Source: Thermococcus barophilus MP
GTDB lineage: Archaea > Methanobacteriota_B > Thermococci > Thermococcales > Thermococcaceae
Direction: 5' to 3'
Assembly (NCBI RefSeq): GCF_000151105.2
Contig: NC_014804.1
Location: 186,001 to 250,000 of the forward strand
Length of the DNA stretch: 64,000 bases
Shown: positions 1 through 64,000 of the stretch, piece after piece
How the letters are laid out: every line of letters begins with the position of its first letter
Position numbering within the stretch: the first letter of the stretch is position 1
Made by a program: the position numbers and the translations under genes
Notes under the pieces: model-generated
The model's database searches: none
Told to the model about the DNA's origin: nothing
What the model saw: only the letters and a program-made list of their open reading frames with translations

Positions 1-312
1 GGTGAATTAGCTGCCTATGGAGCAAAGCTGTTCATTGAAAACAGGGGAATTCCAGCTGAAAAGTGGATAAAACTTGAAAAAGGCAACAACGTCCGCTTAG
101 CTGTTCCTCATTACTTAAGCGGCAAGAGAGATGTTTACATTTATGCAAGAGTTAGAAAGCCAATGGAGAATGTTGTACTTAACTTTCCAGAGATTGACAA
201 AAAGATAAGGCTGCCTGTTGTGAGACCCGCAGAGATGCTCAGAATTAGGCTCAGGAAAGAGGAGATAGCGAAAGCTAAAGACAAGATTACAATGGAGGTG
301 GTTCAGCAATGA
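1..312 (+). CDS. C-terminal part of a FAD/NAD-dependent oxidoreductase (partial)
   Basis: Frame 1 is open from the window edge to a TGA at 310-312, giving about 103 residues, so only the C-terminal end is seen. This end is rich in charged beta-strand-like sequence and has no catalytic motif to identify it. The call rests mainly on context: it overlaps by ATGA a DUF1667 gene, and in Thermococcales and other microbes DUF1667 genes sit directly after a GlpA/NADH-oxidase-like FAD protein, often near glycerol kinase. The upstream sequence would settle it. Confidence 0.55.
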   Translation, partial: GELAAYGAKLFIENRGIPAEKWIKLEKGNNVRLAVPHYLSGKRDVYIYARVRKPMENVVLNFPEIDKKIRLPVVRPAEMLRIRLRKEEIAKAKDKITMEVVQQ

Positions 313-674
313 CCGTCTATAAGTTTACGTGCATCATCTGCCCGCTTAGCTGTGATATTGAAGTGAAGGTAGAGAACGGGGAGATTAAGGAAATCAAAGG
401 TTACACATGCCCAAGGGGGAAAGAATGGGCTATCGAGGAGATTAAAAATCCCAAACGTGTAGTTATGAGCGTAATTAAAGTCAAGAACGGCAATATGCCA
501 ACGGTTTCTGTCAAAACCACCAAGCCAATTCCGAAAACAAAGATTCCAGAACTCATGAAGCTTTTGGCAGAGATTGAAGTTGAAGCACCGATAAAAGTTG
601 GACAGATAATTCTTGAAAATCCTCTCGGCTTGGATACAAAGATAGTTGCGACAAGAGAGGTTGAGAGGGCTTAG
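309..674 (+). CDS. DUF1667 small cysteine-rich protein
   Basis: This 121-residue protein has an N-terminal cysteine cluster (CIICPLSCDIEV at residues 8-19) and a fourth cysteine in TCPRGKEW near residue 34, the signature of DUF1667. The spacing suggests a metal or Fe-S site. Its ATG overlaps the stop of the upstream oxidoreductase, so the two are translationally coupled and probably form one enzyme complex, perhaps a glycerol-3-phosphate or related dehydrogenase with this protein as the electron-transfer subunit. The family assignment is firm; the role is inferred from context. Confidence 0.85.
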   Translation: MTVYKFTCIICPLSCDIEVKVENGEIKEIKGYTCPRGKEWAIEEIKNPKRVVMSVIKVKNGNMPTVSVKTTKPIPKTKIPELMKLLAEIEVEAPIKVGQIILENPLGLDTKIVATREVERA

Positions 675-704
675 CCCTCCTTATGGACAAAAGTACCTGT
701 GCCT

Positions 705-1535
705 TTACTTCTTTATCCTTTTAAGATCTTCGGCCCATTTTGGAGGGTTATATTCGTAGGAGAATTTTATCGTATAGTCTCCTGTTGCATCTATGGTTTC
801 ATTGGAATATAGGTATGTTATCTTTGCATTGCTTTTCATTTTCAGCAGCAGTGGCTTTCCGTCCTTGTCTACTAAGAGAACGCCAGCTATGTTTTCCCTC
901 ACGAGCTTCCTCATCACGTTCATATATTCCTGAACTTCACTTGCATTGCCGGGATATGACTGCAATATGCTTGGTGTTGAAATGTATTGCCTGTATAGAA
1001 CAAATTTAATCTCATACCTGTCCCCTTTTTTTGTTATCTCTGTGATGTTTGCCTTTGAAAGCAGATCCTTAACATTGAGGATTTCATCTCTGCTCTCGAT
1101 GAATTTATTGAGTACTTGATCTCTGGGTAGATCCGGGTAATACTGTTCATATGCCTTGTAAATGTCATTAATGGTGAATGCCCATGCTCCATTGGTTTCC
1201 TTTCCGTTCTCGTTGGTTTCCATCTTTACATAGTTTTTTGATCCATCGAAATATTGCAGCATTTTTGTTCTTTGAAATTGACCATTGGAGTACGTTGCAT
1301 TTATCTCTAACAGCTCAAAGAACTGCTTTTCTTGTCTGTTTATCCCCGAGTATATATAAACCACCCTTGTCAGCGATGGGTATCTCATTATCATCTTTTT
1401 CTCATATGTGTAGGTATCAACACTGTCAATTGCCTGTAAAATTGTTTCTTTGGTTGGTGGCTTTGAACCTTGGAGGCATCCTGAAAAACTCATGATCAAA
1501 ATGACTGCAACAAGCAGCCCGAGTACTTTCTTCAT
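705..1535 (-). CDS. Lipoprotein, third gene of a tandem paralogous triplet
   Basis: The 276-residue protein starts with a lipoprotein signal (MKKVLGLLVAVILIMSFSGC; cysteine at residue 20), followed by PPTKETILQAIDSVDTYTY. The rest looks soluble and beta-rich and ends NPPKWAEDLKRIKK. The same plan (lipobox, PPTKE or similar, about 25 residues to a VDxY/DDY motif, and a final W-x-x-x-V/L end) is shared with the two upstream genes. Its ATG overlaps the stop of the preceding gene by ATGA. I do not recognise a named family. It probably faces the outside of the cell, anchored by lipid. Confidence 0.8.
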   Translation of the reverse strand: MKKVLGLLVAVILIMSFSGCLQGSKPPTKETILQAIDSVDTYTYEKKMIMRYPSLTRVVYIYSGINRQEKQFFELLEINATYSNGQFQRTKMLQYFDGSKNYVKMETNENGKETNGAWAFTINDIYKAYEQYYPDLPRDQVLNKFIESRDEILNVKDLLSKANITEITKKGDRYEIKFVLYRQYISTPSILQSYPGNASEVQEYMNVMRKLVRENIAGVLLVDKDGKPLLLKMKSNAKITYLYSNETIDATGDYTIKFSYEYNPPKWAEDLKRIKK

Positions 1536-2335
1536 TTTTTCTCAACCTCATAAACCCATTCCGGAAGCTGGTATTTATAGGTGACGGTTACGTTGTATTC
1601 AACATGTCTATGCATTGTAACATTTGCCGCCCGATATTTCTCAATAATTGACTTTTCCACCTTGAATTTTACAGGTAGAGATTTGTTATTAACCCACACA
1701 ATGCCCGTTATGTTCTCTGTAACGTTTCTTCTCAGTGTATTTATGTAACCTTGTATTGCTTCGGAATTTTCTGCATTTGTGTTCAGAAATGTTGGGGCTT
1801 TCTCATAGTGTCTGGTAAGTGTGAACGTGATTTTGTAAAGCTCTCCATCATTTTCGATTGAGGTTATGGTCGCATTTTCAATCATTTTTTTCAAATTGTT
1901 CAGCACATCTTTAGTCTTCACAGTCATTTCAATAAACTCTTCTCTGCTCATATTCTTATAGTATATGCTCATATTTTTGTAAATCTCATCAATTGAGGCT
2001 TTTCCTCCCCGGGTGATGTTTTTCTCCGAATCTTCAACTCTGAAATAAACATATGAACCATCAAAATACTGCCACAGCTTAAAAGTGTACTCCTCAGTCT
2101 CTATTTTGGTGAACTCAAAAAATTGGAGGGTTCTTCTATCTATCCCAATAAAGCTGTATATGCGGTAAGTCCTGTTTCCAATTATCCCCTTTTCACTAAG
2201 CTCATGGGTGTAATCATCGACATTATTAAGTGCGTTTATAATTGAGACTTTTGTCGGCTGTTGAGTCTGTTGAATGCAATCAGATACTTTAACGGTGAGC
2301 AGTATTACGAAGACAAGACTTAACATCTTCTTCAT
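1532..2335 (-). CDS. Lipoprotein, second gene of a tandem paralogous triplet
   Basis: The start is placed at the ATG at 2335, giving MKKMLSLVFVILLTVKVSDC, because this overlaps the upstream stop (ATGA) and begins a proper signal peptide; a longer reading to 2359 would add a charged leader. The mature protein begins CIQQTQQPTKVSIINALNNVDDYTHEL and ends LPEWVYEVEKK, parallel to both neighbours. Several N-x-T/S sites suggest an exported, possibly glycosylated domain. Function unknown. Confidence 0.8.
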   Translation of the reverse strand: MKKMLSLVFVILLTVKVSDCIQQTQQPTKVSIINALNNVDDYTHELSEKGIIGNRTYRIYSFIGIDRRTLQFFEFTKIETEEYTFKLWQYFDGSYVYFRVEDSEKNITRGGKASIDEIYKNMSIYYKNMSREEFIEMTVKTKDVLNNLKKMIENATITSIENDGELYKITFTLTRHYEKAPTFLNTNAENSEAIQGYINTLRRNVTENITGIVWVNNKSLPVKFKVEKSIIEKYRAANVTMHRHVEYNVTVTYKYQLPEWVYEVEKK

Positions 2336-3102
2336 TTTTCTGTCACCCTCCTGACCCATTCTGGCCTTTTATACTCGTAGAAAAAGCTGATTCTAAGGTC
2401 GTATTTTCTAATTGTTGAGTGGTTTTCGTTTGTCTGTGCTATTCTCATGGCACTGATTTCCGCTTCTATGGGAAGATTGTTCTTAATCAGCATTTTTCCA
2501 TTCCCTTTATTTGTTATGTAGAGGACATTCCCAAAGTTGCTGTATCTTTTTTGGATTTTAAATGTAAATTCAATAAGATGTCCCTTATTTGTTTTCTCAA
2601 TTTTTGTTATGTTGCTGTTTTCTAAGAGCTCCTTTATAAAATAAAGAGGATTTTTCATTGGATCACTTCCTTTGAGGATTTTCCATTTGAGGTCCTCTGG
2701 ACTTGTTATGTTGGTGTTATCTTTGATGGAGTCAAAGTATTCTTGGAGAGTTTCAGTCACTTGAGAATCCTCAACAATCCTACCCCCAGCCTTCAGGATG
2801 TATGAGTAGTACAGTAAGTCCCCTAAAATAGTCTCATTTATGTATCTAACGGCTTTTTCTTCGTGTATCTCAATCTCCCAATAAGCTTCCTCTCTGCTGT
2901 AATAAAAGCCTCCGCGAATGTAACTTGTGAAATTGTTTATCATCTTACTCCCGCTATCTCTAAGCTCGCCCTGAAATTCATATCTATCAACATCTTCAAT
3001 CGCTTTAGCAACACTCTCCTTAGTTGGAGGCTTTGTTGACATACAACCAAAAGCAAGTACCAACAAGCTCACTAAGATAAGAACAGCAAGACCTCTTTTC
3101 AT
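2332..3102 (-). CDS. Lipoprotein, first gene of a tandem paralogous triplet
   Basis: The start at 3102 (MKRGLAVLILVSLLVLAFGC) is preceded by GGTGAGAAT as ribosome binding site and gives a clean lipobox with cysteine at residue 20. The mature part begins MSTKPPTKESVAKAIEDVDRYEF and ends KRPEWVRRVTEK. It leads a three-gene operon whose members overlap by ATGA. The three proteins align end to end but are clearly diverged, so they arose by old tandem duplication. No enzyme motif is visible; binding of a ligand or surface maintenance is possible. Confidence 0.8.
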   Translation of the reverse strand: MKRGLAVLILVSLLVLAFGCMSTKPPTKESVAKAIEDVDRYEFQGELRDSGSKMINNFTSYIRGGFYYSREEAYWEIEIHEEKAVRYINETILGDLLYYSYILKAGGRIVEDSQVTETLQEYFDSIKDNTNITSPEDLKWKILKGSDPMKNPLYFIKELLENSNITKIEKTNKGHLIEFTFKIQKRYSNFGNVLYITNKGNGKMLIKNNLPIEAEISAMRIAQTNENHSTIRKYDLRISFFYEYKRPEWVRRVTEK

Positions 3103-3165
3103 ATTCTCACCAAAATATATTAAACTGTGGAGTTTGATAAAGTTTTTGCTGAACAAAAGTAAAAG

Positions 3166-3381
3166 TTAAAGGATCTCAAACTTCTGAAGGAATATCCTGA
3201 GGTCTGTCTTAAAAGGCTCCTGAGCCTTGGAGATTTCTTTTTCCACAAGTTTTCTGAATCCTTCTTCATCGGAAATCTTGTCTTTTAGTTTGTTGACAGT
3301 TTCCTTCAGCCTATCATAGTATTCCACATAGGGTCTTGCTTCAAACAGTGCTTTTTCAATTTTCTTTTCAAGTCCCTCCAT
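3166..3381 (-). CDS. Small coiled-coil protein of unknown function
   Basis: The start at 3381 (MEGLEKKIEKALFEARPYVEYYDRL) follows GGAGGAAGGAG, a strong ribosome binding site. The 71-residue product is highly charged and helical, with heptad-like spacing of L, V and I, and has no cysteine. It overlaps the 3' end of the PrsW-like gene by 14 bases and so is probably co-translated with it. It may act as a small partner of that membrane protein; this is inference from position only. Confidence 0.7.
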   Translation of the reverse strand: MEGLEKKIEKALFEARPYVEYYDRLKETVNKLKDKISDEEGFRKLVEKEISKAQEPFKTDLRIFLQKFEIL

Positions 3382-4090
3382 ATCTCCTTCCTCCCACAAA
3401 CCAGTACCACCACTGCTTTTCTAAGTCTTCCTTCTGTCCAAGCATTATAAAGTATCTAATTAGCGCCAAGTTCAGGAAGAGCAACATTATAACAAGTATG
3501 TAATATGATGGAACCGCTATTGCAAGGAACGCATAGTAATCCCAGATGAAATGCAGTAAAATTACCAGTGCAAAATAGTTGGTTACGCTGTGAATTTTGC
3601 CCTCTGCTTTAAGCCCATATCCAACGCCAACTATGGCACTCCATGTTGCGTGAGCGATTGGCGTTAAGAATGCCCTTGTTATAGTAGTTCCAACTCCATA
3701 ACCGAGACCGTATAATAAATTCTCGGTAGCTGCAAAGCCCAATCCCGCAGCAACACCGTAAACAACACCGTCCATTATACCATCCATCTGACCTGCTTTG
3801 TAGGGCCATCTGATTGCAAGAGCTTTTGCAGGTTCTTCTACAATACCTGCAGTCAGAGCCAGATAGAATGCTGTAGCTGGGAAGATAGTGTAGCCAAAAT
3901 TTACCTTTCCTGGAGTCAAAATACTCTCAATTATGAAAGCAACTATAACTGAAAGTGTGCCTCCGAGTATGAATGTCCCTATCACGTATCTCTTTGGTTC
4001 CGGTTCAAATTTATCCTCATGATAGAAGTACCATAACAACGCCAATGCAGGTGCATAGGCAAAAAAGATTATTGTGCTCAGCACATCCAT
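3368..4090 (-). CDS. prsW: PrsW-family intramembrane metalloprotease
   Basis: The 240-residue protein has about seven hydrophobic segments. It carries the family motifs: an EEPAK glutamate pair at residues 85-89, GFAATEN near residue 120, and HATW followed later by HFIWD, which supply the glutamates and histidines of this membrane protease family (ABI/CAAX protease relatives). In bacteria PrsW cleaves anti-sigma factors; in archaea the substrate is unknown. The following small coiled-coil gene overlaps it and the lipoprotein triplet lies downstream on the same strand, so a cell-envelope role is plausible. Confidence 0.8.
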   Translation of the reverse strand: MDVLSTIIFFAYAPALALLWYFYHEDKFEPEPKRYVIGTFILGGTLSVIVAFIIESILTPGKVNFGYTIFPATAFYLALTAGIVEEPAKALAIRWPYKAGQMDGIMDGVVYGVAAGLGFAATENLLYGLGYGVGTTITRAFLTPIAHATWSAIVGVGYGLKAEGKIHSVTNYFALVILLHFIWDYYAFLAIAVPSYYILVIMLLFLNLALIRYFIMLGQKEDLEKQWWYWFVGGRRYGGT

Positions 4091-4123
4091 GCTATCACCG
4101 AATTGAGTTCTGCTTTTAAGCTC

Positions 4124-4804
4124 TTAAATTTTCCTGAGAACTTCTCTAAGCTGCTTCATAGTACTGAAGTTTAAGAGTTCATCTTCAATTGGCACAACAA
4201 CTTCTGCATCCTCGATGTTGAACTTCAGAAGGAATGGGGAAACAATCTCCCTTAGAATGTCATTTCCATATGCCCAAGGCGTAAAAGCGGGCAGAACAAT
4301 GAGTTCCTCACTCAGCAAGAAGATAGGAGCTTTAATCAATGCTCCAACTTCATCCCTAAGCCTGATTGCGGGATGTTCATGTCCTATTATGAACTTGTTT
4401 CCCTCAACAATCTTATGCCCATGAACTATTTTCCATCCGCTGATTTCAAGCTCATCAACAGCTTCAACTCCCAATTCCTTAATCCACACTATTCCGACAT
4501 CATGATTGCCCTTGACGACAACAATCTCGTTTACGAGCGGAGAAATTTCCTCAAAAAACGCTTTTAATTCGAGCTTCTCCCTCCTAAATGGGATGAAGGA
4601 GTGCTTTAAATCACCGTTTATAATTAGCCTTTTTGGTTTCTCTTTTTGAAGCATGGTTTTTAAGGAGCTTATCATTTCATGGAATGCTTTTGGCAAGTAT
4701 GCCCCTTCTCTGGCTAAGCTTTCTTCATACCCTAAATGTAAATCGGCGATAATGATGTTGTTTCCAATTTTCAATGCCTTATTTGGGAGAGGCTGGGGTC
4801 TCAT
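4124..4804 (-). CDS. Archaeal metallophosphoesterase (SbcD/Mre11-related type)
   Basis: The motifs of the calcineurin-like fold are intact: IADLHLGYEE near residue 20, INGDLKHSF near 60, VVKGNHDVG near 95, then VHGHKIVEG and IIGHEHPAI. This matches the archaeal family annotated as putative SbcD/Mre11-related phosphoesterase. The length (about 226 residues) is normal for that family, which lacks the Mre11 capping domain. The ATG at 4804 is preferred; an in-frame TTG at 4813 would add three residues. The true substrate is not known. Confidence 0.82.
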   Translation of the reverse strand: MRPQPLPNKALKIGNNIIIADLHLGYEESLAREGAYLPKAFHEMISSLKTMLQKEKPKRLIINGDLKHSFIPFRREKLELKAFFEEISPLVNEIVVVKGNHDVGIVWIKELGVEAVDELEISGWKIVHGHKIVEGNKFIIGHEHPAIRLRDEVGALIKAPIFLLSEELIVLPAFTPWAYGNDILREIVSPFLLKFNIEDAEVVVPIEDELLNFSTMKQLREVLRKI

Positions 4805-4904
4805 GGTAGACAATAGATTGCTTCGATTTTTAAACCTATTGAATTTTGTTAGGTGAGCAAAACATTTTTAAGTTCGAACTCTGAATTAGTATCAGGTGGG
4901 GAAT

Positions 4905-5183
4905 TTGGCATACATTGGGTTTGCAAGGACGAATTTTGGTCCTTATGAAACATATGAAAGAATCCTCGAAGAACTGGGAAAAAGGGGATTTGACATAACT
5001 TTTTCCAAGCATCATTGGATGGGGGATGCCCCGTTTGGCCTGATAATTGCGGATAGTGACAAAGGAAAAATAGCAGTTAGATGGTCGCTGGGAAAGGAGT
5101 TTGAGCTTAAGCTGGAAGAAGTAAGCGACGAAGATTGGGATGAATTCATTGAAGATACCCTTGAATACCTAAGTGGAGATTGA
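4905..5183 (+). CDS. Small conserved-looking protein, unknown function
   Basis: Two starts are possible: GTG at 4896 and TTG at 4905. The sequence AGGTGGGGA lies at the right distance before the TTG, so that start is preferred (LAYIGFARTNFGPYETYERI). The product is about 92 residues, acidic, ends with an EEVSDEDWDEFIEDTLEYL helix and contains HHWMGDAP near residue 45. A promoter-like stretch (ATTTTTAAGTTC) lies at about 4865-4876. It converges with the HAD gene next to it. I do not recognise the family. Confidence 0.7.
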   Translation: MAYIGFARTNFGPYETYERILEELGKRGFDITFSKHHWMGDAPFGLIIADSDKGKIAVRWSLGKEFELKLEEVSDEDWDEFIEDTLEYLSGD

Positions 5184-5858
5184 TCATTTTAACTTCCTTT
5201 CCTGCTTAATCCTTTCAATTACATCAAATAAGCTCCATAAGTCTCTAATTACATGCAAATGGGGGATTTGAGCTAAGATTTCCTCCTTTACGTATTTTGC
5301 TGTTGGTGGAAAATAATACCACACATACTCTGTGTTCTCGTCTCCTCTGCCTATAAAGCGCCAAGGTTTGTCGTCCACCCATACAAAAATTTCATCTCCA
5401 TATTTTTCCCTAACCAGTGAAAATGCTTCACAGAGAGTAATGTCTCTTCCGAAGATTATAACATCATCGAAAAGATCATAAAATCCGCTAACTTTTAAGC
5501 GGTATTCTTTCATGCCGTCTATGAAGTCTTCGGCTGAGAATGATATCACTATGTGTCCTTCTTCCTTCAGCTTTTTCAAAAGTTCCTTTGCGTTGTCAAG
5601 TTCTTTTGTTAGCTTTGCCCTCTCCTCAAACCACGTTCTGAAAAACTTAAACTTGAAGATAAACGGCTGTTTTATTTTCCCACCATGTTTTCCAAAGCGA
5701 GGTCTTTCAAGGTATTCCTCAATTTTTGTCAGGACTTTAGCCCAGAATTCTTTAAATGGAAGCCAGCGAAAGTGTTTTTCTAAAGCTCTTTTAAATGCTT
5801 CTTCAATTACCGAATAGCTGTCAACTAAGGTGCCATCAAAGTCAAACGCAACTATCAC
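5184..5858 (-). CDS. HAD-superfamily hydrolase
   Basis: The protein opens with MIVAFDFDGTLVDSYSVIEE, the HAD nucleophile motif at residues 5-9. It has a helical cap of about 90 residues, then VISFSAED (motif II serine) and a late acidic motif FVWVDDKPW (motif IV). The start is a GTG behind GGTGATAGAAA. It is likely a small-molecule phosphatase of the cytoplasm. Substrate cannot be predicted; it does not carry the phosphoglucomutase signature seen in the other HAD gene at 44321. Confidence 0.8.
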   Translation of the reverse strand: MIVAFDFDGTLVDSYSVIEEAFKRALEKHFRWLPFKEFWAKVLTKIEEYLERPRFGKHGGKIKQPFIFKFKFFRTWFEERAKLTKELDNAKELLKKLKEEGHIVISFSAEDFIDGMKEYRLKVSGFYDLFDDVIIFGRDITLCEAFSLVREKYGDEIFVWVDDKPWRFIGRGDENTEYVWYYFPPTAKYVKEEILAQIPHLHVIRDLWSLFDVIERIKQERKLK

Positions 5859-5975
5859 TTTCTATCACCTGGTCAGGTATCCGTTGCTCCATCCATTAAA
5901 AGTTTATCTCATATCACAAAGCATATATTCTATAGACGGGAAATATTTAGATGATCATTTAAAAAGGTGATGCCA

Positions 5976-7331
5976 ATGGGAAAGCAGTATCTCCCTAATC
6001 TGGCACATAAAGAGGAAATGCTTAAGGAGATTGGATTTGACAGTATTGATGAGCTTTTCTCGGATGTTCCAAGAGAAGTAATGCATGAGTTCAATCTTCC
6101 AGAAGGGAAGAGCGAATACGAAGTGTTTTTAGAGATGAATCAAGTTCTCAACAAGAACAAGACGGTCCTGGAAATGCCATCGTTTTTAGGGGCTGGGACA
6201 TATTTCCACTATGTTCCAGCACACGTTAAGTACCTCATAGAGAGGAGTGAATTTCTGACAGCTTATACACCCTATCAGGCAGAGATCAGTCAGGGAATGC
6301 TCCAGGCACTCTTTGAGTACCAAAGCTTGATAGCAGAGCTTGTAGGTTTGGAGATTGTAAATGCCTCGATGTACGACTGGGGAACTGCCTTAGGTGAAGC
6401 AGCATTAATGGCGGCAAGGGTTACCAAAAAGAATAAGTTCGTAGTTCCAAAACACATGAGCCCGGAGAGAAAGAAAGTCCTTGAGACATATGTCGCTGGG
6501 GCTGGGATGGAGATAGTTTATGTGGACTGGAACGAGAAGGGGCAGATTGACTTAGAGAAGCTCAAAGAGAATGTTGAAAATGCCGCAGGAGTTTATATTG
6601 AGATGCCAAACTTTTTCGGACTAATTGAAGAGAACATCGTTGAGGTTGGTGAAATTGCTCATGACAGCAGAGCTCTATTTGTCGTTGGAGTTGATCCAAC
6701 AATTCTTGGGATAGTTGAAGCTCCCGGCGAATTGGGTGCGGATGTTGTGATTGGTGAGGCAGCTTTCTTTGGAAACCCAATGAATTTCGGCGGCCCAAGG
6801 GCAGGAATTTTTGCGACAAGGAATGATAGGAAGCTTATCAGGCAGATGCCAGGAAGGATCATAGGAATGACAAAAGATGCCGATGGAAAGAGGGCCTTCG
6901 TAATGACACTCCAGACAAGAGAGCAGCACATTAGGAGAGCAAAGGCAACATCGAACATCTGTTCAAATGAAGCCCTTGTGGCAGTTGCAGCAGCGATACA
7001 CTTAGCTTCACTTGGTCCTCAAGGTCTGAGAAAGCTTGGAGAGATAATCCTCAAAAACACTGCATACTTCAAGAAGAGAATAAGCGAAGTTGCTGAGTTG
7101 CCTTTTGATGGAATTAACTTCAAAGATGTTCTTGTGCAATTTGAGGTGCCTTATGATGTGATTCACGAGCGCTTATTAGAAAAGAACATTCATGGCGGTT
7201 ATTACGTCAAGCCACACTTCCCAGAGCTTGGCGAGAGTGCATTATTTGCAGTGACTGAAACAACAAGAAAGGAATGGATTGAGAAGCTTATAGTTGCGTT
7301 GAAAGAAATAATAGCCGAGGCCGAGCTGTGA
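5976..7331 (+). CDS. gcvPA: Glycine decarboxylase (P-protein) subunit 1
   Basis: This is the N-terminal half of the two-gene type glycine dehydrogenase (decarboxylating). It forms the P-protein of the glycine cleavage system with the next gene and is PLP-dependent as a complex. Typical stretches include [60 protein letters not shown] and [14 protein letters not shown]. The ATG at 5976 follows AAAGGTGATGCC; two upstream in-frame codons lie inside the ribosome binding site. The length of 451 residues is normal. The gene is 10 bases from gcvPB. Confidence 0.97.
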
Positions 7332-7341
7332 GGTGATGAAA

Positions 7342-8847
7342 ATGTACAGACAAGCTAAATGGGACGAACCTTTAATATTTGAACTCTCAAAGCCTGGAAG
7401 AATTGGCTTTTCACTTCCAGAACCAATTGAGGATGTTGAAGTTGACATTCCTGAAAAGCTCAAGAGAAAGAAGCTTGAGCTGCCAGAGTTGAGTGAGCCT
7501 GAGGTTGTTAGACACTACACAAGACTGAGCGAGATGAACTATGGTGTTGACAGTGGAATGTATCCTCTTGGCTCTTGTACAATGAAATACAATCCTAAGA
7601 TAAATGAGGAAATTGCTGGGCATCCAAAGGTTGCATTTATACACCCATATCAGGATGAAAGAACAGTCCAAGGTGCTTTGCAAATAATGTGGGAGCTTGA
7701 ACAGTGGCTTAAGGAAATCACAGGTATGGATCGCTTTACGCTACAGCCAGCCGCTGGAGCCAACGGTGAGTTTACCGGAGTTATGATCATCAGAGCTTAC
7801 CATCTCGACCGCGGTGAGACACAGAGGAACGAAATAATTGTTCCGGACTCAGCTCATGGAACAAATCCGGCATCAGCGGCAATGGCTGGCTTTAAAGTCA
7901 TTGAAATTCCGTCGAACGAGCAGGGAATGGTCGATTTAGAGGCTTTGGAGAATGCCGTGAGTGAGAGGACAGCCGGATTGATGCTCACAAATCCAAACAC
8001 TCTGGGAATTTTTGAGGAGGATATCTTGGAGATCGCAAAGATAGTTCACAAAGCTGGAGGACTGCTCTACTATGATGGAGCAAACTTAAACGGCATTCTC
8101 GGAAAGGTTAGACCTGGAGACATGGGCTTTGATGTTATTCACGTCAATTTGCACAAAACCTTCTCAACCCCTCACGGTGGCGGCGGACCAGGGGCTGGAC
8201 CTGTTGGTGTTAAAGACTTCCTGAAGGACTATCTCCCGGTGCCGGTTGTTGAATACGACGAAGAGAACAACCGCTATTACCTTAACTACGACTTGCCGAA
8301 GAGCATTGGAAAGGTGAAGGAGTTTTACGGTAACTTTGCCGTTCTGGTTAGGGCATTGACGTATCTCAAGATAATGGGCAAGAACGGGCTTAAGGCTGTA
8401 AGCGAGATCGCTGTGCTAAATGCCAACTATCTAACGCAGAAGCTCAAGGGAACAAGAGGCTACGCACTGCCTCACAAGGAGCTTAGAAAGCACGAAGTAG
8501 TCTTTAGCGCGGAGCCCATGAAGAAAGAGACTGGAGTCAAAGCCCTTGATGTGGCCAAGAGATTGCTTGATCACGGCTTACACGCGCCGACAATTTACTT
8601 CCCACTGATTGTGCATGAAGCTTTGATGATTGAGCCCACTGAAACGGTAACCAAGGAAGACCTTGACTATTACGTTGAAGTTCTCAAGAAGATCAGCGAA
8701 GAAGCTTATAGCAATCCCGAAGTAGTTAAGAGCGCTCCGCACAATACAGCGGTTAGAAGGGTTGACGATGTTTTGGCAGCAAAGAGGCCTGTCATAACTT
8801 GGAGAATGTACAAGCAGCTTAAAGAGAAGGGAGAGATTGACATTTGA
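7342..8847 (+). CDS. gcvPB: Glycine decarboxylase (P-protein) subunit 2
   Basis: This is the C-terminal, PLP-carrying half of the P-protein. The sequence [19 protein letters not shown] near residue 275 holds the Schiff-base lysine, and [15 protein letters not shown] near residue 80 is a hallmark. It works with gcvPA, T-protein, H-protein and lipoamide dehydrogenase, none of which is in this window. The start is the ATG at 7342 behind AGGTGATGAAA. A stem followed by a T-rich stretch covers its stop codon and may end transcription. Confidence 0.97.
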
Positions 8848-8875
8848 TGTTCTTCTCCCTTTGCTTATTTTTATG
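8827..8875 (+). terminator. Possible hairpin plus T-rich terminator after gcvPB
   Basis: AAGGGAGA at 8827-8834 pairs with TCTCCCTT at 8854-8861, a perfect 8-bp stem with a 19-base loop that spans the gcvPB stop. A T-rich run (TTATTTTTATG) follows. Archaeal termination mainly needs the T-tract; the stem could instead protect the 3' end. Confidence 0.45.
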
Positions 8876-8910
8876 TTCTTAGGTTTAAACAGCGATTACT
8901 AATAGTGCGA

Positions 8911-9038
8911 GTTCGCTTTTGAAAACAGTCAACAGCTTATGATCAAACTTTCATCAGCTGGCTTATCAAGCAAAGATTGACTAAAGAGTAAACTCCTATC
9001 TAACTATTAGAGAAAATCTCCATACTTGAAAAGCGAAC
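8911..9038. repeat. 128-bp segment bounded by 13-bp inverted repeats
   Basis: The gene-free stretch between gcvPB and the tRNAs contains GTTCGCTTTTGAA at 8911-8923 and TTGAAAAGCGAAC at 9026-9038, inverted copies that match at 12 of 13 positions. There is no open reading frame of note and no clear target duplication outside the ends. It may be a small mobile-element remnant or a structured transcript. Nothing else recognisable lies in 8876-9065. Confidence 0.4.
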
Positions 9039-9092
9039 AATTTTAAAAGTGACATTATAGATCTTGGTCAGACTTTTGCCAGAAAAGTTTGC

Positions 9093-9170
9093 TGGTGGGC
9101 CCGCGGGGCTTCGAACCCCGGACCACGCGGTTATGAGCCGCGCGCTCTGACCAGGCTGAGCTACGGGCCC
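9093..9170 (-). tRNA. tRNA with CAT anticodon (elongator Met, possibly Ile2)
   Basis: The minus strand folds as a full cloverleaf: acceptor GGGCCCG/CGGGCCC, anticodon stem CGCGG/CCGCG with loop CTCATAA, T-loop TTCGAAG, discriminator A and encoded CCA. The anticodon stem lacks the GGG/CCC run of initiator tRNA, so it is elongator Met or the Ile tRNA whose C34 is modified to agmatidine. Confidence 0.93.
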
Positions 9171-9180
9171 ATAAAACTGT

Positions 9181-9256
9181 TGGCGCCGCCGCCCCGACTC
9201 GAACGGGGGACCACGCGGTTAACAGCCGCGCGCTCTACCAACTAAGCTACGGCGGC
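9181..9256 (-). tRNA. tRNA-Asn (GTT)
   Basis: Cloverleaf on the minus strand with acceptor GCCGCCG/CGGCGGC, anticodon loop CTGTTAA, T-loop TTCGAGT, discriminator G and encoded CCA. It lies 10 bases upstream of the CAT tRNA and shares its promoter at 9283-9296. Confidence 0.96.
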
Positions 9257-9282
9257 ACAGCCCAATGATAGAGATACGAGGA

Positions 9283-9330
9283 TGATTTATAAAGATTACG
9301 GTGCTCTTAAATTCAGCGAAAACTTTATAT
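9283..9330. promoter_or_regulatory. Divergent BRE/TATA promoters for two tRNA clusters
   Basis: On the minus strand AATCTTTATAAATC (9283-9296) lies about 27 bases before tRNA-Asn. On the plus strand GCGAAAACTTTATATA (9316-9331) lies about 27 bases before tRNA-Thr. Both have an A-rich BRE and a TATA box at the standard archaeal distance. Confidence 0.8.
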
Positions 9331-9357
9331 ATCTACCGAAACTTTTCTTCATTCGGT

Positions 9358-9434
9358 GCCCCGGTGGCTCAGCCTGGGAGAGCGGCGGACTTGTAATCCG
9401 CAGGTCCCGGGTTCAAATCCCGGCCGGGGCTCCA
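9358..9434 (+). tRNA. tRNA-Thr (TGT)
   Basis: Acceptor GCCCCGG/CCGGGGC, anticodon stem GCGGA/TCCGC with loop CTTGTAA, T-loop TTCAAAT, discriminator T, encoded CCA. Confidence 0.96.
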
Positions 9435-9446
9435 GTCTTTTGGCTT

Positions 9447-9524
9447 GGGGCCGTGGGGTAGCTTGGTCTATCCTGCCGGCTTTGGGAGCCGGCGACCCGA
9501 GTTCAAATCTCGGCGGCCCCACCA
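9447..9524 (+). tRNA. tRNA-Pro (TGG)
   Basis: Acceptor GGGGCCG/CGGCCCC, anticodon stem GCCGG/CCGGC with loop CTTTGGGAG around TGG, T-loop TTCAAAT, discriminator A, encoded CCA. It lies 12 bases after tRNA-Thr(TGT), so the three plus-strand tRNAs are probably one transcript. Confidence 0.95.
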
Positions 9525-9532
9525 GTTTTAAT

Positions 9533-9609
9533 GCCCCGGTGGCTCAGCCTGGTGGAGCGGCCGCTTGGTAAGCGGCAGGTCGCGGGTTCAAACCCCGCCC
9601 GGGGCTCCA
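9533..9609 (+). tRNA. tRNA-Thr (GGT)
   Basis: Acceptor GCCCCGG/CCGGGGC identical to the other tRNA-Thr, anticodon stem GCCGC/GCGGC with loop TTGGTAA, T-loop TTCAAAC, discriminator T, encoded CCA. Third member of the plus-strand cluster. Confidence 0.96.
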
Positions 9610-9747
9610 TTCTGCGGTTTTAATGAGCCCGATGATATTTAAGCCTGTAGAATGCCCATCCATGTTCATCAATGTGGGTTTTCGGCTATAAGAACCCTTC
9701 TTAAACTTTACGCAAGGAATATAAACCCTATCTCCGATTTATCTCAC

Positions 9748-9765
9748 GAAAAGCTTATATACCCA
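9748..9765 (+). promoter_or_regulatory. Promoter of the RNA polymerase operon
   Basis: CGAAAAGCTTATATACCC is a strong BRE plus TATA box about 65-80 bases before rpoH. A transcription start near 9788 would leave a leader of about 40 bases ending in AAGGGGGC before the GTG start. The rest of 9610-9747 shows no gene. Confidence 0.8.
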
Positions 9766-9827
9766 AAGCGAAAGCTGGAGGTAGTGAGAGATTATACTTT
9801 CTAAAAATTCTAAGGGGGCAATTCTCG

Positions 9828-10076
9828 GTGGCGGCGAAAAAGGAGTTTAATATATTTGATCATGAATTAGTTCCTGAACACAGAGTATTAAGCGAAGAAG
9901 AAAAGGAGGAACTGCTTAAAAAATACAGGATAAAGATTTCCCAGTTACCCCAGATAAAGGCTAAAGATCCGGCTGTTGTGGCATTAGGAGCAAAGCCGGG
10001 AGATATAATTGAAATCAAGAGAAAAAGTCCAACTGCAGGTGTTTACTATTACTACAGGATTGTTGTTGAGGATTGA
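9828..10076 (+). CDS. rpoH: RNA polymerase subunit H
   Basis: Archaeal RpoH, the counterpart of the C-terminal domain of eukaryotic Rpb5, 82 residues. It shows the expected [17 protein letters not shown] start and [32 protein letters not shown] core (the KYRI-LPQI region). The start codon is GTG behind GGGGGC. It sits in the jaw of RNA polymerase and leads the operon, 17 bases before rpoB. Confidence 0.97.
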
Positions 10077-10093
10077 ATTTTTGAGGTGAGAAC

Positions 10094-13000
10094 ATGAGAG
10101 GTCCAACTGTTGTTGAGGTTACTCCGGATGACCTTTGGAGCGTTATGGAAAGTTATTGGAATGAAAAAGGACTTGTCAGGCAGCATCTTGACTCTTATAA
10201 TGCATTTATAGACCACGGAATGCAAGAAGTCATCAATGAATTTGGCGGCATAAAGCCAGATATCCCAAACTTTGAAGTTAAGTTCGGAAAGATAAGACTT
10301 GGGGAGCCGGAATTCCAGGAGGCACAGGGTCAAAGAAAGCCACTTTATCCGATGGACGCAAGGATAAGGAACCTCACTTATGCTGCTCCGATATATCTTG
10401 AAATGATCCCAGTCGTTAACGGCATTGAGCAGGAACCCGTTGAGGTCAGGATAGGAGAGCTCCCGATAATGCTTAAGTCAAAGGCATGCAGGCTCTACGG
10501 GAAGAGCGAAGAGGAATTAATAAAGCTTGGAGAGGATCCGAAAGATCCAGGTGGTTACTTTATTATTAATGGGTCAGAGAGAGTTATTGTATCTATTGAA
10601 GACTTGGCTCCAAACAGAACCTTAGTTGAGAAAGATGAAAGACAAGATAAGGTTGTTGCAAAGTGCTTTTCATATAGACATGGCTACAGAGCTCTGATTG
10701 CTGTGGAGAGAAGAAAGGATGGCTTGCTTTACGTTTCTATACCCAATGTTCCTGGTGTTGTCAAGTTCGTTTATGTAATGAGGGCCCTTGGTCTTGAGAG
10801 TGATAAGGAAATCGTTGATGCAATAAGTGATGATCCAAGGATACAGCAGGTTCTTTTCGACAACCTTGAGGATGCAAGCGATATTCAGACCCAAGAAGAG
10901 GCTTTGGATTACATTGGTAAGAAAGCCCTTCCAGGGCAGCCAAGAGAGTACCGGCTAAGGAGGGCAGAGTCAATAATTGACAACAACCTCTTGCCTCACA
11001 TGGGAGTTAGACCGGAGGACAGAATTAAGAAAGCGTATTATCTTGGCATGATGGCACTCAAAGTGCTTGAGCTTTCACTTGGTCTGAGAGGAGAAGACGA
11101 CAAAGATCACTATGCCAACAAGAGGCTTCGTTTGGCTGGAGATCTGCTTAGAGACCTGTTCAGAGTTGCATTCGGTCAGCTTGTTAAGGACATGCAGTAT
11201 CAGCTGACCAAGACCTATCAGCGGAAAGGAGAGAAATACGTTTTTGAAAACGTTCAGAGATTTGTGAGAAATTCTGTGAGACCGGACGTTCTTACGGAGA
11301 GGATTGAGCACGCCTTAGCAACAGGCGCCTGGCCTGGTGGAAGAACTGGTGTCAGCCAGCTTTTGGATAGAACAAACTACATGTCAACTCTCTCACACCT
11401 GAGAAGGGTCACCTCACCGCTGAGCAGAGACCAGCCGCACTTCGAGGCAAGAGATCTGCACGGAACCCACTGGGGAAGAATCTGCCCAACTGAAACGCCA
11501 GAAGGTCCAAATTGTGGTCTTGTTAAGAACTTAGCATTGATGGCTCAGATCACAACTGCTATTCCAGAGGAAGAGGTTCTCAAGTACCTGAGGAAGCTCG
11601 GCATTGTTTCAATTGAAGAGAGGAGACCAAACCCACATGTCTGGAGAGTATATCTTAATGGTGTGCTGATTGGGACGGTTGAGGATGGCATAGCTTTGGT
11701 AAACAGGATTAAAGCCGACAGAAGGGCTGGCAAGATTAGCGATGTCATAAACGTTGCATACTATGATGACGTCAGGGAAGTTTACATTAACAGCGATGAC
11801 GGTAGAGTTAGAAGACCTCTTATCGTCGTTGAGAACGGTGTTCCAAAGCTTACAAAGGAGCACGTTGAAGGAATAAAGAATGGAACGCTTACATGGAGCG
11901 ATCTAATTAAAATGGGTGTCATCGAGTATCTCGATGCGGAGGAAGAAGAAAATGCATACGTTGCAACCTGGCCGTGGGAAGTCACAAAAGAACACACCCA
12001 CTTAGAGCTGATGCCCGCTGCAATCCTTGGTATTCCTGCATCACTCGTTCCCTATCCAGAGCACAACGCAGCTCCAAGAAACACCTATGGAGCGGGTATG
12101 GCTAAGCAGAGCCTGGGTTTAGGATGGGCTAACTTCAGAATCAGAGTTGACACCAGAGGACACCTCTTGCACTATCCACAGATCCCACTTGTCAACTCAA
12201 GAATAATGAAGGCTGTCGGTTTTGAGGAGAGACCTGCTGGTCAGAACTTTGTCGTTGCTGTCCTCAGCTACCAGGGTTACAACATGGAAGATGCCATCGT
12301 GATCAATAAGGCATCAATTGAGAGGGGATTGGCGAGATCAACATTCTTCAGAACATATGAGGCTGAGGAGAAGAAGTACCTTGGCGGTCAAACGGATAAG
12401 TTTGAAATTCCAGACCCAACTGTTAGGGGATACAGGGGAGAGAAGTACTACAGACACTTGGATGAGGATGGTATAATCTTCCCAGAGTCAAAGGTCAGTG
12501 GTAAGGATGTTCTTGTTGGTAGAACTTCACCGCCGAGGTTCCTTGAAGAGCAGAGCGGATTGGGTGGAATAATCCTTCAGGAGAGGAGGGAGACAAGCAT
12601 AGCTGTAAGGCCAAGTGAGAAGGGTGTAGTTGATAAAGTCATAATTACTGAGACTGGAGATGGAACCAAGCTCGTTAAAGTTACCGTTAGAGACCTTAGG
12701 ATTCCAGAGCTTGGAGACAAGTTCGCAAGCAGACATGGACAGAAGGGTGTTATAGGCTTAATCGTTCCACAAGAGGACATGCCGTGGACAGAGAGCGGAA
12801 TAGTCCCTGATCTCATAGTCAACCCACACGGTATTCCATCTCGTATGACTGTCGGACAGCTCATTGAAGCAATTGGTGGAAAGGTTGCATCTCTTAAGGG
12901 AAGGAGAATTGATGGAACGGCATTCATTGGAGAGCCAGAAGAGAAGCTTAGAAAAGAGCTCGAGGAGCTCGGATTCAAGCACAGCGGAAGGGAGATCATG

Positions 13001-13450
13001 TATGATGGAATTACTGGGAGGAGATTAGAGGCAGACATCTTTATCGGTGTCATCTACTACCAGCGTTTGCACCACATGGTCGCCGATAAGATGCACGCTC
13101 GTTCAAGAGGTCCAGTGCAGGTTCTTACAAAGCAGCCAACTGAAGGTAGGGCAAGGGAAGGTGGTCTTAGATTCGGTGAGATGGAAAGAGACGTTCTCAT
13201 TGGGCACGGTGCTGCAATGCTCCTTGTGGAGCGTCTATTGGAGGAGAGCGACAAGACAGAGGTCTGGGTCTGTGAGACCTGTGGTCACTTAGCGTTAGAA
13301 GATAAGAGAAGGGGACAAGTGTACTGTCCAGTATGTGGAGAGACTGAAAAGATAAGTAAAGTTGAGATGAGCTACGCATTTAAGCTGTTGCTGGACGAGC
13401 TTAAGGCTATGGTGATAAGGCCTGCTTTGAGATTAAAGGAGAGGGTGTGA
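10094..13450 (+). CDS. rpoB: RNA polymerase subunit B (undivided)
   Basis: Second-largest catalytic subunit, 1118 residues, with B'' and B' in one chain as usual in Thermococcales. Conserved stretches include the fork region near [17 protein letters not shown], the hybrid-binding [10 protein letters not shown], the flap-side [13 protein letters not shown] and the C-terminal zinc ribbon [12 protein letters not shown]...YCPVCGE. The ATG follows GAGGTGAGAAC. Its TGA lies just before rpoA1, whose ribosome binding site is inside its 3' end. Confidence 0.98.
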
Positions 13451-13455
13451 GAGCG

Positions 13456-16176
13456 ATGCAGTCAATTAAAAAGGTTATCGGTTCAATTGAGTTTGGTATC
13501 CTTTCCCCTCAAGAGATTAGAAAGATGAGCGCTGCCGAAATTACAGTTCCAGACACTTACGATGACGATGGCTATCCAATAGAAGGAGGACTGATGGACA
13601 AGCGCTTGGGCGTTATTGATCCGGGTCTGAGATGTGAAACCTGTGGTGCAAGATACGGTGATTGCCCTGGCCACTTTGGACACATTGAGCTCGCTCGTCC
13701 AGTAATTCACGTTGGATTTGCCAAGACAATCTACCGCATCCTGGAAAGCACTTGTAGGGAATGTGGCAGGATAAAGCTCACCGACGAAGAAATTGAGGAG
13801 TACATGAAGAAGTTTGAGCTGATCGGTGATAGGAAGAAAACAAAAGACAAGCTCATCAAAGAGATTCACAAGAAGGCAAAGGAAAGAATGGTCTGTCCCC
13901 ACTGTGGTGCTCCACAGTTCCCACTGAAGTTTGAGAGGCCAACGATTTATTGGGAACTCAGAAGGGATGAGCAGGGTAACGAGTACAAGCACAGAATGAT
14001 GCCCACTGAAGTCAGAGATAGACTTGAGAAGATTCCCGACAGGGATTTGCCTCTTCTTGGTCTTCATCCTGAAAAATCTCGTCCGGAATGGATGGTTCTC
14101 ACGGTTCTGCCCGTTCCTCCTGTCACTGTAAGACCATCCATCACCTTAGAGAGCGGTATAAGAGCTGAGGATGATTTGACTCACAAGCTGGTTGATATCA
14201 TTAGAATCAACAACAGACTTAAGACTAACATTGAAGCTGGTGCACCTCAGCTGATTATTGAGGACCTCTGGGATCTCCTCCAGTACCACGTTACCACCTA
14301 CATCAACAACGAAACCTCGGGCGTTCCTGCTGCGAAGCACAAGAGCGGACGTCCATTAAAAACCTTAGCGCAGAGATTGAAAGGCAAGGAAGGAAGATTC
14401 AGAGGAAACCTCAGCGGTAAGCGTGTCAACTTTTCAGCAAGAACCGTTATTTCTCCAGATCCAATGCTCAGCATCAATGAAGTTGGTGTTCCCTTGGCAA
14501 TTGCTATGGAGCTGACAGTTCCTGAAAAGGTTACAGACTTCAACATTGAGAAGCTCAGAAAAATGGTTTTGAATGGTCCAGAAAAGTATCCGGGAGCGAA
14601 CTATGTAATTGATCCGCAGGGAAGAAGGATTAGACTCATGGAGAGCAACAGAGAAACAATTGCAGAGATGCTCGACATAGGTTGGACGGTGGAGAGGCAC
14701 TTAATGGATGGGGATATTGTCCTCTTTAACAGACAGCCTTCTCTGCACAGAATGAGTATCATGGCTCACCGCGTTAGGGTAATGCCTTACAAAACCTTCC
14801 GCCTCAACTTGGCAGTATGTCCGCCTTACAACGCTGATTTTGATGGAGACGAAATGAACCTCCACGTTCCACAGACAGAGGAAGCACAAGCTGAAGCAAG
14901 GATTTTAATGGAAGTGCAGAACCACATAATTTCACCAAGATATGGAGGACCAATCATCGGTGGAATTCAGGATCACATCTCGGGTGGATATCTGCTTACA
15001 AGGGAGGGAGCATACTTCACAAGGAGCGAAGTTGAGCAGATGCTCATGTTTGCTGGTGTTGACATTGACAAGCTTCCAGAGCCGGATAAAGTTGAGGATG
15101 GTATTGAATACTGGAGCGGAAAGACAATATTCTCCCTCCTCCTTCCAGATGACCTAACAATATGGTACAGAAATAAGCTCTGTGACGACCCAAGCAAGTG
15201 CGAGCCGCTTGAAAAGCTCATTGAAGAAAAGCTCCTTCCGGATCCAGAAGAAGTTAGGAAACTGGCATATGATGGATTCGTTTACATTCAAAACGGTAAA
15301 TTGTTAAGCGGTGCAATTGACAAAAAGGCTTACGGTAGAGAGGATGGCAAGATCCTTGACATAATAGTTAGAGAGTACGGCGTTGAGAGGGCGAGACAGT
15401 TCCTTGATCAGGTTACAAAGCTCGCAATCTGGGTGATAACGCACAAGGGCTTCACAACGGCAATTGATGATGAGGACTTGCCTGAGGAAGCAATGGACAG
15501 GATTAAGGAGATTATCAGGGAAGCTGAGGAGAGAGTAAAGAGACTCATTGAGGCTTACAAAGCTGGAGAGCTTGAGCCACTGCCCGGTAAGACTCTTGAG
15601 GAAACACTGGAGAGCAAAATCATGGCAGTCTTGGCTGAGGCGAGAGACAACGCCGGTAAAGTCGCCGAACAGTACCTTGGTATGAACAACTTCGCAGTTA
15701 TCATGGCAAAAACCGGTGCAAGAGGTAAGATACTCAACATCACGCAGATGGCAGCTTTACTCGGTCAACAGTCAATCAGAGGTAAGCGTTTGTACAGGGG
15801 TTATAGAGGAAGAGTGCTAAGTCACTTTAAGCCTGGCGACTTAGGTGCGAGAGCGAGGGGATTTGTTATCAATTCATACAAGAGCGGACTGACACCACAG
15901 GAATATTTCTTCCATGCAATGGGTGGTAGAGAAGGGCTGGTTGATACAGCAGTCAGAACAGCCCAGAGCGGTTACATGCAGCGTAGATTGATCAATGCTC
16001 TGCAGGACCTTAAAGTCGACTACGACGGAACGGTTAGAGACCCAACTGGAATAATCGTCCAGTTCCGCTATGGTGAGGATGGTGTTGACCCAATGAAGAG
16101 CTGGCAAGGGAAAACTGTTGATATCGACAGAATTATTGTGAGGTCTCTGATTAAATTGAGGGCAAACAGCAAGTGA
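13456..16176 (+). CDS. rpoA1: RNA polymerase subunit A'
   Basis: N-terminal part of the largest subunit, about 906 residues. It has the clamp zinc sites (CETCGARYGDCPGHFGH near residue 60; CRECGR near 100 and CPHCGAP near 148), the lid/rudder region and the catalytic NADFDGDEMNLH near residue 458, whose three aspartates bind the active-site magnesium. The bridge helix region follows near HAMGGREGLVDTAVRTA. The start is ATG 13456 behind GAGGGTG; an in-frame GTG at 13447 overlaps the rpoB stop but has poorer spacing. Confidence 0.98.
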   Translation: MQSIKKVIGSIEFGILSPQEIRKMSAAEITVPDTYDDDGYPIEGGLMDKRLGVIDPGLRCETCGARYGDCPGHFGHIELARPVIHVGFAKTIYRILESTCRECGRIKLTDEEIEEYMKKFELIGDRKKTKDKLIKEIHKKAKERMVCPHCGAPQFPLKFERPTIYWELRRDEQGNEYKHRMMPTEVRDRLEKIPDRDLPLLGLHPEKSRPEWMVLTVLPVPPVTVRPSITLESGIRAEDDLTHKLVDIIRINNRLKTNIEAGAPQLIIEDLWDLLQYHVTTYINNETSGVPAAKHKSGRPLKTLAQRLKGKEGRFRGNLSGKRVNFSARTVISPDPMLSINEVGVPLAIAMELTVPEKVTDFNIEKLRKMVLNGPEKYPGANYVIDPQGRRIRLMESNRETIAEMLDIGWTVERHLMDGDIVLFNRQPSLHRMSIMAHRVRVMPYKTFRLNLAVCPPYNADFDGDEMNLHVPQTEEAQAEARILMEVQNHIISPRYGGPIIGGIQDHISGGYLLTREGAYFTRSEVEQMLMFAGVDIDKLPEPDKVEDGIEYWSGKTIFSLLLPDDLTIWYRNKLCDDPSKCEPLEKLIEEKLLPDPEEVRKLAYDGFVYIQNGKLLSGAIDKKAYGREDGKILDIIVREYGVERARQFLDQVTKLAIWVITHKGFTTAIDDEDLPEEAMDRIKEIIREAEERVKRLIEAYKAGELEPLPGKTLEETLESKIMAVLAEARDNAGKVAEQYLGMNNFAVIMAKTGARGKILNITQMAALLGQQSIRGKRLYRGYRGRVLSHFKPGDLGARARGFVINSYKSGLTPQEYFFHAMGGREGLVDTAVRTAQSGYMQRRLINALQDLKVDYDGTVRDPTGIIVQFRYGEDGVDPMKSWQGKTVDIDRIIVRSLIKLRANSK

Positions 16177-16186
16177 GGTGATTTGG

Positions 16187-17371
16187 ATGGTTGCTCCTTC
16201 CACTATTAAATCTTTAATTGAGAAGAATGCTCCTCATCTTCCCGAGAAAACCAAGGAAGAGCTTTATGAGAAGCTTGTCAAGTACAACGAAAAGTACAAG
16301 CTCAAGAAGAAGGAAGTTGAGGCGATTATAGAGGAAGTTGTTAAAGAATATGAAAACGCTGTGGTTGAACCCGGTGAGGCAATTGGTACTGTGGCTGCTC
16401 AGTCTATTGGTGAGCCTTCAACACAGATGACGCTTAACACTTTCCACTATGCTGGTGTCGCTGAGATCAACGTTACCCTTGGTCTGCCAAGAATCATTGA
16501 GATTGTTGATGCAAGGAAAAATCCCTCAACACCAATCATGACGGTTTATCTTGATGAGGAGCATCGCTATGATAGGGAAAAGGCATTAGAAGTTGCGAGA
16601 AAGATTGAGGGGACTACTTTAATTAATTTGGCCCAGAGCATGACAATGGACATTCTTAACATGGAGTTTGTTGTTGAGATTGATCCAGAGCGCTTGGAGA
16701 GAAGCGGTTTAACAATGGAGAAGATTAAAAAGAAGCTTGAAAGCTCGTTCAAGACAGCTGAATTTGAAGTTGATGGATATACGCTTATAGTGAGGCCCAA
16801 GAAGGCGGAGAAGCTTTCCGACTTAAGAAGGATTGCCGAAAAGGTTAAAAGCCATCGCTTAAAAGGTCTCTCAGGCGTTGGAAAAACTATAATCCGCAAA
16901 GAGGGCGATGAGTACGTTATCTACACAGAGGGCTCAAACTTCAAGCAAGTACTGAAGGTTCCAGGTGTCGATCCAACAAGAACAAGAACAAACAACATCC
17001 ACGAAATCGCAGAAGTTCTGGGAATTGAAGCAGCGAGAAATGCAATCATTGAGGAGATTGTAAATACTATGCAGGAGCAAGGTCTTGAAGTAGATGTGAG
17101 ACATATCATGCTCGTCGCTGATATAATGACCCTTGATGGGATCGTTAGACCCATCGGAAGGCATGGTGTTGTTGGGGACCCGGCGAGCGTATTAGCAAGG
17201 GCAGCTTTCGAGATAACCGTTCAACATCTGTTTGAAGCCGCTGAAAGGGGAGAAGTTGACCCCTTAAACGGTGTCGTTGAAAATGTCCTCATCGGACAGC
17301 CTGTTCCAGTTGGAACAGGCATAGTTAGGCTCGCTATGAGGTTACCATTAAAACCAATAGAAGAAGAGTAG
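16187..17371 (+). CDS. rpoA2: RNA polymerase subunit A''
   Basis: C-terminal part of the largest subunit, about 394 residues, containing the trigger-loop region (GEAIGTVAAQSIGEPSTQMTLNTFHYAGV near residue 65) and the C-terminal jaw/cleft helices. The split between A' and A'' is the normal archaeal one. The ATG at 16187 lies 10 bases after rpoA1 behind GAGGTG. No intein is present in any of the polymerase genes. Confidence 0.98.
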   Translation: MVAPSTIKSLIEKNAPHLPEKTKEELYEKLVKYNEKYKLKKKEVEAIIEEVVKEYENAVVEPGEAIGTVAAQSIGEPSTQMTLNTFHYAGVAEINVTLGLPRIIEIVDARKNPSTPIMTVYLDEEHRYDREKALEVARKIEGTTLINLAQSMTMDILNMEFVVEIDPERLERSGLTMEKIKKKLESSFKTAEFEVDGYTLIVRPKKAEKLSDLRRIAEKVKSHRLKGLSGVGKTIIRKEGDEYVIYTEGSNFKQVLKVPGVDPTRTRTNNIHEIAEVLGIEAARNAIIEEIVNTMQEQGLEVDVRHIMLVADIMTLDGIVRPIGRHGVVGDPASVLARAAFEITVQHLFEAAERGEVDPLNGVVENVLIGQPVPVGTGIVRLAMRLPLKPIEEE

Positions 17372-17383
17372 GAGGTGTGATTA

Positions 17384-17689
17384 ATGGATGTAGCTTTCGA
17401 GCTTAGAAAGGCTCTCGAAACAGGAAAGGTAGTCATCGGTTCAAACAAAACTGTAAAATTAGCCAAGATCGGTGGTGCAAAGCTTATCATCGTTGCAAAG
17501 AATGCGCCGAAGGAAGTTAAGGACGATATTTACTACTATGCCAAGCTCAGCAATATACCAGTCTATGAATACGAAGGAACAAGCGTTGATCTGGGAACTG
17601 TCCTCGGTAAGCCATTTGTAGTGGCATCCTTAGCTATAGTAGATCCGGGAGAAAGCAACATTTTAGCCTTAGCTGGGGGTAAGCAGTGA
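17384..17689 (+). CDS. rpl30e: Ribosomal protein L30e
   Basis: Member of the L7Ae/L30e kink-turn-binding superfamily, 101 residues. The sequence has the typical [29 protein letters not shown] start and [26 protein letters not shown] core. It belongs to the large ribosomal subunit. Its position between rpoA2 and nusA is conserved across archaea. Start behind GGAGGTG. Confidence 0.97.
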
Positions 17690-18126
17690 TGCCCCTGAAG
17701 TTAAATACCGACCAGATCAAGTATATTGCCCTCTTTGAGAGCTTCACAGGAGCTACAGTGCTTGACTGCATTATAGATCAAGACAGAAACCGCCTGATCT
17801 ATGTTATAAAGAAGGGCGAGATGGGATTGGCTTTAGGGAAGAGGGGAATGAACGTTAGGAGAATACAGAGCATGCTTGGAAAGGAGATTGATCTCATCGA
17901 GCACTCAGAGAATCCAGAAGAGTTTCTCAGGAACATTTATAAAACAATGGGCGTAAGAGTTAAAAAAGTCCACATAACTGAAAAGAAGAATGGTAAAAAG
18001 GTCGCCCTCCTTGATGTTAATCAGAGGGATAAGCCGAGGGCGATCGGTAGAGGCGGTCATAATATAAATCTCGTTAAGGAATTAATGGAGAGACACCATG
18101 GAATTGAAGATGTGGTCATAATTTGA
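17689..18126 (+). CDS. nusA: NusA-like transcription factor, two KH domains
   Basis: This 145-residue archaeal NusA consists of two KH domains only, with the GxxG loops visible in [15 protein letters not shown] (about residue 50) and [15 protein letters not shown] (about residue 120). It lacks the N-terminal polymerase-binding and S1 domains of bacterial NusA. The ATG shares its A with the L30e stop. It is likely an RNA-binding elongation or termination factor co-regulated with polymerase. Confidence 0.95.
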
Positions 18127-18136
18127 GGTGATGATC

Positions 18137-18580
18137 ATGCCTGGAAAGAAAGCACCATATGGAGAATTTGCTGGAAGAAAGCTCAAGCTCAAGAGAAAGA
18201 AGTTCAGATGGAGCGATATCACATTCAAGAGAAGAGTGCTTAGACTCAAGGAGAAGAGCGATCCCCTTGAGGGTGCTCCACAAGCAAGAGGAATTGTCCT
18301 TGAGAAGATTGCCGTAGAGGCAAAGCAGCCCAACTCTGGAATGAGAAAGGCAGTTAGAGTTCAGCTCATCAAGAACGGTAAGGTCGTTACAGCCTTCTGT
18401 CCTGGTGATGGAGCTATTAACCACATTGACGAGCACGATGAGGTAATCATCGAGGGTATCGGTGGTCCAAAGGGTGGTTCAATGGGTGACATCCCAGGAA
18501 TTAGATACAAGGTCGTTAAGGTCAACAGAGTTTCACTCAAAGAATTGGTTAAGGGTAGAAAGGAGAAGCCAAGAAGGTGA
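18137..18580 (+). CDS. rpsL: Ribosomal protein S12
   Basis: Universal decoding-centre protein uS12, 147 residues, of archaeal/eukaryotic S23 length. It has [15 protein letters not shown] (the loop near the A-site) and [22 protein letters not shown]. The ATG at 18137 follows GAGGTGATGATC; the GTG and ATG further upstream lie in the ribosome binding site. Coupled to rpsG. Confidence 0.97.
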
Positions 18581-18585
18581 TGCTC

Positions 18586-19233
18586 ATGGCAAAGCCATTA
18601 CAAGAGAGATTTTTCATCCCAAAGGACTTGAAGGTCTTTGGAAAGTGGAGCACTGAGGATGTCGTTGTAAACGACCCATCACTCAAGCCATACATCAACC
18701 TTGAGCCTCGCTTGTTGCCCCACACTCATGGAAGACACGCAAAGAAGCCCTTTGGTAAAGCTAACGTTCACATTGTGGAGAGACTCATCAACAAGGTCAT
18801 GAGAAGCGGTGCATCAAGTTATAAAGTAGCGGGGCACTTCATGAGAAGAGAACACCGCTCGTTGATGAGCAAAAAGATGAAGGCTTATGAGGTCGTCAAG
18901 GAGGCATTTGAGATCATTGAGAAGAGAACAAAGCAGAACCCAATCCAAGTTCTCATCAGGGCTATCGAAAATGCCGCTCCAAGAGAGGACACAACAACTG
19001 TTATGTTTGGTGGTATCAGATATCACGTTGCCGTTGATATCTCACCATTGAGAAGGCTTGATGTTGCTTTGAGAAACATTGCATTAGGCGCATCTGCAAA
19101 GTGTTACAGAAACAAGATGAGCTACGCTGAAGCACTTGCAGAGGAAATCATTGCAGCAGCAAACAAGGACACAAAGAGCTACGCTTACAGCAAGAAGGAA
19201 GAAATCGAGAGGATTGCACAGTCCTCAAGGTGA
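18586..19233 (+). CDS. rpsG: Ribosomal protein S7
   Basis: Universal 30S assembly protein uS7, about 215 residues, with the archaeal N-terminal extension ([15 protein letters not shown]). Conserved stretches are [44 protein letters not shown] and the SSR C-terminus. The ATG at 18586 follows AGGTGATGCTC. The operon ends here with a T-rich stretch (TGTTTTTATTT) at 19239-19249; EF-1A, which follows in many archaea, is not here. Confidence 0.97.
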
Positions 19234-19305
19234 GGGCTGTTTTTATTTCCCTCACTTTTCTATATCACCTGATCTTAAATTCACGAGATGCAGTGTTTGA
19301 GGATA

Positions 19306-20427
19306 TTACGTTAAGAGGCTTTTTCCAACCATCTCTTTGGGCTTCTCAATTCCGAAGAAAGTTAAAACCGTTGGAGCTATGTCCATAAGACATGCATTCT
19401 CAATATTGACATTCTCAAATCCCCATAAAATTAATGGAACTTTCACAACTTGTTCATTCATTGAGCCGTGCATGCCCTTAACCCAGTAGCTTGTCCCCTT
19501 AATGCCTTTACACTTCGCATGGCTGCAGAACCAGTATCCCTCTTTAGCTGAAACCATCAGCTCTCCACTGTTCGGTGTATTTAGGTGAGGCAAATCATCT
19601 CTGAAAAAGACGTGCTTAACTCCTGGGGCTTTTAGTAAAACTTGATAGGCTTCTTCAGCTTGATTCGGATCTTTCAGATAGATATGCACTCCCCCACCTG
19701 AAGAAACACGGAGTGTTTCAATACCATGCTTCTTCAAATAAGTCTTGAGGTTCACCCAGGTGTGAACGTTCTCCTGCCCGTGGTCTGCAAAGATAATGAA
19801 AGCGTATTCATCTTTTAAACGCTTCCAAATCAGCTTGAGCATCTCGTCAACGGTTTTTACAGCTTTTAGAGCCTCTTCGCTCTTAATACCGTAATCGTGC
19901 TGCATTCCATCAATTGAGCAGAAGTGAACCAGCAATAGATCTGGCTTGCATTCCTCATAAAGGTATAATGCTGACTGTGCAACCCATACGTCTTTCCTCC
20001 AATCCCTTCCATGCTGTCTGTAAAGCTTGTCATCACTGAAGAATGGTGGAAAAATCCTCACGTTGGTTCCGCTGAAAGGTGGCATTGTATAGCCGCTGAC
20101 AGAGGCACTCCTTATTCCTTTTTCCCTGAGAATATCAACAATTGTTCTTGCCTTTATCACCTTATGGGGATTAAATGCAACCTCATAATCGTAGAAGTTT
20201 ATCTTCCTGTCAGATAGGCGGTCATAGTAGCCATTCTCAACAACACCGTGGTCTTTTGGATAAACGCCAGTCATTACAGAGGTGTGGACTAAGTCAGTGA
20301 GAGTGGGAAAGATGGAGTCAACTACCTCAAAGGATCCCTCTTCAATCAAACTGCGGAGGAAGGGCATGTGCTTAAGATTGTAAACTCCATTCCCATCGAG
20401 ACTTATTAAAGCAAGCTTTTCTCTCAT
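19306..20427 (-). CDS. Nucleotide pyrophosphatase/phosphodiesterase-like protein
   Basis: The 373-residue protein belongs to the alkaline phosphatase superfamily, nucleotide pyrophosphatase branch. LISLDGNGVYN gives the first metal aspartate; FPTLTDLVHTSVMTGVYPKDHGV carries the nucleophile threonine; LVHFCSIDGMQHDYG and FADHGQ supply later metal ligands; MHGSM near residue 330 is the last histidine. No signal peptide is seen, so it acts in the cytoplasm. The substrate (nucleotide, phosphodiester or phosphonate) is open. Confidence 0.85.
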   Translation of the reverse strand: MREKLALISLDGNGVYNLKHMPFLRSLIEEGSFEVVDSIFPTLTDLVHTSVMTGVYPKDHGVVENGYYDRLSDRKINFYDYEVAFNPHKVIKARTIVDILREKGIRSASVSGYTMPPFSGTNVRIFPPFFSDDKLYRQHGRDWRKDVWVAQSALYLYEECKPDLLLVHFCSIDGMQHDYGIKSEEALKAVKTVDEMLKLIWKRLKDEYAFIIFADHGQENVHTWVNLKTYLKKHGIETLRVSSGGGVHIYLKDPNQAEEAYQVLLKAPGVKHVFFRDDLPHLNTPNSGELMVSAKEGYWFCSHAKCKGIKGTSYWVKGMHGSMNEQVVKVPLILWGFENVNIENACLMDIAPTVLTFFGIEKPKEMVGKSLLT

Positions 20428-20447
20428 AAAAGCACCTCAATTAGCTG

Positions 20448-20496
20448 TCAGCCTGACGTGCAGTCATCACCACTCAGACCTAGCGAACTTCATCAT
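20448..20496 (-). ncRNA. Box C/D guide RNA (minus strand)
   Basis: Reading on the minus strand: box C ATGATGA (20496-20490), a 12-base guide AGTTCGCTAGGT, box D' CTGA (20477-20474), a 3-base spacer, box C' GTGATGA (20470-20464), a 12-base guide CTGCACGTCAGG and box D CTGA (20451-20448). The 12-3-12 spacing with perfect boxes is that of archaeal 2'-O-methylation guides bound by L7Ae, Nop5 and fibrillarin. A promoter-like AAACTTTTAATTTTATGG lies just upstream inside the nreA 3' end. Flanking bases form no clear terminal stem. Confidence 0.9.
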
Positions 20497-20523
20497 CTAC
20501 GGGATTTCTTAGATACCATAAAA

Positions 20524-21756
20524 TTAAAAGTTTTTCAAAAATTCATCGAGTGTCATCTGTTTCTTCCGCATCTTTAAGAGCCAGCTCTTCTCGAGATATT
20601 TCTCAAGAGGGTGCTCTAAGAGCTTTTTAACTTCGTTTAAAGCCTCCTGCAGTGTGTCGAATTTCCCAACTGGGTTTTTCAGTGCCTTTTTAACTCCCAA
20701 TCTAATCTGCCATACTCCAACAGGAGCATAATATTTCGGGGTCACTTCTCTGAATACTAAAATCCTTGCTTGCCTTTTTCTATTCCTTAGGAATTCAAGA
20801 ACACTTAAGCGAGCCGCATAGTAGGCGCCGGTTGTTTCTTCAGCATACCCTCTGATGCCCCTCCAATCTTCATAGTCATGAATCACTTGGGGCTCTTCGC
20901 TTCCAAACAGCGAGCCCTTGAGCCACACCTCTAAGAGCTCAAATGCATAGCTCTCCGGCATCAAAAGCACAGCGTATCTGTTCCCAAGGAATTCGTAAAA
21001 GTAAAGCTCGAACTCGTTTATTGTGTCATATTTTAGAATCTCTTTTCTCAAATGCTTTCCAATGGTGTCTTGAACTGCTGTGATGCTCCATCTCGTTGGC
21101 ACAAGCTTTCTGCTAATCCCCAACAAACCAGCTGAAAGCAATCGTATAATGTAATATTCGTCAAATTCCCAAGTGTAAAGCTTTATAATGGCTTCTTCAG
21201 CCTTTAATTCATCGCTTACAACATAGTCGATCTTCCTTGGGATTCTTGGATTTTCTGTAAGTTCAAAGTCTAAGAGTTCAGCCTTTGGTCCAACTGGTGG
21301 GGCAAACTCATTTGGCAGAACTTTTAAAATTGGCTTTCTCTTGAGAAGAATTTCGCTATCTACTGGTCTTATTGACATTGCCAACTCTTGAATTTCGCTC
21401 AGAATTCGCTGGCTTTTGCTCACTTTTACATCAGCCTTCGTTTCTCCCATAACCAAAAGCGAGCGGTATTTGAGAATGTCATTTATTGTTTTGTTTTCCC
21501 ATTTAAGGGGGTTGTCAAGATAAGATGTGTTTCCTTCAATTGGCGGCACAAGGGGGCCAATTCTAACCCTTGGATATCCAAACTCCCCAACGAATATACT
21601 TGGCGGTGAAGAGCCAAAAATTTCCCTTCTGTTTACAATTCTCTCGACACTTTTAACTACCCTAAATCTCTCAAGAATTGGGCATGTGGGTCGCCCACAG
21701 AGTAATTTACGACCTTTGCATAATGCACATAGCCTTGAGTTAAAGAGCTGCATCAT
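20524..21756 (-). CDS. nreA: NreA-type DNA repair protein with PCNA-binding tail
   Basis: The protein (about 410 residues) has a Zn-finger-like start (CALCKGRKLLCGRPTCPI) and the conserved Nre core including FVGEFGYPRVRIGPL and RSLLVMGETKADV. The C-terminus is QMTLDEFLKNF, a PIP-box that should bind the PCNA clamp. NreA and NreB proteins of archaea are linked to repair of DNA damage such as that by mitomycin C. Two adjacent ATGs at 21756 and 21753 are the likely starts; a GTG at 21771 would add five residues. No strong ribosome binding site is visible, so it may be leaderless. Confidence 0.88.
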   Translation of the reverse strand: MMQLFNSRLCALCKGRKLLCGRPTCPILERFRVVKSVERIVNRREIFGSSPPSIFVGEFGYPRVRIGPLVPPIEGNTSYLDNPLKWENKTINDILKYRSLLVMGETKADVKVSKSQRILSEIQELAMSIRPVDSEILLKRKPILKVLPNEFAPPVGPKAELLDFELTENPRIPRKIDYVVSDELKAEEAIIKLYTWEFDEYYIIRLLSAGLLGISRKLVPTRWSITAVQDTIGKHLRKEILKYDTINEFELYFYEFLGNRYAVLLMPESYAFELLEVWLKGSLFGSEEPQVIHDYEDWRGIRGYAEETTGAYYAARLSVLEFLRNRKRQARILVFREVTPKYYAPVGVWQIRLGVKKALKNPVGKFDTLQEALNEVKKLLEHPLEKYLEKSWLLKMRKKQMTLDEFLKNF

Positions 21757-21795
21757 TATTAGTTTATGCACTGGTATTTATAATTGCCCCCTCCA

Positions 21796-21812
21796 AAAAG
21801 CTTAAATACCCA
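21796..21812 (+). promoter_or_regulatory. BRE/TATA promoter before tRNA-Ser
   Basis: AAAAAGCTTAAATACCC lies about 25 bases before tRNA-Ser(GCT), the correct distance if transcription starts close to the tRNA 5' end. Confidence 0.7.
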
Positions 21813-21833
21813 CTGCTTATGAGTAATAACCGT

Positions 21834-21920
21834 GCCGCGGTAGCCTAGCCTGGTAGGGCGCCGGCCTGCTAAGCCGGTGGGCGTGGTCCCTCCGGGGTTC
21901 AAATCCCCGCCGCGGCGCCA
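21834..21920 (+). tRNA. tRNA-Ser (GCT)
   Basis: Acceptor GCCGCGG/CCGCGGC, anticodon stem CCGGC/GCCGG with loop CTGCTAA, long variable arm as expected for Ser, T-loop TTCAAAT, discriminator G, encoded CCA. Confidence 0.95.
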
Positions 21921-21942
21921 GCCTTGCTTCTCTGGGTCAAAT

Positions 21943-22017
21943 GCCGGGATAGCCTAGAGGTGAGGCGGGGGACTGCAGATCCCCTTTACGGGGGTTCGAA
22001 TCCCCCTCCCGGCTCCA
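21943..22017 (+). tRNA. tRNA-Cys (GCA)
   Basis: Acceptor GCCGGGA/TCCCGGC, anticodon stem GGGGA/TCCCC with loop CTGCAGA, T-loop TTCGAAT, discriminator T (usual for Cys), encoded CCA. Probably co-transcribed with tRNA-Ser. The 160 bases that follow show no gene. Confidence 0.95.
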
Positions 22018-22176
22018 TAAAACTTTTTCTAATAAAAAAGTTCGATCAAAGTTTGTTTTGTCTTTGTGTTTTTCTTAAAGTGGAGTTTCTTTAGATTGGC
22101 GTATTTTCAGGTCTTCACTAAAAAGCGTCCTATGAACGCAAGAAGAAAAGAGACTGCTTACTTAAAATGCTGCATC

Positions 22177-23223
22177 TCAAATAACTTTTAATCCAGATCC
22201 AGTTAAAGGCAACAGTACTTTTGAACCTTTTTCAAATTCACCTCTCTCAAGAAGTTTCTTAAATGCAGCAAAGACTACTGCAGAAGTTGGCTCAATCAAG
22301 AAACCCATTGAAATGAGGTCATTAAAGGCTCTGTCTATTTCGCTATCACTAACTGACATGCAGAATCCTTCGGTTTCTTTTAGAGCTTTGAGCATTTGCT
22401 CCTTTCTTGGAGGTTCTGGGATTGCTATCCCCTCTGCAAGCTTACTTTTCCTTTTGCTCCGCTTGCATAAGCTTTCATAACCTTCAGCTTGAACTGCAAT
22501 TAGCTTCGGCATTTTAGCTTTTTCGAAATTCTTGATCTCTTTGAATCCTTTATACAGTCCTAAAAATAGTGTCCCACTTCCTGTTGGGACTAAGGCATAA
22601 TCAACTTCTCCAATTTGCTCAAAAATCTCATATGCAGCGATTTTCGTACCCTCTAAGAAATAGGGATTATACCAGTGTGAAATATAAAATGCATCTTTAA
22701 ACTCACGGGCTTTCCAATGTACTTCCATTCTTGAGCCTTTGATTTCATGAATTTCAGCCCCTAAAAGTTTTAAAATCCTTTTCTTCCCTTTGCTTGTGTG
22801 CTCTGGAATAAATACATGAACTTTAATCCCTTCAGCTTTTCCAAAAAGTGCAAAGCTTATGGCCGCATTTCCTGATGAATCGATGCTTATCTCCTTGATT
22901 TCTTCCTCTTTCAGCTTTGAAATTGTTACGTAAGTTCCTCTATCCTTGAATGAGCCGGAAGGCATCAAATATTCAAGCTTGAAAAGAACTTTCACGTTTT
23001 CAACATCCATCTCCACTGTTGGGGTTATTGGGAGGACTAACTTTGGAAGAACTCCTTCGTTGATTGGTAAGAAGTTCAAGTAACGTCTTACATCTAAATA
23101 TTCCTTCTTTAAAAGCCTTTCAAAGCTCCCTTTAAACTCCATTACAACATCGAGAAGTCCACCACATTCACAAACTAAACGAAACTTTTCATACGTTTTT
23201 CCACATTTTTGACATTTTAGCAT
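22177..23223 (-). CDS. thrC: Threonine synthase-like PLP enzyme
   Basis: Fold-type II PLP enzyme, 348 residues. It has an N-terminal zinc ribbon (CQKCGKTYEKFRLVCECGG), the PLP lysine in PSGSFKDRGTYVTI, the Ser/Asn loop in SIDSSGNAAISFALFG, the phosphate-binding VPTGSGTLFLG and the end LPLTGSGLKVI. This matches threonine synthase (O-phosphohomoserine to threonine) but also close paralogues such as cysteate synthase. Start at 23223 behind GGTGGTGAGTAC; the extra 16 residues upstream are not supported. Divergent from the uridine phosphorylase gene. Confidence 0.82.
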   Translation of the reverse strand: MLKCQKCGKTYEKFRLVCECGGLLDVVMEFKGSFERLLKKEYLDVRRYLNFLPINEGVLPKLVLPITPTVEMDVENVKVLFKLEYLMPSGSFKDRGTYVTISKLKEEEIKEISIDSSGNAAISFALFGKAEGIKVHVFIPEHTSKGKKRILKLLGAEIHEIKGSRMEVHWKAREFKDAFYISHWYNPYFLEGTKIAAYEIFEQIGEVDYALVPTGSGTLFLGLYKGFKEIKNFEKAKMPKLIAVQAEGYESLCKRSKRKSKLAEGIAIPEPPRKEQMLKALKETEGFCMSVSDSEIDRAFNDLISMGFLIEPTSAVVFAAFKKLLERGEFEKGSKVLLPLTGSGLKVI

Positions 23224-23293
23224 GTACTCACCACCAAGATTTATGCGAAGACTTTTATTTGCTTTTTGCAAAGCTTATGATAAGGTGATGGAG

Positions 23294-24124
23294 ATGAAGT
23301 TTGTATCAGCAGATAGACCCCAAACCGAAGAAGGGTACCAGTACCATATAGCCTGCAAGCCAGGGGATGTGGCAAGATACGTTCTATTGCCTGGAGATCC
23401 AGAGAGGGTGCCTAAAATAAGTGCCCTGTGGGATGAGGCGAAGGAAATAGCCTTCCACAGGGAGTATCGGACTCATACTGGAAAATACAAGGGAATCCCA
23501 ATAAGTGTAACTTCAACGGGGATTGGAGGGCCTTCTACGGCAATAGCAATTGAAGAATTGGCAGCTATAGGGGCTGACACCTTCATAAGGGTCGGTTCAA
23601 CTGGAGCAATTCAGCCAGGAATAGAGATTGGTGACTTGATCATTGCAAAAGCTGCCGTTAGGCTGGAGGGAACATCAAAGCAGTACGTTAGGATTGAATA
23701 TCCAGCGAGTGCAGATTATGAGGTGACCTTAGCATTGATTGAAGCCGCTGAGACGTTGGGAGTTCGCTATCATGTGGGAATTACAGCATCAACTGACAGC
23801 TTCTATGTTGGTCAGGCAAGACCTGGGTTAAATGGATATTTCCCAAGCTTTGCAAAGCATCTGATTGATGATCTGAGACAGGCAAAAGTCACGAACTTTG
23901 AGATGGAAGCCGCGACACTCTTTACATTGGCTAACATCTACGGTCTTAGAGCTGGCTGTGTATGTGCGGTCTTTGCGAATAGAGTTACCAATGAGTTCGG
24001 GAAAGCTGGAGAGAAAGAGGCGGCATTAGTTGCAAGTGAAGCCGTAAAAATTTTGGCGGAGTGGGATGAAGAGAAGGAGAAAAAAGGAAAGAAGTACTGG
24101 TTCCCAAGCTTGAGGAAGCTTTAG
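23294..24124 (+). CDS. udp: Uridine phosphorylase
   Basis: Hexameric NP-I family nucleoside phosphorylase, 276 residues. Motifs are LLPGDPERVPKISALWD (phosphate binding), GIGGPSTAIAIEELAAIGADTFIRVGSTGAIQPG and TNFEMEAATLFTLANI (ribose-binding Glu-Met-Glu). It splits uridine with phosphate to uracil and ribose-1-phosphate. In Thermococcales this feeds the pentose bisphosphate pathway through ribose-1,5-bisphosphate. The ATG at 23294 is behind AAGGTGATGGAG; earlier codons are not preceded by a binding site. Confidence 0.93.
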   Translation: MKFVSADRPQTEEGYQYHIACKPGDVARYVLLPGDPERVPKISALWDEAKEIAFHREYRTHTGKYKGIPISVTSTGIGGPSTAIAIEELAAIGADTFIRVGSTGAIQPGIEIGDLIIAKAAVRLEGTSKQYVRIEYPASADYEVTLALIEAAETLGVRYHVGITASTDSFYVGQARPGLNGYFPSFAKHLIDDLRQAKVTNFEMEAATLFTLANIYGLRAGCVCAVFANRVTNEFGKAGEKEAALVASEAVKILAEWDEEKEKKGKKYWFPSLRKL

Positions 24125-24247
24125 CTTCTCTTTTTGACTTTTAATTTCTTAACATGTGGAGTCTTGACTTTGAGCAAAACATTGTATTCTTATGGTAACT
24201 TTGCATGAAACAACTGAACTCCAATCAGGTCTTCTCAGAAAGGTTTG

Positions 24248-24325
24248 TGGTGCGGTGGCCGGGATTTGAACCCGGGCCCGCGGCGTGGCAGGCCGCTGTC
24301 CTAGGCCAGGCTAGACTACCACCGC
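24248..24325 (-). tRNA. tRNA-Gly (GCC)
   Basis: Minus-strand cloverleaf with acceptor GCGGTGG/CCACCGC, anticodon stem GCGGC/GCCGC with loop CTGCCAC, T-loop TTCAAAT, discriminator A, encoded CCA. Confidence 0.95.
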
Positions 24326-24352
24326 ACAGCCCGTTAAATACTAACATAAGAG

Positions 24353-24390
24353 TGCCTTTATAAGCTTTTCGCCAGCAAACTTTATAAAGA
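24353..24390. promoter_or_regulatory. Back-to-back promoters for tRNA-Gly and tRNA-Arg
   Basis: The minus-strand sequence GGCGAAAAGCTTATAAAGGC ends near 24353, about 28 bases before tRNA-Gly. The plus-strand sequence CAAACTTTATAAAGAGC ends near 24390, about 26 bases before tRNA-Arg. Both have BRE plus TATA form. Confidence 0.75.
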
Positions 24391-24415
24391 GCATTTTTTA
24401 AAACCCAATGAGCGC

Positions 24416-24493
24416 GCCCCGGTGGCCTAGTCTGGATAGGGCGCGAGGCTGCGGACCTCGAGGTCCGGGGTTCAAATCCCCGCCGGGGCGCCA
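24416..24493 (+). tRNA. tRNA-Arg (GCG)
   Basis: Acceptor GCCCCGG/CCGGGGC, anticodon stem CGAGG/CCTCG with loop CTGCGGA, T-loop TTCAAAT, discriminator G, encoded CCA. Confidence 0.95.
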
Positions 24494-24523
24494 TTCTCCT
24501 AAAAACAGAATTAAAAAAGAGAA

Positions 24524-25327
24524 TCAGTCTCCCGTAGCACCTTTTAGGGCATCTTTGCACATGCATCTCCTTTCCTTTGGTATGTATTCGATCGCCTTCA
24601 TAAGAAGATACTTTATCTCCTCGCTCTTCTTGGCCATCAGCTCGACTACTTCTGTGTGAGTCAGCTTTTGGGAGCTTATTCCTGCAGCAAAGTTTGTAAC
24701 TATTGCAACACTTGAATAACACATCTCAAGCTCCCTTGCTAAAATTGCCTCTGGACATTGGGTCATTCCAACGACATCTGCCCCTAAAATCCTTAATGCT
24801 CTGATTTCAGCTCTTGTCTCAAACCTTGGTCCTTCCATACAAGCATAAGTGCCCTTTGGGTGGTAGCTGAATCCGAGCTCCTTTGCTGCTCTAATAAGGG
24901 CATTCCTGATCTCTGGACAGTATGGGTCAGTAAAGTCTATATGGGCAACAAATTTCCTGTCATGTGGTGAATCTTCTCCATCATAGAACGTGTACACTCT
25001 GTTTTTTGTAAAGTCCATAAGCTGGTCAAGAATCACGAAGTCTCCGGGCTTCATAGCTTTATTCAATGAGCCCACAGCTGAAGTTGCTAAAATTCTTTCA
25101 ACACCGAGTTCATATAGCCCCCAGATATTTGCACGGTAGTTTATCTTATGGGGGGGAACGCTGTGTTTTTCTCCGTGTCTTGCTAAAAAGGCTATTTCTT
25201 CGCCTTTATATGTCCCTATTTTCACTTTGATCTTTCCGTAGGGGGTGTTTATTTCCTCCTCTCTTATATTCTCTAAAAGCTTGGGATCATAGACTCCAGA
25301 ACCTCCAATAATTGCTATCCTTACCAT
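24524..25327 (-). CDS. mtnP: S-methyl-5'-thioadenosine phosphorylase
   Basis: Trimeric/hexameric NP-II phosphorylase, 267 residues. It has IGGSGVYD, FLARHGEKHSVPPHKINYRANI, ATSAVGSLN and YACMEGPRFETRAEIRALR. It converts methylthioadenosine (also other purine nucleosides in some hyperthermophiles) to adenine and methylthioribose-1-phosphate. The C-terminal RRCMCKDAL carries a CxC pair near residues 255-257, as in the disulfide-stabilised Pyrococcus enzyme. Start at 25327 behind AAGGTGATAAAA, which removes a spurious 19-residue leader. Confidence 0.93.
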   Translation of the reverse strand: MVRIAIIGGSGVYDPKLLENIREEEINTPYGKIKVKIGTYKGEEIAFLARHGEKHSVPPHKINYRANIWGLYELGVERILATSAVGSLNKAMKPGDFVILDQLMDFTKNRVYTFYDGEDSPHDRKFVAHIDFTDPYCPEIRNALIRAAKELGFSYHPKGTYACMEGPRFETRAEIRALRILGADVVGMTQCPEAILARELEMCYSSVAIVTNFAAGISSQKLTHTEVVELMAKKSEEIKYLLMKAIEYIPKERRCMCKDALKGATGD

Positions 25328-25371
25328 TTTTATCACCTTAAGAAAAGAGTATAACGGAAGGTTTAAAAAAG

Positions 25372-26670
25372 CTACTTTTCCCACAGTGTTTTCTGTTCAT
25401 TAGCTCTTTTTTCTAAATCATCCTCAACCTCTTTGCTTTTAGCAAGTTCTAATATCTTCACAAGCAACTCTCCAAGGAGCCATGAACCCCATTTGGGGTC
25501 TTTAACTTCCAATGCTGTGTCAATAGCCCTGTCGATATCCCCCTCTTTGAGCAGATTCACAGCTATGCTACCAAATGCTAAGGAACGCAAATGGCTGTCC
25601 GTTACTCTATGGGCAAAATGGAGAGCTTTGTTATACTCTCCGACTTTTGCTAAGAATGTCACTACTTTCACAAGAATGGCTTCGTTTCCTGTCCTTGCTC
25701 CAATAGTTTCAACAACCTTGATATATTTTTTGTCGGGCTTTTCTAATAATTTTGTAAGCAGAAACTTCGCTACTGGGATAAACTCTTCCCTGCCGATTTT
25801 AATCATCAATATCCTTAGCAATTCTTCATCCTCTATAATCTTGGCTGAAATTTCCTTCAAGGTTTTAATTCTCTCTGCGGGAGGCATCTTTTTGATAATT
25901 TTGATAACAGAATCTATCTCTCCCGAACTGCCAAAGCCTACAAGCAAGTTTCTAAGGGCATCAAAGCTAAGTTCATCTGCCATGGTCAGTGCAGCATCAA
26001 CAAATTTTTCAAAAGTAGCCCTTGGTGCCCCGTAGTTTTTTAGATGGATGGCAATTTCCTTCATCGCTTCGTTTATCCAGTATTTACTTCTTAAACTCTG
26101 CAATATTTTCATAGCACTCCCAAATTCTTCCCTCTTTAAATGTGTCTTGAGAAGTTCAACGGCTGCTATTGAGTACCATGGTTCCTCATCTATGATTTCG
26201 AGAATTGAATATGCTTTTCTAACTTTTCCAGTATTTATGTAGGAGATTAGCAGTCTGAGGAGCATTTCATTTTTTCTGATTTTATCCTTTATTTCAGAGG
26301 TGTACATGAGGGCTTCATCGTGCATTTTAAGCTCTATTAATGTGTTAACTATGCTCTCAATGAGTTCGTCATGCACCGGGTTTGGAATTGCCTTTGTCAT
26401 CTCAAATGCTTGATGAAAGACTTTAACAGCTGCTGCGATCTTAGCTTTCCTTAAATATTTGCCGATTTCTATAAGCGTTTTTATCATTACGATTGGATCT
26501 TCAATCATTTTTACAGTTTCAACAGCCTTGGTAAATGCTTTTTTGTATCTGTTGTCCCTGAGCAGGAACAGCTGGTACCCAATCCGAGCATAGGAAATAG
26601 CGCGAAAATAGGGATCCCTTATCATTGATGTGAGTTTGAGAACTTCACCTGCAACATCTACCTTGGTCAT
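25372..26670 (-). CDS. Alpha-helical repeat (TPR/HEAT-like) protein
   Basis: The 432-residue protein is built of about eleven to thirteen helical hairpins of 30-36 residues with recurring patterns such as DPYFRAISYARIGYQL, DPIVMIKTLIEIGKYL, DSHLRSLAFGSIAVNL and DPKWGSWLLGELLVKI. Such repeats form solenoid scaffolds for protein binding. It has no catalytic motif and no signal peptide. Proteins of this kind are frequent in Thermococcales but unassigned. The ATG at 26670 is preferred over a TTG at 26679. Confidence 0.75.
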   Translation of the reverse strand: MTKVDVAGEVLKLTSMIRDPYFRAISYARIGYQLFLLRDNRYKKAFTKAVETVKMIEDPIVMIKTLIEIGKYLRKAKIAAAVKVFHQAFEMTKAIPNPVHDELIESIVNTLIELKMHDEALMYTSEIKDKIRKNEMLLRLLISYINTGKVRKAYSILEIIDEEPWYSIAAVELLKTHLKREEFGSAMKILQSLRSKYWINEAMKEIAIHLKNYGAPRATFEKFVDAALTMADELSFDALRNLLVGFGSSGEIDSVIKIIKKMPPAERIKTLKEISAKIIEDEELLRILMIKIGREEFIPVAKFLLTKLLEKPDKKYIKVVETIGARTGNEAILVKVVTFLAKVGEYNKALHFAHRVTDSHLRSLAFGSIAVNLLKEGDIDRAIDTALEVKDPKWGSWLLGELLVKILELAKSKEVEDDLEKRANEQKTLWEK

Positions 26671-26766
26671 GGTTACCAAATTGAAAGTCTGATTATGAAG
26701 TATTTAACAATTTTTGAGATTAAAGCGAATGGTAGAAAAGTATACGACAAAAAACGAAAGCTTACA

Positions 26767-26976
26767 TCAGCTAAGATCGTCATACACAATGCTCACTGTC
26801 TCACCGTCATCTAAAGCTACAAAGCTGATCTTGACTTTTTTTCCTGTTCTTGGATCAACAACAATGAAATCTGGGTTATCAAGGTATCTACTTGATGGGA
26901 TTTTCCAAACATCGCTGTAATGCTTCTTTAGCTCTTTTACAAATTTGTTGACATCTTTTTTAATAATAGCTGTCAT
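26767..26976 (-). CDS. Small protein of unknown function
   Basis: The start at 26976 (MTAIIKKDVNKFVKELKKHYSDVW) follows GGTGATATCT. The 69-residue product has an N-terminal basic helix and a beta-rich C-terminal half (DFIVVDPRTGKKVKISFVALDDGETVSIVYDDL). No family recognised. It lies alone, with a TATA-like GCTTTTTATACTT upstream near 27006-27018. Confidence 0.65.
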   Translation of the reverse strand: MTAIIKKDVNKFVKELKKHYSDVWKIPSSRYLDNPDFIVVDPRTGKKVKISFVALDDGETVSIVYDDLS

Positions 26977-27062
26977 AGATATCACCATATATATGTACAA
27001 CCCTAAAGTATAAAAAGCTTTTTAATCGCTATTCGTTAAAGATATTATCGACAATTGTCTAT

Positions 27063-27917
27063 TCAGAGGGTCTTGCAAATCATTGCACCTTGTGGAACAT
27101 TTAACTCCCTTGCCACAGGTTTGCATTTTGCCTTCAGAAGAAAGAACACCCTATCATCTTTAATCTCACTTAGTGTTTCGAAGTTGCCTTGTCCTTTAGC
27201 TATTATCACATCGGCTTTATTAAATATCTCAATGAAATCTCTGCTGACTTTATTCATGGGAACACCGACTATTCTTGTTCCCGTAGAAATTATTTTTCCA
27301 AATTTGTCTATACCTGCCTCTTTTAGATCATTAACAGTTGCATCGTTTATTATGGCATCCTCTTTTCCAGCGATGTAAACTTCCAGCTTGGGGAACTCTT
27401 CTCTGATTTTTTCCAAGAGCAGTTTGTCAAAATAGATCTCTCCACAATTGTCAGTTATATACAACAGAATTTTTGACATCTTTAGTGTGTTAAACAGCTT
27501 TTTACTTTCATCAATGTATAGCCCCTCTTTTATCATTTCTAAAATGTCCTCCTCAATTTTTTCGGGATTATATCCAACGGCAAAGTCAATTACATTGCCT
27601 GCTATAGCCAGCTTAAGGGCAGTGTTTAGGTCAATCTTAAGCTTTCTTTTTAAGTCATCTGCCACTTTTCGTGCAAGTTTGTTAGACATCTCCTTGTATC
27701 CTTTAAATGGATCGTTAACCCCCAGATACTCATAGAGCCTAAGGAATATTTCACTTCCGACAACAGCTGGAATTGAGTTTTCATTGAAGTAATCTGCAAA
27801 AAGCTTGGATGAAAAAATCATAGCTCCTCTTCTTTTCTCTAAATCTTCAGTGCTGAATTCTGCTATTCTCTGGCACTGAAGCACTTGGCATGCAAGACAC
27901 TCGTAATGTACCTTCAT
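27063..27917 (-). CDS. DUF89 (ARMT1-like) metal-dependent phosphatase
   Basis: The 284-residue protein matches the DUF89 family: an N-terminal cysteine cluster CLACQVLQCQRIAE, GNVIDFAVG near residue 105, the key metal-site motif YITDNCGEIYFDKLLLE near residue 150, and GTRIVGVP and IIAKGQGNFETLSE further on. Studied members are Mn/Ni/Co-dependent phosphatases acting on sugar phosphates, proposed to remove damaged metabolites; the archaeal representative of known structure is of this type. Monocistronic. Confidence 0.85.
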   Translation of the reverse strand: MKVHYECLACQVLQCQRIAEFSTEDLEKRRGAMIFSSKLFADYFNENSIPAVVGSEIFLRLYEYLGVNDPFKGYKEMSNKLARKVADDLKRKLKIDLNTALKLAIAGNVIDFAVGYNPEKIEEDILEMIKEGLYIDESKKLFNTLKMSKILLYITDNCGEIYFDKLLLEKIREEFPKLEVYIAGKEDAIINDATVNDLKEAGIDKFGKIISTGTRIVGVPMNKVSRDFIEIFNKADVIIAKGQGNFETLSEIKDDRVFFLLKAKCKPVARELNVPQGAMICKTL

Positions 27918-28055
27918 TTTTTCATCCCGCTTTTTTAAAGTTTTTACTCCTTCTTAATTCTTGCGCTGTGTTTTATGTTCATATCATGAAGTTATATCTC
28001 ATAGCTTTTGGAGAATTTGCAGTTGCGGTAGTGAAAAGATTTTTAAGTTAGTTAA

Positions 28056-28071
28056 CCGAACAAATGTTCGG
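28056..28071. promoter_or_regulatory. Perfect inverted repeat before the MFS gene
   Basis: CCGAACA (28056-28062), AA, TGTTCGG (28065-28071) form a perfect 7-bp palindrome. It lies about 10-30 bases after a TATA-like GATTTTTAAGTTAG and overlaps the ribosome binding site GGTGAGG, so a bound repressor or an RNA stem could block expression. Confidence 0.5.
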
Positions 28072-28080
28072 TGAGGCAAA

Positions 28081-29364
28081 GTGGAGGTCATAGAGAATTC
28101 AAGGTTTGGAAAGTTCCATTACAGATTGCTGGCAGTCTTAGGCACAATATGGGCGTTTATAGCAATTAACACTCTCTCTGTGGCATTTATAATTCCGTTG
28201 CTGAAAAAAGAACCTGCATTTCAAGGGAGCCTAACGAAGCTTGGAGCAATGGGTTCAGCGGCATTATGGGGCATGCTGCTTGGAGCGTGGTTCTTCGGAA
28301 TACTGGCTGACTATATAGGAAGAAAGAAGAGTTTGAGCCTGGCAGTGGCCACATTCGGCATTGCCTCAGTGGTGAGCTCATTTGTTCAAAGCTTGGATCA
28401 GCTGATTGTTCTAAGATTTATAGTTGGTCTTGGTTTGGGTGGTTCTCTCCCAGTTGCAAGCTCATACTTCGCCGAATTCATGCCAAAGAAGATCAGGGGT
28501 GCTATGATTTCAATTTTGGAAAGCTTCTGGGCAATTGGTACGATAATAATTGGAATTGTTGCTTTGATAGTGAAGGCAGATTGGCGGGGAATACTTCTAT
28601 TTGGAGGTGCAATCATATTAGCATTGCCTTTCTTGGCTACACTACCAGAATCTCCTCGCTTTCTGCTTCTCAATGGGAAGATTAGAGAAGCTGAGGAGAT
28701 AATAAGAAGAATCTTTGGAGTTTCTGTAAAACTGGAAATGCCCAAGAAGGAGCACAGAAAAATCACAATTGCAGAACTTTGGAGGAAACACGCCAAAACA
28801 ACTTTCATGTTGACAGTTGCATGGTTCAGCATTGCATTCGCTTACTATGGATTCTTTATATGGCTTCCAAAGTTTCTTGCATCAACGCTTAACATCACTG
28901 TTTTTAAGAGCTTTCAGTATTTCATAATTACTGCACTTGCGCAGTTGCCGGGCTACTGGAGTGCTGCATATTTCATTGAGAAAGTTGGAAGAAAGAAAAC
29001 ATTATCTGGTTATCTATTCGTATCAGGTTTGGCTGGACTCTTATTCTATAAATTTGCAAGTTCTGGAAATGCTCCAATGATACTTCTGAGTGCTGTGTTA
29101 TTCAGCTTCTTTAACTTGGGTGCATGGGGAGCAATCTATGCTTATACTCCTGAGCTATATCCAACAAGTGTCAGAGGCACAGGAACTGGCTGGGCTGGAG
29201 CCATGGCAAGAATAGGCGGCGGATTGGCACCTATAGTTGCTGGAAGAGTTATGGAAATCTCAACAGTCGGGATGGCAGTGCTCATAATAGCAATAATCTC
29301 AATAATAGGTGCCTTGGATATTGCAGTACTCGGAAAAGAAACAAAAGGAAAAGCCTTAGAGTAG
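28081..29364 (+). CDS. MFS transporter
   Basis: The 427-residue protein has twelve predicted membrane segments and the MFS signatures GILADYIGRKKSLSLAV (loop 2-3), VLRFIVGLGLGGSLPVASSYFAEFMPKKIRGA and PESPRFLLLNGK after segment 6, the last being typical of the sugar-porter/organic-acid group. The second half repeats the motif in EKVGRKKTLSGYL. It likely moves a small solute with protons; the substrate is not predictable. Start is GTG 28081 behind GGTGAGG. Its stop overlaps the end of the opposite-strand microprotein gene at 29356. Confidence 0.85.
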   Translation: MEVIENSRFGKFHYRLLAVLGTIWAFIAINTLSVAFIIPLLKKEPAFQGSLTKLGAMGSAALWGMLLGAWFFGILADYIGRKKSLSLAVATFGIASVVSSFVQSLDQLIVLRFIVGLGLGGSLPVASSYFAEFMPKKIRGAMISILESFWAIGTIIIGIVALIVKADWRGILLFGGAIILALPFLATLPESPRFLLLNGKIREAEEIIRRIFGVSVKLEMPKKEHRKITIAELWRKHAKTTFMLTVAWFSIAFAYYGFFIWLPKFLASTLNITVFKSFQYFIITALAQLPGYWSAAYFIEKVGRKKTLSGYLFVSGLAGLLFYKFASSGNAPMILLSAVLFSFFNLGAWGAIYAYTPELYPTSVRGTGTGWAGAMARIGGGLAPIVAGRVMEISTVGMAVLIIAIISIIGALDIAVLGKETKGKALE

Positions 29365-29463
29365 TTCTTCTAAATATCCAAGCTCTTCCGGTACTGGCTT
29401 TTTCTTTTTCTTTTCCATCTCTCTAATGATCATGTAGCCGTGAAGGAGTGGTAACCATTCCAT
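29356..29463 (-). CDS. 35-residue lysine-rich microprotein
   Basis: A short reading frame begins with ATG 29463, exactly placed behind GGAGGTGAGAGAT, one of the best ribosome binding sites in the window. The product reads MEWLPLLHGYMIIREMEK, then KKKK, then PVPEELGYLEELL. A TATA-like GACTTTTAAGCCC lies at 29518-29530, giving a leader of about 35 bases. The plan (short hydrophobic start, E, a lysine run) resembles the other microprotein at 34957. No family recognised. Convergent with the MFS gene by a 9-base overlap. Confidence 0.65.
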   Translation of the reverse strand: MEWLPLLHGYMIIREMEKKKKKPVPEELGYLEELL

Positions 29464-29739
29464 ATCTCTCACCTCCTTTTTCTTTTTTCCTCATACTCAA
29501 TAATTATTTGATATTTTGGGCTTAAAAGTCTTGTGCGCTCTGAAATGGCTGTGAATGTTCTTCTGAGGTCAAAACTCACGTAAAACAGCCTAAATGTTCC
29601 ATTTCCAGATATAATGTACATGTTTGGACATAAAGAAAGGTTTGGATTAGACTATTTGATGAAAACGTATTCATTAATACAATTTGGCAAAACCTAAGGA
29701 TTATAAAGTTGTCATCACTCTTTCTTATGGTGGGAAGAA

Positions 29740-31086
29740 ATGGCTTTAGAGAGTCTTGGTAAGGCATTAAACGCTGCATTAAAAAAACTCGCACGTGCAG
29801 GTTCTGTTGATGAAGTGCTGATTAAGGAGGTCGTAAGGGATATTCAGAGAGCTTTAATAATGAGCGATGTTAATGTTAAACTTGTTCTTGACTTAACTAA
29901 GAAAATTCAAAAAAGAGCCTTAGAAGAAAAGCCTCCTGCTGGAGTATCCAGAAGGGAGCACATTATAAAGATAGTCTATGAGGAGCTCACAAACTTCCTC
30001 GGAAAGGAAGCGAAACCCATAGAGATAAAAGAAAAGCCAACTATTCTGCTTACGGTTGGAATTCAGGGTTCTGGTAAGACAACGACAGTTGCCAAGCTTG
30101 CTCGGTATTTCCAGAAAAGAGGATATAAAGTTGGACTGGTGTGTTCTGATACTTGGCGTCCCGGGGCTTATCACCAGCTTAAGCAATTGGTTGAGCCCTA
30201 TTCAATTGAGGTTTTTGGTGATCCCAATGAGAAAGATGCCGTTAGGCTTGCTAAAGAAGGAGTGGAGTACTTCAAGCATAAAGGAGTTGACATAATCATA
30301 GTTGATTCTGCCGGGAGGCATAAAGAAGAGAAAAGTCTAATCGAAGAAATGAAACAGATAAGTGATGCGATAAACCCCCATGAGGTTATTCTCGTTATAG
30401 ACGGAACGATTGGTCAGCAGGCTTATAGTCAAGCTTTAGCATTTAAAGAAGCAACCCCGATAGGTTCAATTATTGTAACAAAACTTGATGGTTCAGCAAA
30501 GGGAGGAGGGGCACTATCAGCTGTTGTGGCAACAGGTGCCCCAATAAAGTTCATTGGTGTTGGAGAGAGAATTGATGATTTAGAGCCTTTTGACCCAAAG
30601 AGATTTGTATCAAGGTTACTTGGCTTAGGTGACATTCAAGGTCTTTTAGAGAAATTTGAAGAGCTAAGCAAGGCTCAGGAACTCAAAGAAGAAGATTTGG
30701 AAAAGTTCATGCGTGGAAAGTTCAATCTTAAAGATATGTACGCTCAGCTTGAAGCTATGAGCAAAATGGGGCCCTTAAAGCAGATACTCCAGATGATCCC
30801 TGGTTTGGGATACTCCCTTCCTGATGATGTTGTCAGGGTTAGTGAGCAGAGGTTGAGGAAATTTAAAGTGATCATGGATTCAATGACTGAAGAGGAGCTT
30901 GAACATCCTGAGATTATCAACTACTCGCGCATTAAGAGAATTGCCAGAGGTTCTGGAACCACAGTGAAAGATGTTAAAGAACTGCTTGAGCAGTATAATC
31001 AGATGAAGAAATTCTTTAAGAGCATGAACAAAAGAAGTCTTAATAGGATGATGAAGAGATTGGGTATGGGAGGTTTTGGCATATGA
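29740..31086 (+). CDS. srp54: Signal recognition particle SRP54
   Basis: 448 residues with the N domain helix bundle, the G domain ([18 protein letters not shown]-loop near residue 107, [22 protein letters not shown]) and the methionine-rich M domain (about 300-448: [31 protein letters not shown]) that binds 7S RNA and signal peptides. It targets nascent membrane and secreted proteins to FtsY/SecY. Start behind GGTGGGAAGAA; TATA near 29699-29709. It overlaps the next gene by four bases. Confidence 0.97.
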
Positions 31087-31322
31087 TGGAGGCATTTGTT
31101 TTGATAATTGTAAAGCCGGGCAATGAAGAAAAAGTATACAACAAGCTCAAAGATAAGCCAATGGTGAAGGAGATTTATCGGGTGTATGGCGAATACGACA
31201 TCGTCATTAGGGTGGAGGTTAGTAACATAGCAGAGCTGGATAAGTTCCATGATGAAATACTCAGAAGAATAGGGGACATTGAGATGACGGAAACACTGAT
31301 AGCAAGCTCATATAGAATTTAG
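31083..31322 (+). CDS. Stand-alone Lrp/AsnC ligand-binding (RAM) domain
   Basis: The 79-residue protein matches only the C-terminal amino-acid-binding domain of Lrp-type regulators ([46 protein letters not shown]), with no DNA-binding part. Such stand-alone RAM proteins form ring-shaped oligomers and may sense amino acids. It overlaps the srp54 stop by ATGA, so it is translated with SRP54. Function in this setting is unknown. Confidence 0.85.
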
Positions 31323-31330
31323 GAGGTGGA

Positions 31331-31834
31331 GTGGTGAAGAAAAAGTGGATCGCCACAATTCACTTGGATACGCTTGAAATCGAATCCGATCCTTCTTTTA
31401 AATTTAAATGTCTTGAAAACTGTGCTGAGTGCTGTTTTAGACTTGAAGTTCCCCTTAGAGATGAAGATATTGAAAGACTTGAGGAGCTCGGATACAGCAC
31501 TTGGGAGTTTGTTGATTATGAAAAAATGTTTTACAGAGGGGACAGGTTTTTGGGATATGCTCTTAAAAAGAGACCTTTTGATGGAGGCTGCATATTTCTT
31601 CAAGAGAATGGAAAATGCAAGGTATATCCACATAGACCCCTTGCTTGTAAGCTCTACCCTTTTGTGCTTATAAGAAAAGGCAACACGCTTGAAGTTTATA
31701 TAAAGGAGGATGAGTTCTGCAAAGGGATAAACCATCCTCAAGGTGAGCCTTTCACTTTGGAACTCGTTAAAAAGTATTTCTGGGAGATTGTTGAAGACTA
31801 CCGTAGAAAATTGGGATTTTCCGAAGTGTCTTAG
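31331..31834 (+). CDS. YkgJ-family cysteine cluster protein
   Basis: The 167-residue protein has a cysteine set typical of YkgJ/UPF0153 proteins: KCLENCAECCFRLEVPL (four cysteines), GGCIFLQENGKCKVYPHRPLACKLYPF and EFCKG. These residues are thought to bind zinc or an Fe-S cluster. The ribosome binding site GGAGGTGGA precedes tandem GTG codons at 31331 and 31334. It is the third gene of the srp54 cluster, nine bases after the RAM gene. Role unknown. Confidence 0.82.
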   Translation: MVKKKWIATIHLDTLEIESDPSFKFKCLENCAECCFRLEVPLRDEDIERLEELGYSTWEFVDYEKMFYRGDRFLGYALKKRPFDGGCIFLQENGKCKVYPHRPLACKLYPFVLIRKGNTLEVYIKEDEFCKGINHPQGEPFTLELVKKYFWEIVEDYRRKLGFSEVS

Positions 31835-31869
31835 ACTGATAATACCCATGTAGATTGTAATTTTCACCG

Positions 31870-31883
31870 AAACCTATTTATAC
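31870..31883 (+). promoter_or_regulatory. Promoter of the gfcR operon
   Basis: AAACCTATTTATAC is a BRE/TATA match 40-53 bases before the TTG start of gfcR. The leader would be about 15-20 bases and carry GGAGGTG. Its position argues against the longer reading of the gene. Confidence 0.65.
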
Positions 31884-31922
31884 ATTTTTTTGTCAATCAT
31901 TTTTTCAAAGGAGGTGGAGGCA

Positions 31923-32636
31923 TTGAGTCAGATAAAAGCAGTCAAGGAAAAGCTTAGGGTAATAAGAATCCTAAAACTGCTCAAAAAGAGGTATACATAT
32001 GAGGAACTTTCAAAGATAACTGGGCTGCCAATTACAGTGCTCAACAGATATGTGAGGGGAAAAGTCCTTCCAAGCACTGACAGGGCTAAGGAGCTTCTGG
32101 AGATGCTATCTCCATACATTAACATAGAAGAAGAAGTGAAAAGAAGAATACAGTTTGATGAACATGGTCTCTTTGATAACATGAAGATATTAAGCGACAC
32201 CAACTTAATGAGCCTGATAGCTGAAGAAGTTGCATCAAGATACATTAGTAAAGATATTTCAAAGGTTCTTACAGCGGCTACAGATGGCATACCATTGGCT
32301 GTTCACATAGCAAATGAGCTAAATGTTGATGTTGTATATGCAAAGAAGAAGAAAGAAGTTGGGGTTGAGAAATTCTATGAGGTCAATTACGTCCCCAGTG
32401 CCTCAGGGAGCGTTATGACACTATACCTGCCACAGTGGGCTTTGAAAAGAGGTGAAAAAGTTTTGATCGTTGATGATGTAATCAGGAGTGGAGAAACCCA
32501 AAAAGCCCTGCTGGAAATGTGTAAACAAGCTGGTGCTGTACCCGTTGGAATGTTTTTCCTAATAAGCGTTGGCAATGTTATCGATGTTCTCAAAAATGAA
32601 TATAAGATTCCAGTTGAAAGCTTGGTGAGACTATGA
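31923..32636 (+). CDS. gfcR: GfcR-type transcription regulator (HTH + PRTase)
   Basis: About 237 residues: an N-terminal helix-turn-helix (YTYEELSKITGLPITVLNRYVRGKVLPS) joined to a phosphoribosyltransferase fold with the PRPP-loop VLIVDDVIRSGET near residue 180 and TAATDGIPLAVHIANELN. This is the archaeal family named GfcR, which in haloarchaea controls sugar-degradation genes; it is not a biosynthetic enzyme of pyrimidines. The TTG at 31923 is chosen because GGAGGTG precedes it and the TATA box (AAACCTATTTATAC at 31870-31883) would make a start at 31890 lie at or before the transcript start. Coupled to the next gene by ATGA. Confidence 0.85.
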   Translation: MSQIKAVKEKLRVIRILKLLKKRYTYEELSKITGLPITVLNRYVRGKVLPSTDRAKELLEMLSPYINIEEEVKRRIQFDEHGLFDNMKILSDTNLMSLIAEEVASRYISKDISKVLTAATDGIPLAVHIANELNVDVVYAKKKKEVGVEKFYEVNYVPSASGSVMTLYLPQWALKRGEKVLIVDDVIRSGETQKALLEMCKQAGAVPVGMFFLISVGNVIDVLKNEYKIPVESLVRL

Positions 32637-33817
32637 TTAGCACAGGGATACAAAGGCTCGATGACATATTAAAGGGGGGCATTAGAGAAGAGCACAGTGT
32701 AATGTTCTCTGGGCTATTTGATGAAGACCACAGAATATTAATGCACCAATTTGTTTTTTCTCTTCTATCTCAAGACTACAAAGTCCTCTTAGTAGAGTTT
32801 AAGCAGACTCCACGCTCTTTGATAGAATGGGTTAAAGAATACGGCATAGATTATTCGTCGTTTATGGAAAGTGAAAAATTGAGGATACTTGATGGTTATA
32901 CAAACATATACTCTAAAATGACCGTTTCAGGAAAGGATATGCTCCCCAATCCCTTAGACTTACCAATAACAACAGCAATTATAAGAGATATCTTAATAAA
33001 GGAAAAGTATGATTTCCTCGTTATTGATGATTTATCAATCCTTTATGCCGTTTTATCAAGCAAGGAAGAATTCTTCAAAATTATCGTTAGATTCATAAAC
33101 TCAATTTCCCTTGAGCATGTATCCACAGTTGCATCATTTATGGAAGAATTAACTTCTCCTGACTACTATTCCCTTCTGACCTTGCCTTTTGGGTACGTTA
33201 TTTCAGTCAAGAACGGTAAAATACATGTTCTTAAGGCACCTCATCCTCTAAGTTCTGTGACATATTTCACTTATGTGAAAACAGAAAGGGGAATTCAGCC
33301 TTATGGAGAATATTATGAAACTGTGGAAAGGCTGAAAGAATCCCTATTTTTGGATGAAGAGGGTATGTTGTGGGCTGGAAATGAGAGGATCCAATTAGTG
33401 GAAGAGAACAGTGAAGCAACGCTTATTGAGGGCCTTTTTGAATATCTGGGGGAAGAGGAGGCTAAGAGATTTTTGTACTTTTGGGGGAGAAAATCATTCC
33501 AAGAAATAGGAAAAATATATGCAAAGGTTCACAAAAGTCTCAGGCACGTTTTAGAGAAAATATTTGATGAAACCAAGATTAGTGGGGGAGGAATGCTGGA
33601 AATTCTTCAATTTTCTAATGACATGATAGTAATTAAGGGAAAAAACCTGTTCCCAAGGATGCCAAACTTTGGATCTCAGGTTCACCTTCATTATGCCGGT
33701 GCACTTGCTCAAATAGTGGAAGAAATATCGGGCAGTGAATGGGAGGGTCATGAGGTTAAATGTGAAGCTAAGGGCGATTCATACTGCGAATTTGTAATAA
33801 AAAGAAAAGAGGAGTAA
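32633..33817 (+). CDS. Degenerate KaiC/RadA-like ATPase domain fused to a V4R domain
   Basis: 394 residues in two parts. Residues 1-230 follow the KaiC-like fold: STGIQRLDDILKGGIREEHSVMFSG at the start and a Walker B-like FLVIDDLSILYAVL near 130. The Walker A loop is lost: where GxxGxGKT is expected the sequence is GLFDEDHRILM. Residues about 310-394 form a V4R domain (VHLHYAGALAQIVEEISG, then KCEAKGDSYCEFVI with two conserved cysteines), a small-molecule or metal sensor also found in bacterial regulators. Overlap with gfcR (ATGA) implies the two act together. The function is not known. Confidence 0.8.
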   Translation: MISTGIQRLDDILKGGIREEHSVMFSGLFDEDHRILMHQFVFSLLSQDYKVLLVEFKQTPRSLIEWVKEYGIDYSSFMESEKLRILDGYTNIYSKMTVSGKDMLPNPLDLPITTAIIRDILIKEKYDFLVIDDLSILYAVLSSKEEFFKIIVRFINSISLEHVSTVASFMEELTSPDYYSLLTLPFGYVISVKNGKIHVLKAPHPLSSVTYFTYVKTERGIQPYGEYYETVERLKESLFLDEEGMLWAGNERIQLVEENSEATLIEGLFEYLGEEEAKRFLYFWGRKSFQEIGKIYAKVHKSLRHVLEKIFDETKISGGGMLEILQFSNDMIVIKGKNLFPRMPNFGSQVHLHYAGALAQIVEEISGSEWEGHEVKCEAKGDSYCEFVIKRKEE

Positions 33818-33838
33818 AAATGTTGGGAGAGTCTGGGG

Positions 33839-34168
33839 ATGGGGGGGTTTTTGGTTTATAATGCAGAGGGCAGAAGCTTGGTTATTGATGCCAACATTGG
33901 AGAAAGATTCTCTTTTTATTGCCCCAAGGAGGAATGTGAAACAGAAATAGTAATTGAAGGAGTCATAAGGCATGCAACTTTTGATGAGTTTGTTAGAGTT
34001 AGGGATCATATTATTGAGCAGAACAAAGAATTTAAAGTACTTAGGGATGTACTTCCCAAAGAACCTGTCATTTTTGAGGGCACAGTAAACGGAAAGAAGG
34101 TGAAATTGCCAGTAGAAAAACTGGACGAAGCAGCAAAGCGATTCATTAATAAATATCTAACTAAATAG
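33839..34168 (+). CDS. Small protein of unknown function, start disturbed by a G7 run
   Basis: The open frame from ATG 33839 gives 109 residues (MGGFLVYNAEGRSLVIDANIGERF...). It has two cysteines in FYCPKEECETEIVIEG and an even charge pattern. A better-placed ATG at 33820 lies behind GAGGAGTAAAA but is one base out of frame; the two frames join if the G7 run at 33841-33847 had six G. The intact protein may therefore begin MLGESGDGGFLVYN. Family not recognised. Its end overlaps the convergent Lrp gene by eight bases. Confidence 0.65.
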   Translation: MGGFLVYNAEGRSLVIDANIGERFSFYCPKEECETEIVIEGVIRHATFDEFVRVRDHIIEQNKEFKVLRDVLPKEPVIFEGTVNGKKVKLPVEKLDEAAKRFINKYLTK

Positions 34169-34604
34169 GTAGAACGAGGTCCTCTTTTACTATATCCATG
34201 GCAACGTGAGTATTTGTTTTTTCAACCCCATCAATTGCCAAAACTTTTTTCACGAACCTGTTCATATCCTCCCTTCCTTTGAATTTTGCAACTACAATTA
34301 TGTCGTACTCTCCGGTAACATCATAGACACACAAAACATGGTCATCTTTAGCGATTTCTTTTTCAATTTGAATAATTCTTTTTCCTTGTGCCCTGACTCC
34401 TATAATAGCTGTCAGCTCATAACCGAGCTTTTCATAGTCTAACTTTGGGTAAAATCCTTTTAGTATGCCTTCCTCTTCAAGTCTCTTCAATCTATTATAA
34501 ACGGTGCCAACAGCAACATTTAGTTTCTTGGCGATTTCTCTGTAAGATAAACGTGCATCTTTTTGGAGCAATGAAAGTATCTTCCTGTCAAGTTCATCTA
34601 TCAT
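34161..34604 (-). CDS. Lrp/AsnC-family transcription regulator
   Basis: 147 residues with an N-terminal winged HTH (LDRKILSLLQKDARLSYREIAKKLNVAVGTVYNRLKRLEEEGIL) and a C-terminal RAM domain (AIIGVRAQGKRIIQIEKEIAKDDHVLCVYDVTGEYDIIVVAKFKG). It is of the same length and layout as Pyrococcus LrpA. The start at 34604 is behind AGGTGAGAACA. It likely controls its own promoter and perhaps amino-acid genes. Divergent from tRNA-Arg(CCT), whose TATA lies within 40 bases of its start. Confidence 0.9.
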   Translation of the reverse strand: MIDELDRKILSLLQKDARLSYREIAKKLNVAVGTVYNRLKRLEEEGILKGFYPKLDYEKLGYELTAIIGVRAQGKRIIQIEKEIAKDDHVLCVYDVTGEYDIIVVAKFKGREDMNRFVKKVLAIDGVEKTNTHVAMDIVKEDLVLPI

Positions 34605-34673
34605 TGTTCTCACCTTATAGAGCTCCACCGCAAAGTTTAAATATTCTTCTCCTACACCTCATACCGGGTTCAA

Positions 34674-34751
34674 GGACCGGTAGCCTAGCCAGGACAGGGC
34701 GGCGGCCTCCTAAGCCGCAGGTCCGGGGTTCGAATCCCCGCCGGTCCGCCA
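34674..34751 (+). tRNA. tRNA-Arg (CCT)
   Basis: Acceptor GGACCGG/CCGGTCC, anticodon stem GCGGC/GCCGC with loop CTCCTAA, T-loop TTCGAAT, discriminator G, encoded CCA. TATA-like AAAGTTTAAATATTC lies at 34632-34646. Confidence 0.95.
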
Positions 34752-34956
34752 TAAAAGTATTTTGCCCCTTTCTTAGACATTTGCAGATTCTTGAAGCATG
34801 GCTTTATACATCACAGATAAAACATCAGCAGAAAGTTTTATAAAACTAACAAAAATTAACTAAAATCTGAAAGTTCTTTAAAATTTGCAGGCGCATGAAT
34901 AAAAATAGAAAATTCTGCGAGATTTTCAACAACAAAAATACAAGGAGGTGATGCCG

Positions 34957-35049
34957 ATGATTGAAGATGCGCTGATGTTTTACATAATGACCAGCGTAAA
35001 AGAGGAGAACAAAAAGAAAAAGAGGAAATTTTTAGCCTTTTCCCGCTGA
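34957..35049 (+). CDS. 30-residue lysine-rich microprotein
   Basis: ATG 34957 follows AAGGAGGTGATGCCG, a near-perfect ribosome binding site. The product is MIEDALMFYIMTSVKEEN, KKKKRK, FLAFSR. A TATA-like AAGTTCTTTAAAATTTGC lies about 75-85 bases upstream (34872-34889). The following metallophosphoesterase gene has its own promoter, so this is probably a separate unit. It resembles the microprotein at 29356 in layout: short hydrophobic stretch, E/EE, then four or more lysines. Function unknown. The 200 bases before it hold nothing else that I can name. Confidence 0.6.
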   Translation: MIEDALMFYIMTSVKEENKKKKRKFLAFSR

Positions 35050-35061
35050 ACTTTCTCTTTT

Positions 35062-35081
35062 TGCGAAACTTTTAAATATAC
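35062..35081 (+). promoter_or_regulatory. Promoter before the metallophosphoesterase-like gene
   Basis: GCGAAACTTTTAAATATACC is a strong BRE/TATA sequence about 45-60 bases before the ATG at 35124. Confidence 0.7.
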
Positions 35082-35123
35082 CATTTTAGTAAAATAAAGT
35101 TAGAAAAAGTGGGGGGTGAGCGG

Positions 35124-35879
35124 ATGAGATACGTAGCAGTGTTAGCAAACATAAATGGGAACTTCCCGGCTTTAGTTAAAGCACTTGGAAAAATTGAAGA
35201 ACTCAAAGAAAATGGGTATGATATCGAGAAATACTATATCCTCGGGAACATTGTAGGATTGTTCCCATATCCGAAGGAAATCCTGGATGTTCTTGATGAT
35301 TTAATTAAGAGCAACAAAGTTAAACTAATCCGGGGTGAATTTGACCAGATAATTGCTATGAGCGATCCCCATGCTGAAGGTCCGGATTACATTGATAATA
35401 TCAGCCTTCCAGAGCATGTTAAAATAGCTCTAAAATACACATGGGAAAAGCTTGATCATGATGGAAGGGAGTTCATAAGAGACCTGCCAGTGTACCTTGT
35501 TGACAAAATTGGGGATAACGATATATTTGGAGTTTATGGAAGCCCATTAAACCCATTTGGGGGCATAGTACTTCCAGAACAACCAACTTCATACTATGAA
35601 GCAATAATGAGGCCAGTAAAAGAGTATGAAATTCTTTTAGTGGCTTCTCCAAAGATACCGGTGAATGTCATGACAAGATATGGGAGGATAGTCTGTCCAG
35701 GAAGCATAGGCTTCCCGCCAGGAAAAGAACACAAAGCAACGTTTGCCCTCATTGATGTAGATACACTTCATGTGAAATTCGTCGAAGTTGACTATGACAA
35801 GAGGATAGTTGAAGACAAGATAAAGAAGGAGGGTCTACCCGAAGAGCTTATTAGGATTCTCTACCATGGAAAGCTTTGA
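35124..35879 (+). CDS. Metallophosphoesterase-fold protein lacking metal ligands
   Basis: 251 residues with the overall pattern of YfcE/MJ0936-type phosphodiesterases, but each metal motif is altered: SDIHGN is ANINGN, GDIVG is GNIVG, RGNHD is RGEFD, and the GHTH region reads ASPKIP before the well-kept VCPGSIGFPPG. The fold is therefore probably kept while catalysis is lost, or the site binds something else. The ATG at 35124 follows GGGGGGTGAGCGG. Its 3' end overlaps the convergent flippase gene by 29 bases. Confidence 0.78.
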   Translation: MRYVAVLANINGNFPALVKALGKIEELKENGYDIEKYYILGNIVGLFPYPKEILDVLDDLIKSNKVKLIRGEFDQIIAMSDPHAEGPDYIDNISLPEHVKIALKYTWEKLDHDGREFIRDLPVYLVDKIGDNDIFGVYGSPLNPFGGIVLPEQPTSYYEAIMRPVKEYEILLVASPKIPVNVMTRYGRIVCPGSIGFPPGKEHKATFALIDVDTLHVKFVEVDYDKRIVEDKIKKEGLPEELIRILYHGKL

Positions 35880-37164
35880 TGCCCTCTTTTATTTTGTCCT
35901 TAATGGTTAACATATAAAGCAAGATTCCAGTGAACAACACTATTTTTGATGTAAAGACTAACAGCTGAAGTGGTATTGCAAACAGTAGTGGTTTATATGA
36001 TTTAGGAGAAATTTTTAGCTTTTTATGACTGAGATACGCTGTTCCACACAATATTGTCAAGTATCCGAGCAATAATCCCATCACTGCTCCATACTCATTA
36101 AGCATTCTAATAAGGGGTATCCACGTAATTAACGCTACCAAAGCCCCAACAGTTGCAATAAAACTGCCCTCTTTCACGTATCTTGTGGAGTTTAAAGCAA
36201 CGATGCTGGGGTTGTAGGCTATGTAAATTTCAACTGCCAGCAGTGCTATGTAAAACTCATTTCCAAGATTAAAACCAAAAAGAAATGAAATTACCTCTCT
36301 TCCGACAAGCAAGAGAGCAAAGACGACAAAAGCTGTGAAGGTTGACAGTAGTTCCGTGGTCCTTTCTGCAAGTAGCTTTACATAATTTAATTCCTCTTTC
36401 CCGTATTTGTACGAGTAGAGTGGCATGATTGCAGATTGGAGCACCTGGGGTAAATAAGTCAGCAGAAATGCTGCTGACAGAGATGCCGAGACCTTGCCAG
36501 CAATCAGTGCATTCCCAAGCTTTTCGCTTAGGAAGTAAGGTCCCTGAACTAAAAATACTCCAGAAAGGGTTCCGAGGAATGCAAAGGATGAATACCTAAG
36601 TAGAATGTGAAATTCATCTTTTCTGGGTTTTCCCAGTAAACCCTTTTTGAAGAGATATATGAAAGCAAAAGACGATATTGTAAACAGCAGTGCTATATAC
36701 GGCAGATAGGGATCGTTAGAATAAAAGCTGGCAACAAAGGGTATGAAGCCGAGGAGCATAATATATGCATAAATCTCCCCTCTATGAATCCCGTAGATGA
36801 AATTCCTAAATGTGAGTTGAACGGCTCTAAGAACTGAAAGAATGGCAAGATGTATGTTCAACGGGGCAAGTAAAATCCCAATCAGTGGAAATGAAAATGA
36901 AATCGATGTCATAGACTTTATCTTCTCAACCTCTTCCTTTGCAAGAAATTCTGAAGAATACTTGCCCAATGCAACAGCAAAAAAGCTCAGTGGCATTGCC
37001 ACAAGAAATGCCTGGGAAATCAGAGAATTTGCAGATCCTAAAGTTTCAACCCCAAATTTTCTTGAGATGATAATGCTGTAGAGAAATCTGCTAATTCCAA
37101 ATAAAGCAAGAGCTACTATGCTTGCAATTGAATGTCTTATTAGAACTTTTCTCTCATAACTCAT
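35851..37164 (-). CDS. Polysaccharide/lipid flippase (MOP superfamily)
   Basis: 437 residues with about twelve to fourteen hydrophobic segments and the usual start of this family (SIVALALFGISRFLYSIIISRKFGVETLGSANSLISQ), found in flippases of the Wzx/polysaccharide transport group. It likely moves lipid-linked glycans across the membrane for surface glycan or N-glycan assembly. No glycosyltransferases are adjacent, so the substrate is open. The next gene on the strand, FUN14, lies 25 bases upstream. Confidence 0.82.
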   Translation of the reverse strand: MSYERKVLIRHSIASIVALALFGISRFLYSIIISRKFGVETLGSANSLISQAFLVAMPLSFFAVALGKYSSEFLAKEEVEKIKSMTSISFSFPLIGILLAPLNIHLAILSVLRAVQLTFRNFIYGIHRGEIYAYIMLLGFIPFVASFYSNDPYLPYIALLFTISSFAFIYLFKKGLLGKPRKDEFHILLRYSSFAFLGTLSGVFLVQGPYFLSEKLGNALIAGKVSASLSAAFLLTYLPQVLQSAIMPLYSYKYGKEELNYVKLLAERTTELLSTFTAFVVFALLLVGREVISFLFGFNLGNEFYIALLAVEIYIAYNPSIVALNSTRYVKEGSFIATVGALVALITWIPLIRMLNEYGAVMGLLLGYLTILCGTAYLSHKKLKISPKSYKPLLFAIPLQLLVFTSKIVLFTGILLYMLTIKDKIKEGIKAFHGRES

Positions 37165-37189
37165 AAGAGAAAAATTAGGTGTAAAGGAT

Positions 37190-37489
37190 TTAACCTTTGT
37201 GGAATCCTAAATAAAATCCAACTACAAATGCTCCTCCTCCTGGAAGAATACTCATGACTTTGTCTGCCAGACTCAGTGTCTGGGTTGCTGCGCTTTCTGT
37301 AAGGTTAAAAAGTGCATTTGTGTTTATTGTTATTACTCCCTTCTGCTGAAGCCAAAAGAGGCTGAGTACATATGCCCCAATTAGTGCTAATACAAGTTTG
37401 ATGAACTTCTTTAGTGCATAACCGGTTATGAATCCCACAAGTCCTCCAACACCTATATCCCCAGCAATTCCACCAAAATTCACTTCCAT
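37190..37489 (-). CDS. FUN14-family membrane protein
   Basis: The 99-residue protein has three hydrophobic stretches and the FUN14 motif GGLVGFITGYALKKFIKLVLALIGAYVL, with a C-terminal GGGAFVVGFYLGFHKG. FUN14 proteins are mitochondrial mitophagy receptors in eukaryotes; the archaeal relatives have no known role. It is probably co-transcribed with the flippase downstream. Confidence 0.82.
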   Translation of the reverse strand: MEVNFGGIAGDIGVGGLVGFITGYALKKFIKLVLALIGAYVLSLFWLQQKGVITINTNALFNLTESAATQTLSLADKVMSILPGGGAFVVGFYLGFHKG

Positions 37490-37586
37490 TTCAATCCACC
37501 TAATCGGAATCTACACAGTTGGGGGTTAAATAGTTTTACGTTGGTTGTTTTATAGATACGAAATGTTTAAAGAATATAAAAGAAAA

Positions 37587-37646
37587 ATATTTATAACTGG
37601 TGAGAGCTTTGATTTGATATACTTTATGTATCATTATAGGTGATAC
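37587..37646 (+). promoter_or_regulatory. padR promoter and possible operator
   Basis: A TATA box (AAATATTTATAAC) ends near 37597. GTATCA (37628-37633), a 7-base spacer and TGATAC (37641-37646) form an inverted repeat over the ribosome binding site of the PadR gene, with one more T-A/A-T pair beyond a mismatch. This fits self-repression. Confidence 0.5.
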
Positions 37647-37648
37647 TT

Positions 37649-37975
37649 ATGACTGCGCCAATGGAAAGGTTGAAAGAAAAGGTGACGAAAGAAGTGCTGT
37701 GGTTGTACATTTTAAGTCTTCTAAAAGAGAGACCAATGTACGCTTATGAGCTAAAGAGCAGAATAAGGGAAAAGTTTGGATTTGAACCGGCAACAGTCAG
37801 TTCATATGTAGTTCTGTACAAGCTTGAAAAAGATGGTTATGTTACCTCAAAATGGCAAGAAAGCGAAACTGGAAAGCCATCGAGAAAGTATTATGAGCTT
37901 ACAGAAAAAGGCAGAAAACTTTTAGAAGAAGGAATAAACTTCATAGAAAATACCTTAGAGAAGCTTAAAAGTTAA
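37649..37975 (+). CDS. PadR-family transcription regulator
   Basis: 108 residues with the PadR winged helix: [54 protein letters not shown] and [20 protein letters not shown], then a short dimerising helix. The ATG at 37649 is behind AGGTGATACTT, which lies inside an inverted repeat. PadR regulators usually respond to small aromatic or toxic molecules and control transporters. The stop overlaps the convergent L40e gene by four bases. Confidence 0.9.
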
Positions 37976-38130
37976 CGTCCAACTCCTCCTCTTGGCTCCC
38001 TGGCTTTTGGCCTTAGTCCCTTGTATCCACATTTTCTGCACTTTTCTGCCTTCCATGGATTGGTTGCTCCACACCTCATGCATATATACTTTTTAAATAT
38101 TCTTGCCTCCGCTTCTGGAAACCTCGCCAT
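37972..38130 (-). CDS. rpl40e: Ribosomal protein L40e
   Basis: 52-residue zinc-ribbon ribosomal protein: [42 protein letters not shown], with two CxxC pairs. The eukaryotic counterpart is made as a ubiquitin fusion; here it is free. The ATG at 38130 follows GGAGGGATTATC. The tRNA-Leu gene ends 26 bases upstream on the same strand, and the longer reading through it is not real. Confidence 0.95.
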
Positions 38131-38155
38131 GATAATCCCTCCATGATCCTGATGA

Positions 38156-38243
38156 TGGTGCGGGGGACGGGATTCGAACCCGCGCAGCCCTCCGGCAGCG
38201 GATCTTAAGTCCGCCCCCTTTGGCCAGGCTCGGGCACCCCCGC
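38156..38243 (-). tRNA. tRNA-Leu (TAA)
   Basis: Minus-strand cloverleaf with acceptor GCGGGGG/CCCCCGC, anticodon stem GCGGA/TCCGC with loop CTTAAGA, long variable arm, T-loop TTCGAAT, discriminator A, encoded CCA. TATA-like CTTTTTAATTTACC lies about 25 bases upstream (38262-38275). Probably co-transcribed with rpl40e. Confidence 0.95.
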
Positions 38244-38286
38244 TCATTCACTAAGATGAGAGGGTAAATTAAAAAGCTTTCGGTAA

Positions 38287-38342
38287 GCCTCGGAAGTGAT
38301 GGCCCTCATCACCTTTCGGTGCCGGGCCTTCTCCTCATCGGC
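38287..38342 (-). ncRNA. Box C/D guide RNA with variant boxes (minus strand)
   Basis: On the minus strand: stem GCC, one base, box C ATGAGGA (38338-38332), 12-base guide GAAGGCCCGGCA, box D' CCGA (38319-38316), 3-base spacer, box C' GTGATGA (38312-38306), 12-base guide GGGCCATCACTT, box D CCGA (38293-38290), stem GGC. The 12-3-12 spacing and the one-base offset of the terminal stem match the canonical RNA at 39987. Box C U-to-G and box D U-to-C changes would replace the usual U-U pair of the kink-turn by G-C. The guides are partly complementary (GGCCC/GGGCC), so a hairpin of another RNA class is an alternative. Confidence 0.65.
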
Positions 38343-38403
38343 AATAATTAATTTTTCCCAGAAATTTATAAACCTAAACTTCAACGCTCATCTGGTGATG
38401 AAG

Positions 38404-38607
38404 ATGATAAGGGTTAGGGTCATTGGAAGAAAAATCGAGAAGGAGATTGAATGGCAAAAGGGTATGAAAGTTGCAGATGTTTTGAGAGCTGTTGGATTTA
38501 ATACAGAGAGTGCGATAGCAAAGGTAAATGGAAAGGTCGCTTTGGAAGATGATCCAATTAAAGACGGCGATTATGTTGAGGTCATTCCGGTGGTTTCGGG
38601 AGGATAA
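38404..38607 (+). CDS. MoaD/ThiS ubiquitin-like small protein
   Basis: 67 residues of beta-grasp fold: MIRVRVIGRKIEKEIEWQKG, then VADVLRAVGFNTESAIAKVNGK, DDPIKDGDYVEVIPVVSGG. The C-terminal Gly-Gly is the site of adenylation by an E1-like enzyme. Relatives are MoaD, ThiS and archaeal SAMPs; it may supply sulfur for molybdopterin/tungstopterin or tRNA thiolation, or modify proteins. Start at 38404 behind GGTGATGAAG; TATA AAATTTATAAACC at 38361-38373. Confidence 0.88.
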   Translation: MIRVRVIGRKIEKEIEWQKGMKVADVLRAVGFNTESAIAKVNGKVALEDDPIKDGDYVEVIPVVSGG

Positions 38608-38619
38608 AAAGAAGAAAAA

Positions 38620-39816
38620 TCAGCTGAGCCTTTCTTTCATGAATTTTTCTAAGTTATCCATAGCTTGCTCAAGGATTTCGACTGGCGGCAGGAAGACAGC
38701 TCTGAAGTGCCATTCTCCACCTTCTCCGAATCCTGAACCGTGAACCACTAAGATGTGAGCGTTTCTGAGCACATCAAGAACGAATTCCTTGTCGCTCTTC
38801 CACTTGCTCCTTTCCTCAATGCGTGGGAAGATGTAAAACGCCCCTTCTGGCTTTTGGGCACTCAAACCAGGAATTTCGTTCAGCCTCTTGTAGATATAGT
38901 CCCTCCTCTCTTTGAGCTTTTTCATGTATCCCTCAAGGTAATCCATTGGACCCGTGAGACCAGCAATGGCGGCTTTTTGAGCTGGTGTATTTGGACAGAG
39001 CCTTACTCTTGCGAGCTTTCCTATTGCCTCCCTTACTTCAGCAAGCTTGTCCTCTGGATCAACGAAGTACATGTACCCCAATCTCCACCCTGTTGCAAAG
39101 TAAACCTTTGAGAGGCCGTTCATTACAATTACTGGAACATCTTTTGTCAATGAGCCCGGAGAAACGTGCTTCCCTTCATAGGTCATTAAATCATAAATTT
39201 CATCGCTGATAACGGGAATGTCATATTCTCCAGCTAAGTCAAGAATCTCTTTGAGCGTCTTTTTGTCATACAAGGCTCCAGTTGGGTTATTTGGATTTAT
39301 AACTGCTATAGCTTTTGTTTTTTCACTTATCTTCTTCCTCATGTCATCTATATCTGGTTGCCACCCTTCTTCTTCAATTCCAAGGTAGGCTTTTGGAACT
39401 CCATCGTAGAACTTTACAAGTGCTACGTATGGGGGATAACTTGGCCCTGGAATTAAAACTTCATCTCCAGGCTCAACAAGAGCACCAAAGACGAACTGCA
39501 ACGCTTCCGTAACTGCCGCTGTTACCATCACATCATCCACAGTTATATCAACGCCATTCTTCTTCTTTTCCCTTTCTACTATTGCCTTTCTGAGCTCTAT
39601 GTCGCCTTCACTCTCTCCATAGTAGTTGTGCCCCTCCATGATAGCTCTACAGTATGCCTCTTTCATGTGCTTTGGTGGCTGAAAGTCGAACTTAACTGGA
39701 TCCCCGATGTTAAGCTTGATTATTTTTATCCCCTGCTTTTCAAGTTCTCTGGCGGGTAGAACAACATCTCTAATTGCATATTCAATTCCCATAGCCCTTT
39801 TAGATGCATGAATCAT
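38620..39816 (-). CDS. alaA: Alanine aminotransferase
   Basis: 398-residue class I PLP aminotransferase. The sequence (RASKRA-type start, AIRDVVLPARELEKQGIKII, KLNIGDPVKFDFQPP, MEGHNYYGESEGDIELRKAI, PGPSYPPYVALVKFYDG, NGLSKVYFATGWRLGYMYF with the Schiff-base lysine) is very close to the Pyrococcus furiosus alanine aminotransferase as I recall it. It transfers amino groups between alanine and 2-oxoglutarate, an overflow route producing alanine in fermentation. Start at 39816 behind TTGGTGATTGAA; the 16 residues before it are not supported. Confidence 0.93.
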   Translation of the reverse strand: MIHASKRAMGIEYAIRDVVLPARELEKQGIKIIKLNIGDPVKFDFQPPKHMKEAYCRAIMEGHNYYGESEGDIELRKAIVEREKKKNGVDITVDDVMVTAAVTEALQFVFGALVEPGDEVLIPGPSYPPYVALVKFYDGVPKAYLGIEEEGWQPDIDDMRKKISEKTKAIAVINPNNPTGALYDKKTLKEILDLAGEYDIPVISDEIYDLMTYEGKHVSPGSLTKDVPVIVMNGLSKVYFATGWRLGYMYFVDPEDKLAEVREAIGKLARVRLCPNTPAQKAAIAGLTGPMDYLEGYMKKLKERRDYIYKRLNEIPGLSAQKPEGAFYIFPRIEERSKWKSDKEFVLDVLRNAHILVVHGSGFGEGGEWHFRAVFLPPVEILEQAMDNLEKFMKERLS

Positions 39817-39986
39817 TTCAATCACCAACAAACTGCTTTCATAATTAGTTGAGCATTCTATCATAAAAGCTTACCTCTCCCGCAGTATCAAATAACAGAA
39901 AGTAGAAAGATGATGACGGTTTTATGTTTGCTTCAGCATTTATTAGAAAACACTTAACTTTAAAAGCAAAAGAAAATAGTAAAAAT

Positions 39987-40044
39987 GGGCAATGACGAAT
40001 AGCAAGCATGCTGAGTAATGATGACGTGAACACCCTCTGAGCCC
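39987..40044 (+). ncRNA. Box C/D guide RNA (plus strand)
   Basis: Stem GGGC (39987-39990), one base, box C ATGACGA (39992-39998), 12-base guide ATAGCAAGCATG, box D' CTGA (40011-40014), spacer GTA, box C' ATGATGA (40018-40024), 12-base guide CGTGAACACCCT, box D CTGA (40037-40040), stem GCCC (40041-40044). All elements of a two-guide archaeal methylation RNA are present. A TATA-like CTTTAAAAGC lies about 20-30 bases upstream. It ends two bases before the stop codon of the opposite-strand gene. Confidence 0.93.
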
Positions 40045-40045
40045 T

Positions 40046-42004
40046 TTAATGGCTTTTGTTCATCTCGAACCTAATCTGTTCATCCTTCTTTTCAATGGTT
40101 ATCCTGTATTTTATTCCTCCAATGATTACCTTCTTTATTTCAATCTTTTCAAGATGCTCTGGGAGCTGTGGATTTGCTGATACTCCCTCTGGAGTGAGCC
40201 CAAGCATGGCTGTTAAGAATGCAAAAGGGCTTGCAGCACTCCATGCTTGAGGGGCATTTGCTCTTGGAATGGGAAGTGGAATCTCACTTCTGACACCACT
40301 GAAAAGCTCTGGCAACTGATAGTTCATCAAATTCGCAGCTTTCAGAAATTTATCAGCCAGAAAAGCTGCTTTTTCAGTTTCTCCAATTTTCGCTAATCCC
40401 AATGCAATAAGTGCATTATCATGTGCCCAAACGCTGCCGTTATGGTAGCTGAAAGGATTATATGCTCTTTCTTTTGAGCTTAGAGTTCTAATTCCCCATC
40501 CTGAAAACATATCTTTTTCAAACAGCCTTTCAGCAATTTCTTTTTCATGCTCTGCGATGCCTGTGAAGAGCAAGTGACCAGGATTGGAGGAAATTACTTT
40601 TGAAGGCTTGTTGTTTCCGTTTAGAGCAATTGCATAAAATTTCTCTTTCTTCATCCAGAAATCCGTATTAAATTTCCTTCTTAGTTTTTTGGCTTCTTCC
40701 TTCAGGGTCGATTCTTCAAACTCCAAGATATCCGAGAGTCTCGCCATGTCTAATAGGGCTTTATACACATAACCCTGAACTTCAACTAATGCAATTGGTG
40801 GTTTTGTAGGTTCTCCGTGCTCATCTGGAACCCCTTCTTTTGAGTCTTTCCATCCTTGGTTCATTTGAACATAGGGGGAAGCCAACGAATACCTTACATA
40901 TCCATCTCCCTCTTCAAGCTTCATAAAAATCCATTCAAGTGCCTTGTTTAGGGTGTCTTTAAGTTCTTTCACTGTGTTGTAATCTCTTGTCCATCTAACG
41001 TATTCCCCTGCTAAGATCAAATACAGGGGAGTAGAGTCCACTGTTCCGTAATATGGAGCAAAGGGCATTAAGTGTGCTTGAGAGAGTTCTCCAAGTCTGT
41101 ATTCGTGAGGAATTTTCCCGGATTCTTCAAGTGTTTTTTTGTCAAATTTTCTTCCTTGGAGCTTTGATAGGATTTTCAATGTTCCTTTAGCGTATTCCGG
41201 AAAGTATGGCAAAAGGAATAAGGATGTTATTATACTGTCCCTGCCAAAGAGGCACATGAAATACGGGATTCCAGCAAAGACGGTTAGCCCGTGATTGGTC
41301 AATATTGTTAGAGAAGCCAAATCTCTCAGCGAAGTCTTGAATATGTTATTTACATCAATGTTGTTTGTGATCACTCTCTGCTCAAATTTGAAATTGAAGA
41401 CACTCCTAATTAGAAATGGTGCACTTTTTATGTGGATCTTGGGAGAAAATTCGATGCTGATGCTCTTTTTTTCCAAAGGTCTTAGAGGAATCTCCGAGGT
41501 GAGATAATTGTTCTCAAATCGAAATCCCTCAGCTTTAATCTCAAGCTCTCTCTTTATTTTATCAACGCCAATGTAAGTATATTTAATCCCTTTTGGGGTC
41601 TGTTTTTTAATTATTTTCCTCTTTATTGGTTTGTGACTTCCCCTAACTTCGAATATGTCCTCAAAGCAAACTTCGAAGAAATATTTGGGGATTATTTTTG
41701 CTGGTTCCTTAGACATATTGTAGAAGGTCAGCTCTTCTCTATATCTCCAGCCATTCAATAGCTCACGTTTTCTCAGTAAGATTACCGACCCCCCTATAAG
41801 TATGTGGGATATTGCAGTCAGGTTATCATGCTCAATATGTCTTAAAAACATCTCTTTGTCAATTTCCAGGGAAATGTTTTTTACAAACCTTGTATCAAAA
41901 GCATAGAAGCCGTGATAGTGCTTGTTCATATCGCCTTTTTCATCTGAGAGAACGAATGCTCCATTTAATGCCAATGTCATCTTGGGCATCAACACACCGT
42001 CCAT
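40046..42004 (-). CDS. Glycogen-debranching-like amylo-alpha-1,6-glucosidase
   Basis: 652 residues. The N-terminal 200 or so form the beta-domain typical of the debranching family (LALNGAFVLSDEKGDMNKHYHGFYAFDTRFVKNISL). The remainder is an (alpha/alpha)6 barrel with FAGIPYFMCLFGRDSIITSLFLLPYFPE and later SYHNGSVWAHDNALIALGLAKIG, the GH133-like catalytic region. It probably removes terminal glucose from branched or short alpha-glucans. The ATG at 42004 is used; ATG 41989 behind GGTG is a good alternative. TATA at 42030-42045. It lies 73 bases after the GH65 gene and has its own promoter. Confidence 0.82.
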   Translation of the reverse strand: MDGVLMPKMTLALNGAFVLSDEKGDMNKHYHGFYAFDTRFVKNISLEIDKEMFLRHIEHDNLTAISHILIGGSVILLRKRELLNGWRYREELTFYNMSKEPAKIIPKYFFEVCFEDIFEVRGSHKPIKRKIIKKQTPKGIKYTYIGVDKIKRELEIKAEGFRFENNYLTSEIPLRPLEKKSISIEFSPKIHIKSAPFLIRSVFNFKFEQRVITNNIDVNNIFKTSLRDLASLTILTNHGLTVFAGIPYFMCLFGRDSIITSLFLLPYFPEYAKGTLKILSKLQGRKFDKKTLEESGKIPHEYRLGELSQAHLMPFAPYYGTVDSTPLYLILAGEYVRWTRDYNTVKELKDTLNKALEWIFMKLEEGDGYVRYSLASPYVQMNQGWKDSKEGVPDEHGEPTKPPIALVEVQGYVYKALLDMARLSDILEFEESTLKEEAKKLRRKFNTDFWMKKEKFYAIALNGNNKPSKVISSNPGHLLFTGIAEHEKEIAERLFEKDMFSGWGIRTLSSKERAYNPFSYHNGSVWAHDNALIALGLAKIGETEKAAFLADKFLKAANLMNYQLPELFSGVRSEIPLPIPRANAPQAWSAASPFAFLTAMLGLTPEGVSANPQLPEHLEKIEIKKVIIGGIKYRITIEKKDEQIRFEMNKSH

Positions 42005-42077
42005 GACTTATGTTATCTGCTCCTTCAAGTGTGAAGTTTTATAATTTTCGTTTTCAAAAAAGAATAAATAAAATGAG

Positions 42078-44324
42078 TTACTTATGAAGGATTGTCTCCT
42101 TTCCGCGTTTTACCACTGCATTCCTACCAAAGGCTCGTATTTTGACTTCTTCACCCTTGAGAAGTTTTACCCGTACAGAATCTTTTCTGACCTCCAAGCT
42201 CAGCAATGCTTTTTTGAAGAAGAATCTCAGTCTCACGGCTTTCCATTTCTTTGGGAGCTTTGGGTTAATTTCTACTCCTTCGTTGTTTATGTCTATCCCG
42301 CATAAACCCCTAAATATTATCTGCCACACTCCCCCCGCCGTTGCTAAGTGGAATCCATCTTGGGTATTGCCGTAGAGATTGTGCAGATCTATGAAGGCAC
42401 ATTTCATGAAGTAGTCGTAGGCTAAGTCTTCGTAATCGAGCCAGGAAGCAACTATAGCATATGGGGGCATGGAAAGTGATGAGGCATGGGTTGTTCTAAT
42501 TATGTAGTAGTCGAAGTTCTTCCTTATTGTTTCCAGGTCAAATTGATCTTTAAGGAGGTACTGGGCTGCTATCACGTCAGCTTGTTTTATTATTTTTGTT
42601 TTCCTTAAGTTCCTTCTTATCTCTTCAGGAAGCCTCTTTTCTCCAAGTCCATAAGGGTCGAGGGTGTAATCACTTAAATCAAAATAGCCTTCAAACTCCT
42701 CAAAGACGCCATTTTTCTGTCTCGGTATGTAAATTTTCTCTGCGATTTCAAGCCATCTTTGCACTTCTTTCTCAGTTATATTGATCCTCTTTAATGTTTT
42801 GCTCCATTCTCCACCGGAACGCCGGGCAATTTTGAAGTACTTAACAGCTAAGAGAAGGTTGTATCTTGCCATTAAGTTTGTGAAGAAGCTGTTGTCCACA
42901 TGTTCATGGTATTCATCGGGTCCAATGACTTTTTTGATAACATAACCCTTTTTCTCATCATACTCAACTCTGCTTGCCCAGAATCTTGCTGTTTCTAAGA
43001 TAATCTCGAGTCCATATCTGAACATAAATTCCTCATCACCAGTAAATTTATAGTAAAGCTCCACAGCATATGCTATGTCGGCTGTTATATGGTGCTCTTC
43101 TTCCCCTGTGTAGATTTTGACAACTTTTTTGCCCATCATGTCAAGAGGTATGACTGAGGGGGTTGCTTCATAACCATCATCAGCGGATTCCCAAGGAAAC
43201 TGGGCTCCGCTATATCCGTTCATCTTTGCATTCTCTCTTGCCGCATTTAGATTGTTATATCTGTACATCAGCATTTCTCTGGCTTTTTCAGGAAAAACTG
43301 CCATGAAAAATGGTAGAGCATATATCTCGGTATCCCAAAAGATATGTCCTCTGTATCCAAAGCCGTGAATGCCTCTTGCAGTTAAAGAAATTCTACTGTC
43401 TATAGGCATTGATTGGATCAGATGAAAAATGCTGAAATTTAAGCCATTTTCGGCATTTTTATCTCCCTCAATTTCAATCTTCGCTCTTTTCCAAATTTCT
43501 TTCCAGTAATCTTTGTGCTCTTCGTAAAGCCTGCTGAAACATGAGTTTTTCGCTATCTGAAGTTTCTGCAGAACAGCTTCTCTTAAATTGGGGGTTGGAG
43601 TCTTGGAGGAGAGTATGGTAATGTATTTGATGAACTCATACGTCTTGTTTTTCTTAACGGAAAGTGTTAAAATCTCAGCAATGCCATCTGCAGACTTGAT
43701 AACGGCTCTTTTAGCTTTGGTTCCACTGATAAGGGAGCTTGCTATGCCAATTCTGTATCTTCCGTCGAGGGTTTCAACTTCAGCATAGATTTCGTTTTCT
43801 CTGTCCTCCATCTGCATAACATTCAGGTGTTTTACCATTATTTCATTCCGATATGAGGGATTCACAACATTGGTTTTAATGGGGCTTATTATTGTCAGCA
43901 TGCCGTCTTCATTGGCTTTAATCTTGAATTTTAAGAGAATCAGGTTTTTTATCTTTCCATGGACAATTCTTATGCTCTCATATTCTATGCGGGTTCTACT
44001 CTGAGTTTCGATTGCTATCAGAGTTTTTAGAGTAGCATCTTCAATGTTGAGTTCTCTCTCATATTTCAGAATTTTCTGAGTGCTTAGGGAGATTGGTTCC
44101 CCATTGAAGAAAATCTGAAGACCAATGACTCTTGGAGCATTTACAATTTCACGATAGAAATACGGAGCGTAGTCATAAACCCCCGCTATGGTTGTGCCGT
44201 AAATTGTTGGTTCAAGCTCTATCTCTCCCCTGATCCCGATGTATCCATTTCCCAAAGTTAGTATTGTACCATAAACTGCTTCTGCTTTAGGATCGTACTC
44301 CTTGAAACTGAAGTGAAACTTCAC
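42078..44324 (-). CDS. kojP: GH65 disaccharide phosphorylase, probably kojibiose phosphorylase
   Basis: 748 residues with the GH65 plan: N-terminal beta-sandwich (LTLGNGYIGIRGEIE), an (alpha/alpha)6 barrel and a short C-terminal beta-domain. GFGYRGHIFWDTEIYALPFF is the substrate-binding region, GPDEYHEHVDNSFFTNLMARYNL carries the general acid glutamate, and THASSLSMPPYAIVAS binds phosphate, so it is a phosphorylase rather than a hydrolase. It should release beta-glucose-1-phosphate, used by the next-door beta-phosphoglucomutase. As I recall, a homologous Pyrococcus gene pair was shown to use kojibiose; trehalose or maltose remain possible. GTG start behind GGAGGAG, overlapping the pgmB stop. 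Confidence 0.87.
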   Translation of the reverse strand: MKFHFSFKEYDPKAEAVYGTILTLGNGYIGIRGEIELEPTIYGTTIAGVYDYAPYFYREIVNAPRVIGLQIFFNGEPISLSTQKILKYERELNIEDATLKTLIAIETQSRTRIEYESIRIVHGKIKNLILLKFKIKANEDGMLTIISPIKTNVVNPSYRNEIMVKHLNVMQMEDRENEIYAEVETLDGRYRIGIASSLISGTKAKRAVIKSADGIAEILTLSVKKNKTYEFIKYITILSSKTPTPNLREAVLQKLQIAKNSCFSRLYEEHKDYWKEIWKRAKIEIEGDKNAENGLNFSIFHLIQSMPIDSRISLTARGIHGFGYRGHIFWDTEIYALPFFMAVFPEKAREMLMYRYNNLNAARENAKMNGYSGAQFPWESADDGYEATPSVIPLDMMGKKVVKIYTGEEEHHITADIAYAVELYYKFTGDEEFMFRYGLEIILETARFWASRVEYDEKKGYVIKKVIGPDEYHEHVDNSFFTNLMARYNLLLAVKYFKIARRSGGEWSKTLKRINITEKEVQRWLEIAEKIYIPRQKNGVFEEFEGYFDLSDYTLDPYGLGEKRLPEEIRRNLRKTKIIKQADVIAAQYLLKDQFDLETIRKNFDYYIIRTTHASSLSMPPYAIVASWLDYEDLAYDYFMKCAFIDLHNLYGNTQDGFHLATAGGVWQIIFRGLCGIDINNEGVEINPKLPKKWKAVRLRFFFKKALLSLEVRKDSVRVKLLKGEEVKIRAFGRNAVVKRGKETILHK

Positions 44325-45031
44325 GCTCCACTCCTCCTTTTTAGTCGATCCAAAATTTTCTCCCAGCTAATCTCCCTGAAGTCCTTGAATGTTAAATCCG
44401 CATCAAGTTTTGCTTCTCTTTCATACCCAAGGGTGAAAATTCCAAGTTCTTTTGCTACTTCCACCCCAGTCGGGGAGTCTTCGATCACGATGAAGACTCC
44501 AAGTTCTGGAAATTTAGATTTAAGTTCTTTGATTGCCAGCTCAAACACAGCCTTTTTGGTGGGTGCCAGCCCACTAACATTAACATCAAAAAGATCGAGA
44601 AGGGTTTTTTCTTCTCCATTGACATAGATTTTAATCTTTTGAGCAAGTTTTGGTGCGTTTTTTGAGGCAGAAGCCAAAGCATGCTTAACACCAACTCCTT
44701 TTGTTTCTATGAGAAATTTTATTGCCTCATTGTTAATGCCGTATTCTCCTCTGTCAAACATTTCGTTTACAAGCTTGTTTTTGAATTCGGCAAATTCTTG
44801 GAGAATTTTTTGCTTTTCTTCTTCTGTACGTGCTCCCAATCTCTTATATATCCCTTTCAGTCTTAGGATATTATCTGCTCCTTCATATCGCGGCTTACCG
44901 GAGACATAATTAATAAAAAAATCATGGTCAAAATCTTTAACACCATAATGTTCAGCCGCTTTTTTCCAGGCTTCTTCATGAGGAGTAAAAACCAAAACTC
45001 CGTCAAAATCCCAAATTATCGCTGCTTTCAA
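44321..45031 (-). CDS. pgmB: Beta-phosphoglucomutase (HAD family)
   Basis: 236 residues. WDFDGVLVFTPHEEAWKKA holds the nucleophile aspartate and second acid; FFINYVSGKPRYEGADNIL in the cap is the hallmark of beta-phosphoglucomutases; HALASASKNAP and IVIEDSPTGVEVAKELG are motifs II and IV. It turns beta-glucose-1-phosphate into glucose-6-phosphate. It sits between trmB (16 bases upstream) and the GH65 gene (4-base overlap), which makes a two-step disaccharide route. Confidence 0.92.
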   Translation of the reverse strand: MKAAIIWDFDGVLVFTPHEEAWKKAAEHYGVKDFDHDFFINYVSGKPRYEGADNILRLKGIYKRLGARTEEEKQKILQEFAEFKNKLVNEMFDRGEYGINNEAIKFLIETKGVGVKHALASASKNAPKLAQKIKIYVNGEEKTLLDLFDVNVSGLAPTKKAVFELAIKELKSKFPELGVFIVIEDSPTGVEVAKELGIFTLGYEREAKLDADLTFKDFREISWEKILDRLKRRSGA

Positions 45032-45047
45032 GGAGATCCCTCCTTTT

Positions 45048-46112
45048 CTACTGTTTCTCGATTCTTTCTATAATAACGCGCTGAGCTTCTATATCCTCAA
45101 CTTCAGCATCAAAGCCTCCAACTGTAACTTCACCATCATTTGTTTCAAGGACAAAATTGCTTATTATTCCGGAACGATTAACAGAACGTGCTCTTCCCAC
45201 AATTTTTACTGGAGATCCTTCTTTTACATTTCTGCCTTCAACAGTTACTATTGGAATATATCCGAGCTTAAAGAGGGCTTCTATTTCGTCAAGCACTATA
45301 GAGAATTCTAAAAAGGTCTTTGGATAAGCCTCTGGCTCGTAATCCCAAGAGATTATTTCCTTGGCCTTTCTCCATAGGTTGTTATGGATGTTTAGAAGTC
45401 TCAAAAGTAGGTCCTTTTCTTGAATTTCATACCCGTAGATTTCAGAATTTGAAAGTGGTAGCTTGTTTGGACTGAAAAATCTTCTTTTTGAATAAACGGC
45501 AACTGAAAGGTCTGAAATTACTAAGAGAAAGTTGCCTAACTCTGAGGTTCTAATTTTTACCTGATTTTTGAACCGTTGGAACTCTTCAAAAGATTCTTTC
45601 CCTGGATATACAAGGAGATATAAGTTGACTCCTCTTTGGAGAGCACTGAGGAGATATGGCTTTATTTCCTTAAACACGTTATATGGCACCTCCGCTCTGA
45701 TCTCAATTTCAGCAGAATTTATTGTCTCAATAACACTTGACATTACGCCTTCGAGGCTTCTTACGACAGATATGTAGGGTCCTTCCTCCTCTGTTCTGCT
45801 CCTGATTTTCATGAGCTCTTCTTTGAGAGTTTCTTTCAGTAAATCAAGCTTCATCTTATAAACATCAATAAGGGAAACGATGTCTGTGGCTGTGTAAATT
45901 CTTGGCCTTCCAGCGGAGGCTTTTACAAAACCCTTTCGTATTAGGCTCTGGATTATGTTGTAGAGCTGAGGTTGATGGACGTCAAGAGAGTCTAAAAGTT
46001 CTTTTACAGTTGCTCCATTCTTTGTCCATATTGTCAGGTAAACTTCAGCTTCTCTTTTTGTGAGTCCCAACTCTTGGAGTTTTTCAATGAGAGTTGCGGT
46101 TGACATTGTCAT
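45048..46112 (-). CDS. trmB: TrmB-family sugar-responsive transcription regulator
   Basis: About 354 residues: an N-terminal winged HTH (LGLTKREAEVYLTIWTKNGATVKELLDSLDVHQPQLYNIIQSLIRKGFV), a coiled linker and a C-terminal sugar-binding domain (PYNVFKEIKPYLLSALQRGVNLYLLVYPG ... EIYGYEIQEKDLLLRLLNIHNNLW ... GYIPIVTVEGRNVKEGSPVKIVGRARSV). TrmB represses maltose/trehalose transport operons in Thermococcales until sugar is bound. It is divergent from malE across 129 bases and heads the pgmB-kojP operon, so it likely controls both sides. Start ATG 46112 behind GAGGGGTGG. Confidence 0.92.
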   Translation of the reverse strand: MTMSTATLIEKLQELGLTKREAEVYLTIWTKNGATVKELLDSLDVHQPQLYNIIQSLIRKGFVKASAGRPRIYTATDIVSLIDVYKMKLDLLKETLKEELMKIRSRTEEEGPYISVVRSLEGVMSSVIETINSAEIEIRAEVPYNVFKEIKPYLLSALQRGVNLYLLVYPGKESFEEFQRFKNQVKIRTSELGNFLLVISDLSVAVYSKRRFFSPNKLPLSNSEIYGYEIQEKDLLLRLLNIHNNLWRKAKEIISWDYEPEAYPKTFLEFSIVLDEIEALFKLGYIPIVTVEGRNVKEGSPVKIVGRARSVNRSGIISNFVLETNDGEVTVGGFDAEVEDIEAQRVIIERIEKQ

Positions 46113-46149
46113 ATTAACCACCCCTCACTGCATTATATTCTGAGTTTTT

Positions 46150-46198
46150 ACTATTTAAATATTATTGGAAATAATAAAGAAAAGTTTATATAATATGA
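46150..46198. promoter_or_regulatory. Divergent trmB/malE promoters with a central palindrome
   Basis: For malE, GAAAAGTTTATATAATA ends near 46195; for trmB, the minus strand ATATTTAAATAG lies at about 46151-46162. Between them TATTATT (46160-46166), GGA, AATAATA (46170-46176) forms a 7-bp palindrome, a likely operator for TrmB given its place. Confidence 0.6.
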
Positions 46199-46241
46199 TT
46201 ATAGTATAAAAATCTGAAGACTCCCATATGAGGTGGGTTAT

Positions 46242-47606
46242 ATGAAAAAAGCATACAGCTTTATTCTGGTCTCAGTGCTTTTAATAGCGGTGGTAGCAGC
46301 TGGATGTATAGGTGGTGGGGGGGAAACATCTTCCCCCCCACCTACAACAGTGACAACAACAAAGGTTGAGACTCAAACAAAGATTCAAACTGAAACAAAG
46401 GTGCAGGAAAAGGTTTTTATAAGATTTGCTGGCTGGAGTGCTGGAGAGACTGAAATGAAAAACTACCAGAGAATAATTGGAGAATTCGAGCAAAAGTATC
46501 CAAACATCGGCGTTAAATATGAGGTAATTCCCCAGATGTTCCACGAGAATATCTTAGCATCATTTGGGGCTGGAGTCGCACCTGATGTATTCTACGTTGA
46601 CAGTTCTTGGGCACCAATATTCATTGATAAGGGGGCATTGTACCCAATATCTGACCTTGCTGACAAGAGCTTTATTGACCAGTTCTATCCATTTCTCCTG
46701 AAGCCATTCATGAAGGATGGAAAGCTTTATGGGCTTCCAAAGGATTGGAGCATGCTTGCACTGTTTTACAACAAGAAGCTGTTTGAGCAAGCCGGTCTCA
46801 CAAGACCTCCACAAACTTGGGAAGAGTTGGAGGAGTATGCAAAGATAATTGCTGATAAAACTGGTAAACCAGGTTTGGCTATTTATTTGGGTGGATTTAA
46901 CAGATACGTCCCTGTTGCGGTCAGCAATGGTGCTCCAAAGCCATGGTTTGAAAAGCCAGAAGATGCTTCATGGTTCGACAATCCTGTTGTGAAGGAAACC
47001 TTGACATGGTACATCAACCTGTACAAGAAGGGCAAGATTGAGAGAGAGCAACAAGGAAAAACACCTTACGTTGTCCAGCCAAGCGATGTCGGTGCTGGAT
47101 GGCTTGGAGATGCTTTTGGACAGCAACAGGTTGCAATGGTTATAAGCGGTAACTGGATGATTCCATTTTTAGCAGACCAGTTCCCGGACTTTAAGTACGG
47201 CGAAGACTGGGATATTGCACCAGTTCCTGCTGGGAAGAAAGGAAGAGTTACAATGGCATACACGGTCATTTTAGGAATAAATGCAAAGACTGAACATCCA
47301 CAGGAAGCGTGGAAGTTTGTTGAATTTGTGTTGGGACCTTATGGACAGAAAGAGCTTGTTGTTAAGGCAGGTCATACGTTACCAAGCATAAAAGGTTTTG
47401 AAAACGATCCAGACATGTGGCCACAGCACAAGAAGACACTTTCTTTCAAGTATGACCAGATGATAGTATTTCTCTGGGGTCCAAAGTCAGGTGTTCTTGA
47501 AGGAAAATTCAGTGATGCAATGGCATCTGCAATGAGAGGAGAAATAACTGTTGATGAGGCTATTGAAGTCATGAAGCAGATTGTTCAGGAAGAATTAAGC
47601 AGCTGA
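46242..47606 (+). CDS. malE: Sugar-binding lipoprotein of the ABC transporter
   Basis: Family 1 solute-binding protein, about 454 residues. The signal peptide ends LLIAVVAAGC (lipobox), followed by a glycine, serine/proline and threonine-rich linker (CIGGGGETSSPPPTTVTTTK) and the lobes (RFAGWSAGETEMKNYQRI, DVFYVDSSWAPIFIDKGAL, GLPKDWSMLALFYNKKLFEQAGL, MVISGNWMIPFLADQF). It resembles the trehalose/maltose-binding proteins of Thermococcus and Pyrococcus. The ATG at 46242 is behind GAGGTGGGTT. The linker DNA contains a 12-bp perfect hairpin at 46314-46342. Confidence 0.93.
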   Translation: MKKAYSFILVSVLLIAVVAAGCIGGGGETSSPPPTTVTTTKVETQTKIQTETKVQEKVFIRFAGWSAGETEMKNYQRIIGEFEQKYPNIGVKYEVIPQMFHENILASFGAGVAPDVFYVDSSWAPIFIDKGALYPISDLADKSFIDQFYPFLLKPFMKDGKLYGLPKDWSMLALFYNKKLFEQAGLTRPPQTWEELEEYAKIIADKTGKPGLAIYLGGFNRYVPVAVSNGAPKPWFEKPEDASWFDNPVVKETLTWYINLYKKGKIEREQQGKTPYVVQPSDVGAGWLGDAFGQQQVAMVISGNWMIPFLADQFPDFKYGEDWDIAPVPAGKKGRVTMAYTVILGINAKTEHPQEAWKFVEFVLGPYGQKELVVKAGHTLPSIKGFENDPDMWPQHKKTLSFKYDQMIVFLWGPKSGVLEGKFSDAMASAMRGEITVDEAIEVMKQIVQEELSS

Positions 47607-47617
47607 GGTGGCTTTTT

Positions 47618-48559
47618 ATGTTTTCTAAATTTTCTTCTTTTTATGAGAAGGGTAGAAATAAGGAGATTGTAGCAGGTTTATCTCTTATCTCGGTTGCAGT
47701 TGTATTGAATCTTGTTTTTGGGTACTTTGCAATGATATTTGCCTTTTACCTGAGCTTTTTCAAGTGGGATTATATCGGTCAAATGCAATTTGTAGGATTG
47801 AAAAATTTTGAAATTGTGATTAGAGATTTAATCAGGGGATTTCATGGCGCTCCTTATTTGCTCTCACCCTTTTACACTGGATTAAAGAACATTTTGATTT
47901 ACACTGCAATAGTTGTCCCAATTCAGACTTTTTTGGCGGTAGTGCTTGCTGCATTTGCTAATCAGAAAATTAGAGGACAGCAGTTTTTCAAGGTCTCTTA
48001 CTTTTTGCCAGCAACGACAAGCTCAGTTATCGTTGCTCTGATTTTCATTTGGCTTTTCATGAAAAATGGATTTATCAATTATGCTCTCGCTCATATAATC
48101 CCAGGCTTCCAGCCGATAGACTGGATAAACGACAGAAACTATCTGCTTTTGGCAATTGCAATGGTTGCTATCTGGGGAACGAGCGGACATTTCATGGTGT
48201 CCTTTCTTGCAGCAATGCAGGCAATACCCAGAGAAATTTATGAGGCAGCAATGCTTGATGGTGCTGGCCCAATAAGGAGGTTCTTCTTCATAACAATACC
48301 AATGCTTAGGCCCATGATTGTTTATGTCGTGGTTATGGGGTTAATTGGAGCACTTCAGATGTTCGATTTAGCTTGGGTAATGGCTGGAGCCAATGGTGGG
48401 CCAGGAGGAGCAGGATATACGGTTGCTTTGGACATATATAATGAGGCATTCACAAGAATACGGCCAGGAGTTGCAGCGGCTAAAAGCTGGTTCCTTTTTG
48501 CAATAATCTTCACAACAACTTATCTCTTCCAGAAGAAGTACGGGAGGGCTATGAGATGA
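47618..48559 (+). CDS. malF: Sugar ABC transporter permease, MalF type
   Basis: 313 residues with six main membrane segments and the permease EAA loop (EIYEAAMLDGAGPIRRFFFITIPMLRPMI) that contacts the ATPase. It lacks the large periplasmic P2 loop of E. coli MalF, as in other archaeal homologues. Start behind GAGGTGGC. Four-base overlap with malG. Confidence 0.93.
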   Translation: MFSKFSSFYEKGRNKEIVAGLSLISVAVVLNLVFGYFAMIFAFYLSFFKWDYIGQMQFVGLKNFEIVIRDLIRGFHGAPYLLSPFYTGLKNILIYTAIVVPIQTFLAVVLAAFANQKIRGQQFFKVSYFLPATTSSVIVALIFIWLFMKNGFINYALAHIIPGFQPIDWINDRNYLLLAIAMVAIWGTSGHFMVSFLAAMQAIPREIYEAAMLDGAGPIRRFFFITIPMLRPMIVYVVVMGLIGALQMFDLAWVMAGANGGPGGAGYTVALDIYNEAFTRIRPGVAAAKSWFLFAIIFTTTYLFQKKYGRAMR

Positions 48560-49404
48560 CTCCCAAGGAGAGAGAAAAACTCATTCGTAGAATCTGGATT
48601 GTGATAACTTATGTGGTCTTAATAACCTTTGCACTTGTCTATTTGATGCCTTTTATAAGATCTCTCGTTGCCTCATTTATGACATGGGCTCAAGCTTCTC
48701 GTTATCCTCCAGAATGGATTCCTCATCCTTTCACTCTGGAAAACTATGAAAAGTTATTTAGACTTGAACTTTTCCCCAGATGGATCCGAAATACAGCGCT
48801 TTATGCTGGACTTATAGTCGCTGGTAATATACTTTTTGCAAGCATGGCAGGTTACGCTTTTGCAAGGCTTAAGTTCCCTGGTAGGGATGCTATATTTTCA
48901 GCTCTGCTATCATTGCTAATGATTCCAATGTTTGTTACTTTAGTCCCCAACTATATCATAATCTACAAGCTTGGTCTGATTGACAACATCTTTGGTCTCT
49001 CTTTGTTAGGTTTAACAAATGTTTCAAGCATATTTCTGATGAGGCAGTATTTTATGTCGCTATCAAATGAAATCTTTGAAGCAGCCCGTTTGGATGGATG
49101 CGGACCAATAAAAGCATTCTTTTACATTGCATTGCCCCTTGCAAGACCAGCATTGGGTGCAGTTGCAGTTTACCAGTTCTTGGGTTCATGGAATGCTTTT
49201 ATCGGACCGTTAATCTTCTTGAGATCTCCAGAGAACTTTACTCTGCCTGTAGGACTGAGCTTTGCCTTCCAGAGGTCTATGTGGACAGAATACACTCCCA
49301 TAATTGCTGGCTCTCTTGTGGCATCTGCTCCCACAATAATCCTGTTCCTTGTGTTGAACAAGTACTTGATTAGAGGTATAGTCATCACAGGAGGGAAGGG
49401 CTGA
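48556..49404 (+). CDS. malG: Sugar ABC transporter permease, MalG type
   Basis: 282 residues with six membrane segments and the EAA loop EIFEAARLDGCGPIKAFFYIALPLARPALGAVA. The central PEWIPHPFTLENYEKLF is typical for this subunit. It pairs with MalF to form the pore. The ATG overlaps the malF stop, and its own stop shares a base with the malK start. Confidence 0.93.
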   Translation: MTPKEREKLIRRIWIVITYVVLITFALVYLMPFIRSLVASFMTWAQASRYPPEWIPHPFTLENYEKLFRLELFPRWIRNTALYAGLIVAGNILFASMAGYAFARLKFPGRDAIFSALLSLLMIPMFVTLVPNYIIIYKLGLIDNIFGLSLLGLTNVSSIFLMRQYFMSLSNEIFEAARLDGCGPIKAFFYIALPLARPALGAVAVYQFLGSWNAFIGPLIFLRSPENFTLPVGLSFAFQRSMWTEYTPIIAGSLVASAPTIILFLVLNKYLIRGIVITGGKG

Positions 49405-50477
49405 TGGCAAGGGTTTTGCTGAAAAATGTTACTAAAAAATTCGGCAATGTTGTTGCCGTCAACAATCTCAACCTTGAAATTAGAGATGGGGAGTTCATGG
49501 TTCTTCTTGGACCAAGTGGATGTGGAAAATCAACAACTCTGAGAATGATTGCTGGATTGGAAACTCCAACAGAAGGGGAGATATGGATTGGCGACCAGCT
49601 TGTCAATGACATCGATCCGACCAAGAGAAATGTTGCAATGGTTTTCCAGAGCTATGCCCTTTATCCGCACATGACCGTTTTTGGGAATATAGAGTTCCCG
49701 CTCAGGATGGCTGGCGTTCCTAAGCAAGAAAGGATTAAAAAAGTCAAGGAGGTTGCTGAATTTCTCGGAATTGCGGATTTACTAAATAGAAAACCAAGTG
49801 AGCTAAGCGGTGGTCAGCAGCAGAGGGTAGCGTTGGCAAGAGCATTGGTTAGGGAACCACAAGTATTCCTCTTAGATGAGCCTCTATCAAATTTAGATGC
49901 AAAAATCAGGACTCAAATGCGTTTTGAGCTTAAAAAGTTGTTGAGTTACGAGTTGGGGATTACAACAGTCTATGTGACTCACGACCAAGTCGAAGCAATG
50001 ACGATGGCAGATAGGATAGCTGTCATGAACAAAGGTATTCTTCAGCAAGTTGGAACACCTGACGAGATTTTCTACAAGCCAAAAAATACCTTTGTTGCAA
50101 CATTTGTCGGCAGTCCTCCAATGAACTTAATTGAGGGCAGCATTGTAGAGAAAGATGGTAAAATATTATTTGAGACTGAACACTTCTCCTTACAGCTTCC
50201 AAGTGATGTTCCAAAGGCTGAAGAAGCTATTCTTGGCTTTAGGCCTCAGCATGTGGAAGTCAGCTTAGCTCCAAAAGAGGGTTATGTGAAAGGCAATCTC
50301 TTAGGAGTTGAGAAGCTTGGAGTTGAGAACTATGGACACATAGGCTATGGACGTCTTGAGATTGTTGTTAGGCTTCCGGAGGAGATAAGAGTGATGAGGG
50401 GGGAAATCTACTGGAAACCTCAGGGGAACAGGATTTACATCTTTGATCCAAAGACCAGAAGAGCCATTTATGGGTAG
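49404..50477 (+). CDS. malK: Sugar ABC transporter ATPase, MalK type
   Basis: 357 residues. Walker A LLGPSGCGKSTT at about 34-45, Q-loop VFQSYALYPHMTV, signature LSGGQQQRVALARAL, Walker B VFLLDEPLSNLD and the H-loop in YVTHDQVEAM. The C-terminal third is the OB-type regulatory domain (FYKPKNTFVATFVGSPPMNLIEG). Last gene of malEFGK, directly coupled to malG. The domain may also bind regulators, as in other MalK proteins. Confidence 0.95.
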   Translation: MARVLLKNVTKKFGNVVAVNNLNLEIRDGEFMVLLGPSGCGKSTTLRMIAGLETPTEGEIWIGDQLVNDIDPTKRNVAMVFQSYALYPHMTVFGNIEFPLRMAGVPKQERIKKVKEVAEFLGIADLLNRKPSELSGGQQQRVALARALVREPQVFLLDEPLSNLDAKIRTQMRFELKKLLSYELGITTVYVTHDQVEAMTMADRIAVMNKGILQQVGTPDEIFYKPKNTFVATFVGSPPMNLIEGSIVEKDGKILFETEHFSLQLPSDVPKAEEAILGFRPQHVEVSLAPKEGYVKGNLLGVEKLGVENYGHIGYGRLEIVVRLPEEIRVMRGEIYWKPQGNRIYIFDPKTRRAIYG

Positions 50478-50515
50478 CTGAAAAGCTTTAAAAGGCATCC
50501 TCCCAATTTTTCATC

Positions 50516-51517
50516 ATGCTTTATGTAGAAATCCTTGGAAATCTACCGAGCTTGGCTAAAAGTGAAGTTAAAGCGCTCATTGAGCTTGCAGATAGGAGAT
50601 TTAAAATTGCTGAGGAAGATTATCTGCTTCTGGCAATTAGAGGCAACGAGAGAGCTTTTCCCTTCTTAGATAGACTGGGGATGGCTCATGAATATGGGAT
50701 TTTGCTTTTTTCAGCAGAGAATGTTGAGGAACTCTATGCCAAAGCGGAAAGCATTGATTGGAGCGAATATATAGCTGGAACTTTCAAAGTTGACAGAGAA
50801 ACTATGAGAAATTGTGCTCATGATGTTGAAAATCTCGAAAAGAAGCTCGGCGCAATAATTTACAGACAAGGGTTTAGAGTAAATTTATCTAATCCCAACA
50901 CCCTTGTGAGAGTTTACTGTGGGAAAAAGTTGTGGGTAGGAATTAGGGTTAGATTTTTTAAAGCAAAAACCTTTGATGAGAGGAAAGCTGATAAAAGGCC
51001 TTTCTATAAGCCAATTGCCCTGCCTCCAAGAATTGCAAGAGCTATGGTAAATTTAGCAAGGGCAAAAATGGAGATTCTTGATCCTTTTATGGGAACCGGT
51101 GGAATTCTAATAGAGGCTGGATTAATGGGTCTGAAGGTTTATGGTGTCGATTTGCGAAGAGATATGGTTGAAGGGGCAAGGATAAACCTCGAATATTTTG
51201 GGGTTAAATGTTATGTTTTAAAGCGGGGGGATGCAACCAAGCTTAGGGAAATCTTTCCAGATAAGACTTTTGAAGCAGTGGCAACCGACCCTCCTTATGG
51301 CTCCTCAGCAACGTTAGCTGGGAGGAAGAGAGAGGAATTGTATGAAAAGGCTTTGGAGAGCATTTACGAAGTCCTTGATGGTTATCTGAGTATAGCTTTT
51401 CCGGCTGATTTTAATGCTGAGAAAATTGCCGAGAAAATAGGGTTTGAGGTTTTGGAGAAGCACTATCAGAGGGTTCACTCTTCACTCGATAGGTATTTCT
51501 ATGTAATGAAAACATAA
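50516..51517 (+). CDS. trmG10: tRNA (guanine-10-N2)-dimethyltransferase
   Basis: 333 residues: N-terminal THUMP-containing part (about 1-150) and a C-terminal Rossmann methyltransferase with [16 protein letters not shown] (SAM binding) near 195 and the catalytic [12 protein letters not shown] near 256-267. It fits the archaeal Trm-G10 enzyme that dimethylates G10 of tRNA, a thermostability modification. Its ATG at 50516 follows malK by 38 bases with a TATA-like GCTTTAAAAGGC between, so it probably has its own leaderless or short-leader transcript. Confidence 0.92.
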
Positions 51518-51526
51518 AAAGAAAAA

Positions 51527-52189
51527 TCAGCTCTCAAAGGGACTTTCCTTCAGCTTTTCGTTAACAAATCTGACAATGTGTCTTATGTCATCCTGAATTG
51601 TTTCTGGTTCGGGCTTCATTAGGATGTAAAATACATTTGTTTTTGGAGTTAATGAAACATGCTTAACATTTTCTGGTTTTGAAAAGCCTTGCAGGAATTC
51701 TCTAAGTAGCTCAACATCTCTTCGTTTCTCAAAGAGAGCTTCGTATTCTTTTCTCCCACTCTCAATGACATCCTTCTGGAGAAGTTCCTCATCTTCAATC
51801 TTTGGTTTTATGCGGTAATAGCGTTTCTGAATTAAATGTGCCTCTCTTTTTATCTGCGAATATGGTCTGACAACTATATAGAGCTTGTCATGTCTGCTTA
51901 TCAACTTTGAAATTGGCATGTAGAATATGCTCTGTCTCGGGAGAAGGGTTAATGTATACTCAAACTTATCTATGTTGCCCTCACTAACCTTGTAGTACGC
52001 TCTAAACCCGATATACCCGCCAAGCCACACATATTCTTTATCTTTTGGCTTTATTGTATCTTCAAATGCCCTCAGGTAGTGTTGCATCAGCATAAGATTT
52101 AGCTTTCGTCCTTTGAAGAACTGAATTGATGCCACCCCAGCTAAAACCATGAGCACCAGCAAAAATTCTGGGGAAACCTTTATGTCCAT
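51527..52189 (-). CDS. Membrane-anchored protein of the ArsA/MIP18 operon
   Basis: 220 residues with one N-terminal membrane helix (FLLVLMVLAGVASIQFF) and a soluble cytoplasmic-looking domain of mixed beta and alpha (YVWLGGYIGFRAYYKVSEGNIDKFEYTLTLLPRQSIFYMPISKL, KLYIVVRPYSQIKREAHLI). No known family; no cysteine. The ATG at 52189 follows AGGAGGTTTG. It is the last gene of a four-gene operon and overlaps the MIP18-like stop region by a few bases or abuts it, so it is likely a membrane partner or client site for the ATPase. Confidence 0.75.
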   Translation of the reverse strand: MDIKVSPEFLLVLMVLAGVASIQFFKGRKLNLMLMQHYLRAFEDTIKPKDKEYVWLGGYIGFRAYYKVSEGNIDKFEYTLTLLPRQSIFYMPISKLISRHDKLYIVVRPYSQIKREAHLIQKRYYRIKPKIEDEELLQKDVIESGRKEYEALFEKRRDVELLREFLQGFSKPENVKHVSLTPKTNVFYILMKPEPETIQDDIRHIVRFVNEKLKESPFES

Positions 52190-52191
52190 TT

Positions 52192-52485
52192 TCAAACCTC
52201 CTCAAGTGGATAGTATCTTTGTAACGTCATGCTATCAATTATCTCAAATTCGGGGATTTTGTCTTCTAAAACTTTTACTATCTCCTTGACAATTTTTGCA
52301 TGAACCGTCCAAGTAATGGCCATTTCAAATGGGCTTTGTGGTGTTCTCCGAGCTAAATCGAGATAAATCACTATCTTACCGTTGTCTCTAACTATTTTAG
52401 TGACTATTCCAAGCTTAACTATATTTTCTCCGCTTATTGGTTCTTTTACCGTTTTAAGGGACTCGTATATTCTGTCAATCTCCAA
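52192..52485 (-). CDS. MIP18/DUF59-like protein without cysteine
   Basis: The 97-residue protein has the MIP18/SufT fold pattern: IYESLKTVKEPISGENIVKLGIVTKIV, then IVIYLDLARRTPQSPFEMAITWTVHAKIVKEIV. In Fe-S assembly members the central loop holds a conserved cysteine (as in TxxGCPL); here the loop reads RRTPQSPF and the whole protein lacks cysteine. Start is TTG 52485 behind GGGGGAG, 11 bases inside the ArsA gene end. The fold call is good; an Fe-S role is doubtful. Confidence 0.78.
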   Translation of the reverse strand: MEIDRIYESLKTVKEPISGENIVKLGIVTKIVRDNGKIVIYLDLARRTPQSPFEMAITWTVHAKIVKEIVKVLEDKIPEFEIIDSMTLQRYYPLEEV

Positions 52486-53467
52486 TTATTGCTCCCCCTA
52501 TTTTTTCGAGCAATTCCAAGCCTCTTGGTTCCTCTTCAAACATTGGGATTTTAACTATATCTACCCCTTTGAATTTATTCCTTACGAGTTCTAAGACTTT
52601 TTTCTGTGCTTCAATTTTAACTTTAAGTTTTGAAGGCAGTTCTTCAAGCTCAAGTATCTTATTGAGAACTATCAGCCTAAAGGATATTTTAAACTTGTTT
52701 AGACTTTCATATGCTCTCTCTGTCTCATAGAGCGGCAGCATTTCAGGATTCATAACTGCTACAACAGTAGTTTTCTTGGGATTTGTTATTATCCTATGAA
52801 CAAACTCAATTTCTTCTTTATATTTCTTGAGCTCTTTCATTACAGCGTCCTCTTCCTCGTCACTTGGCAGCTTGTATTCTTCGCCTTCTATTACAAACTT
52901 TCTTTCACCCTGTATTTTTTCTATGGCTTTTCTTCTCTCAAGTATCTTTCTTCTTATTTCGATCAGCTTGTTGGTCCATATAAGAGATATTCTCGGTAGA
53001 GCAAGCACTCTCAGGGTTAGTCCAGTAGGAGGAGTGTCAAAAATAATAATATCCCATTTTTCCCCATCAATCAAAATCTCTCTAATTGCCTCGAGGGTTG
53101 CATATTCCTCGATACCAGGAGAAAATCTCAAAATTTCAAAATATTTCTCCAAATTTATCACGGTCAGATACTTATACATATGCTTCAGATTCTTCTCTAA
53201 GTGTTCTAAATAACTCTGGATGAGTTTTTCCATGTCAAGCTCCATTGCATAAAGATTTTTTATCACCTTCTTGGGCTTGTCGTTTAGTCTCATCATAAAA
53301 ACATCTCCAAGGTTATGGGCTGGGTCTATTGAAACTATGAGTGTTTTGTATCCTTTCTTTGCGAGTGCTATTGAAGTAGCGGCAGCACTTGTTGTTTTCC
53401 CAACACCCCCTTTCCCTATGAAGAATAACACTCTGAACTTCTCTTCTGGAATTAAATAATCTTTCAT
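52475..53467 (-). CDS. ArsA/Get3-family ATPase
   Basis: 330 residues. FFIGKGGVGKTTSAAATSIALA is the deviant Walker A with the signature lysine; SIDPAHNLGDVF is switch I; IIFDTPPTGLTLRVLALP is switch II; the helical insert (about 170-215) is long and charged. It lacks the CxxC zinc pair that joins Get3 dimers and lacks the arsenite-binding cysteines of ArsA; there is no cysteine at all. So it is neither an arsenite pump subunit nor a standard Get3. ATG 53467 behind AGGTGATAAA. Its neighbours suggest protein or membrane targeting work. Confidence 0.88.
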   Translation of the reverse strand: MKDYLIPEEKFRVLFFIGKGGVGKTTSAAATSIALAKKGYKTLIVSIDPAHNLGDVFMMRLNDKPKKVIKNLYAMELDMEKLIQSYLEHLEKNLKHMYKYLTVINLEKYFEILRFSPGIEEYATLEAIREILIDGEKWDIIIFDTPPTGLTLRVLALPRISLIWTNKLIEIRRKILERRKAIEKIQGERKFVIEGEEYKLPSDEEEDAVMKELKKYKEEIEFVHRIITNPKKTTVVAVMNPEMLPLYETERAYESLNKFKISFRLIVLNKILELEELPSKLKVKIEAQKKVLELVRNKFKGVDIVKIPMFEEEPRGLELLEKIGGAIIGD

Positions 53468-53476
53468 TTTATCACC

Positions 53477-53755
53477 TCATGTGATTTCAAACAGTGCGGC
53501 CATTTCCCCAAAAATATCGTCCATATTGATAGCTCTTTGCTGCATAACGTATATCTCCCTGACCATGTGTGGCATTAACCTCATTACAAGTGTTGTGGGA
53601 GGAGAAGGAATGCCGACAAATGCTCCCATGAGAAGGAGCGCGAAAACATTTTCTAACTCTCTTTCTTCAAACTCAAGATATTCAGTAGATTGTTGCTTAA
53701 ATGCGCTGATGAAACCTTTAATGAAGTATTTCACATTTTCCAGAATTCTCGCCAT
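53477..53755 (-). CDS. Small protein heading the ArsA/MIP18 operon
   Basis: 92 residues, no family recognised. An amphipathic N-terminus (ILENVKYFIKGFISAFKQQ) is followed by a hydrophobic stretch (VFALLLMGAFVGIPSPPTTLVMRLMPHMVREIYVMQQ) and an acidic end. No cysteine. Start behind GGTGGTAAC. It lies nine bases before the ArsA-type ATPase, so it is probably a subunit or membrane tether for it. Confidence 0.72.
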   Translation of the reverse strand: MARILENVKYFIKGFISAFKQQSTEYLEFEERELENVFALLLMGAFVGIPSPPTTLVMRLMPHMVREIYVMQQRAINMDDIFGEMAALFEIT

Positions 53756-53807
53756 GTTACCACCTCTCCAAGAAAACTAAGAAAGAAATTAAGAAATGAA
53801 AAAGACC

Positions 53808-55508
53808 TCAAGCGGCCGCGTACTCCTCGGCTGGCTTCTTCCAGGCAGCGTACCAGTCGACGACGAGGAGCAAGTTGAGGAGTAAGCCGACGACGGTAAT
53901 GAGGGACACCCAGAATCCAGGCTTAATGACTATGAGGAACCATACGAGTGCTGCTGTCACTGTAATCCACAGGAAGAGTGCGGGGATAACCACTGCCCAC
54001 TTCCATGCTCCTTCTGGCCTCTGAACCTTTGCAACCCATAGAGAAGCTGTCATCATCGCAATACTTGCCAGCATTTGGTTCATACCACTGAATGCTGGCC
54101 AGATGATAAGCCAGCTTCCACCCCAAGCCATGTAAATACCGAAAATTGCAAGGATTATTGATGCAATCCACTTGTTCTTGAGAATCTCTGGACCGTGAAC
54201 CATATCCATTATCTCCTGCCATGCGAATCTTCCCAGTCTTGTAGCTGTATCAAGGGTTGTCAATGCGAATGCTGAGACCCAAAGGCTTGCAAACACTGCA
54301 CCGGTTTTGAAGGGAATTCCTAATGCATCTTGGAGTCCGTAGGCGTAGCTCTTTGCAAATATTCCGACCTTAATTCCATGCTTCACAACCTGGATTGCAT
54401 ATTGTGCACCCCAGTTTGTTGTATCGACTGGTATGTTCATTGTCTGGAATACTTTAAGACCGTAGACTGCAATTGAAGCAATGACGATTGTTGAGAGGAA
54501 GCCCTCTGTGAACATTCCACCGTATCCAACGAGCAGTCCGTGAAGTTCATTGTCCAGCTGCTTTGACGTTGTACCAGAACCAACGATGGAGTGGAATCCA
54601 CTCAATGCACCACATGCGATTACCAGTGGAACAGTTGGCCAGAATGGTGAGGGCTTTCCACCAACAACGTTGGCTGACCACGTTGTGAATGCTGGAGCAG
54701 AGAATGTTCCAACGCCCTTGAGTCCCACGATTATGAATGCAACACCACCGAGGAGCAATCCGAACCAGAGGATGTACGCGTTAAGATAGTCTCTTGGTTG
54801 CAGGAGAACCCATACTGGGAGTGATGAAGCTATGACGATGTAAATGCCTAAGACAATCATCCATGTGTGTTTGCTTGCAGCAATGGGGAACTTGAAACCT
54901 AACCACACTGCAATTATTAGCAGAATGATTCCAATGGCAGTTCCTGCATAGAAATTGATCTTCATCTTGTACAGCAGATATCCGAGGATTATTGCATCAA
55001 TCAAGAACAGCAGTGACGCAGTGGCTGCTTCTGGAGTTCCAACGAAAATACCGGAGATAACCGCTGCGAAAGCTGCGATAACAAGTACCAGGGCAAACCA
55101 TACATAGAGCTCAAATGCCATACTTGTTCTCCTGCTCATTAGCCTGCCCGCAATCCATTGGATTGACTTACCGTCGTACCTTACGGAGGACATTAATGCT
55201 AAGTAGTCATGAACTGCACCGATGAAAACGTTTCCGAACCAAACCCAAAGCAGTGATGGAAGCCATCCCCATGCCATTGCTACCGCTGGACCAACTATTG
55301 GACCAGCTCCTGCTATTGAAGCAAAGTGGTGTCCGTAGAGTACAATTGGGTGGGCTGGGACGTAGTCGACACCATCATACAAACGGTGTGCAGGTGTTGG
55401 TCTGTTTGGATCTGCTTTAACTACTTTGTTCTGGAGGGATCTTCCATAGCTCATGTACAATCCGGCATATATCAAAGCGGCAACCAAAATAATAAGGGTG
55501 GAGTTCAT
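53808..55508 (-). CDS. cstA: Carbon starvation protein A (CstA) transporter
   Basis: About 566 residues with fifteen or more membrane segments and the CstA signatures PTPAHRLYDGVDYVPAHPIVLYGHHFASIAGAGPIVGPA, VGAVHDYLALM-type loop and GFHSIVGSGTTSKQLDNE. Bacterial CstA/BtsT take up pyruvate or peptides, so a role in pyruvate or peptide uptake fits a peptide-fermenting archaeon. The ATG at 55508 is behind GGAGGTGCTAAA. The C-terminus is rich in alanine (PAEEYAAA). Confidence 0.93.
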   Translation of the reverse strand: MNSTLIILVAALIYAGLYMSYGRSLQNKVVKADPNRPTPAHRLYDGVDYVPAHPIVLYGHHFASIAGAGPIVGPAVAMAWGWLPSLLWVWFGNVFIGAVHDYLALMSSVRYDGKSIQWIAGRLMSRRTSMAFELYVWFALVLVIAAFAAVISGIFVGTPEAATASLLFLIDAIILGYLLYKMKINFYAGTAIGIILLIIAVWLGFKFPIAASKHTWMIVLGIYIVIASSLPVWVLLQPRDYLNAYILWFGLLLGGVAFIIVGLKGVGTFSAPAFTTWSANVVGGKPSPFWPTVPLVIACGALSGFHSIVGSGTTSKQLDNELHGLLVGYGGMFTEGFLSTIVIASIAVYGLKVFQTMNIPVDTTNWGAQYAIQVVKHGIKVGIFAKSYAYGLQDALGIPFKTGAVFASLWVSAFALTTLDTATRLGRFAWQEIMDMVHGPEILKNKWIASIILAIFGIYMAWGGSWLIIWPAFSGMNQMLASIAMMTASLWVAKVQRPEGAWKWAVVIPALFLWITVTAALVWFLIVIKPGFWVSLITVVGLLLNLLLVVDWYAAWKKPAEEYAAA

Positions 55509-55687
55509 TTTAGCACCTCCGGACCAAGGTTTTATCATTTTCTATTTTTGGGCATTGGATATATAAGAGTTTTTGAGATGTTCTTGAATAAATCGAATAA
55601 AATTTGGAAGATGTTTATCTAATAAATGTCAAAAAATTTAGAGAAGTGTACCAGAAATTGAATGAAAATTGACAATTGTATAAAACT

Positions 55688-57469
55688 TCACCCTATTTCT
55701 ATTAGTGGTTGTCCTGTGTCTACGGTGTCGCCTTCTTTTATGAGGATTTTCTTTACAATGCCGTCTTTTGGTGCTGGGATTTCGTTCTCCATTTTCATTG
55801 CCTCAAGCACAAGCAAACCCTGACCAGCCTTAACCTCATCCCCCTCCCTAACAAGAATCCTCAAAACCTTACCAGGCATAGGCGCAGAAACAACACCCCC
55901 ACCAACAGACACCCGAGCTGGAACCGGGGCCGAAACCGCCGGACTTGGAGCCGTTACCGGAGCTGGAGCTGGTGCAGGTGCAGACGTTGTTGGTTGTACA
56001 GCTCTCTCCTGTACTGAAATTGCAGGCATTACAAGGTTTTCAAGCTTTACCCCTTCAATGCCAACTTCGTACTCCCTTCCACCAATGTAAATCTTGATTA
56101 TTTTGCCTTTTGGTTTCTCTTCAATAGGTTTGAGCTCTCCTTTCTCCCTCAGTTCAAAGAACTCAAGGGCAACTTGGGGGAAGAGTGCATAGGTTAGTAT
56201 GTCTTCTTCTTTCTTCAGGTATCCCTTCTCTTCAAGCTCTCTTCTGCATTTTTCGAGCACAGGCTCAAGCAAATCAGCGGGTCTGACTGTTATTGGTTCT
56301 TCATCTCCAAGGATAAGCTTTCTAATTTCCTCCTTTATTGGTGCTGGCGGCTTTCCGTAAAGCCCCCTAACGTAGTTTTTGGTTTCCTCTGTAATCATTT
56401 TGTACCTTCCGAAAAGGACATTGAAAACTGCTTGGGTTCCGATTATCTGTGAAGTGGGAGTAACTAAAGGAGGGTATCCGAGTTCTTCTCTAACCCTTGG
56501 AACTTCTTCGAGAACTTCATCGAGCTTATCCAGTGCTTTAAGCTCGCTAAGCTGTTTTATCAGATTGGAATACATCCCTCCAGGAATCTGGTGGAGCAGA
56601 ACATTTGGATCTCCGTGAAGGGCTCTCTTATTCATTAAATGCTCATATTTCTCGTCAAGGAGTTTCCTCAGGTAGCGGGAGATCTGAAAGACGAGTTTCA
56701 TATCAATTTGAGGTTTATCACTTTCTTTTAACGCATGATAAATTGTTTGTATTGCAGGTTGTGCTGTCCCGTTGGCTAAGGGATATATTGCAGTGTCTAT
56801 GAGATCTGCCCCAGCCTCTACGGCTTTTAAATACGTTGCTGATGCCAACCCGCTTGTTGCATGAGTGTGAACATTAACTTTAATACCATAGCGTTCCTTA
56901 ATCTCTTTCACGAGTTCATATGCCATTTGAGGATCTAAAAGGGCTGCCATGTCTTTGATAGTAATGTAATCCACATCAAGCTCTATCAGCTCATCCACCT
57001 TTTTCATGTAGTATTCAACTGTAAATATTGGCCCGGTGGTGTAGCATATTGCTCCTTGAACTTCTGCTCCTATCTCTTTGGCTTTTTTAATCGCTGTTTT
57101 CATGTTTCTGACGTCATTCAGTGCATCGAATATCCTGAAAATATCAATTCCATTCTTATATGCTAACTCCACGAACTTTTCTACAACGTCATCGGGATAA
57201 TGCTTATATCCAACGACGTTTTGACCTCTCAGAAGCATTTGGAGCTTTGTCTTTTTTATGTGCTCTCTTAGAGTTCTCAATCTTTCCCAAGGATCTTCTC
57301 TTAAAAACCTCAAGGCAGCATCAAAAGTTGCCCCTCCCCATACCTCCATTGAATAAAATCCTATTCTGTCCATCTTTTCGGCTATGGGAAGCATATCTTT
57401 TGTGCTCATTCTTGTTGCAATCAATGATTGGTGAGCATCTCTAAATGTTGTATCTATTATCTCAACCAT
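55688..57469 (-). CDS. oadA: Carboxyltransferase with biotin domain (pyruvate carboxylase B / oxaloacetate decarboxylase alpha)
   Basis: 593 residues: carboxyltransferase TIM barrel (DTTFRDAHQSLIATRMSTKDMLPIA start, MLLRGQNVVGYKHYPDD, KDMAALLDP with the biotin-carbamate lysine, VHTHATSGLA metal site), a middle domain, a proline/alanine linker (about 495-525) and a C-terminal biotinyl domain with VLEAMKMENEIP. It transfers carboxyl between biotin and pyruvate. Whether it works as carboxylase or Na+-linked decarboxylase depends on partners not in the window. A biotin ligase lies 1.1 kb away. Start 57469 behind GGTGATAAAA. Confidence 0.9.
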   Translation of the reverse strand: MVEIIDTTFRDAHQSLIATRMSTKDMLPIAEKMDRIGFYSMEVWGGATFDAALRFLREDPWERLRTLREHIKKTKLQMLLRGQNVVGYKHYPDDVVEKFVELAYKNGIDIFRIFDALNDVRNMKTAIKKAKEIGAEVQGAICYTTGPIFTVEYYMKKVDELIELDVDYITIKDMAALLDPQMAYELVKEIKERYGIKVNVHTHATSGLASATYLKAVEAGADLIDTAIYPLANGTAQPAIQTIYHALKESDKPQIDMKLVFQISRYLRKLLDEKYEHLMNKRALHGDPNVLLHQIPGGMYSNLIKQLSELKALDKLDEVLEEVPRVREELGYPPLVTPTSQIIGTQAVFNVLFGRYKMITEETKNYVRGLYGKPPAPIKEEIRKLILGDEEPITVRPADLLEPVLEKCRRELEEKGYLKKEEDILTYALFPQVALEFFELREKGELKPIEEKPKGKIIKIYIGGREYEVGIEGVKLENLVMPAISVQERAVQPTTSAPAPAPAPVTAPSPAVSAPVPARVSVGGGVVSAPMPGKVLRILVREGDEVKAGQGLLVLEAMKMENEIPAPKDGIVKKILIKEGDTVDTGQPLIEIG

Positions 57470-57513
57470 TTTTATCACCGCTATTGTTTTTATTCAATAT
57501 AACCAGTGAGTAG

Positions 57514-57548
57514 GGTATAAAACCTCTTTGAACAAGCTTTTGTTCAAA
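57514..57548. promoter_or_regulatory. Promoter of the biotin carboxyltransferase gene with a 9-bp palindrome
   Basis: On the minus strand the TATA box GGTTTTATACCC lies at 57514-57525. Just upstream of it TTTGAACAA (57527-57535), GCTT, TTGTTCAAA (57540-57548) forms a perfect 9-bp inverted repeat. Its place before the TATA box suits an activator or repressor site. The rest of 57549-57648 is AT-rich with no gene. Confidence 0.55.
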
Positions 57549-57648
57549 AGGAGCTTTATTTGAAAATTTTCTTGTCACTTAAAAAATCAATTTGTAGGTT
57601 TTTATGTGTTTTTGGACAAATTTGGATAAAAGTAAAAGAAGAGCAGCT

Positions 57649-58494
57649 TTAAATCAGTCCTTCAGCTTTTGCGGCTTCTTCAGGCTCTTCATTGCGGTGG
57701 ATTACCCGGAGTATAGCTTTAATCATGGGTTCTGGATTTTCACGCTGGAATATGTTTCTACCAACGACTGCTCCAGCCCCTCCAGCTTCAATAACTTCGT
57801 AAACGACCTTTAGGAATTCAAGAGGGTTTTTAGCTTTTGCTCCCCCACTTAGGAGGACGGGAACACCAGCGGCAGCATCGACAACTTTGGCAAATGTCTC
57901 TTTTGAACCTGTCCAGTATGTTTTGATCATATCGGCACCCATCTCAGCAGCTGCTCTTGCTCCATACATAACAACCCTATAATCTTCTTTTTTGCCGTAT
58001 TTTTCGTTGATGTAGGGTCCTCTTGGATAAGAAAACTGAACAACAGGCAATCCAAAATCATGTGCAATGCTTGCAACCTCTGCAAACTGCTTCATCATTA
58101 TATCTTCATAGGGTGAACCCCAGTAAACTGTTGCTGCAACTGCATCTGCCCCAAGTTTAATTGCATCTTCAACAAAGCCGAGAGGGCTCTGTAAAAATTG
58201 GTCTTCTTTTGGTCTCAGATTGGTCTTGCTTGTGAGCTTAACCATTAAACCAACATTTGGATTCAAAACATCTCCACTTACCCTTGCAATTCCCGGAAGC
58301 AGCATAACACCATCTACTCCAGCCCTAATTACTTTTTTGAGAATTACTCTGGGGTTTACGTGTTCCCAGACTTCAGTAAAATCTTCTGGACCATGTTCAA
58401 ATCCATGATCCATGGCAAATATTAAAGCTCTGCCGTCTCTTCTGAAGAACCTTCTGAGCCTTCTCCTAATCCCAATATTTTGAAATGCTTCCAT
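57649..58494 (-). CDS. fba: Fructose-1,6-bisphosphate aldolase (archaeal class I)
   Basis: 281 residues of the DhnA-type archaeal aldolase: [19 protein letters not shown], the TIM-barrel strands [12 protein letters not shown] and [11 protein letters not shown], the Schiff-base lysine in [16 protein letters not shown], and [16 protein letters not shown] with [12 protein letters not shown] for phosphate binding. It makes and splits fructose-1,6-bisphosphate in glycolysis and gluconeogenesis. ATG 58494 is behind AAGGTGATT, part of a sequence like the Thermococcales glycolytic motif. Confidence 0.95.
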
Positions 58495-58497
58495 ACT

Positions 58498-58514
58498 AAT
58501 CACCTTGGGTGATA
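58498..58514. promoter_or_regulatory. Motif like the Thermococcales glycolytic operator (TGM)
   Basis: On the minus strand TATCAC, five bases, GTGATT matches the TGM consensus TATCAC-N5-GTGATA at 11 of 12 fixed bases. It lies after a TATA-like AAAGCTTAAATTC (near 58530-58543), the arrangement where the regulator TrmBL1/Tgr represses glycolytic genes. One half coincides with the ribosome binding site, which weakens the case. Confidence 0.4.
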
Positions 58515-58588
58515 TAGTTATTTTTTGAATTTAAGCTTTGCCGTATAAGTTAAATTGGCTAAGCCATGAAATTTTCTTGGTGGTGTTT

Positions 58589-59338
58589 GTGCTTGATATC
58601 AATACAGAGATTATAGGGAGGAAGGTTATTTATCTTCAAGAGGTGGAGTCAACCAATGAGCTTGCCAAGAAAATAGCTCCCCAAGAGGAGGAAGGAACTA
58701 TAATTGTTGCAGATATTCAGAGAAGGGGGAGGGGCAGGAAACTTAGAAAATGGATTTCTCCAAAAGGTGGACTATGGATGAGTGTTATTTTAAAGCCCAA
58801 TGTACATCTAGTGCACATAACGAAGCTTGTATTTGTTTCTGCACTTGCAGTTGTTGAAACTTTGGCGGAATTCGGAATTGAAGGAAAGATTAAATGGCCA
58901 AATGATGTCCTTGTCAATAGGAAAAAAATTTGCGGGATTTTAAGTGAAGGAAAATATTCAACGGATAGTGTGGAGTATGTGGTTCTTGGTATCGGGTTGA
59001 ATGTTAACAACGAAATTCCAGTGGATTTGCTGGATGTTGCGATATCCATGAAGGATGTACTGGGGTTTAGAGTTCCGCTTGTTGAGGTTTTTAGAAATCT
59101 TTTGGAAAAGCTGGACAAGTGGTATTTGAGATATCTTGATGGACAATACGCCCTCATATTGGAAGAATGGAAAGCTTACAGTGCTGTCATTGGAAAGGAA
59201 GTTAGAATTGTTGGGGATAATGAGGAGATCATCGGCACTGCGGTTGATGTAAGCGATGACGGGTCTCTTATCATTGCATTAAAGGATGGTACACTAAAGA
59301 AAATTTACTATGGGGATGTTTCCCTTAGATTTTCCTGA
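58589..59338 (+). CDS. birA: Biotin-protein ligase (BirA type, no DNA-binding domain)
   Basis: About 249 residues. The catalytic domain has QEVESTNELAKKI, the biotinyl-AMP loop QRRGRGRKLRKWISPKGGLWMSVIL, and IKWPNDVLVNRKKICGILSE with the biotin lysine; a small SH3-like C-domain follows (GKEVRIVGDNEEIIGTAVDVSDDGSLIIAL). It lacks the N-terminal HTH, so it is not a repressor. It should biotinylate the carrier domain of oadA. GTG 58589 behind GGTGGTG is preferred to an upstream TTG at 58538, which overlaps the promoter region. Confidence 0.9.
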   Translation: MLDINTEIIGRKVIYLQEVESTNELAKKIAPQEEEGTIIVADIQRRGRGRKLRKWISPKGGLWMSVILKPNVHLVHITKLVFVSALAVVETLAEFGIEGKIKWPNDVLVNRKKICGILSEGKYSTDSVEYVVLGIGLNVNNEIPVDLLDVAISMKDVLGFRVPLVEVFRNLLEKLDKWYLRYLDGQYALILEEWKAYSAVIGKEVRIVGDNEEIIGTAVDVSDDGSLIIALKDGTLKKIYYGDVSLRFS

Positions 59339-59385
59339 GTTACCTAAGTTATTATATCAATTGTCGAAGTGCTATTAGGCATAAT

Positions 59386-59402
59386 GGAAAATTTAATATA
59401 CC
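59386..59402 (+). promoter_or_regulatory. Promoter of the Glt-type symporter gene
   Basis: AAAATTTAATATACCCA is a BRE/TATA match 62-79 bases before the ATG. The leader includes AAGGAGGC and the functional ribosome binding site AGAGGTGAATAGCC. Confidence 0.6.
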
Positions 59403-59464
59403 CAGCGAACATAACTGTCAACTGCCGCCTATTGAAGGAGGCATGTGGGTAGAGGTGAATAGCC

Positions 59465-60751
59465 ATGGCACAGAAGGGTATTTTGAGGACATATCTTGAC
59501 ATTCCAGTGCTTCAGAAAATCTTCGCAGGACTAATTCTGGGTGTTATTGTTGGTCTTGTCTTGGGATCCTTGGGGTATGCAGATGCAGTGAAGACGTACA
59601 TCAAGCCCTTTGGTGACATCTTTGTCAGACTGCTGAAGATGTTAGTGATGCCCATAGTCTTTGCATCCCTTGTCGTGGGTGCAGCAAGCATAAGTCCAGC
59701 AAGACTTGGAAGGGTTGGAGTTAAAATTGTCATTTATTATCTGCTTACATCAGCATTTGCAGTAACACTTGGTATAATAATGGCAAGAATCTTCAAACCT
59801 GGGCTTGGGCTCCAATTAGCCACTGGAGCTAAATTCCAAGCAAAGCAGGCGCCTTCTATGGTTCAGACTTTGCTTAACATAATTCCAAAGAATCCATTTG
59901 GAGCCTTGGCTAACGGGCAAGTACTTCCTACAATATTCTTCGCGATAGTTTTGGGTATTGCACTGACGTACTTAATGAACAGCAAGGATGAATTTGTGAA
60001 GGACAGCGCCAACACACTTTTCAAGGCAATAAACGGTCTCGCGGAGGCTATGTACAAGATTGTTGGTGGTGTCATGCAGTATGCTCCAATAGGTGTTTTT
60101 GCATTGATTGCTTATGTTATGGCGGAGCAGGGAGTTAAGGTCGTTGGTCAGCTGGCAAAAGTGGTTGTTGCAGTGTATCTCGGCTTGATCCTTCAGATTG
60201 TCTTGGTGTACTTTGTGCTCCTCAAGATCTTTGGACTCGATCCAATTAAGTTCATCAAGAAAGCTAAGGATGCTATGATTACTGCATTCGTTACAAGAAG
60301 CTCAAGCGGTACTTTACCAGTTACAATGAGAGTCGCTGATGAAGAGATGGGAATAAGCAAGGGTATCTACTCATTCACACTTCCACTTGGTGCAACAATC
60401 AACATGGATGGAACAGCTCTGTACCAGGGTGTCTGTACATTCTTCATAGCCCTTGCAATAGGTCAGCACCTCACCATCGGACAGCAGCTCACAATAGTTC
60501 TCACAGCAGTTCTTGCATCAATTGGTACAGCTGGTGTTCCCGGAGCTGGTGCGATAATGCTTGCAATGGTTCTCCAGAGCGTTGGGCTTCCGTTGACAGA
60601 TCCAAGTGTTGCTGCAGCATATGCAATGATCCTTGGTATTGACGCTATCTTAGACATGGGAAGAACAATGGTCAACGTTACAGGAGACCTTACAGGTACC
60701 ACAATTGTGGCAAAGACTGAAGGGGAGCTTGACTTGAGCAAGTGGCAGTGA
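59465..60751 (+). CDS. gltP: Glutamate/aspartate:Na+ symporter (GltPh type)
   Basis: 428 residues, the length of the structurally known GltPh and GltTk. It has eight membrane segments, the first re-entrant hairpin with [12 protein letters not shown] (the SSSxTLP motif), the Na+-site [14 protein letters not shown], and the second hairpin [14 protein letters not shown] followed by [16 protein letters not shown] with the substrate-binding Asp, Asn and conserved residues. It takes up aspartate or related dicarboxylates with sodium. Monocistronic. Confidence 0.95.
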
Positions 60752-60866
60752 TAGTGTTCCTGTTTTCTTTCTTGCTCCCTATTTTCTCTTTATGAATTAA
60801 GGGATAATGTTAAATACTCAAACATAACGCTACTTCTTAGGACATTAATAATGGGGGTAATGAGGA

Positions 60867-62303
60867 ATGAAAAAGTTGGGTATTTTGGTAATAATCCTCC
60901 TTTTGGGTGTCTCAATAGCTTATGCTCAGGAGGTTCCGTTTTATAAGGAGGAGTTTGTATTCACAATTAAGGTTTTGGACAATGGGAATGCTCAAATAAC
61001 CTTAAAAACCTCTTGGCTTGAACCTAAGGATGAGATACAGAAGCAGATTGAGCAAATTCTAAATCAAACAAATCTAACAAAAGAAGAGGCTATAAAGAAG
61101 TATGAAAAAGAGCAGCTTGACAGGTATATAGCGAGCCTTGCTAACTATGGCATAAAGACCACTAATCAAAGTCTAAAAATTCTGGGAATCGATGAAGGAA
61201 AGAATTTAACGGTTGTGTTTACGGCTATTGCTGAGAAGTTTGCCAGATATTACTCATACGATGGCTACTGGGAAATCGTGGTTGATCCAACACGAGGTTA
61301 CGGCACTGCTCCAATACCTGATACGGGTCTTCCATATAAGGTTGAGCTTCACAATATCTTCATAATTGAGCTTCCTCAAGATGCCAAGCTTTTGGAGTAT
61401 CCAAAACCCATAACAAGAGAATACAATCAAAGTAAATTCTATGTGAGGTCAAAAGTTGAGGGGAACAAAATAATTGTAACTTCAGATATTTACCTTGAAC
61501 CTTATCTGAGACCAGAAGGCTTTAAAGCACTTTTTGGTGATTACAACACATTCTATGTTAGATACACAACACCAAAACCAGGAGAAGAGGGACAGTACCA
61601 GAAAGTGGTCTCCGAGTGGTACTTGAGAGCTGAAGTTCTGCCGAATGGAACGACTAATTTGTTCATAAAGGACACATATATCGAACCAAAAGACCAAGTT
61701 GAGCTCAGGAAGCTCCAGATAAAGCTGATGGGCGTTCAAAATGTTACAGATTTAATTCTCCAGAATAATATTAAAGCCTTAGGAGGGCAGGGAATTAAAG
61801 TGGAAAACGCAAATGCAAAAATTATTGGTTTGAACGAAACGGGTCCACTTATCATTGAAGCTAATTATGTTGTCCAGAACTTCACAAAAAAAGTTAACGG
61901 AACCTATGAATATTCTTTTGATCCAACTCTTGGATACTCACTTTACAATATAGGCTACAGGGCTCAGAATGAGATAAACCAAACCCTAAAGTTAGAACTC
62001 ATACTCCCAACTGATGCCAAAATAGTTGAAGTTCCTCAGAACATAACGAGGGAACTCAAGGGTAACAGATTCACTTTAACTACACTGGTTAATGGAAATA
62101 AAATCTCAATAACAGCAAATGTCTTTATCAGATATGGTGCCCATCAGGAAGATGTCCAGAAACTTCTTGCGAATATCAGCAGAGCATACATTAGATTTAC
62201 ACTTCCGGAAGCTTCTCAGGGACTTAACTATAAGCAAGTAGGGGCAGCAGTTGGTGCACTTGTGCTCATAGGGGCAGCAGTATTCTTGATTAGGCGGAGA
62301 TGA
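60867..62303 (+). CDS. Exported membrane-anchored protein with an internal duplication
   Basis: 478 residues: signal peptide MKKLGILVIILLLGVSIAYA, two homologous extracellular halves (about 28-245 and 250-455) and a C-terminal membrane helix GAAVGALVLIGAAVFLIRRR. The halves align, for example LPQDAKLLEYPKPITREYN with LPTDAKIVEVPQNITRELK and VEGNKIIVTSDIYLEPY with VNGNKISITANVFIRYG. Many N-x-T/S sites suggest N-glycosylation. No enzyme motif is seen; a surface-layer-associated role is likely. TATA-like GTTAAATACTC lies near 60808-60818. Confidence 0.78.
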   Translation: MKKLGILVIILLLGVSIAYAQEVPFYKEEFVFTIKVLDNGNAQITLKTSWLEPKDEIQKQIEQILNQTNLTKEEAIKKYEKEQLDRYIASLANYGIKTTNQSLKILGIDEGKNLTVVFTAIAEKFARYYSYDGYWEIVVDPTRGYGTAPIPDTGLPYKVELHNIFIIELPQDAKLLEYPKPITREYNQSKFYVRSKVEGNKIIVTSDIYLEPYLRPEGFKALFGDYNTFYVRYTTPKPGEEGQYQKVVSEWYLRAEVLPNGTTNLFIKDTYIEPKDQVELRKLQIKLMGVQNVTDLILQNNIKALGGQGIKVENANAKIIGLNETGPLIIEANYVVQNFTKKVNGTYEYSFDPTLGYSLYNIGYRAQNEINQTLKLELILPTDAKIVEVPQNITRELKGNRFTLTTLVNGNKISITANVFIRYGAHQEDVQKLLANISRAYIRFTLPEASQGLNYKQVGAAVGALVLIGAAVFLIRRR

Positions 62304-62381
62304 CAATCTTTTCTTTTTTAATGTTTTTATTAACGCTACCATTATATATCTCTGTTACAAATTTCTTTTCAGGTGATAGAA

Positions 62382-63026
62382 ATGACGAAGAAGCTTTACT
62401 ATGAGGATGCATATCTAAAAGAAGCAAAAGCAAAAGTTGTTGAAATAAAAGATAATGCACTGCTTTTGGATCAGACCATTTTCTATCCAACAGGTGGAGG
62501 ACAGCCGCATGACAGGGGAACAATAAATGGTGTTCATGTTTTGGATGTTTACAAAGACGAGGAAGGTAATGTCTGGCATGTTGTAGAAGAGCCAGAGAAA
62601 TTCAGGATAGGAGATGAGGTTGAGCTTAAGATAGACTGGGATTATCGCTACAAGCTCATGCGTATCCACACCGCGATGCATCTCTTGGATCATGTGTTGA
62701 ATGAAGTTCTCGGCAAAGACAAATGGCAACTTTATGGCAGTGGAATGAGTGTGGAAAAGGGGAGATACGATATTCTTTACCCAGAAAACGTTAACAAGTA
62801 CAAAGAGCAGATTATTGAGCGTTTCAACAAGTATGTGGACGAAGGGGGGGAAGTCAAAATCTGGTGGGAGGGAGAGAAAAGGCTCACACAAATCAGGGAC
62901 TTTGAAGTTCTCCCATGCGGTGGAACCCATGTAAAGGATATCAGGGAGATTGGGCATATTAAAAAGCTGAAGCGCTCAAGCATAGGGAAAGGCAAGCAGA
63001 GGCTGGAGATATGGCTTGAAGATTGA
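62382..63026 (+). CDS. alaX: Alanyl-tRNA editing protein AlaX
   Basis: 214 residues matching free-standing editing domains of alanyl-tRNA synthetase: FYPTGGGQPHDRGTI (glycine motif), zinc ligands in IHTAMHLLDHVL near 97 and in LPCGGTHVKDI near 180. It removes serine (or glycine) wrongly attached to tRNA-Ala. The length fits AlaX-M. ATG 62382 follows AGGTGATAGAA. Confidence 0.94.
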   Translation: MTKKLYYEDAYLKEAKAKVVEIKDNALLLDQTIFYPTGGGQPHDRGTINGVHVLDVYKDEEGNVWHVVEEPEKFRIGDEVELKIDWDYRYKLMRIHTAMHLLDHVLNEVLGKDKWQLYGSGMSVEKGRYDILYPENVNKYKEQIIERFNKYVDEGGEVKIWWEGEKRLTQIRDFEVLPCGGTHVKDIREIGHIKKLKRSSIGKGKQRLEIWLED

Positions 63027-63128
63027 GCTTTTTTACCTTTCTTTTTAAAAGTTGCCCTTTCCGATATAAGAGTGAATTGACACAATATGTTTAAAAAGTT
63101 CAGATTGTATTGGATACTGGGTGAACTT

Positions 63129-63359
63129 ATGAGTGAGGTCATACTCCATTTGCCAGCGTGGATTGATGAAAGGGAGGCAAGAATAGCGTTGGCAGTTGAG
63201 CTCTATCGAGAAGGAAAAATAACCCTTAAACAGGCGGCTGAAATAGCGAATCTCTGTGTAGAAGACTTTATGAAAGAGCTTAGTAAGAGAAAAGTAAGTA
63301 TATTAAACTGGAATGAAAAAGAGCTTGAGGAAGAGATTGAGAATGCCGATAATTTCTGA
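63129..63359 (+). CDS. UPF0175-family antitoxin
   Basis: 76 residues: ILHLPAWIDEREARIALAVELYREGKITLKQAAEIANLCVEDFMKELSKRKV, a small helical DNA-binding-like protein of the UPF0175 family, often paired with PIN toxins of the DUF3368 group. The ATG at 63129 follows GGGTGAACTT. It overlaps the toxin gene by 17 bases. It should block the toxin and repress the operon. Confidence 0.85.
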   Translation: MSEVILHLPAWIDEREARIALAVELYREGKITLKQAAEIANLCVEDFMKELSKRKVSILNWNEKELEEEIENADNF

Positions 63360-63807
63360 TACGTCTCCTCTTATTCTTCTCAAGAAGACTGGTGGCATTT
63401 ATCTGCTTGAAGAACTCTTCAATGAAGTTGTAATTCCTCTTCAGGTTCAAAAGGAACTTTATGTTAGAGAAGAACATTATTTCAGTAGAATTAAGTTCTT
63501 AAAAGTGCAAAATCCAAAAAAGGAGCTTTTTAAAATATTGTTACTAACTCTTGATGAGGGAGAGGCTGGAGCAATAGCTCTGGCTATTGAGCATGGCTTA
63601 CCTCTCCTCATTGATGACCTAAAGGGTAGAAAAACTGCAAAGCAACTTGGATTAAAATACATAGGGACATTGGGAATTCTCAAAATTGCAAAGAACAGAA
63701 AAATAATAAGTGAGGTAAGACCGTTTATTGAAAAACTCCTGAGAAGCGGATATTACATTAGTCCTAAGCTTGTAGAGAAGTTCCTCCGGGAAATGGAAGA
63801 ATTTTAA
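63343..63807 (+). CDS. PIN-domain (DUF3368) toxin, putative ribonuclease
   Basis: 154 residues with the DUF3368/PIN acids: ISDTSPLILLKKTG (first Asp), EELFNEVVIPLQVQKEL, LDEGEAGAIALAIEHG and LLIDDLKGRKTAKQLGLKYIGTLGIL (late Asp pair). Such proteins are Mg2+-dependent RNases. ATG 63343 is inside the antitoxin gene, a normal type II toxin-antitoxin arrangement. The last 50 residues form a helical tail (KLLRSGYYISPKLVEKFL) typical for this family. Confidence 0.87.
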   Translation: MPIISDTSPLILLKKTGGIYLLEELFNEVVIPLQVQKELYVREEHYFSRIKFLKVQNPKKELFKILLLTLDEGEAGAIALAIEHGLPLLIDDLKGRKTAKQLGLKYIGTLGILKIAKNRKIISEVRPFIEKLLRSGYYISPKLVEKFLREMEEF

Positions 63808-64000
63808 CTAAATTCCCAATTTTTCCTTTACTTCCTCTATTGTTGCTCCTTTAATCAGCAAATCTTTTTCCCTTGAGGTCTCTCCTCTGAGTATAACAAC
63901 CTCTTTTCCAAGGAGTTTTGAGAGGAACTTTGTTAATTCTTTATTAGCTTTTCCGCCAACAGGGGGAGCGCTAACTTTCACCTTAATCCTTCCTTTCCAC
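63808..64000 (-). CDS. DUF167 (YggU-type) protein, partial
   Basis: The minus strand is open from the window edge to a TAG at 63810-63808, encoding the end WKGRIKVKVSAPPVGG, then KANKELTKFLSKLLGKEVVI and GATIEEVKEKLGI. This is the core and C-terminus of DUF167/UPF0235, a small widespread family of unknown function with the KVSAPPVGGKAN signature. The N-terminus lies beyond the window. Its stop abuts the toxin stop. Confidence 0.88.
   Translation of the reverse strand, partial: WKGRIKVKVSAPPVGGKANKELTKFLSKLLGKEVVILRGETSREKDLLIKGATIEEVKEKLGI

Follow-up and report, generated by a model that had tools for sequence, protein, structure and literature searches.

A short, conserved and probably repeatedly lost microprotein gene with its own control region beside srp54 in the Thermococcaceae

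Small proteins of fewer than 70 amino acids have been described in Haloferax volcanii; in the available part of that report they are conserved and are taken to have been missed by length-based annotation (PMC10716476). The Thermococcaceae microprotein described here resembles them in being conserved and perhaps in having been missed by annotation, but, as far as the available part of the report characterizes them, differs from them in lacking the zinc motif CPxCG (PMC10716476). A second likeness is to the YqzL-like family (PF14006), which is also very short. Residues 8-22 of the protein encoded in the window (the whole stretch of 64 kb that was analysed) fit the PF14006 profile weakly over these 15 positions (E 0.096), and 12 of 51 aligned members of the microprotein family match it at E <= 10, the best of them at 0.019; however, the window protein scores 13.4 bits as a whole, where Pfam requires 27 bits, and thus falls outside YqzL. 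The PF14006 model matched Bacillus subtilis among the control genomes and gave no match at E <= 1 in the window's own genome. Searches of Pfam and NCBIfam with the 51 members returned no family at its cut-off or at E 0.01, and a search of PHROGs with the window protein was empty. Comparison with the PDB by sequence gave a single, chance-level match (E 1.4), and comparison by fold gave nothing at E <= 10. Neither the gene nor the family was named in any title or abstract opening found, open-licence full texts being covered.

The microprotein gene lies on the minus strand at 29356..29463, with its ATG at 29463 and its stop codon at 29358-29356, and encodes the 35 residues MEWLPLLHGYMIIREMEKKKKKPVPEELGYLEELL. 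The initial annotation had proposed a 35-residue frame without giving a strand, and this frame is present; its start codon had been described as well placed behind a ribosome binding site, and the Shine-Dalgarno sequence GGAGGTG (29470..29476, minus strand) indeed ends 6 nt ahead of the ATG. The final 9 bases of the coding sequence overlap the end of a convergent MFS gene (28081-29364, plus strand). A T-rich stretch right after the stop codon (29332..29355, minus strand), the other strand of which encodes the end of the MFS gene, is a possible terminator, judging by its composition. ATG frames of 30-60 amino acids preceded at 4-9 nt by a GGAGGTG-like 7-mer occur twice in the window (29463 and 34957), and 40 first-order Markov sequences contained on average 0.525 and at most 2 such layouts. 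The layout by itself is thus weak evidence, and it is conservation that decides. A 50-amino-acid frame (29469-29621, minus strand) stops within the Shine-Dalgarno site of the microprotein gene and is open in the window's genus; it is short in many other genera and is thus no general feature. Two further proteins of the conserved neighbourhood, one of 77 amino acids (26770-27000, minus strand), found near the locus in at least 46 of 68 loci, and one of 109 amino acids (33839-34168, plus strand), gave no match in Pfam searches.

Homologues of the microprotein are widespread in the Thermococcaceae. A protein search of 94 genomes of the family gave matches at E <= 1 in 69, some of them by chance; a profile run on the fetched loci recovered the protein in 68 loci from 63 different genomes, and a scan of the DNA upstream of srp54 in genomes without a clear match revealed three further remnants. 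After sorting by hand, the homologue is uninterrupted in 60 genomes, degraded in 6 (G074, G076, G080, G083, G085 and G052) and absent from 24, the absences being called where the DNA upstream of srp54 was readable; 4 genomes could not be assessed, three of them for want of an srp54 match (G036, G053 and G086) and one at a contig end (G091). The 60 include a short copy (G060) and two loci without a strict Shine-Dalgarno site (L029 and L042). By genus code, intact copies are distributed as 43 in g4, 7 in g5, 6 in g1, 3 in g2, which we take to be Palaeococcus, and 1 in g6, and the gene is absent from all nine genomes of g3, presumably Pyrococcus. At the level of the phylum, a profile search of 115 genomes matched 68 at E <= 0.1, all of them inside the Thermococcaceae, and no homologue was found at this threshold in the 21 other genomes of the phylum. 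A 26-residue segment resembling the microprotein consensus was seen at L202 824-901, L203 665-742 and L204 704-781, in a protein that we assume to be a Brix-domain protein; it recurs with profile E-values of 0.02-0.08 per genome and was rejected as a homologue, the likeness being probably at chance level. Origin from a mobile element was likewise rejected, as searches for plasmid or phage matches were empty at E <= 1.

Conservation extends to the signals for translation and to the reading frame. A Shine-Dalgarno sequence of the GGAGGTG, GGGGGTG or GGGGTG type lies 5-9 nt before the ATG in 59 of 63 genome-unique loci, second copies of a genome (L001, L073-L076) having been removed from these counts and from the rows of the upstream region, and in 57 of the 59 the peptide has 32-38 residues; the remaining two have 25 (the frame-shifted copy of G074) and 29. 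For the analysis of substitutions, 51 members were aligned, leaving out short or divergent ends (L062, L063, L071), the frame-shifted copy (L072), loci with no recognised start (L029, L042, L064, L067) and identical sequences. In 25 independent closest pairs, simple counts uncorrected for saturation gave a pS of 0.34, a pN of 0.11 and a pN/pS of 0.32, with 110, 98 and 192 substitutions at the first, second and third codon position, the third changing most. By the same uncorrected counts, pS was 0.36-0.74 and pN 0.05-0.10 in five comparisons within the window's genus, and the median pN/pS was higher, at 0.49, over all 295 pairs with a pS of 0.15 to 0.6. The microprotein is under purifying selection, with start, frame and stop conserved, which is the pattern looked for in a protein-coding microgene. 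The locus might instead encode a small non-coding RNA, or serve as a dual RNA and peptide gene, with the frame as a by-product; it is a short single transcription unit, and the available parts of published Thermococcus maps contain intergenic non-coding transcripts (PMC4247193, PMC5316973). Against this stand the codon-biased substitutions and the kept frame, the folding of 40 sequences of the upstream part, which predicted 0 pairs, and the Rfam search of the locus, in which no family reached its gathering score and the upstream region gave only sub-threshold noise, so that this explanation is very unlikely. That a separate gene for the microprotein exists at 29463-29356 on the minus strand is, by comparison, almost certain. 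The initial annotation had named lack of conservation at the protein level as the observation that would speak against a translated microprotein; when this was applied, homologues were found, and the gene stands, strongly supported by conservation in Thermococcaceae genomes.

The aligned members share a pattern of a few fixed residues and one variable basic stretch. Y10, E26 and E27 are invariant in the 51 members, with M1 and L34 close to it; outside the alignment, two divergent copies (G021 and G018) carry N or D at position 26, so that E26 is not fixed without exception. W3, Y8, E15, E17, P23, P25, L28, Y30, V31 and E32 are each the most frequent residue at the site concerned. At residues 18-22, lysine and arginine swap freely, with a net charge of -2 to +1. 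The five-lysine run of the initial annotation is present in the window protein but is not a trait of the family, and the description 'lysine-rich' gives way to that of a Lys/Arg cluster. The invariant Y10, E26 and E27, together with free exchange of lysine and arginine at a steady charge, fit specific contacts plus a charge cluster. AlphaFold predicts two helices for the window protein, at residues 3-20 and 26-34 (mean pLDDT 78, pTM 0.37), and this model is only moderately confident, with a pLDDT of about 63-65 over the second half; for one relative, helices were predicted at residues 2-20 and 25-35 (mean pLDDT 88, pTM 0.41).

These features bear on the question of where the peptide might act. 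One explanation holds that it is a membrane-surface peptide, in which the short hydrophobic helix of residues 3-13 would insert shallowly at the inner face of the membrane, with lipid head groups held by the Lys/Arg cluster and a membrane protein recruited or tuned by the acidic helix. In most members, 4-5 Lys/Arg come after the hydrophobic or aromatic residues at positions 3, 4, 7, 8, 10 and 11, which is in line with this arrangement. However, the hydrophobic segment claimed from the window sequence, although present, covers only about 11 residues (3-13); read directly from the sequence, this longest uncharged stretch yields no single-pass membrane span and is too short for crossing. In addition, 0 of 51 members had a helix 1 (residues 2-16) whose Eisenberg moment pointed to amphipathicity (shuffle p < 0.05), and we consider a membrane-surface peptide rather unlikely. 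The C-terminal end, which had been described as acidic and amphipathic, is acidic; amphipathicity of helix 2 of the window protein was not borne out, as its moment was 0.34 compared with 0.24 in shuffles (p 0.21).

On its upstream side, the microprotein gene is divergent from srp54 (29740..31086, plus strand), which has its own TATA box and whose best NCBIfam models are SRP54/ffh, below their cut-offs. Among the matches listed, srp54 adjoins the microprotein gene in 62 of 63 genomes, the exception being G093, and the two genes stand head-to-head in all 58 measured loci, with start codons 247-338 bp apart (median 270). The other flank varies: among the matches listed, the convergent MFS gene is found there in 6 g1 and 7 g5 genomes; most g4 and some g5 loci have a co-directional ARMT1-like (DUF89) gene or the 77-amino-acid gene, and in two of the three g2 genomes a phosphoribosyltransferase-HTH gene comes next. 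A role as leader peptide was rejected, since the next gene in those g1 and g5 genomes is the convergent MFS gene. On an srp54 tree of 87 genomes, which omits three short srp54 rows, one missing row and three genomes without srp54, presence of the gene needs 10 changes, or 13 when degraded copies are counted as absent. Change counts of this kind cannot separate gain from loss; loss is the likelier of the two, given the constant position of the gene and its remnants. The microprotein gene is a single-copy gene of the Thermococcaceae that is, most probably, vertically inherited and has repeatedly been lost. Since it is missing from 24 genomes, it is not generally needed.

The promoter is conserved as well. 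The initial annotation had mentioned a sensibly placed TATA box without stating which one was meant; the box CTTTTAAG (29521..29528, minus strand), at -65..-58 from the ATG, is kept in relatives. Searching -78..-45 for a TATA-like match succeeded in 63 of 64 loci, which represent 59 genomes because second copies were retained in this count; the control stretch, -150..-117, had such a match in 4 of 64. In the available parts of published Thermococcus maps, some 23-27 nt separate the TATA box from the start site (PMC4247193, PMC5316973), and with this spacing a 5' UTR of about 35 nt would be expected for the microprotein gene. Upstream of the TATA box is a conserved control region of spaced blocks (29531..29688, minus strand; about -225 to -68 from the ATG), the best-conserved block of which, TGTACATT (29613..29620, minus strand), reads TGTnCAT in most relatives. 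The control region, the divergent srp54 and the repeated losses were all absent from the initial annotation. Coding function of the blocks was rejected for lack of codon periodicity (73/69/74 substitutions by position in 12 pairs) and of any open frame shared by all 40 rows. As far as the available part of a comparison of two Thermococcus species goes, upstream identity drops with distance from the start site (PMC5316973), and against it a conserved control region of this length stands out.

Of 31 genomes searched with a model of the control region, 16 contained a single strong match each (E 1.6e-8 or better); several of the 16 are rows of the model itself. The next best match anywhere had an E-value of 1.5e-4 among the matches listed. 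A shared regulon was rejected, as the second-best match in the window's own genome reached only E 0.034 among the matches listed, with 96 candidates scored in each genome. According to the available part of the report on EarA, the motif of this archaellum regulon is A(C/G)(C/G)TACA(T/C), nine nt upstream of the BRE (PMC10665913). Membership in this regulon was rejected as well, because ATGTACAT in the window is one letter off and is separated from the TATA box downstream of it by about 85 nt, and so was a link to the archaellum, as archaellin is found in 47 of 60 genomes with the gene compared with 19 of 24 without it.

The position of the blocks between two divergent promoters would also be compatible with their serving srp54, the microprotein gene having a plain promoter only. 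However, searches around srp54 in the 24 genomes lacking the gene found the control region in none of them, and in three of these that were searched whole (G004, G005 and G009) the best match had an E-value of 5.8e-4. Of the genomes with remnants only, G052 and G085 have kept the region and G080 has not, and in G091 it is partly seen where the contig ends. The control region belongs with the microprotein gene, as the two occur together. G093 bears on the same point: here, the gene has been relocated (L236 8948-9043, minus strand), where it has a TATA box and a Shine-Dalgarno site of its own; srp54 is on another contig. Its neighbours are presumably UPF0179 and pxpC, the gene lying downstream of what we take to be pxpA-pxpB-pxpC. 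In the 19 kb around the relocated gene, a model built without this genome gave its best match upstream of the microprotein gene and near the expected place; upstream of srp54 it gave none. With a short length and 8.6 bits, where 100 shuffled 19-kb sequences gave a best score of 10.4 and a next one of 8.3, this match is only suggestive. Control of srp54 by the blocks is improbable.

The constant neighbour invites a further explanation, according to which the microprotein binds RNA or ribosomes or takes part in protein targeting, in a functional tie with SRP; the basic cluster would bind RNA, and the adjacency would reflect joint control with srp54. The head-to-head arrangement, the narrow range of start-codon distances and the interchangeable Lys/Arg cluster speak for this proposal; against it, the genes have separate promoters and lie on different contigs in G093, srp54 is retained without the microprotein in 24 genomes, and no relative was found among PDB chains, solved ribosomes included. 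We regard a tie to SRP as rather unlikely. The reading we put forward, tentatively where the mechanism as a whole is concerned, is that of a cytosolic accessory peptide with two helices, which docks on a partner and is made on demand. The N-terminal hydrophobic/aromatic helix and the Lys/Arg cluster would dock on this partner, most likely a protein complex, and the acidic C-terminal helix (P-x-P-E-E-L-x-Y-V-E-x-L) would supply a second, specific contact. The multi-block control region would allow the microprotein to be made on demand, and cells could manage without it. However, the microprotein could also work without a partner, or have its site of action at the membrane or on RNA.

A second microprotein with a matching layout had been pointed out at 34957, and it proved to be conserved too. 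Its gene (34957..35049, plus strand) encodes 30 amino acids and precedes a same-strand metallophosphatase-like gene, whose Pfam match is just below the cut-off. The product is, as judged from sequence, also a conserved family, with 21 loci, matches in 38 of 115 genomes at E <= 0.1 (34 counted at E 1.2e-6 or better) and E3, D4 and Y9 invariant in 19 aligned rows. It shares with the first microprotein the Shine-Dalgarno site, a hydrophobic start, a Lys/Arg run and part of the same genomes, but its consensus (MIEDALLLYL...) is without the acidic end, and its upstream DNA is little conserved. Homology of the two was rejected, as hhalign gave a probability of 1.9 % and no relation was detectable. 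Of the 60 genomes that carry the first gene, 29 also have the second family, as do 2 of the 24 without the first; on the tree, with 8 starred independent pairs, this co-occurrence was not significant. A third candidate family with a lysine run turned out to be a spurious frame inside another gene, which we take to be PhoU-like.

With protein, start, promoter and control region all conserved, the microprotein gene is a clean case for the hidden small proteome of hyperthermophilic archaea. It is conceivable, though quite speculative, that this undescribed family of the Thermococcaceae is inducible and modulates protein targeting or translation, and that it would be switched by an uncharacterised transcription factor reading the spaced TGTnCATT-type blocks. 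The Thermococcaceae include genetically tractable Thermococcus species, and the scattered losses of the gene provide a natural comparison for tracing the role of the microprotein.

Follow-up and report, generated by a model that had tools for sequence, protein, structure and literature searches.

A predicted purine repressor of Thermococcales and a separate putative sensor, built on an inactivated KaiC-like domain, that shares its operon in one lineage

Here, we explore a window of 64,000 nucleotides from the heat-loving archaeon Thermococcus barophilus MP, that is, positions 186001-250000 of its 2,010,078-base chromosome; the genome also includes a second contig, about 54 kb long. The analysis is centred on two overlapping genes of the forward strand, termed P1 and P2 below, and positions are those of the window. 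P1 encodes a putative regulator that combines a helix-turn-helix (HTH) with a phosphoribosyltransferase (PRT) domain, and the features of this gene and its promoter are as follows.

31867-31882, plus strand: BRE/TATA element of the P1-P2 operon, CCGAAACCTATTTATA, nearly identical in 19 Thermococcales P1 promoters
31876-31899, plus strand: operator-like palindrome ATTTATACATTTTTTTGTCAATCA over the TATA box, a predicted autoregulatory site
31910-31917, plus strand: Shine-Dalgarno-like ggaggtgg ahead of P1, by direct sequence reading
31923-32636, plus strand: P1, HTH and phosphoribosyltransferase regulator of family PRK08558, with TTG start at 31923 and TGA end at 32636
32460-32498, plus strand: PRPP-binding-type motif VLIVDDVIRSGET in P1, by direct reading, in a PRT domain closest to PurR

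Both Pribosyltran (1.1e-10) and HTH_3 (6.8e-6) domains of Pfam were identified in P1, which supports the view of an earlier sequence-only reading that it is a regulator of the metabolite-sensing type. The name GfcR given there is a family misassignment and can be ruled out, since P1 stays far below the cut-offs of two curated models, with 22.7 bits for GfcR_Halo (NF045507, cut-off 300) and 45 bits for PRK02277 (cut-off 115). Haloferax GfcR (PRK02277/NF045507) and P1 have the HTH plus PRT architecture in common, but the targets of GfcR belong to sugar catabolism, whereas the predicted target of P1 is purine synthesis. P1 is a member of PRK08558 (NF006328), which it matches over its full length (residues 1-237 of 237) at 361 bits (cut-off 184); this family is named adenine phosphoribosyltransferase, with no regulatory role or purine operators attached. 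The closest solved structure to its PRT domain is the Bacillus subtilis pur operon repressor (1p4a, E = 9e-17). P1 shows the PurR-like architecture, that is, a DNA-binding domain and a PRT domain of the same type with a PRPP motif, and B. subtilis PurR controls a purine regulon. However, P1 is not a member of the PurR equivalog TIGR01743 (87 bits versus a cut-off of 258.7), and the operator linked to P1 is a palindrome that is mostly paired at 42-43 bp.

The sequence ACCGAAACcTATTTATACATTTTTTTGTCAAT is common to the P1 promoters of 19 genomes. Conservation of this promoter stems partly from the TATA/BRE itself, while the TATA box does not account for the downstream part, TTGTCAAT. The strict form of the pattern occurs once in the genome of T. 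barophilus MP, and its loose form gives few extra matches in other genomes, among them the purP, purT, purQ and purL promoters. Starting from the P1 promoter, a palindrome that marks purine promoters, TTTTAACATN4ATGTTAAAA, was thus found. When TTWAACATN4ATGTTWAA was searched with no more than two mismatches, 15 sites were obtained in the own genome, compared with 3 for a control pattern; the enrichment rests on such pattern counts and on individual genome regions. The targets in the own genome are guaA, purP, purF, purT, purE/purD, purSQL, purA, an NCS2-type permease and the rrn operon, with gene names assigned by reading the neighbouring protein sequences; the other seven sites lie elsewhere, several of them within genes or on the second contig. 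In a more distant genome with PRK08558 (G112), 12 sites against 6 for the control gave no clear enrichment, and extension of the operator to this genome was rejected.

The palindrome was derived from matches to the P1-promoter pattern, and the independent evidence for it consists of the purine identity of the targets and of a regular pairing of sites. For 40 sites, the second-best match to a scoring matrix was sought within 120 bases, and a second copy was found exactly 42 or 43 bp away at 34 of them, where about 0.7 would be expected. The two copies have a TATA-like element between them in the own genome at the purT, purD and purQ promoters, and in genome G074 at those of purP and guaA.

The scoring matrix was trained on purine-gene sites only, with the P1 promoters excluded. 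Applied to the latter, it gives 12.9-19.6 bits at one common position in 16 of 19 promoters, while the three Pyrococcus promoters reach only 7.2 bits. In the 64-kb window it ranks the P1 promoter first (16.8 bits, on the TATA box of P1 itself), and in genomes G018 and G025 the palindrome search retrieves the P1 promoter itself. An operator common to the purine-synthesis promoters and to P1's own promoter was thus found computationally. Because both the purine-site matrix and the palindrome search hit the P1 promoter, we propose that P1 is probably an autoregulated repressor of the purine regulon. It should be noted that motif evidence is no proof of the palindromes being read by P1, as a different factor could do so. 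Another transcription factor might read the purine operators, with P1 being only a target or an adenine phosphoribosyltransferase, as the NCBIfam name NF006328 has it, and the P1 promoter indeed carries one weaker site with no 42/43-bp partner. This alternative is quite improbable, considering that P1 possesses HTH_3 and a PRT domain closest to the PurR repressor, that it is the regulator gene seen with an operator-like site in five genera, and that it is universal in Thermococcales genomes of good quality.

P2 starts within the end of P1, and its features are listed below.

32633-32636, plus strand: ATGA stop/start overlap of P1 and P2
32633-33817, plus strand: P2, 394 amino acids from an ATG start at 32633, very probably an inactivated KaiC-like domain followed by a XylR_N-like/V4R sensor
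32711-32734, plus strand: site of the lost P-loop, residues 27-34 (GLFDEDHR)
32801-32806, plus strand: [KR]Q at the place of the KaiC catalytic EE, residues 57-58, from a KaiC alignment and column counts
33014-33031, plus strand: Walker B-like strand FLVIDD, residues 128-133
33626-33802, plus strand: V4R domain, residues 332-390 (Pfam, 2e-14)
33683-33685, 33752-33754, 33761-33763 and 33785-33787, plus strand: predicted metal ligands H351, E374, C377 and C385, respectively, invariant in 40 of 40 homologues

Residues 2-162 of P2 match the KaiC ATPase family of Pfam (3.5e-15), and the RecA/KaiC fold of this N-terminal part was confirmed with an AlphaFold2 model (pLDDT 89.5), for which Foldseek returned FlaH and PH0284 at E values of about 1e-13. 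In the alignment columns of 40 homologues, GxxxxGK[ST] never occurs; G27 and D32 are invariant at this place, followed by N/H/Y33 and V/I/R/L34 instead of G-K-T/S. Such a general absence rules out a sequencing error or a local loss. The catalytic EE of KaiC is changed to [KR]Q in nearly all of the 40 homologues, while the Walker B-like hhhhDD is retained, with D132 and D133 invariant throughout. That is, P2 lacks the Walker A motif and the catalytic Glu pair of an active KaiC-family ATPase. P2 might still be a nucleotide-binding KaiC-type ATPase that employs a non-canonical site, considering the clear RecA/KaiC fold and the invariance of the Walker B Asp and of G27, but this is very improbable, with the Walker A Lys, the Thr/Ser and the catalytic Glu pair absent from 40 of 40 homologues. 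The sequence-only reading had described a lost P-loop, a retained Walker B-like strand and a terminal V4R domain with two conserved cysteines (C377 and C385), and each of these observations holds; an intact P-loop in close homologues, which it named as evidence to the contrary, was looked for and found in none of the 40. The motif losses together with the V4R domain also support its view of P2 as a sensor whose ATPase scaffold is inactive, an anatomy that we consider very likely.

A work by Makarova in 2017 reportedly deals with KaiC-like hubs. Inactivated KaiC-like domains (iKaiC) in archaeal signalling proteins are a class mentioned in PMC5847659. P2 resembles this class in having the KaiC fold, lost ATPase motifs and an attached signalling domain, and differs in that its partner domain is a XylR_N/V4R sensor. 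Each half of the locus is of a known kind: P1 belongs with the HTH-PRT regulators, and P2 with the signalling proteins that carry an inactivated KaiC domain (PMC5847659). The fusion of a dead KaiC domain with V4R in Thermococcaceae was not found in the literature searched. Among 115 genomes of the phylum, full-length P2 was found only in Thermococcaceae, and only matches to the KaiC part were seen elsewhere.

The V4R domain of P2 (PF02830) scores 53.8 bits against a gathering threshold of 31, is matched in 21 of 21 homologues at E <= 0.1, and is preceded by a weak XylR_N match. By sequence, the V4R module is only weakly similar to MopR (E = 3e-5). Modelled alone (pLDDT 87.3), the C-terminal module has its best structural matches in MopR, DmpR and PoxR, with E values of 2e-9 and weaker and a high rmsd over the whole alignment. 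Relative to C377, the other candidate ligands are located at -26 (H351), -3 (E374) and +8 (C385), which equals the spacing of C155/E178/C181/C189 in MopR, residues of its zinc site, with the numbering counted on the aligned chain. In P2, E, C and C of the C-E-C-C zinc set of MopR/DmpR are present at equal spacing, and the first candidate ligand is a His. The zinc ligands of DmpR are described in PMC7264223. The aromatic sensor domains of MopR, PoxR and DmpR, which have the Glu-Cys-Cys at the spacing of P2, are accompanied by a live AAA+ ATPase and an HTH, whereas P2 has a dead KaiC-like domain. In the archaeal V4R protein MJ1460 (2osd), the His-Glu-Cys-Cys pattern and its spacing are identical to those of P2, but the deposited chain of 163 residues has no KaiC-like domain. 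P2 may hold zinc and sense a ligand or the redox state, and would then illustrate how archaea can build a metal/ligand sensor of bacterial type on a reused, inactive KaiC domain.

The linkage of both genes was surveyed by synteny in 94 Thermococcales genomes, 74 of which are of good quality. P1 is present in 91 of the 94 and in all 74 good-quality genomes, many of them without P2, while P2 is present in 41, in one of them as fragments only. The two genes are adjacent in nine genomes, that is, six of the window's genus (g1, including the fragmentary G088), two of genus g2 and one of genus g6. The ATGA overlap, already pointed out in the sequence-only reading, was confirmed and is identical at the linked loci of these nine genomes from three genera, and the P2 proteins of linked loci form one clade with a support of 100/100. 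In 32 of the 41 P2-bearing genomes P2 is not linked to P1, namely in 9/9 genomes of g3, presumably Pyrococcus, and in 23/61 genomes of g4. Most g4 genomes have P1 and no P2, and none of the 13 genomes of g5 has P2, though 12 of them have P1. In addition, G087 has a decayed P2 start (MISMEIQKLDNILNGE...LVHQFALSSL) directly after P1, and G002 has kept P1 with no remnant of P2.

One contig of G088 contains P2 downstream of P1, split over broken frames (L071:2325-3301), and a second, C-terminal piece of P2 is located at the end of another contig (L030, C283:12505-13071); decay, duplication or an assembly fault could each explain this. An open reading frame of 109 amino acids at 33839-34168, which is conserved and belongs to no Pfam family, is located downstream of P1, or of the P1-P2 pair, in numerous genomes of g1, g2, g4, g5 and g6.

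The sequence-only reading had proposed that both genes constitute a two-part signalling module, and had named frequent occurrence of P2 away from P1 as evidence against it. The overlap is indeed kept in one clade of nine genomes, but the survey, with 32 of 41 unlinked, rules out a general partnership of P2 with P1. An obligate module, in which P2 would bind P1 and pass a second signal to it, might be suggested by the overlap and single origin of the linked clade, as well as by the fact that P1 and P2 are both sensors by fold; any contact between the two proteins would be conjectural. Against it are the 32 unlinked genomes, the distribution of the two genes in g4 and g5, and the loss of P2 in G087 and G002, both of which keep P1. 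The operator is also missing from the promoters of unlinked P2, since 25 of them, scanned with the purine-site matrix, reach a maximum of 3.6 bits, which rules out P2 as a member of the purine regulon outside the linked clade. We consider an obligate module unlikely. The P1-P2 pairing looks like a local arrangement of one lineage, because most related species keep both genes far apart, and most likely P2 is a sensor in its own right that came to lie in the P1 operon in this lineage.

The neighbours of unlinked P2 are varied and include ribosomal/translation genes (L7Ae/IF2), a PIN-ATPase, or peroxiredoxin, flavodiiron protein and ferritin genes; a single functional context was sought among these neighbour genes and none was found. 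It is conceivable, though somewhat unlikely, that P2 is a redox-stress sensor resembling MsvR, the redox V4R regulator of methanogens, and that its linkage to P1 is incidental. The V4R domain of P2 matches that of MsvR, and its cysteines are spaced as in MaMsvR (C206/C232/C240; PMC3729527). Moreover, peroxiredoxin, flavodiiron protein or ferritin genes are neighbours of P2 in three Thermococcus genomes (G027, G068 and G073; loci L037, L039 and L076). However, these three genomes belong to one clade and may represent a single event, and the other contexts of P2 are not redox loci. In contrast to MsvR, which contains an HTH and three conserved cysteines, P2 has no HTH and a His in place of the first cysteine, and with 25.2 bits against a cut-off of 220 for the MsvR model NF053755, P2 is not a member of that family.

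Taken as a whole, the preferred reading is that P1 is an autoregulated purine repressor of Thermococcales and that P2 is a separate sensor, to which we assign a probability of about 0.68 on the basis of sequence comparison. According to this reading, the HTH of P1 would bind the 24-bp palindrome, and its PurR-like PRT domain would sense PRPP or a purine as effector. At purine promoters, P1 would occupy two operators 42-43 bp apart, that is, about four helical turns, on one face of the DNA; the paired operators, which usually flank the TATA box, would hold P1 dimers around it and block TBP/TFB. At its own promoter, P1 would occupy one operator over the TATA box. The XylR_N/V4R module of P2 would hold a metal at H351/E374/C377/C385 and respond to a small molecule or to the redox state, while the KaiC-like domain, presumably no longer an ATPase, would act as a scaffold for oligomerisation or docking. 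In one clade of three genera, the ATGA overlap would place P2 in the P1 operon and hence under shared expression, and outside this clade P2 would work with no link to P1.

To our knowledge, the transcriptional control of archaeal purine synthesis is poorly assigned, and a NAR paper of 2000 reportedly treats archaeal regulatory sites. A purine regulon with paired operators was not found in the literature searched, although the purine signal may have been predicted earlier. For a universal Thermococcales gene that is annotated as an enzyme, the present results provide a predicted regulon together with an operator and a testable promoter geometry, and the putative purine switch P1 is a bigger lead than the P1-P2 pairing.

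In eight genomes of g1, g4 and g5, the purine palindrome is located between the prs and Pab19/16S rRNA genes, and in most of them a weaker copy is present at a distance of 42-43 bp. The example of the own genome is near 812060-812126 of C1 (L145:2061-2127), and further ones are at L163-L168 and L170. The purine regulator might thus control the rRNA operon as well, in which case ribosome synthesis would follow the purine supply. A broader picture, in which P1 is a master repressor acting through TATA-flanking operators on purine genes and also on the rRNA operon, with the P2 of one clade adding a redox or small-molecule signal, is speculative and, in this full form, decidedly improbable.

Several operator-like sites were observed near other genes. 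In the window, the second-best match, at 55570-55635, scores 14.9 bits and is accompanied by a copy of 7.5 bits 42 bases off; it lies upstream of a gene for a CstA-like transporter (53808-55538, minus strand) and beside a biotin-dependent decarboxylase-like gene. In G024, according to sequence reading, one site (L157:2064) precedes a gene for a CBS-domain-like protein of 188 amino acids, and another (L158:2007) precedes a glutamine-synthetase-like gene.
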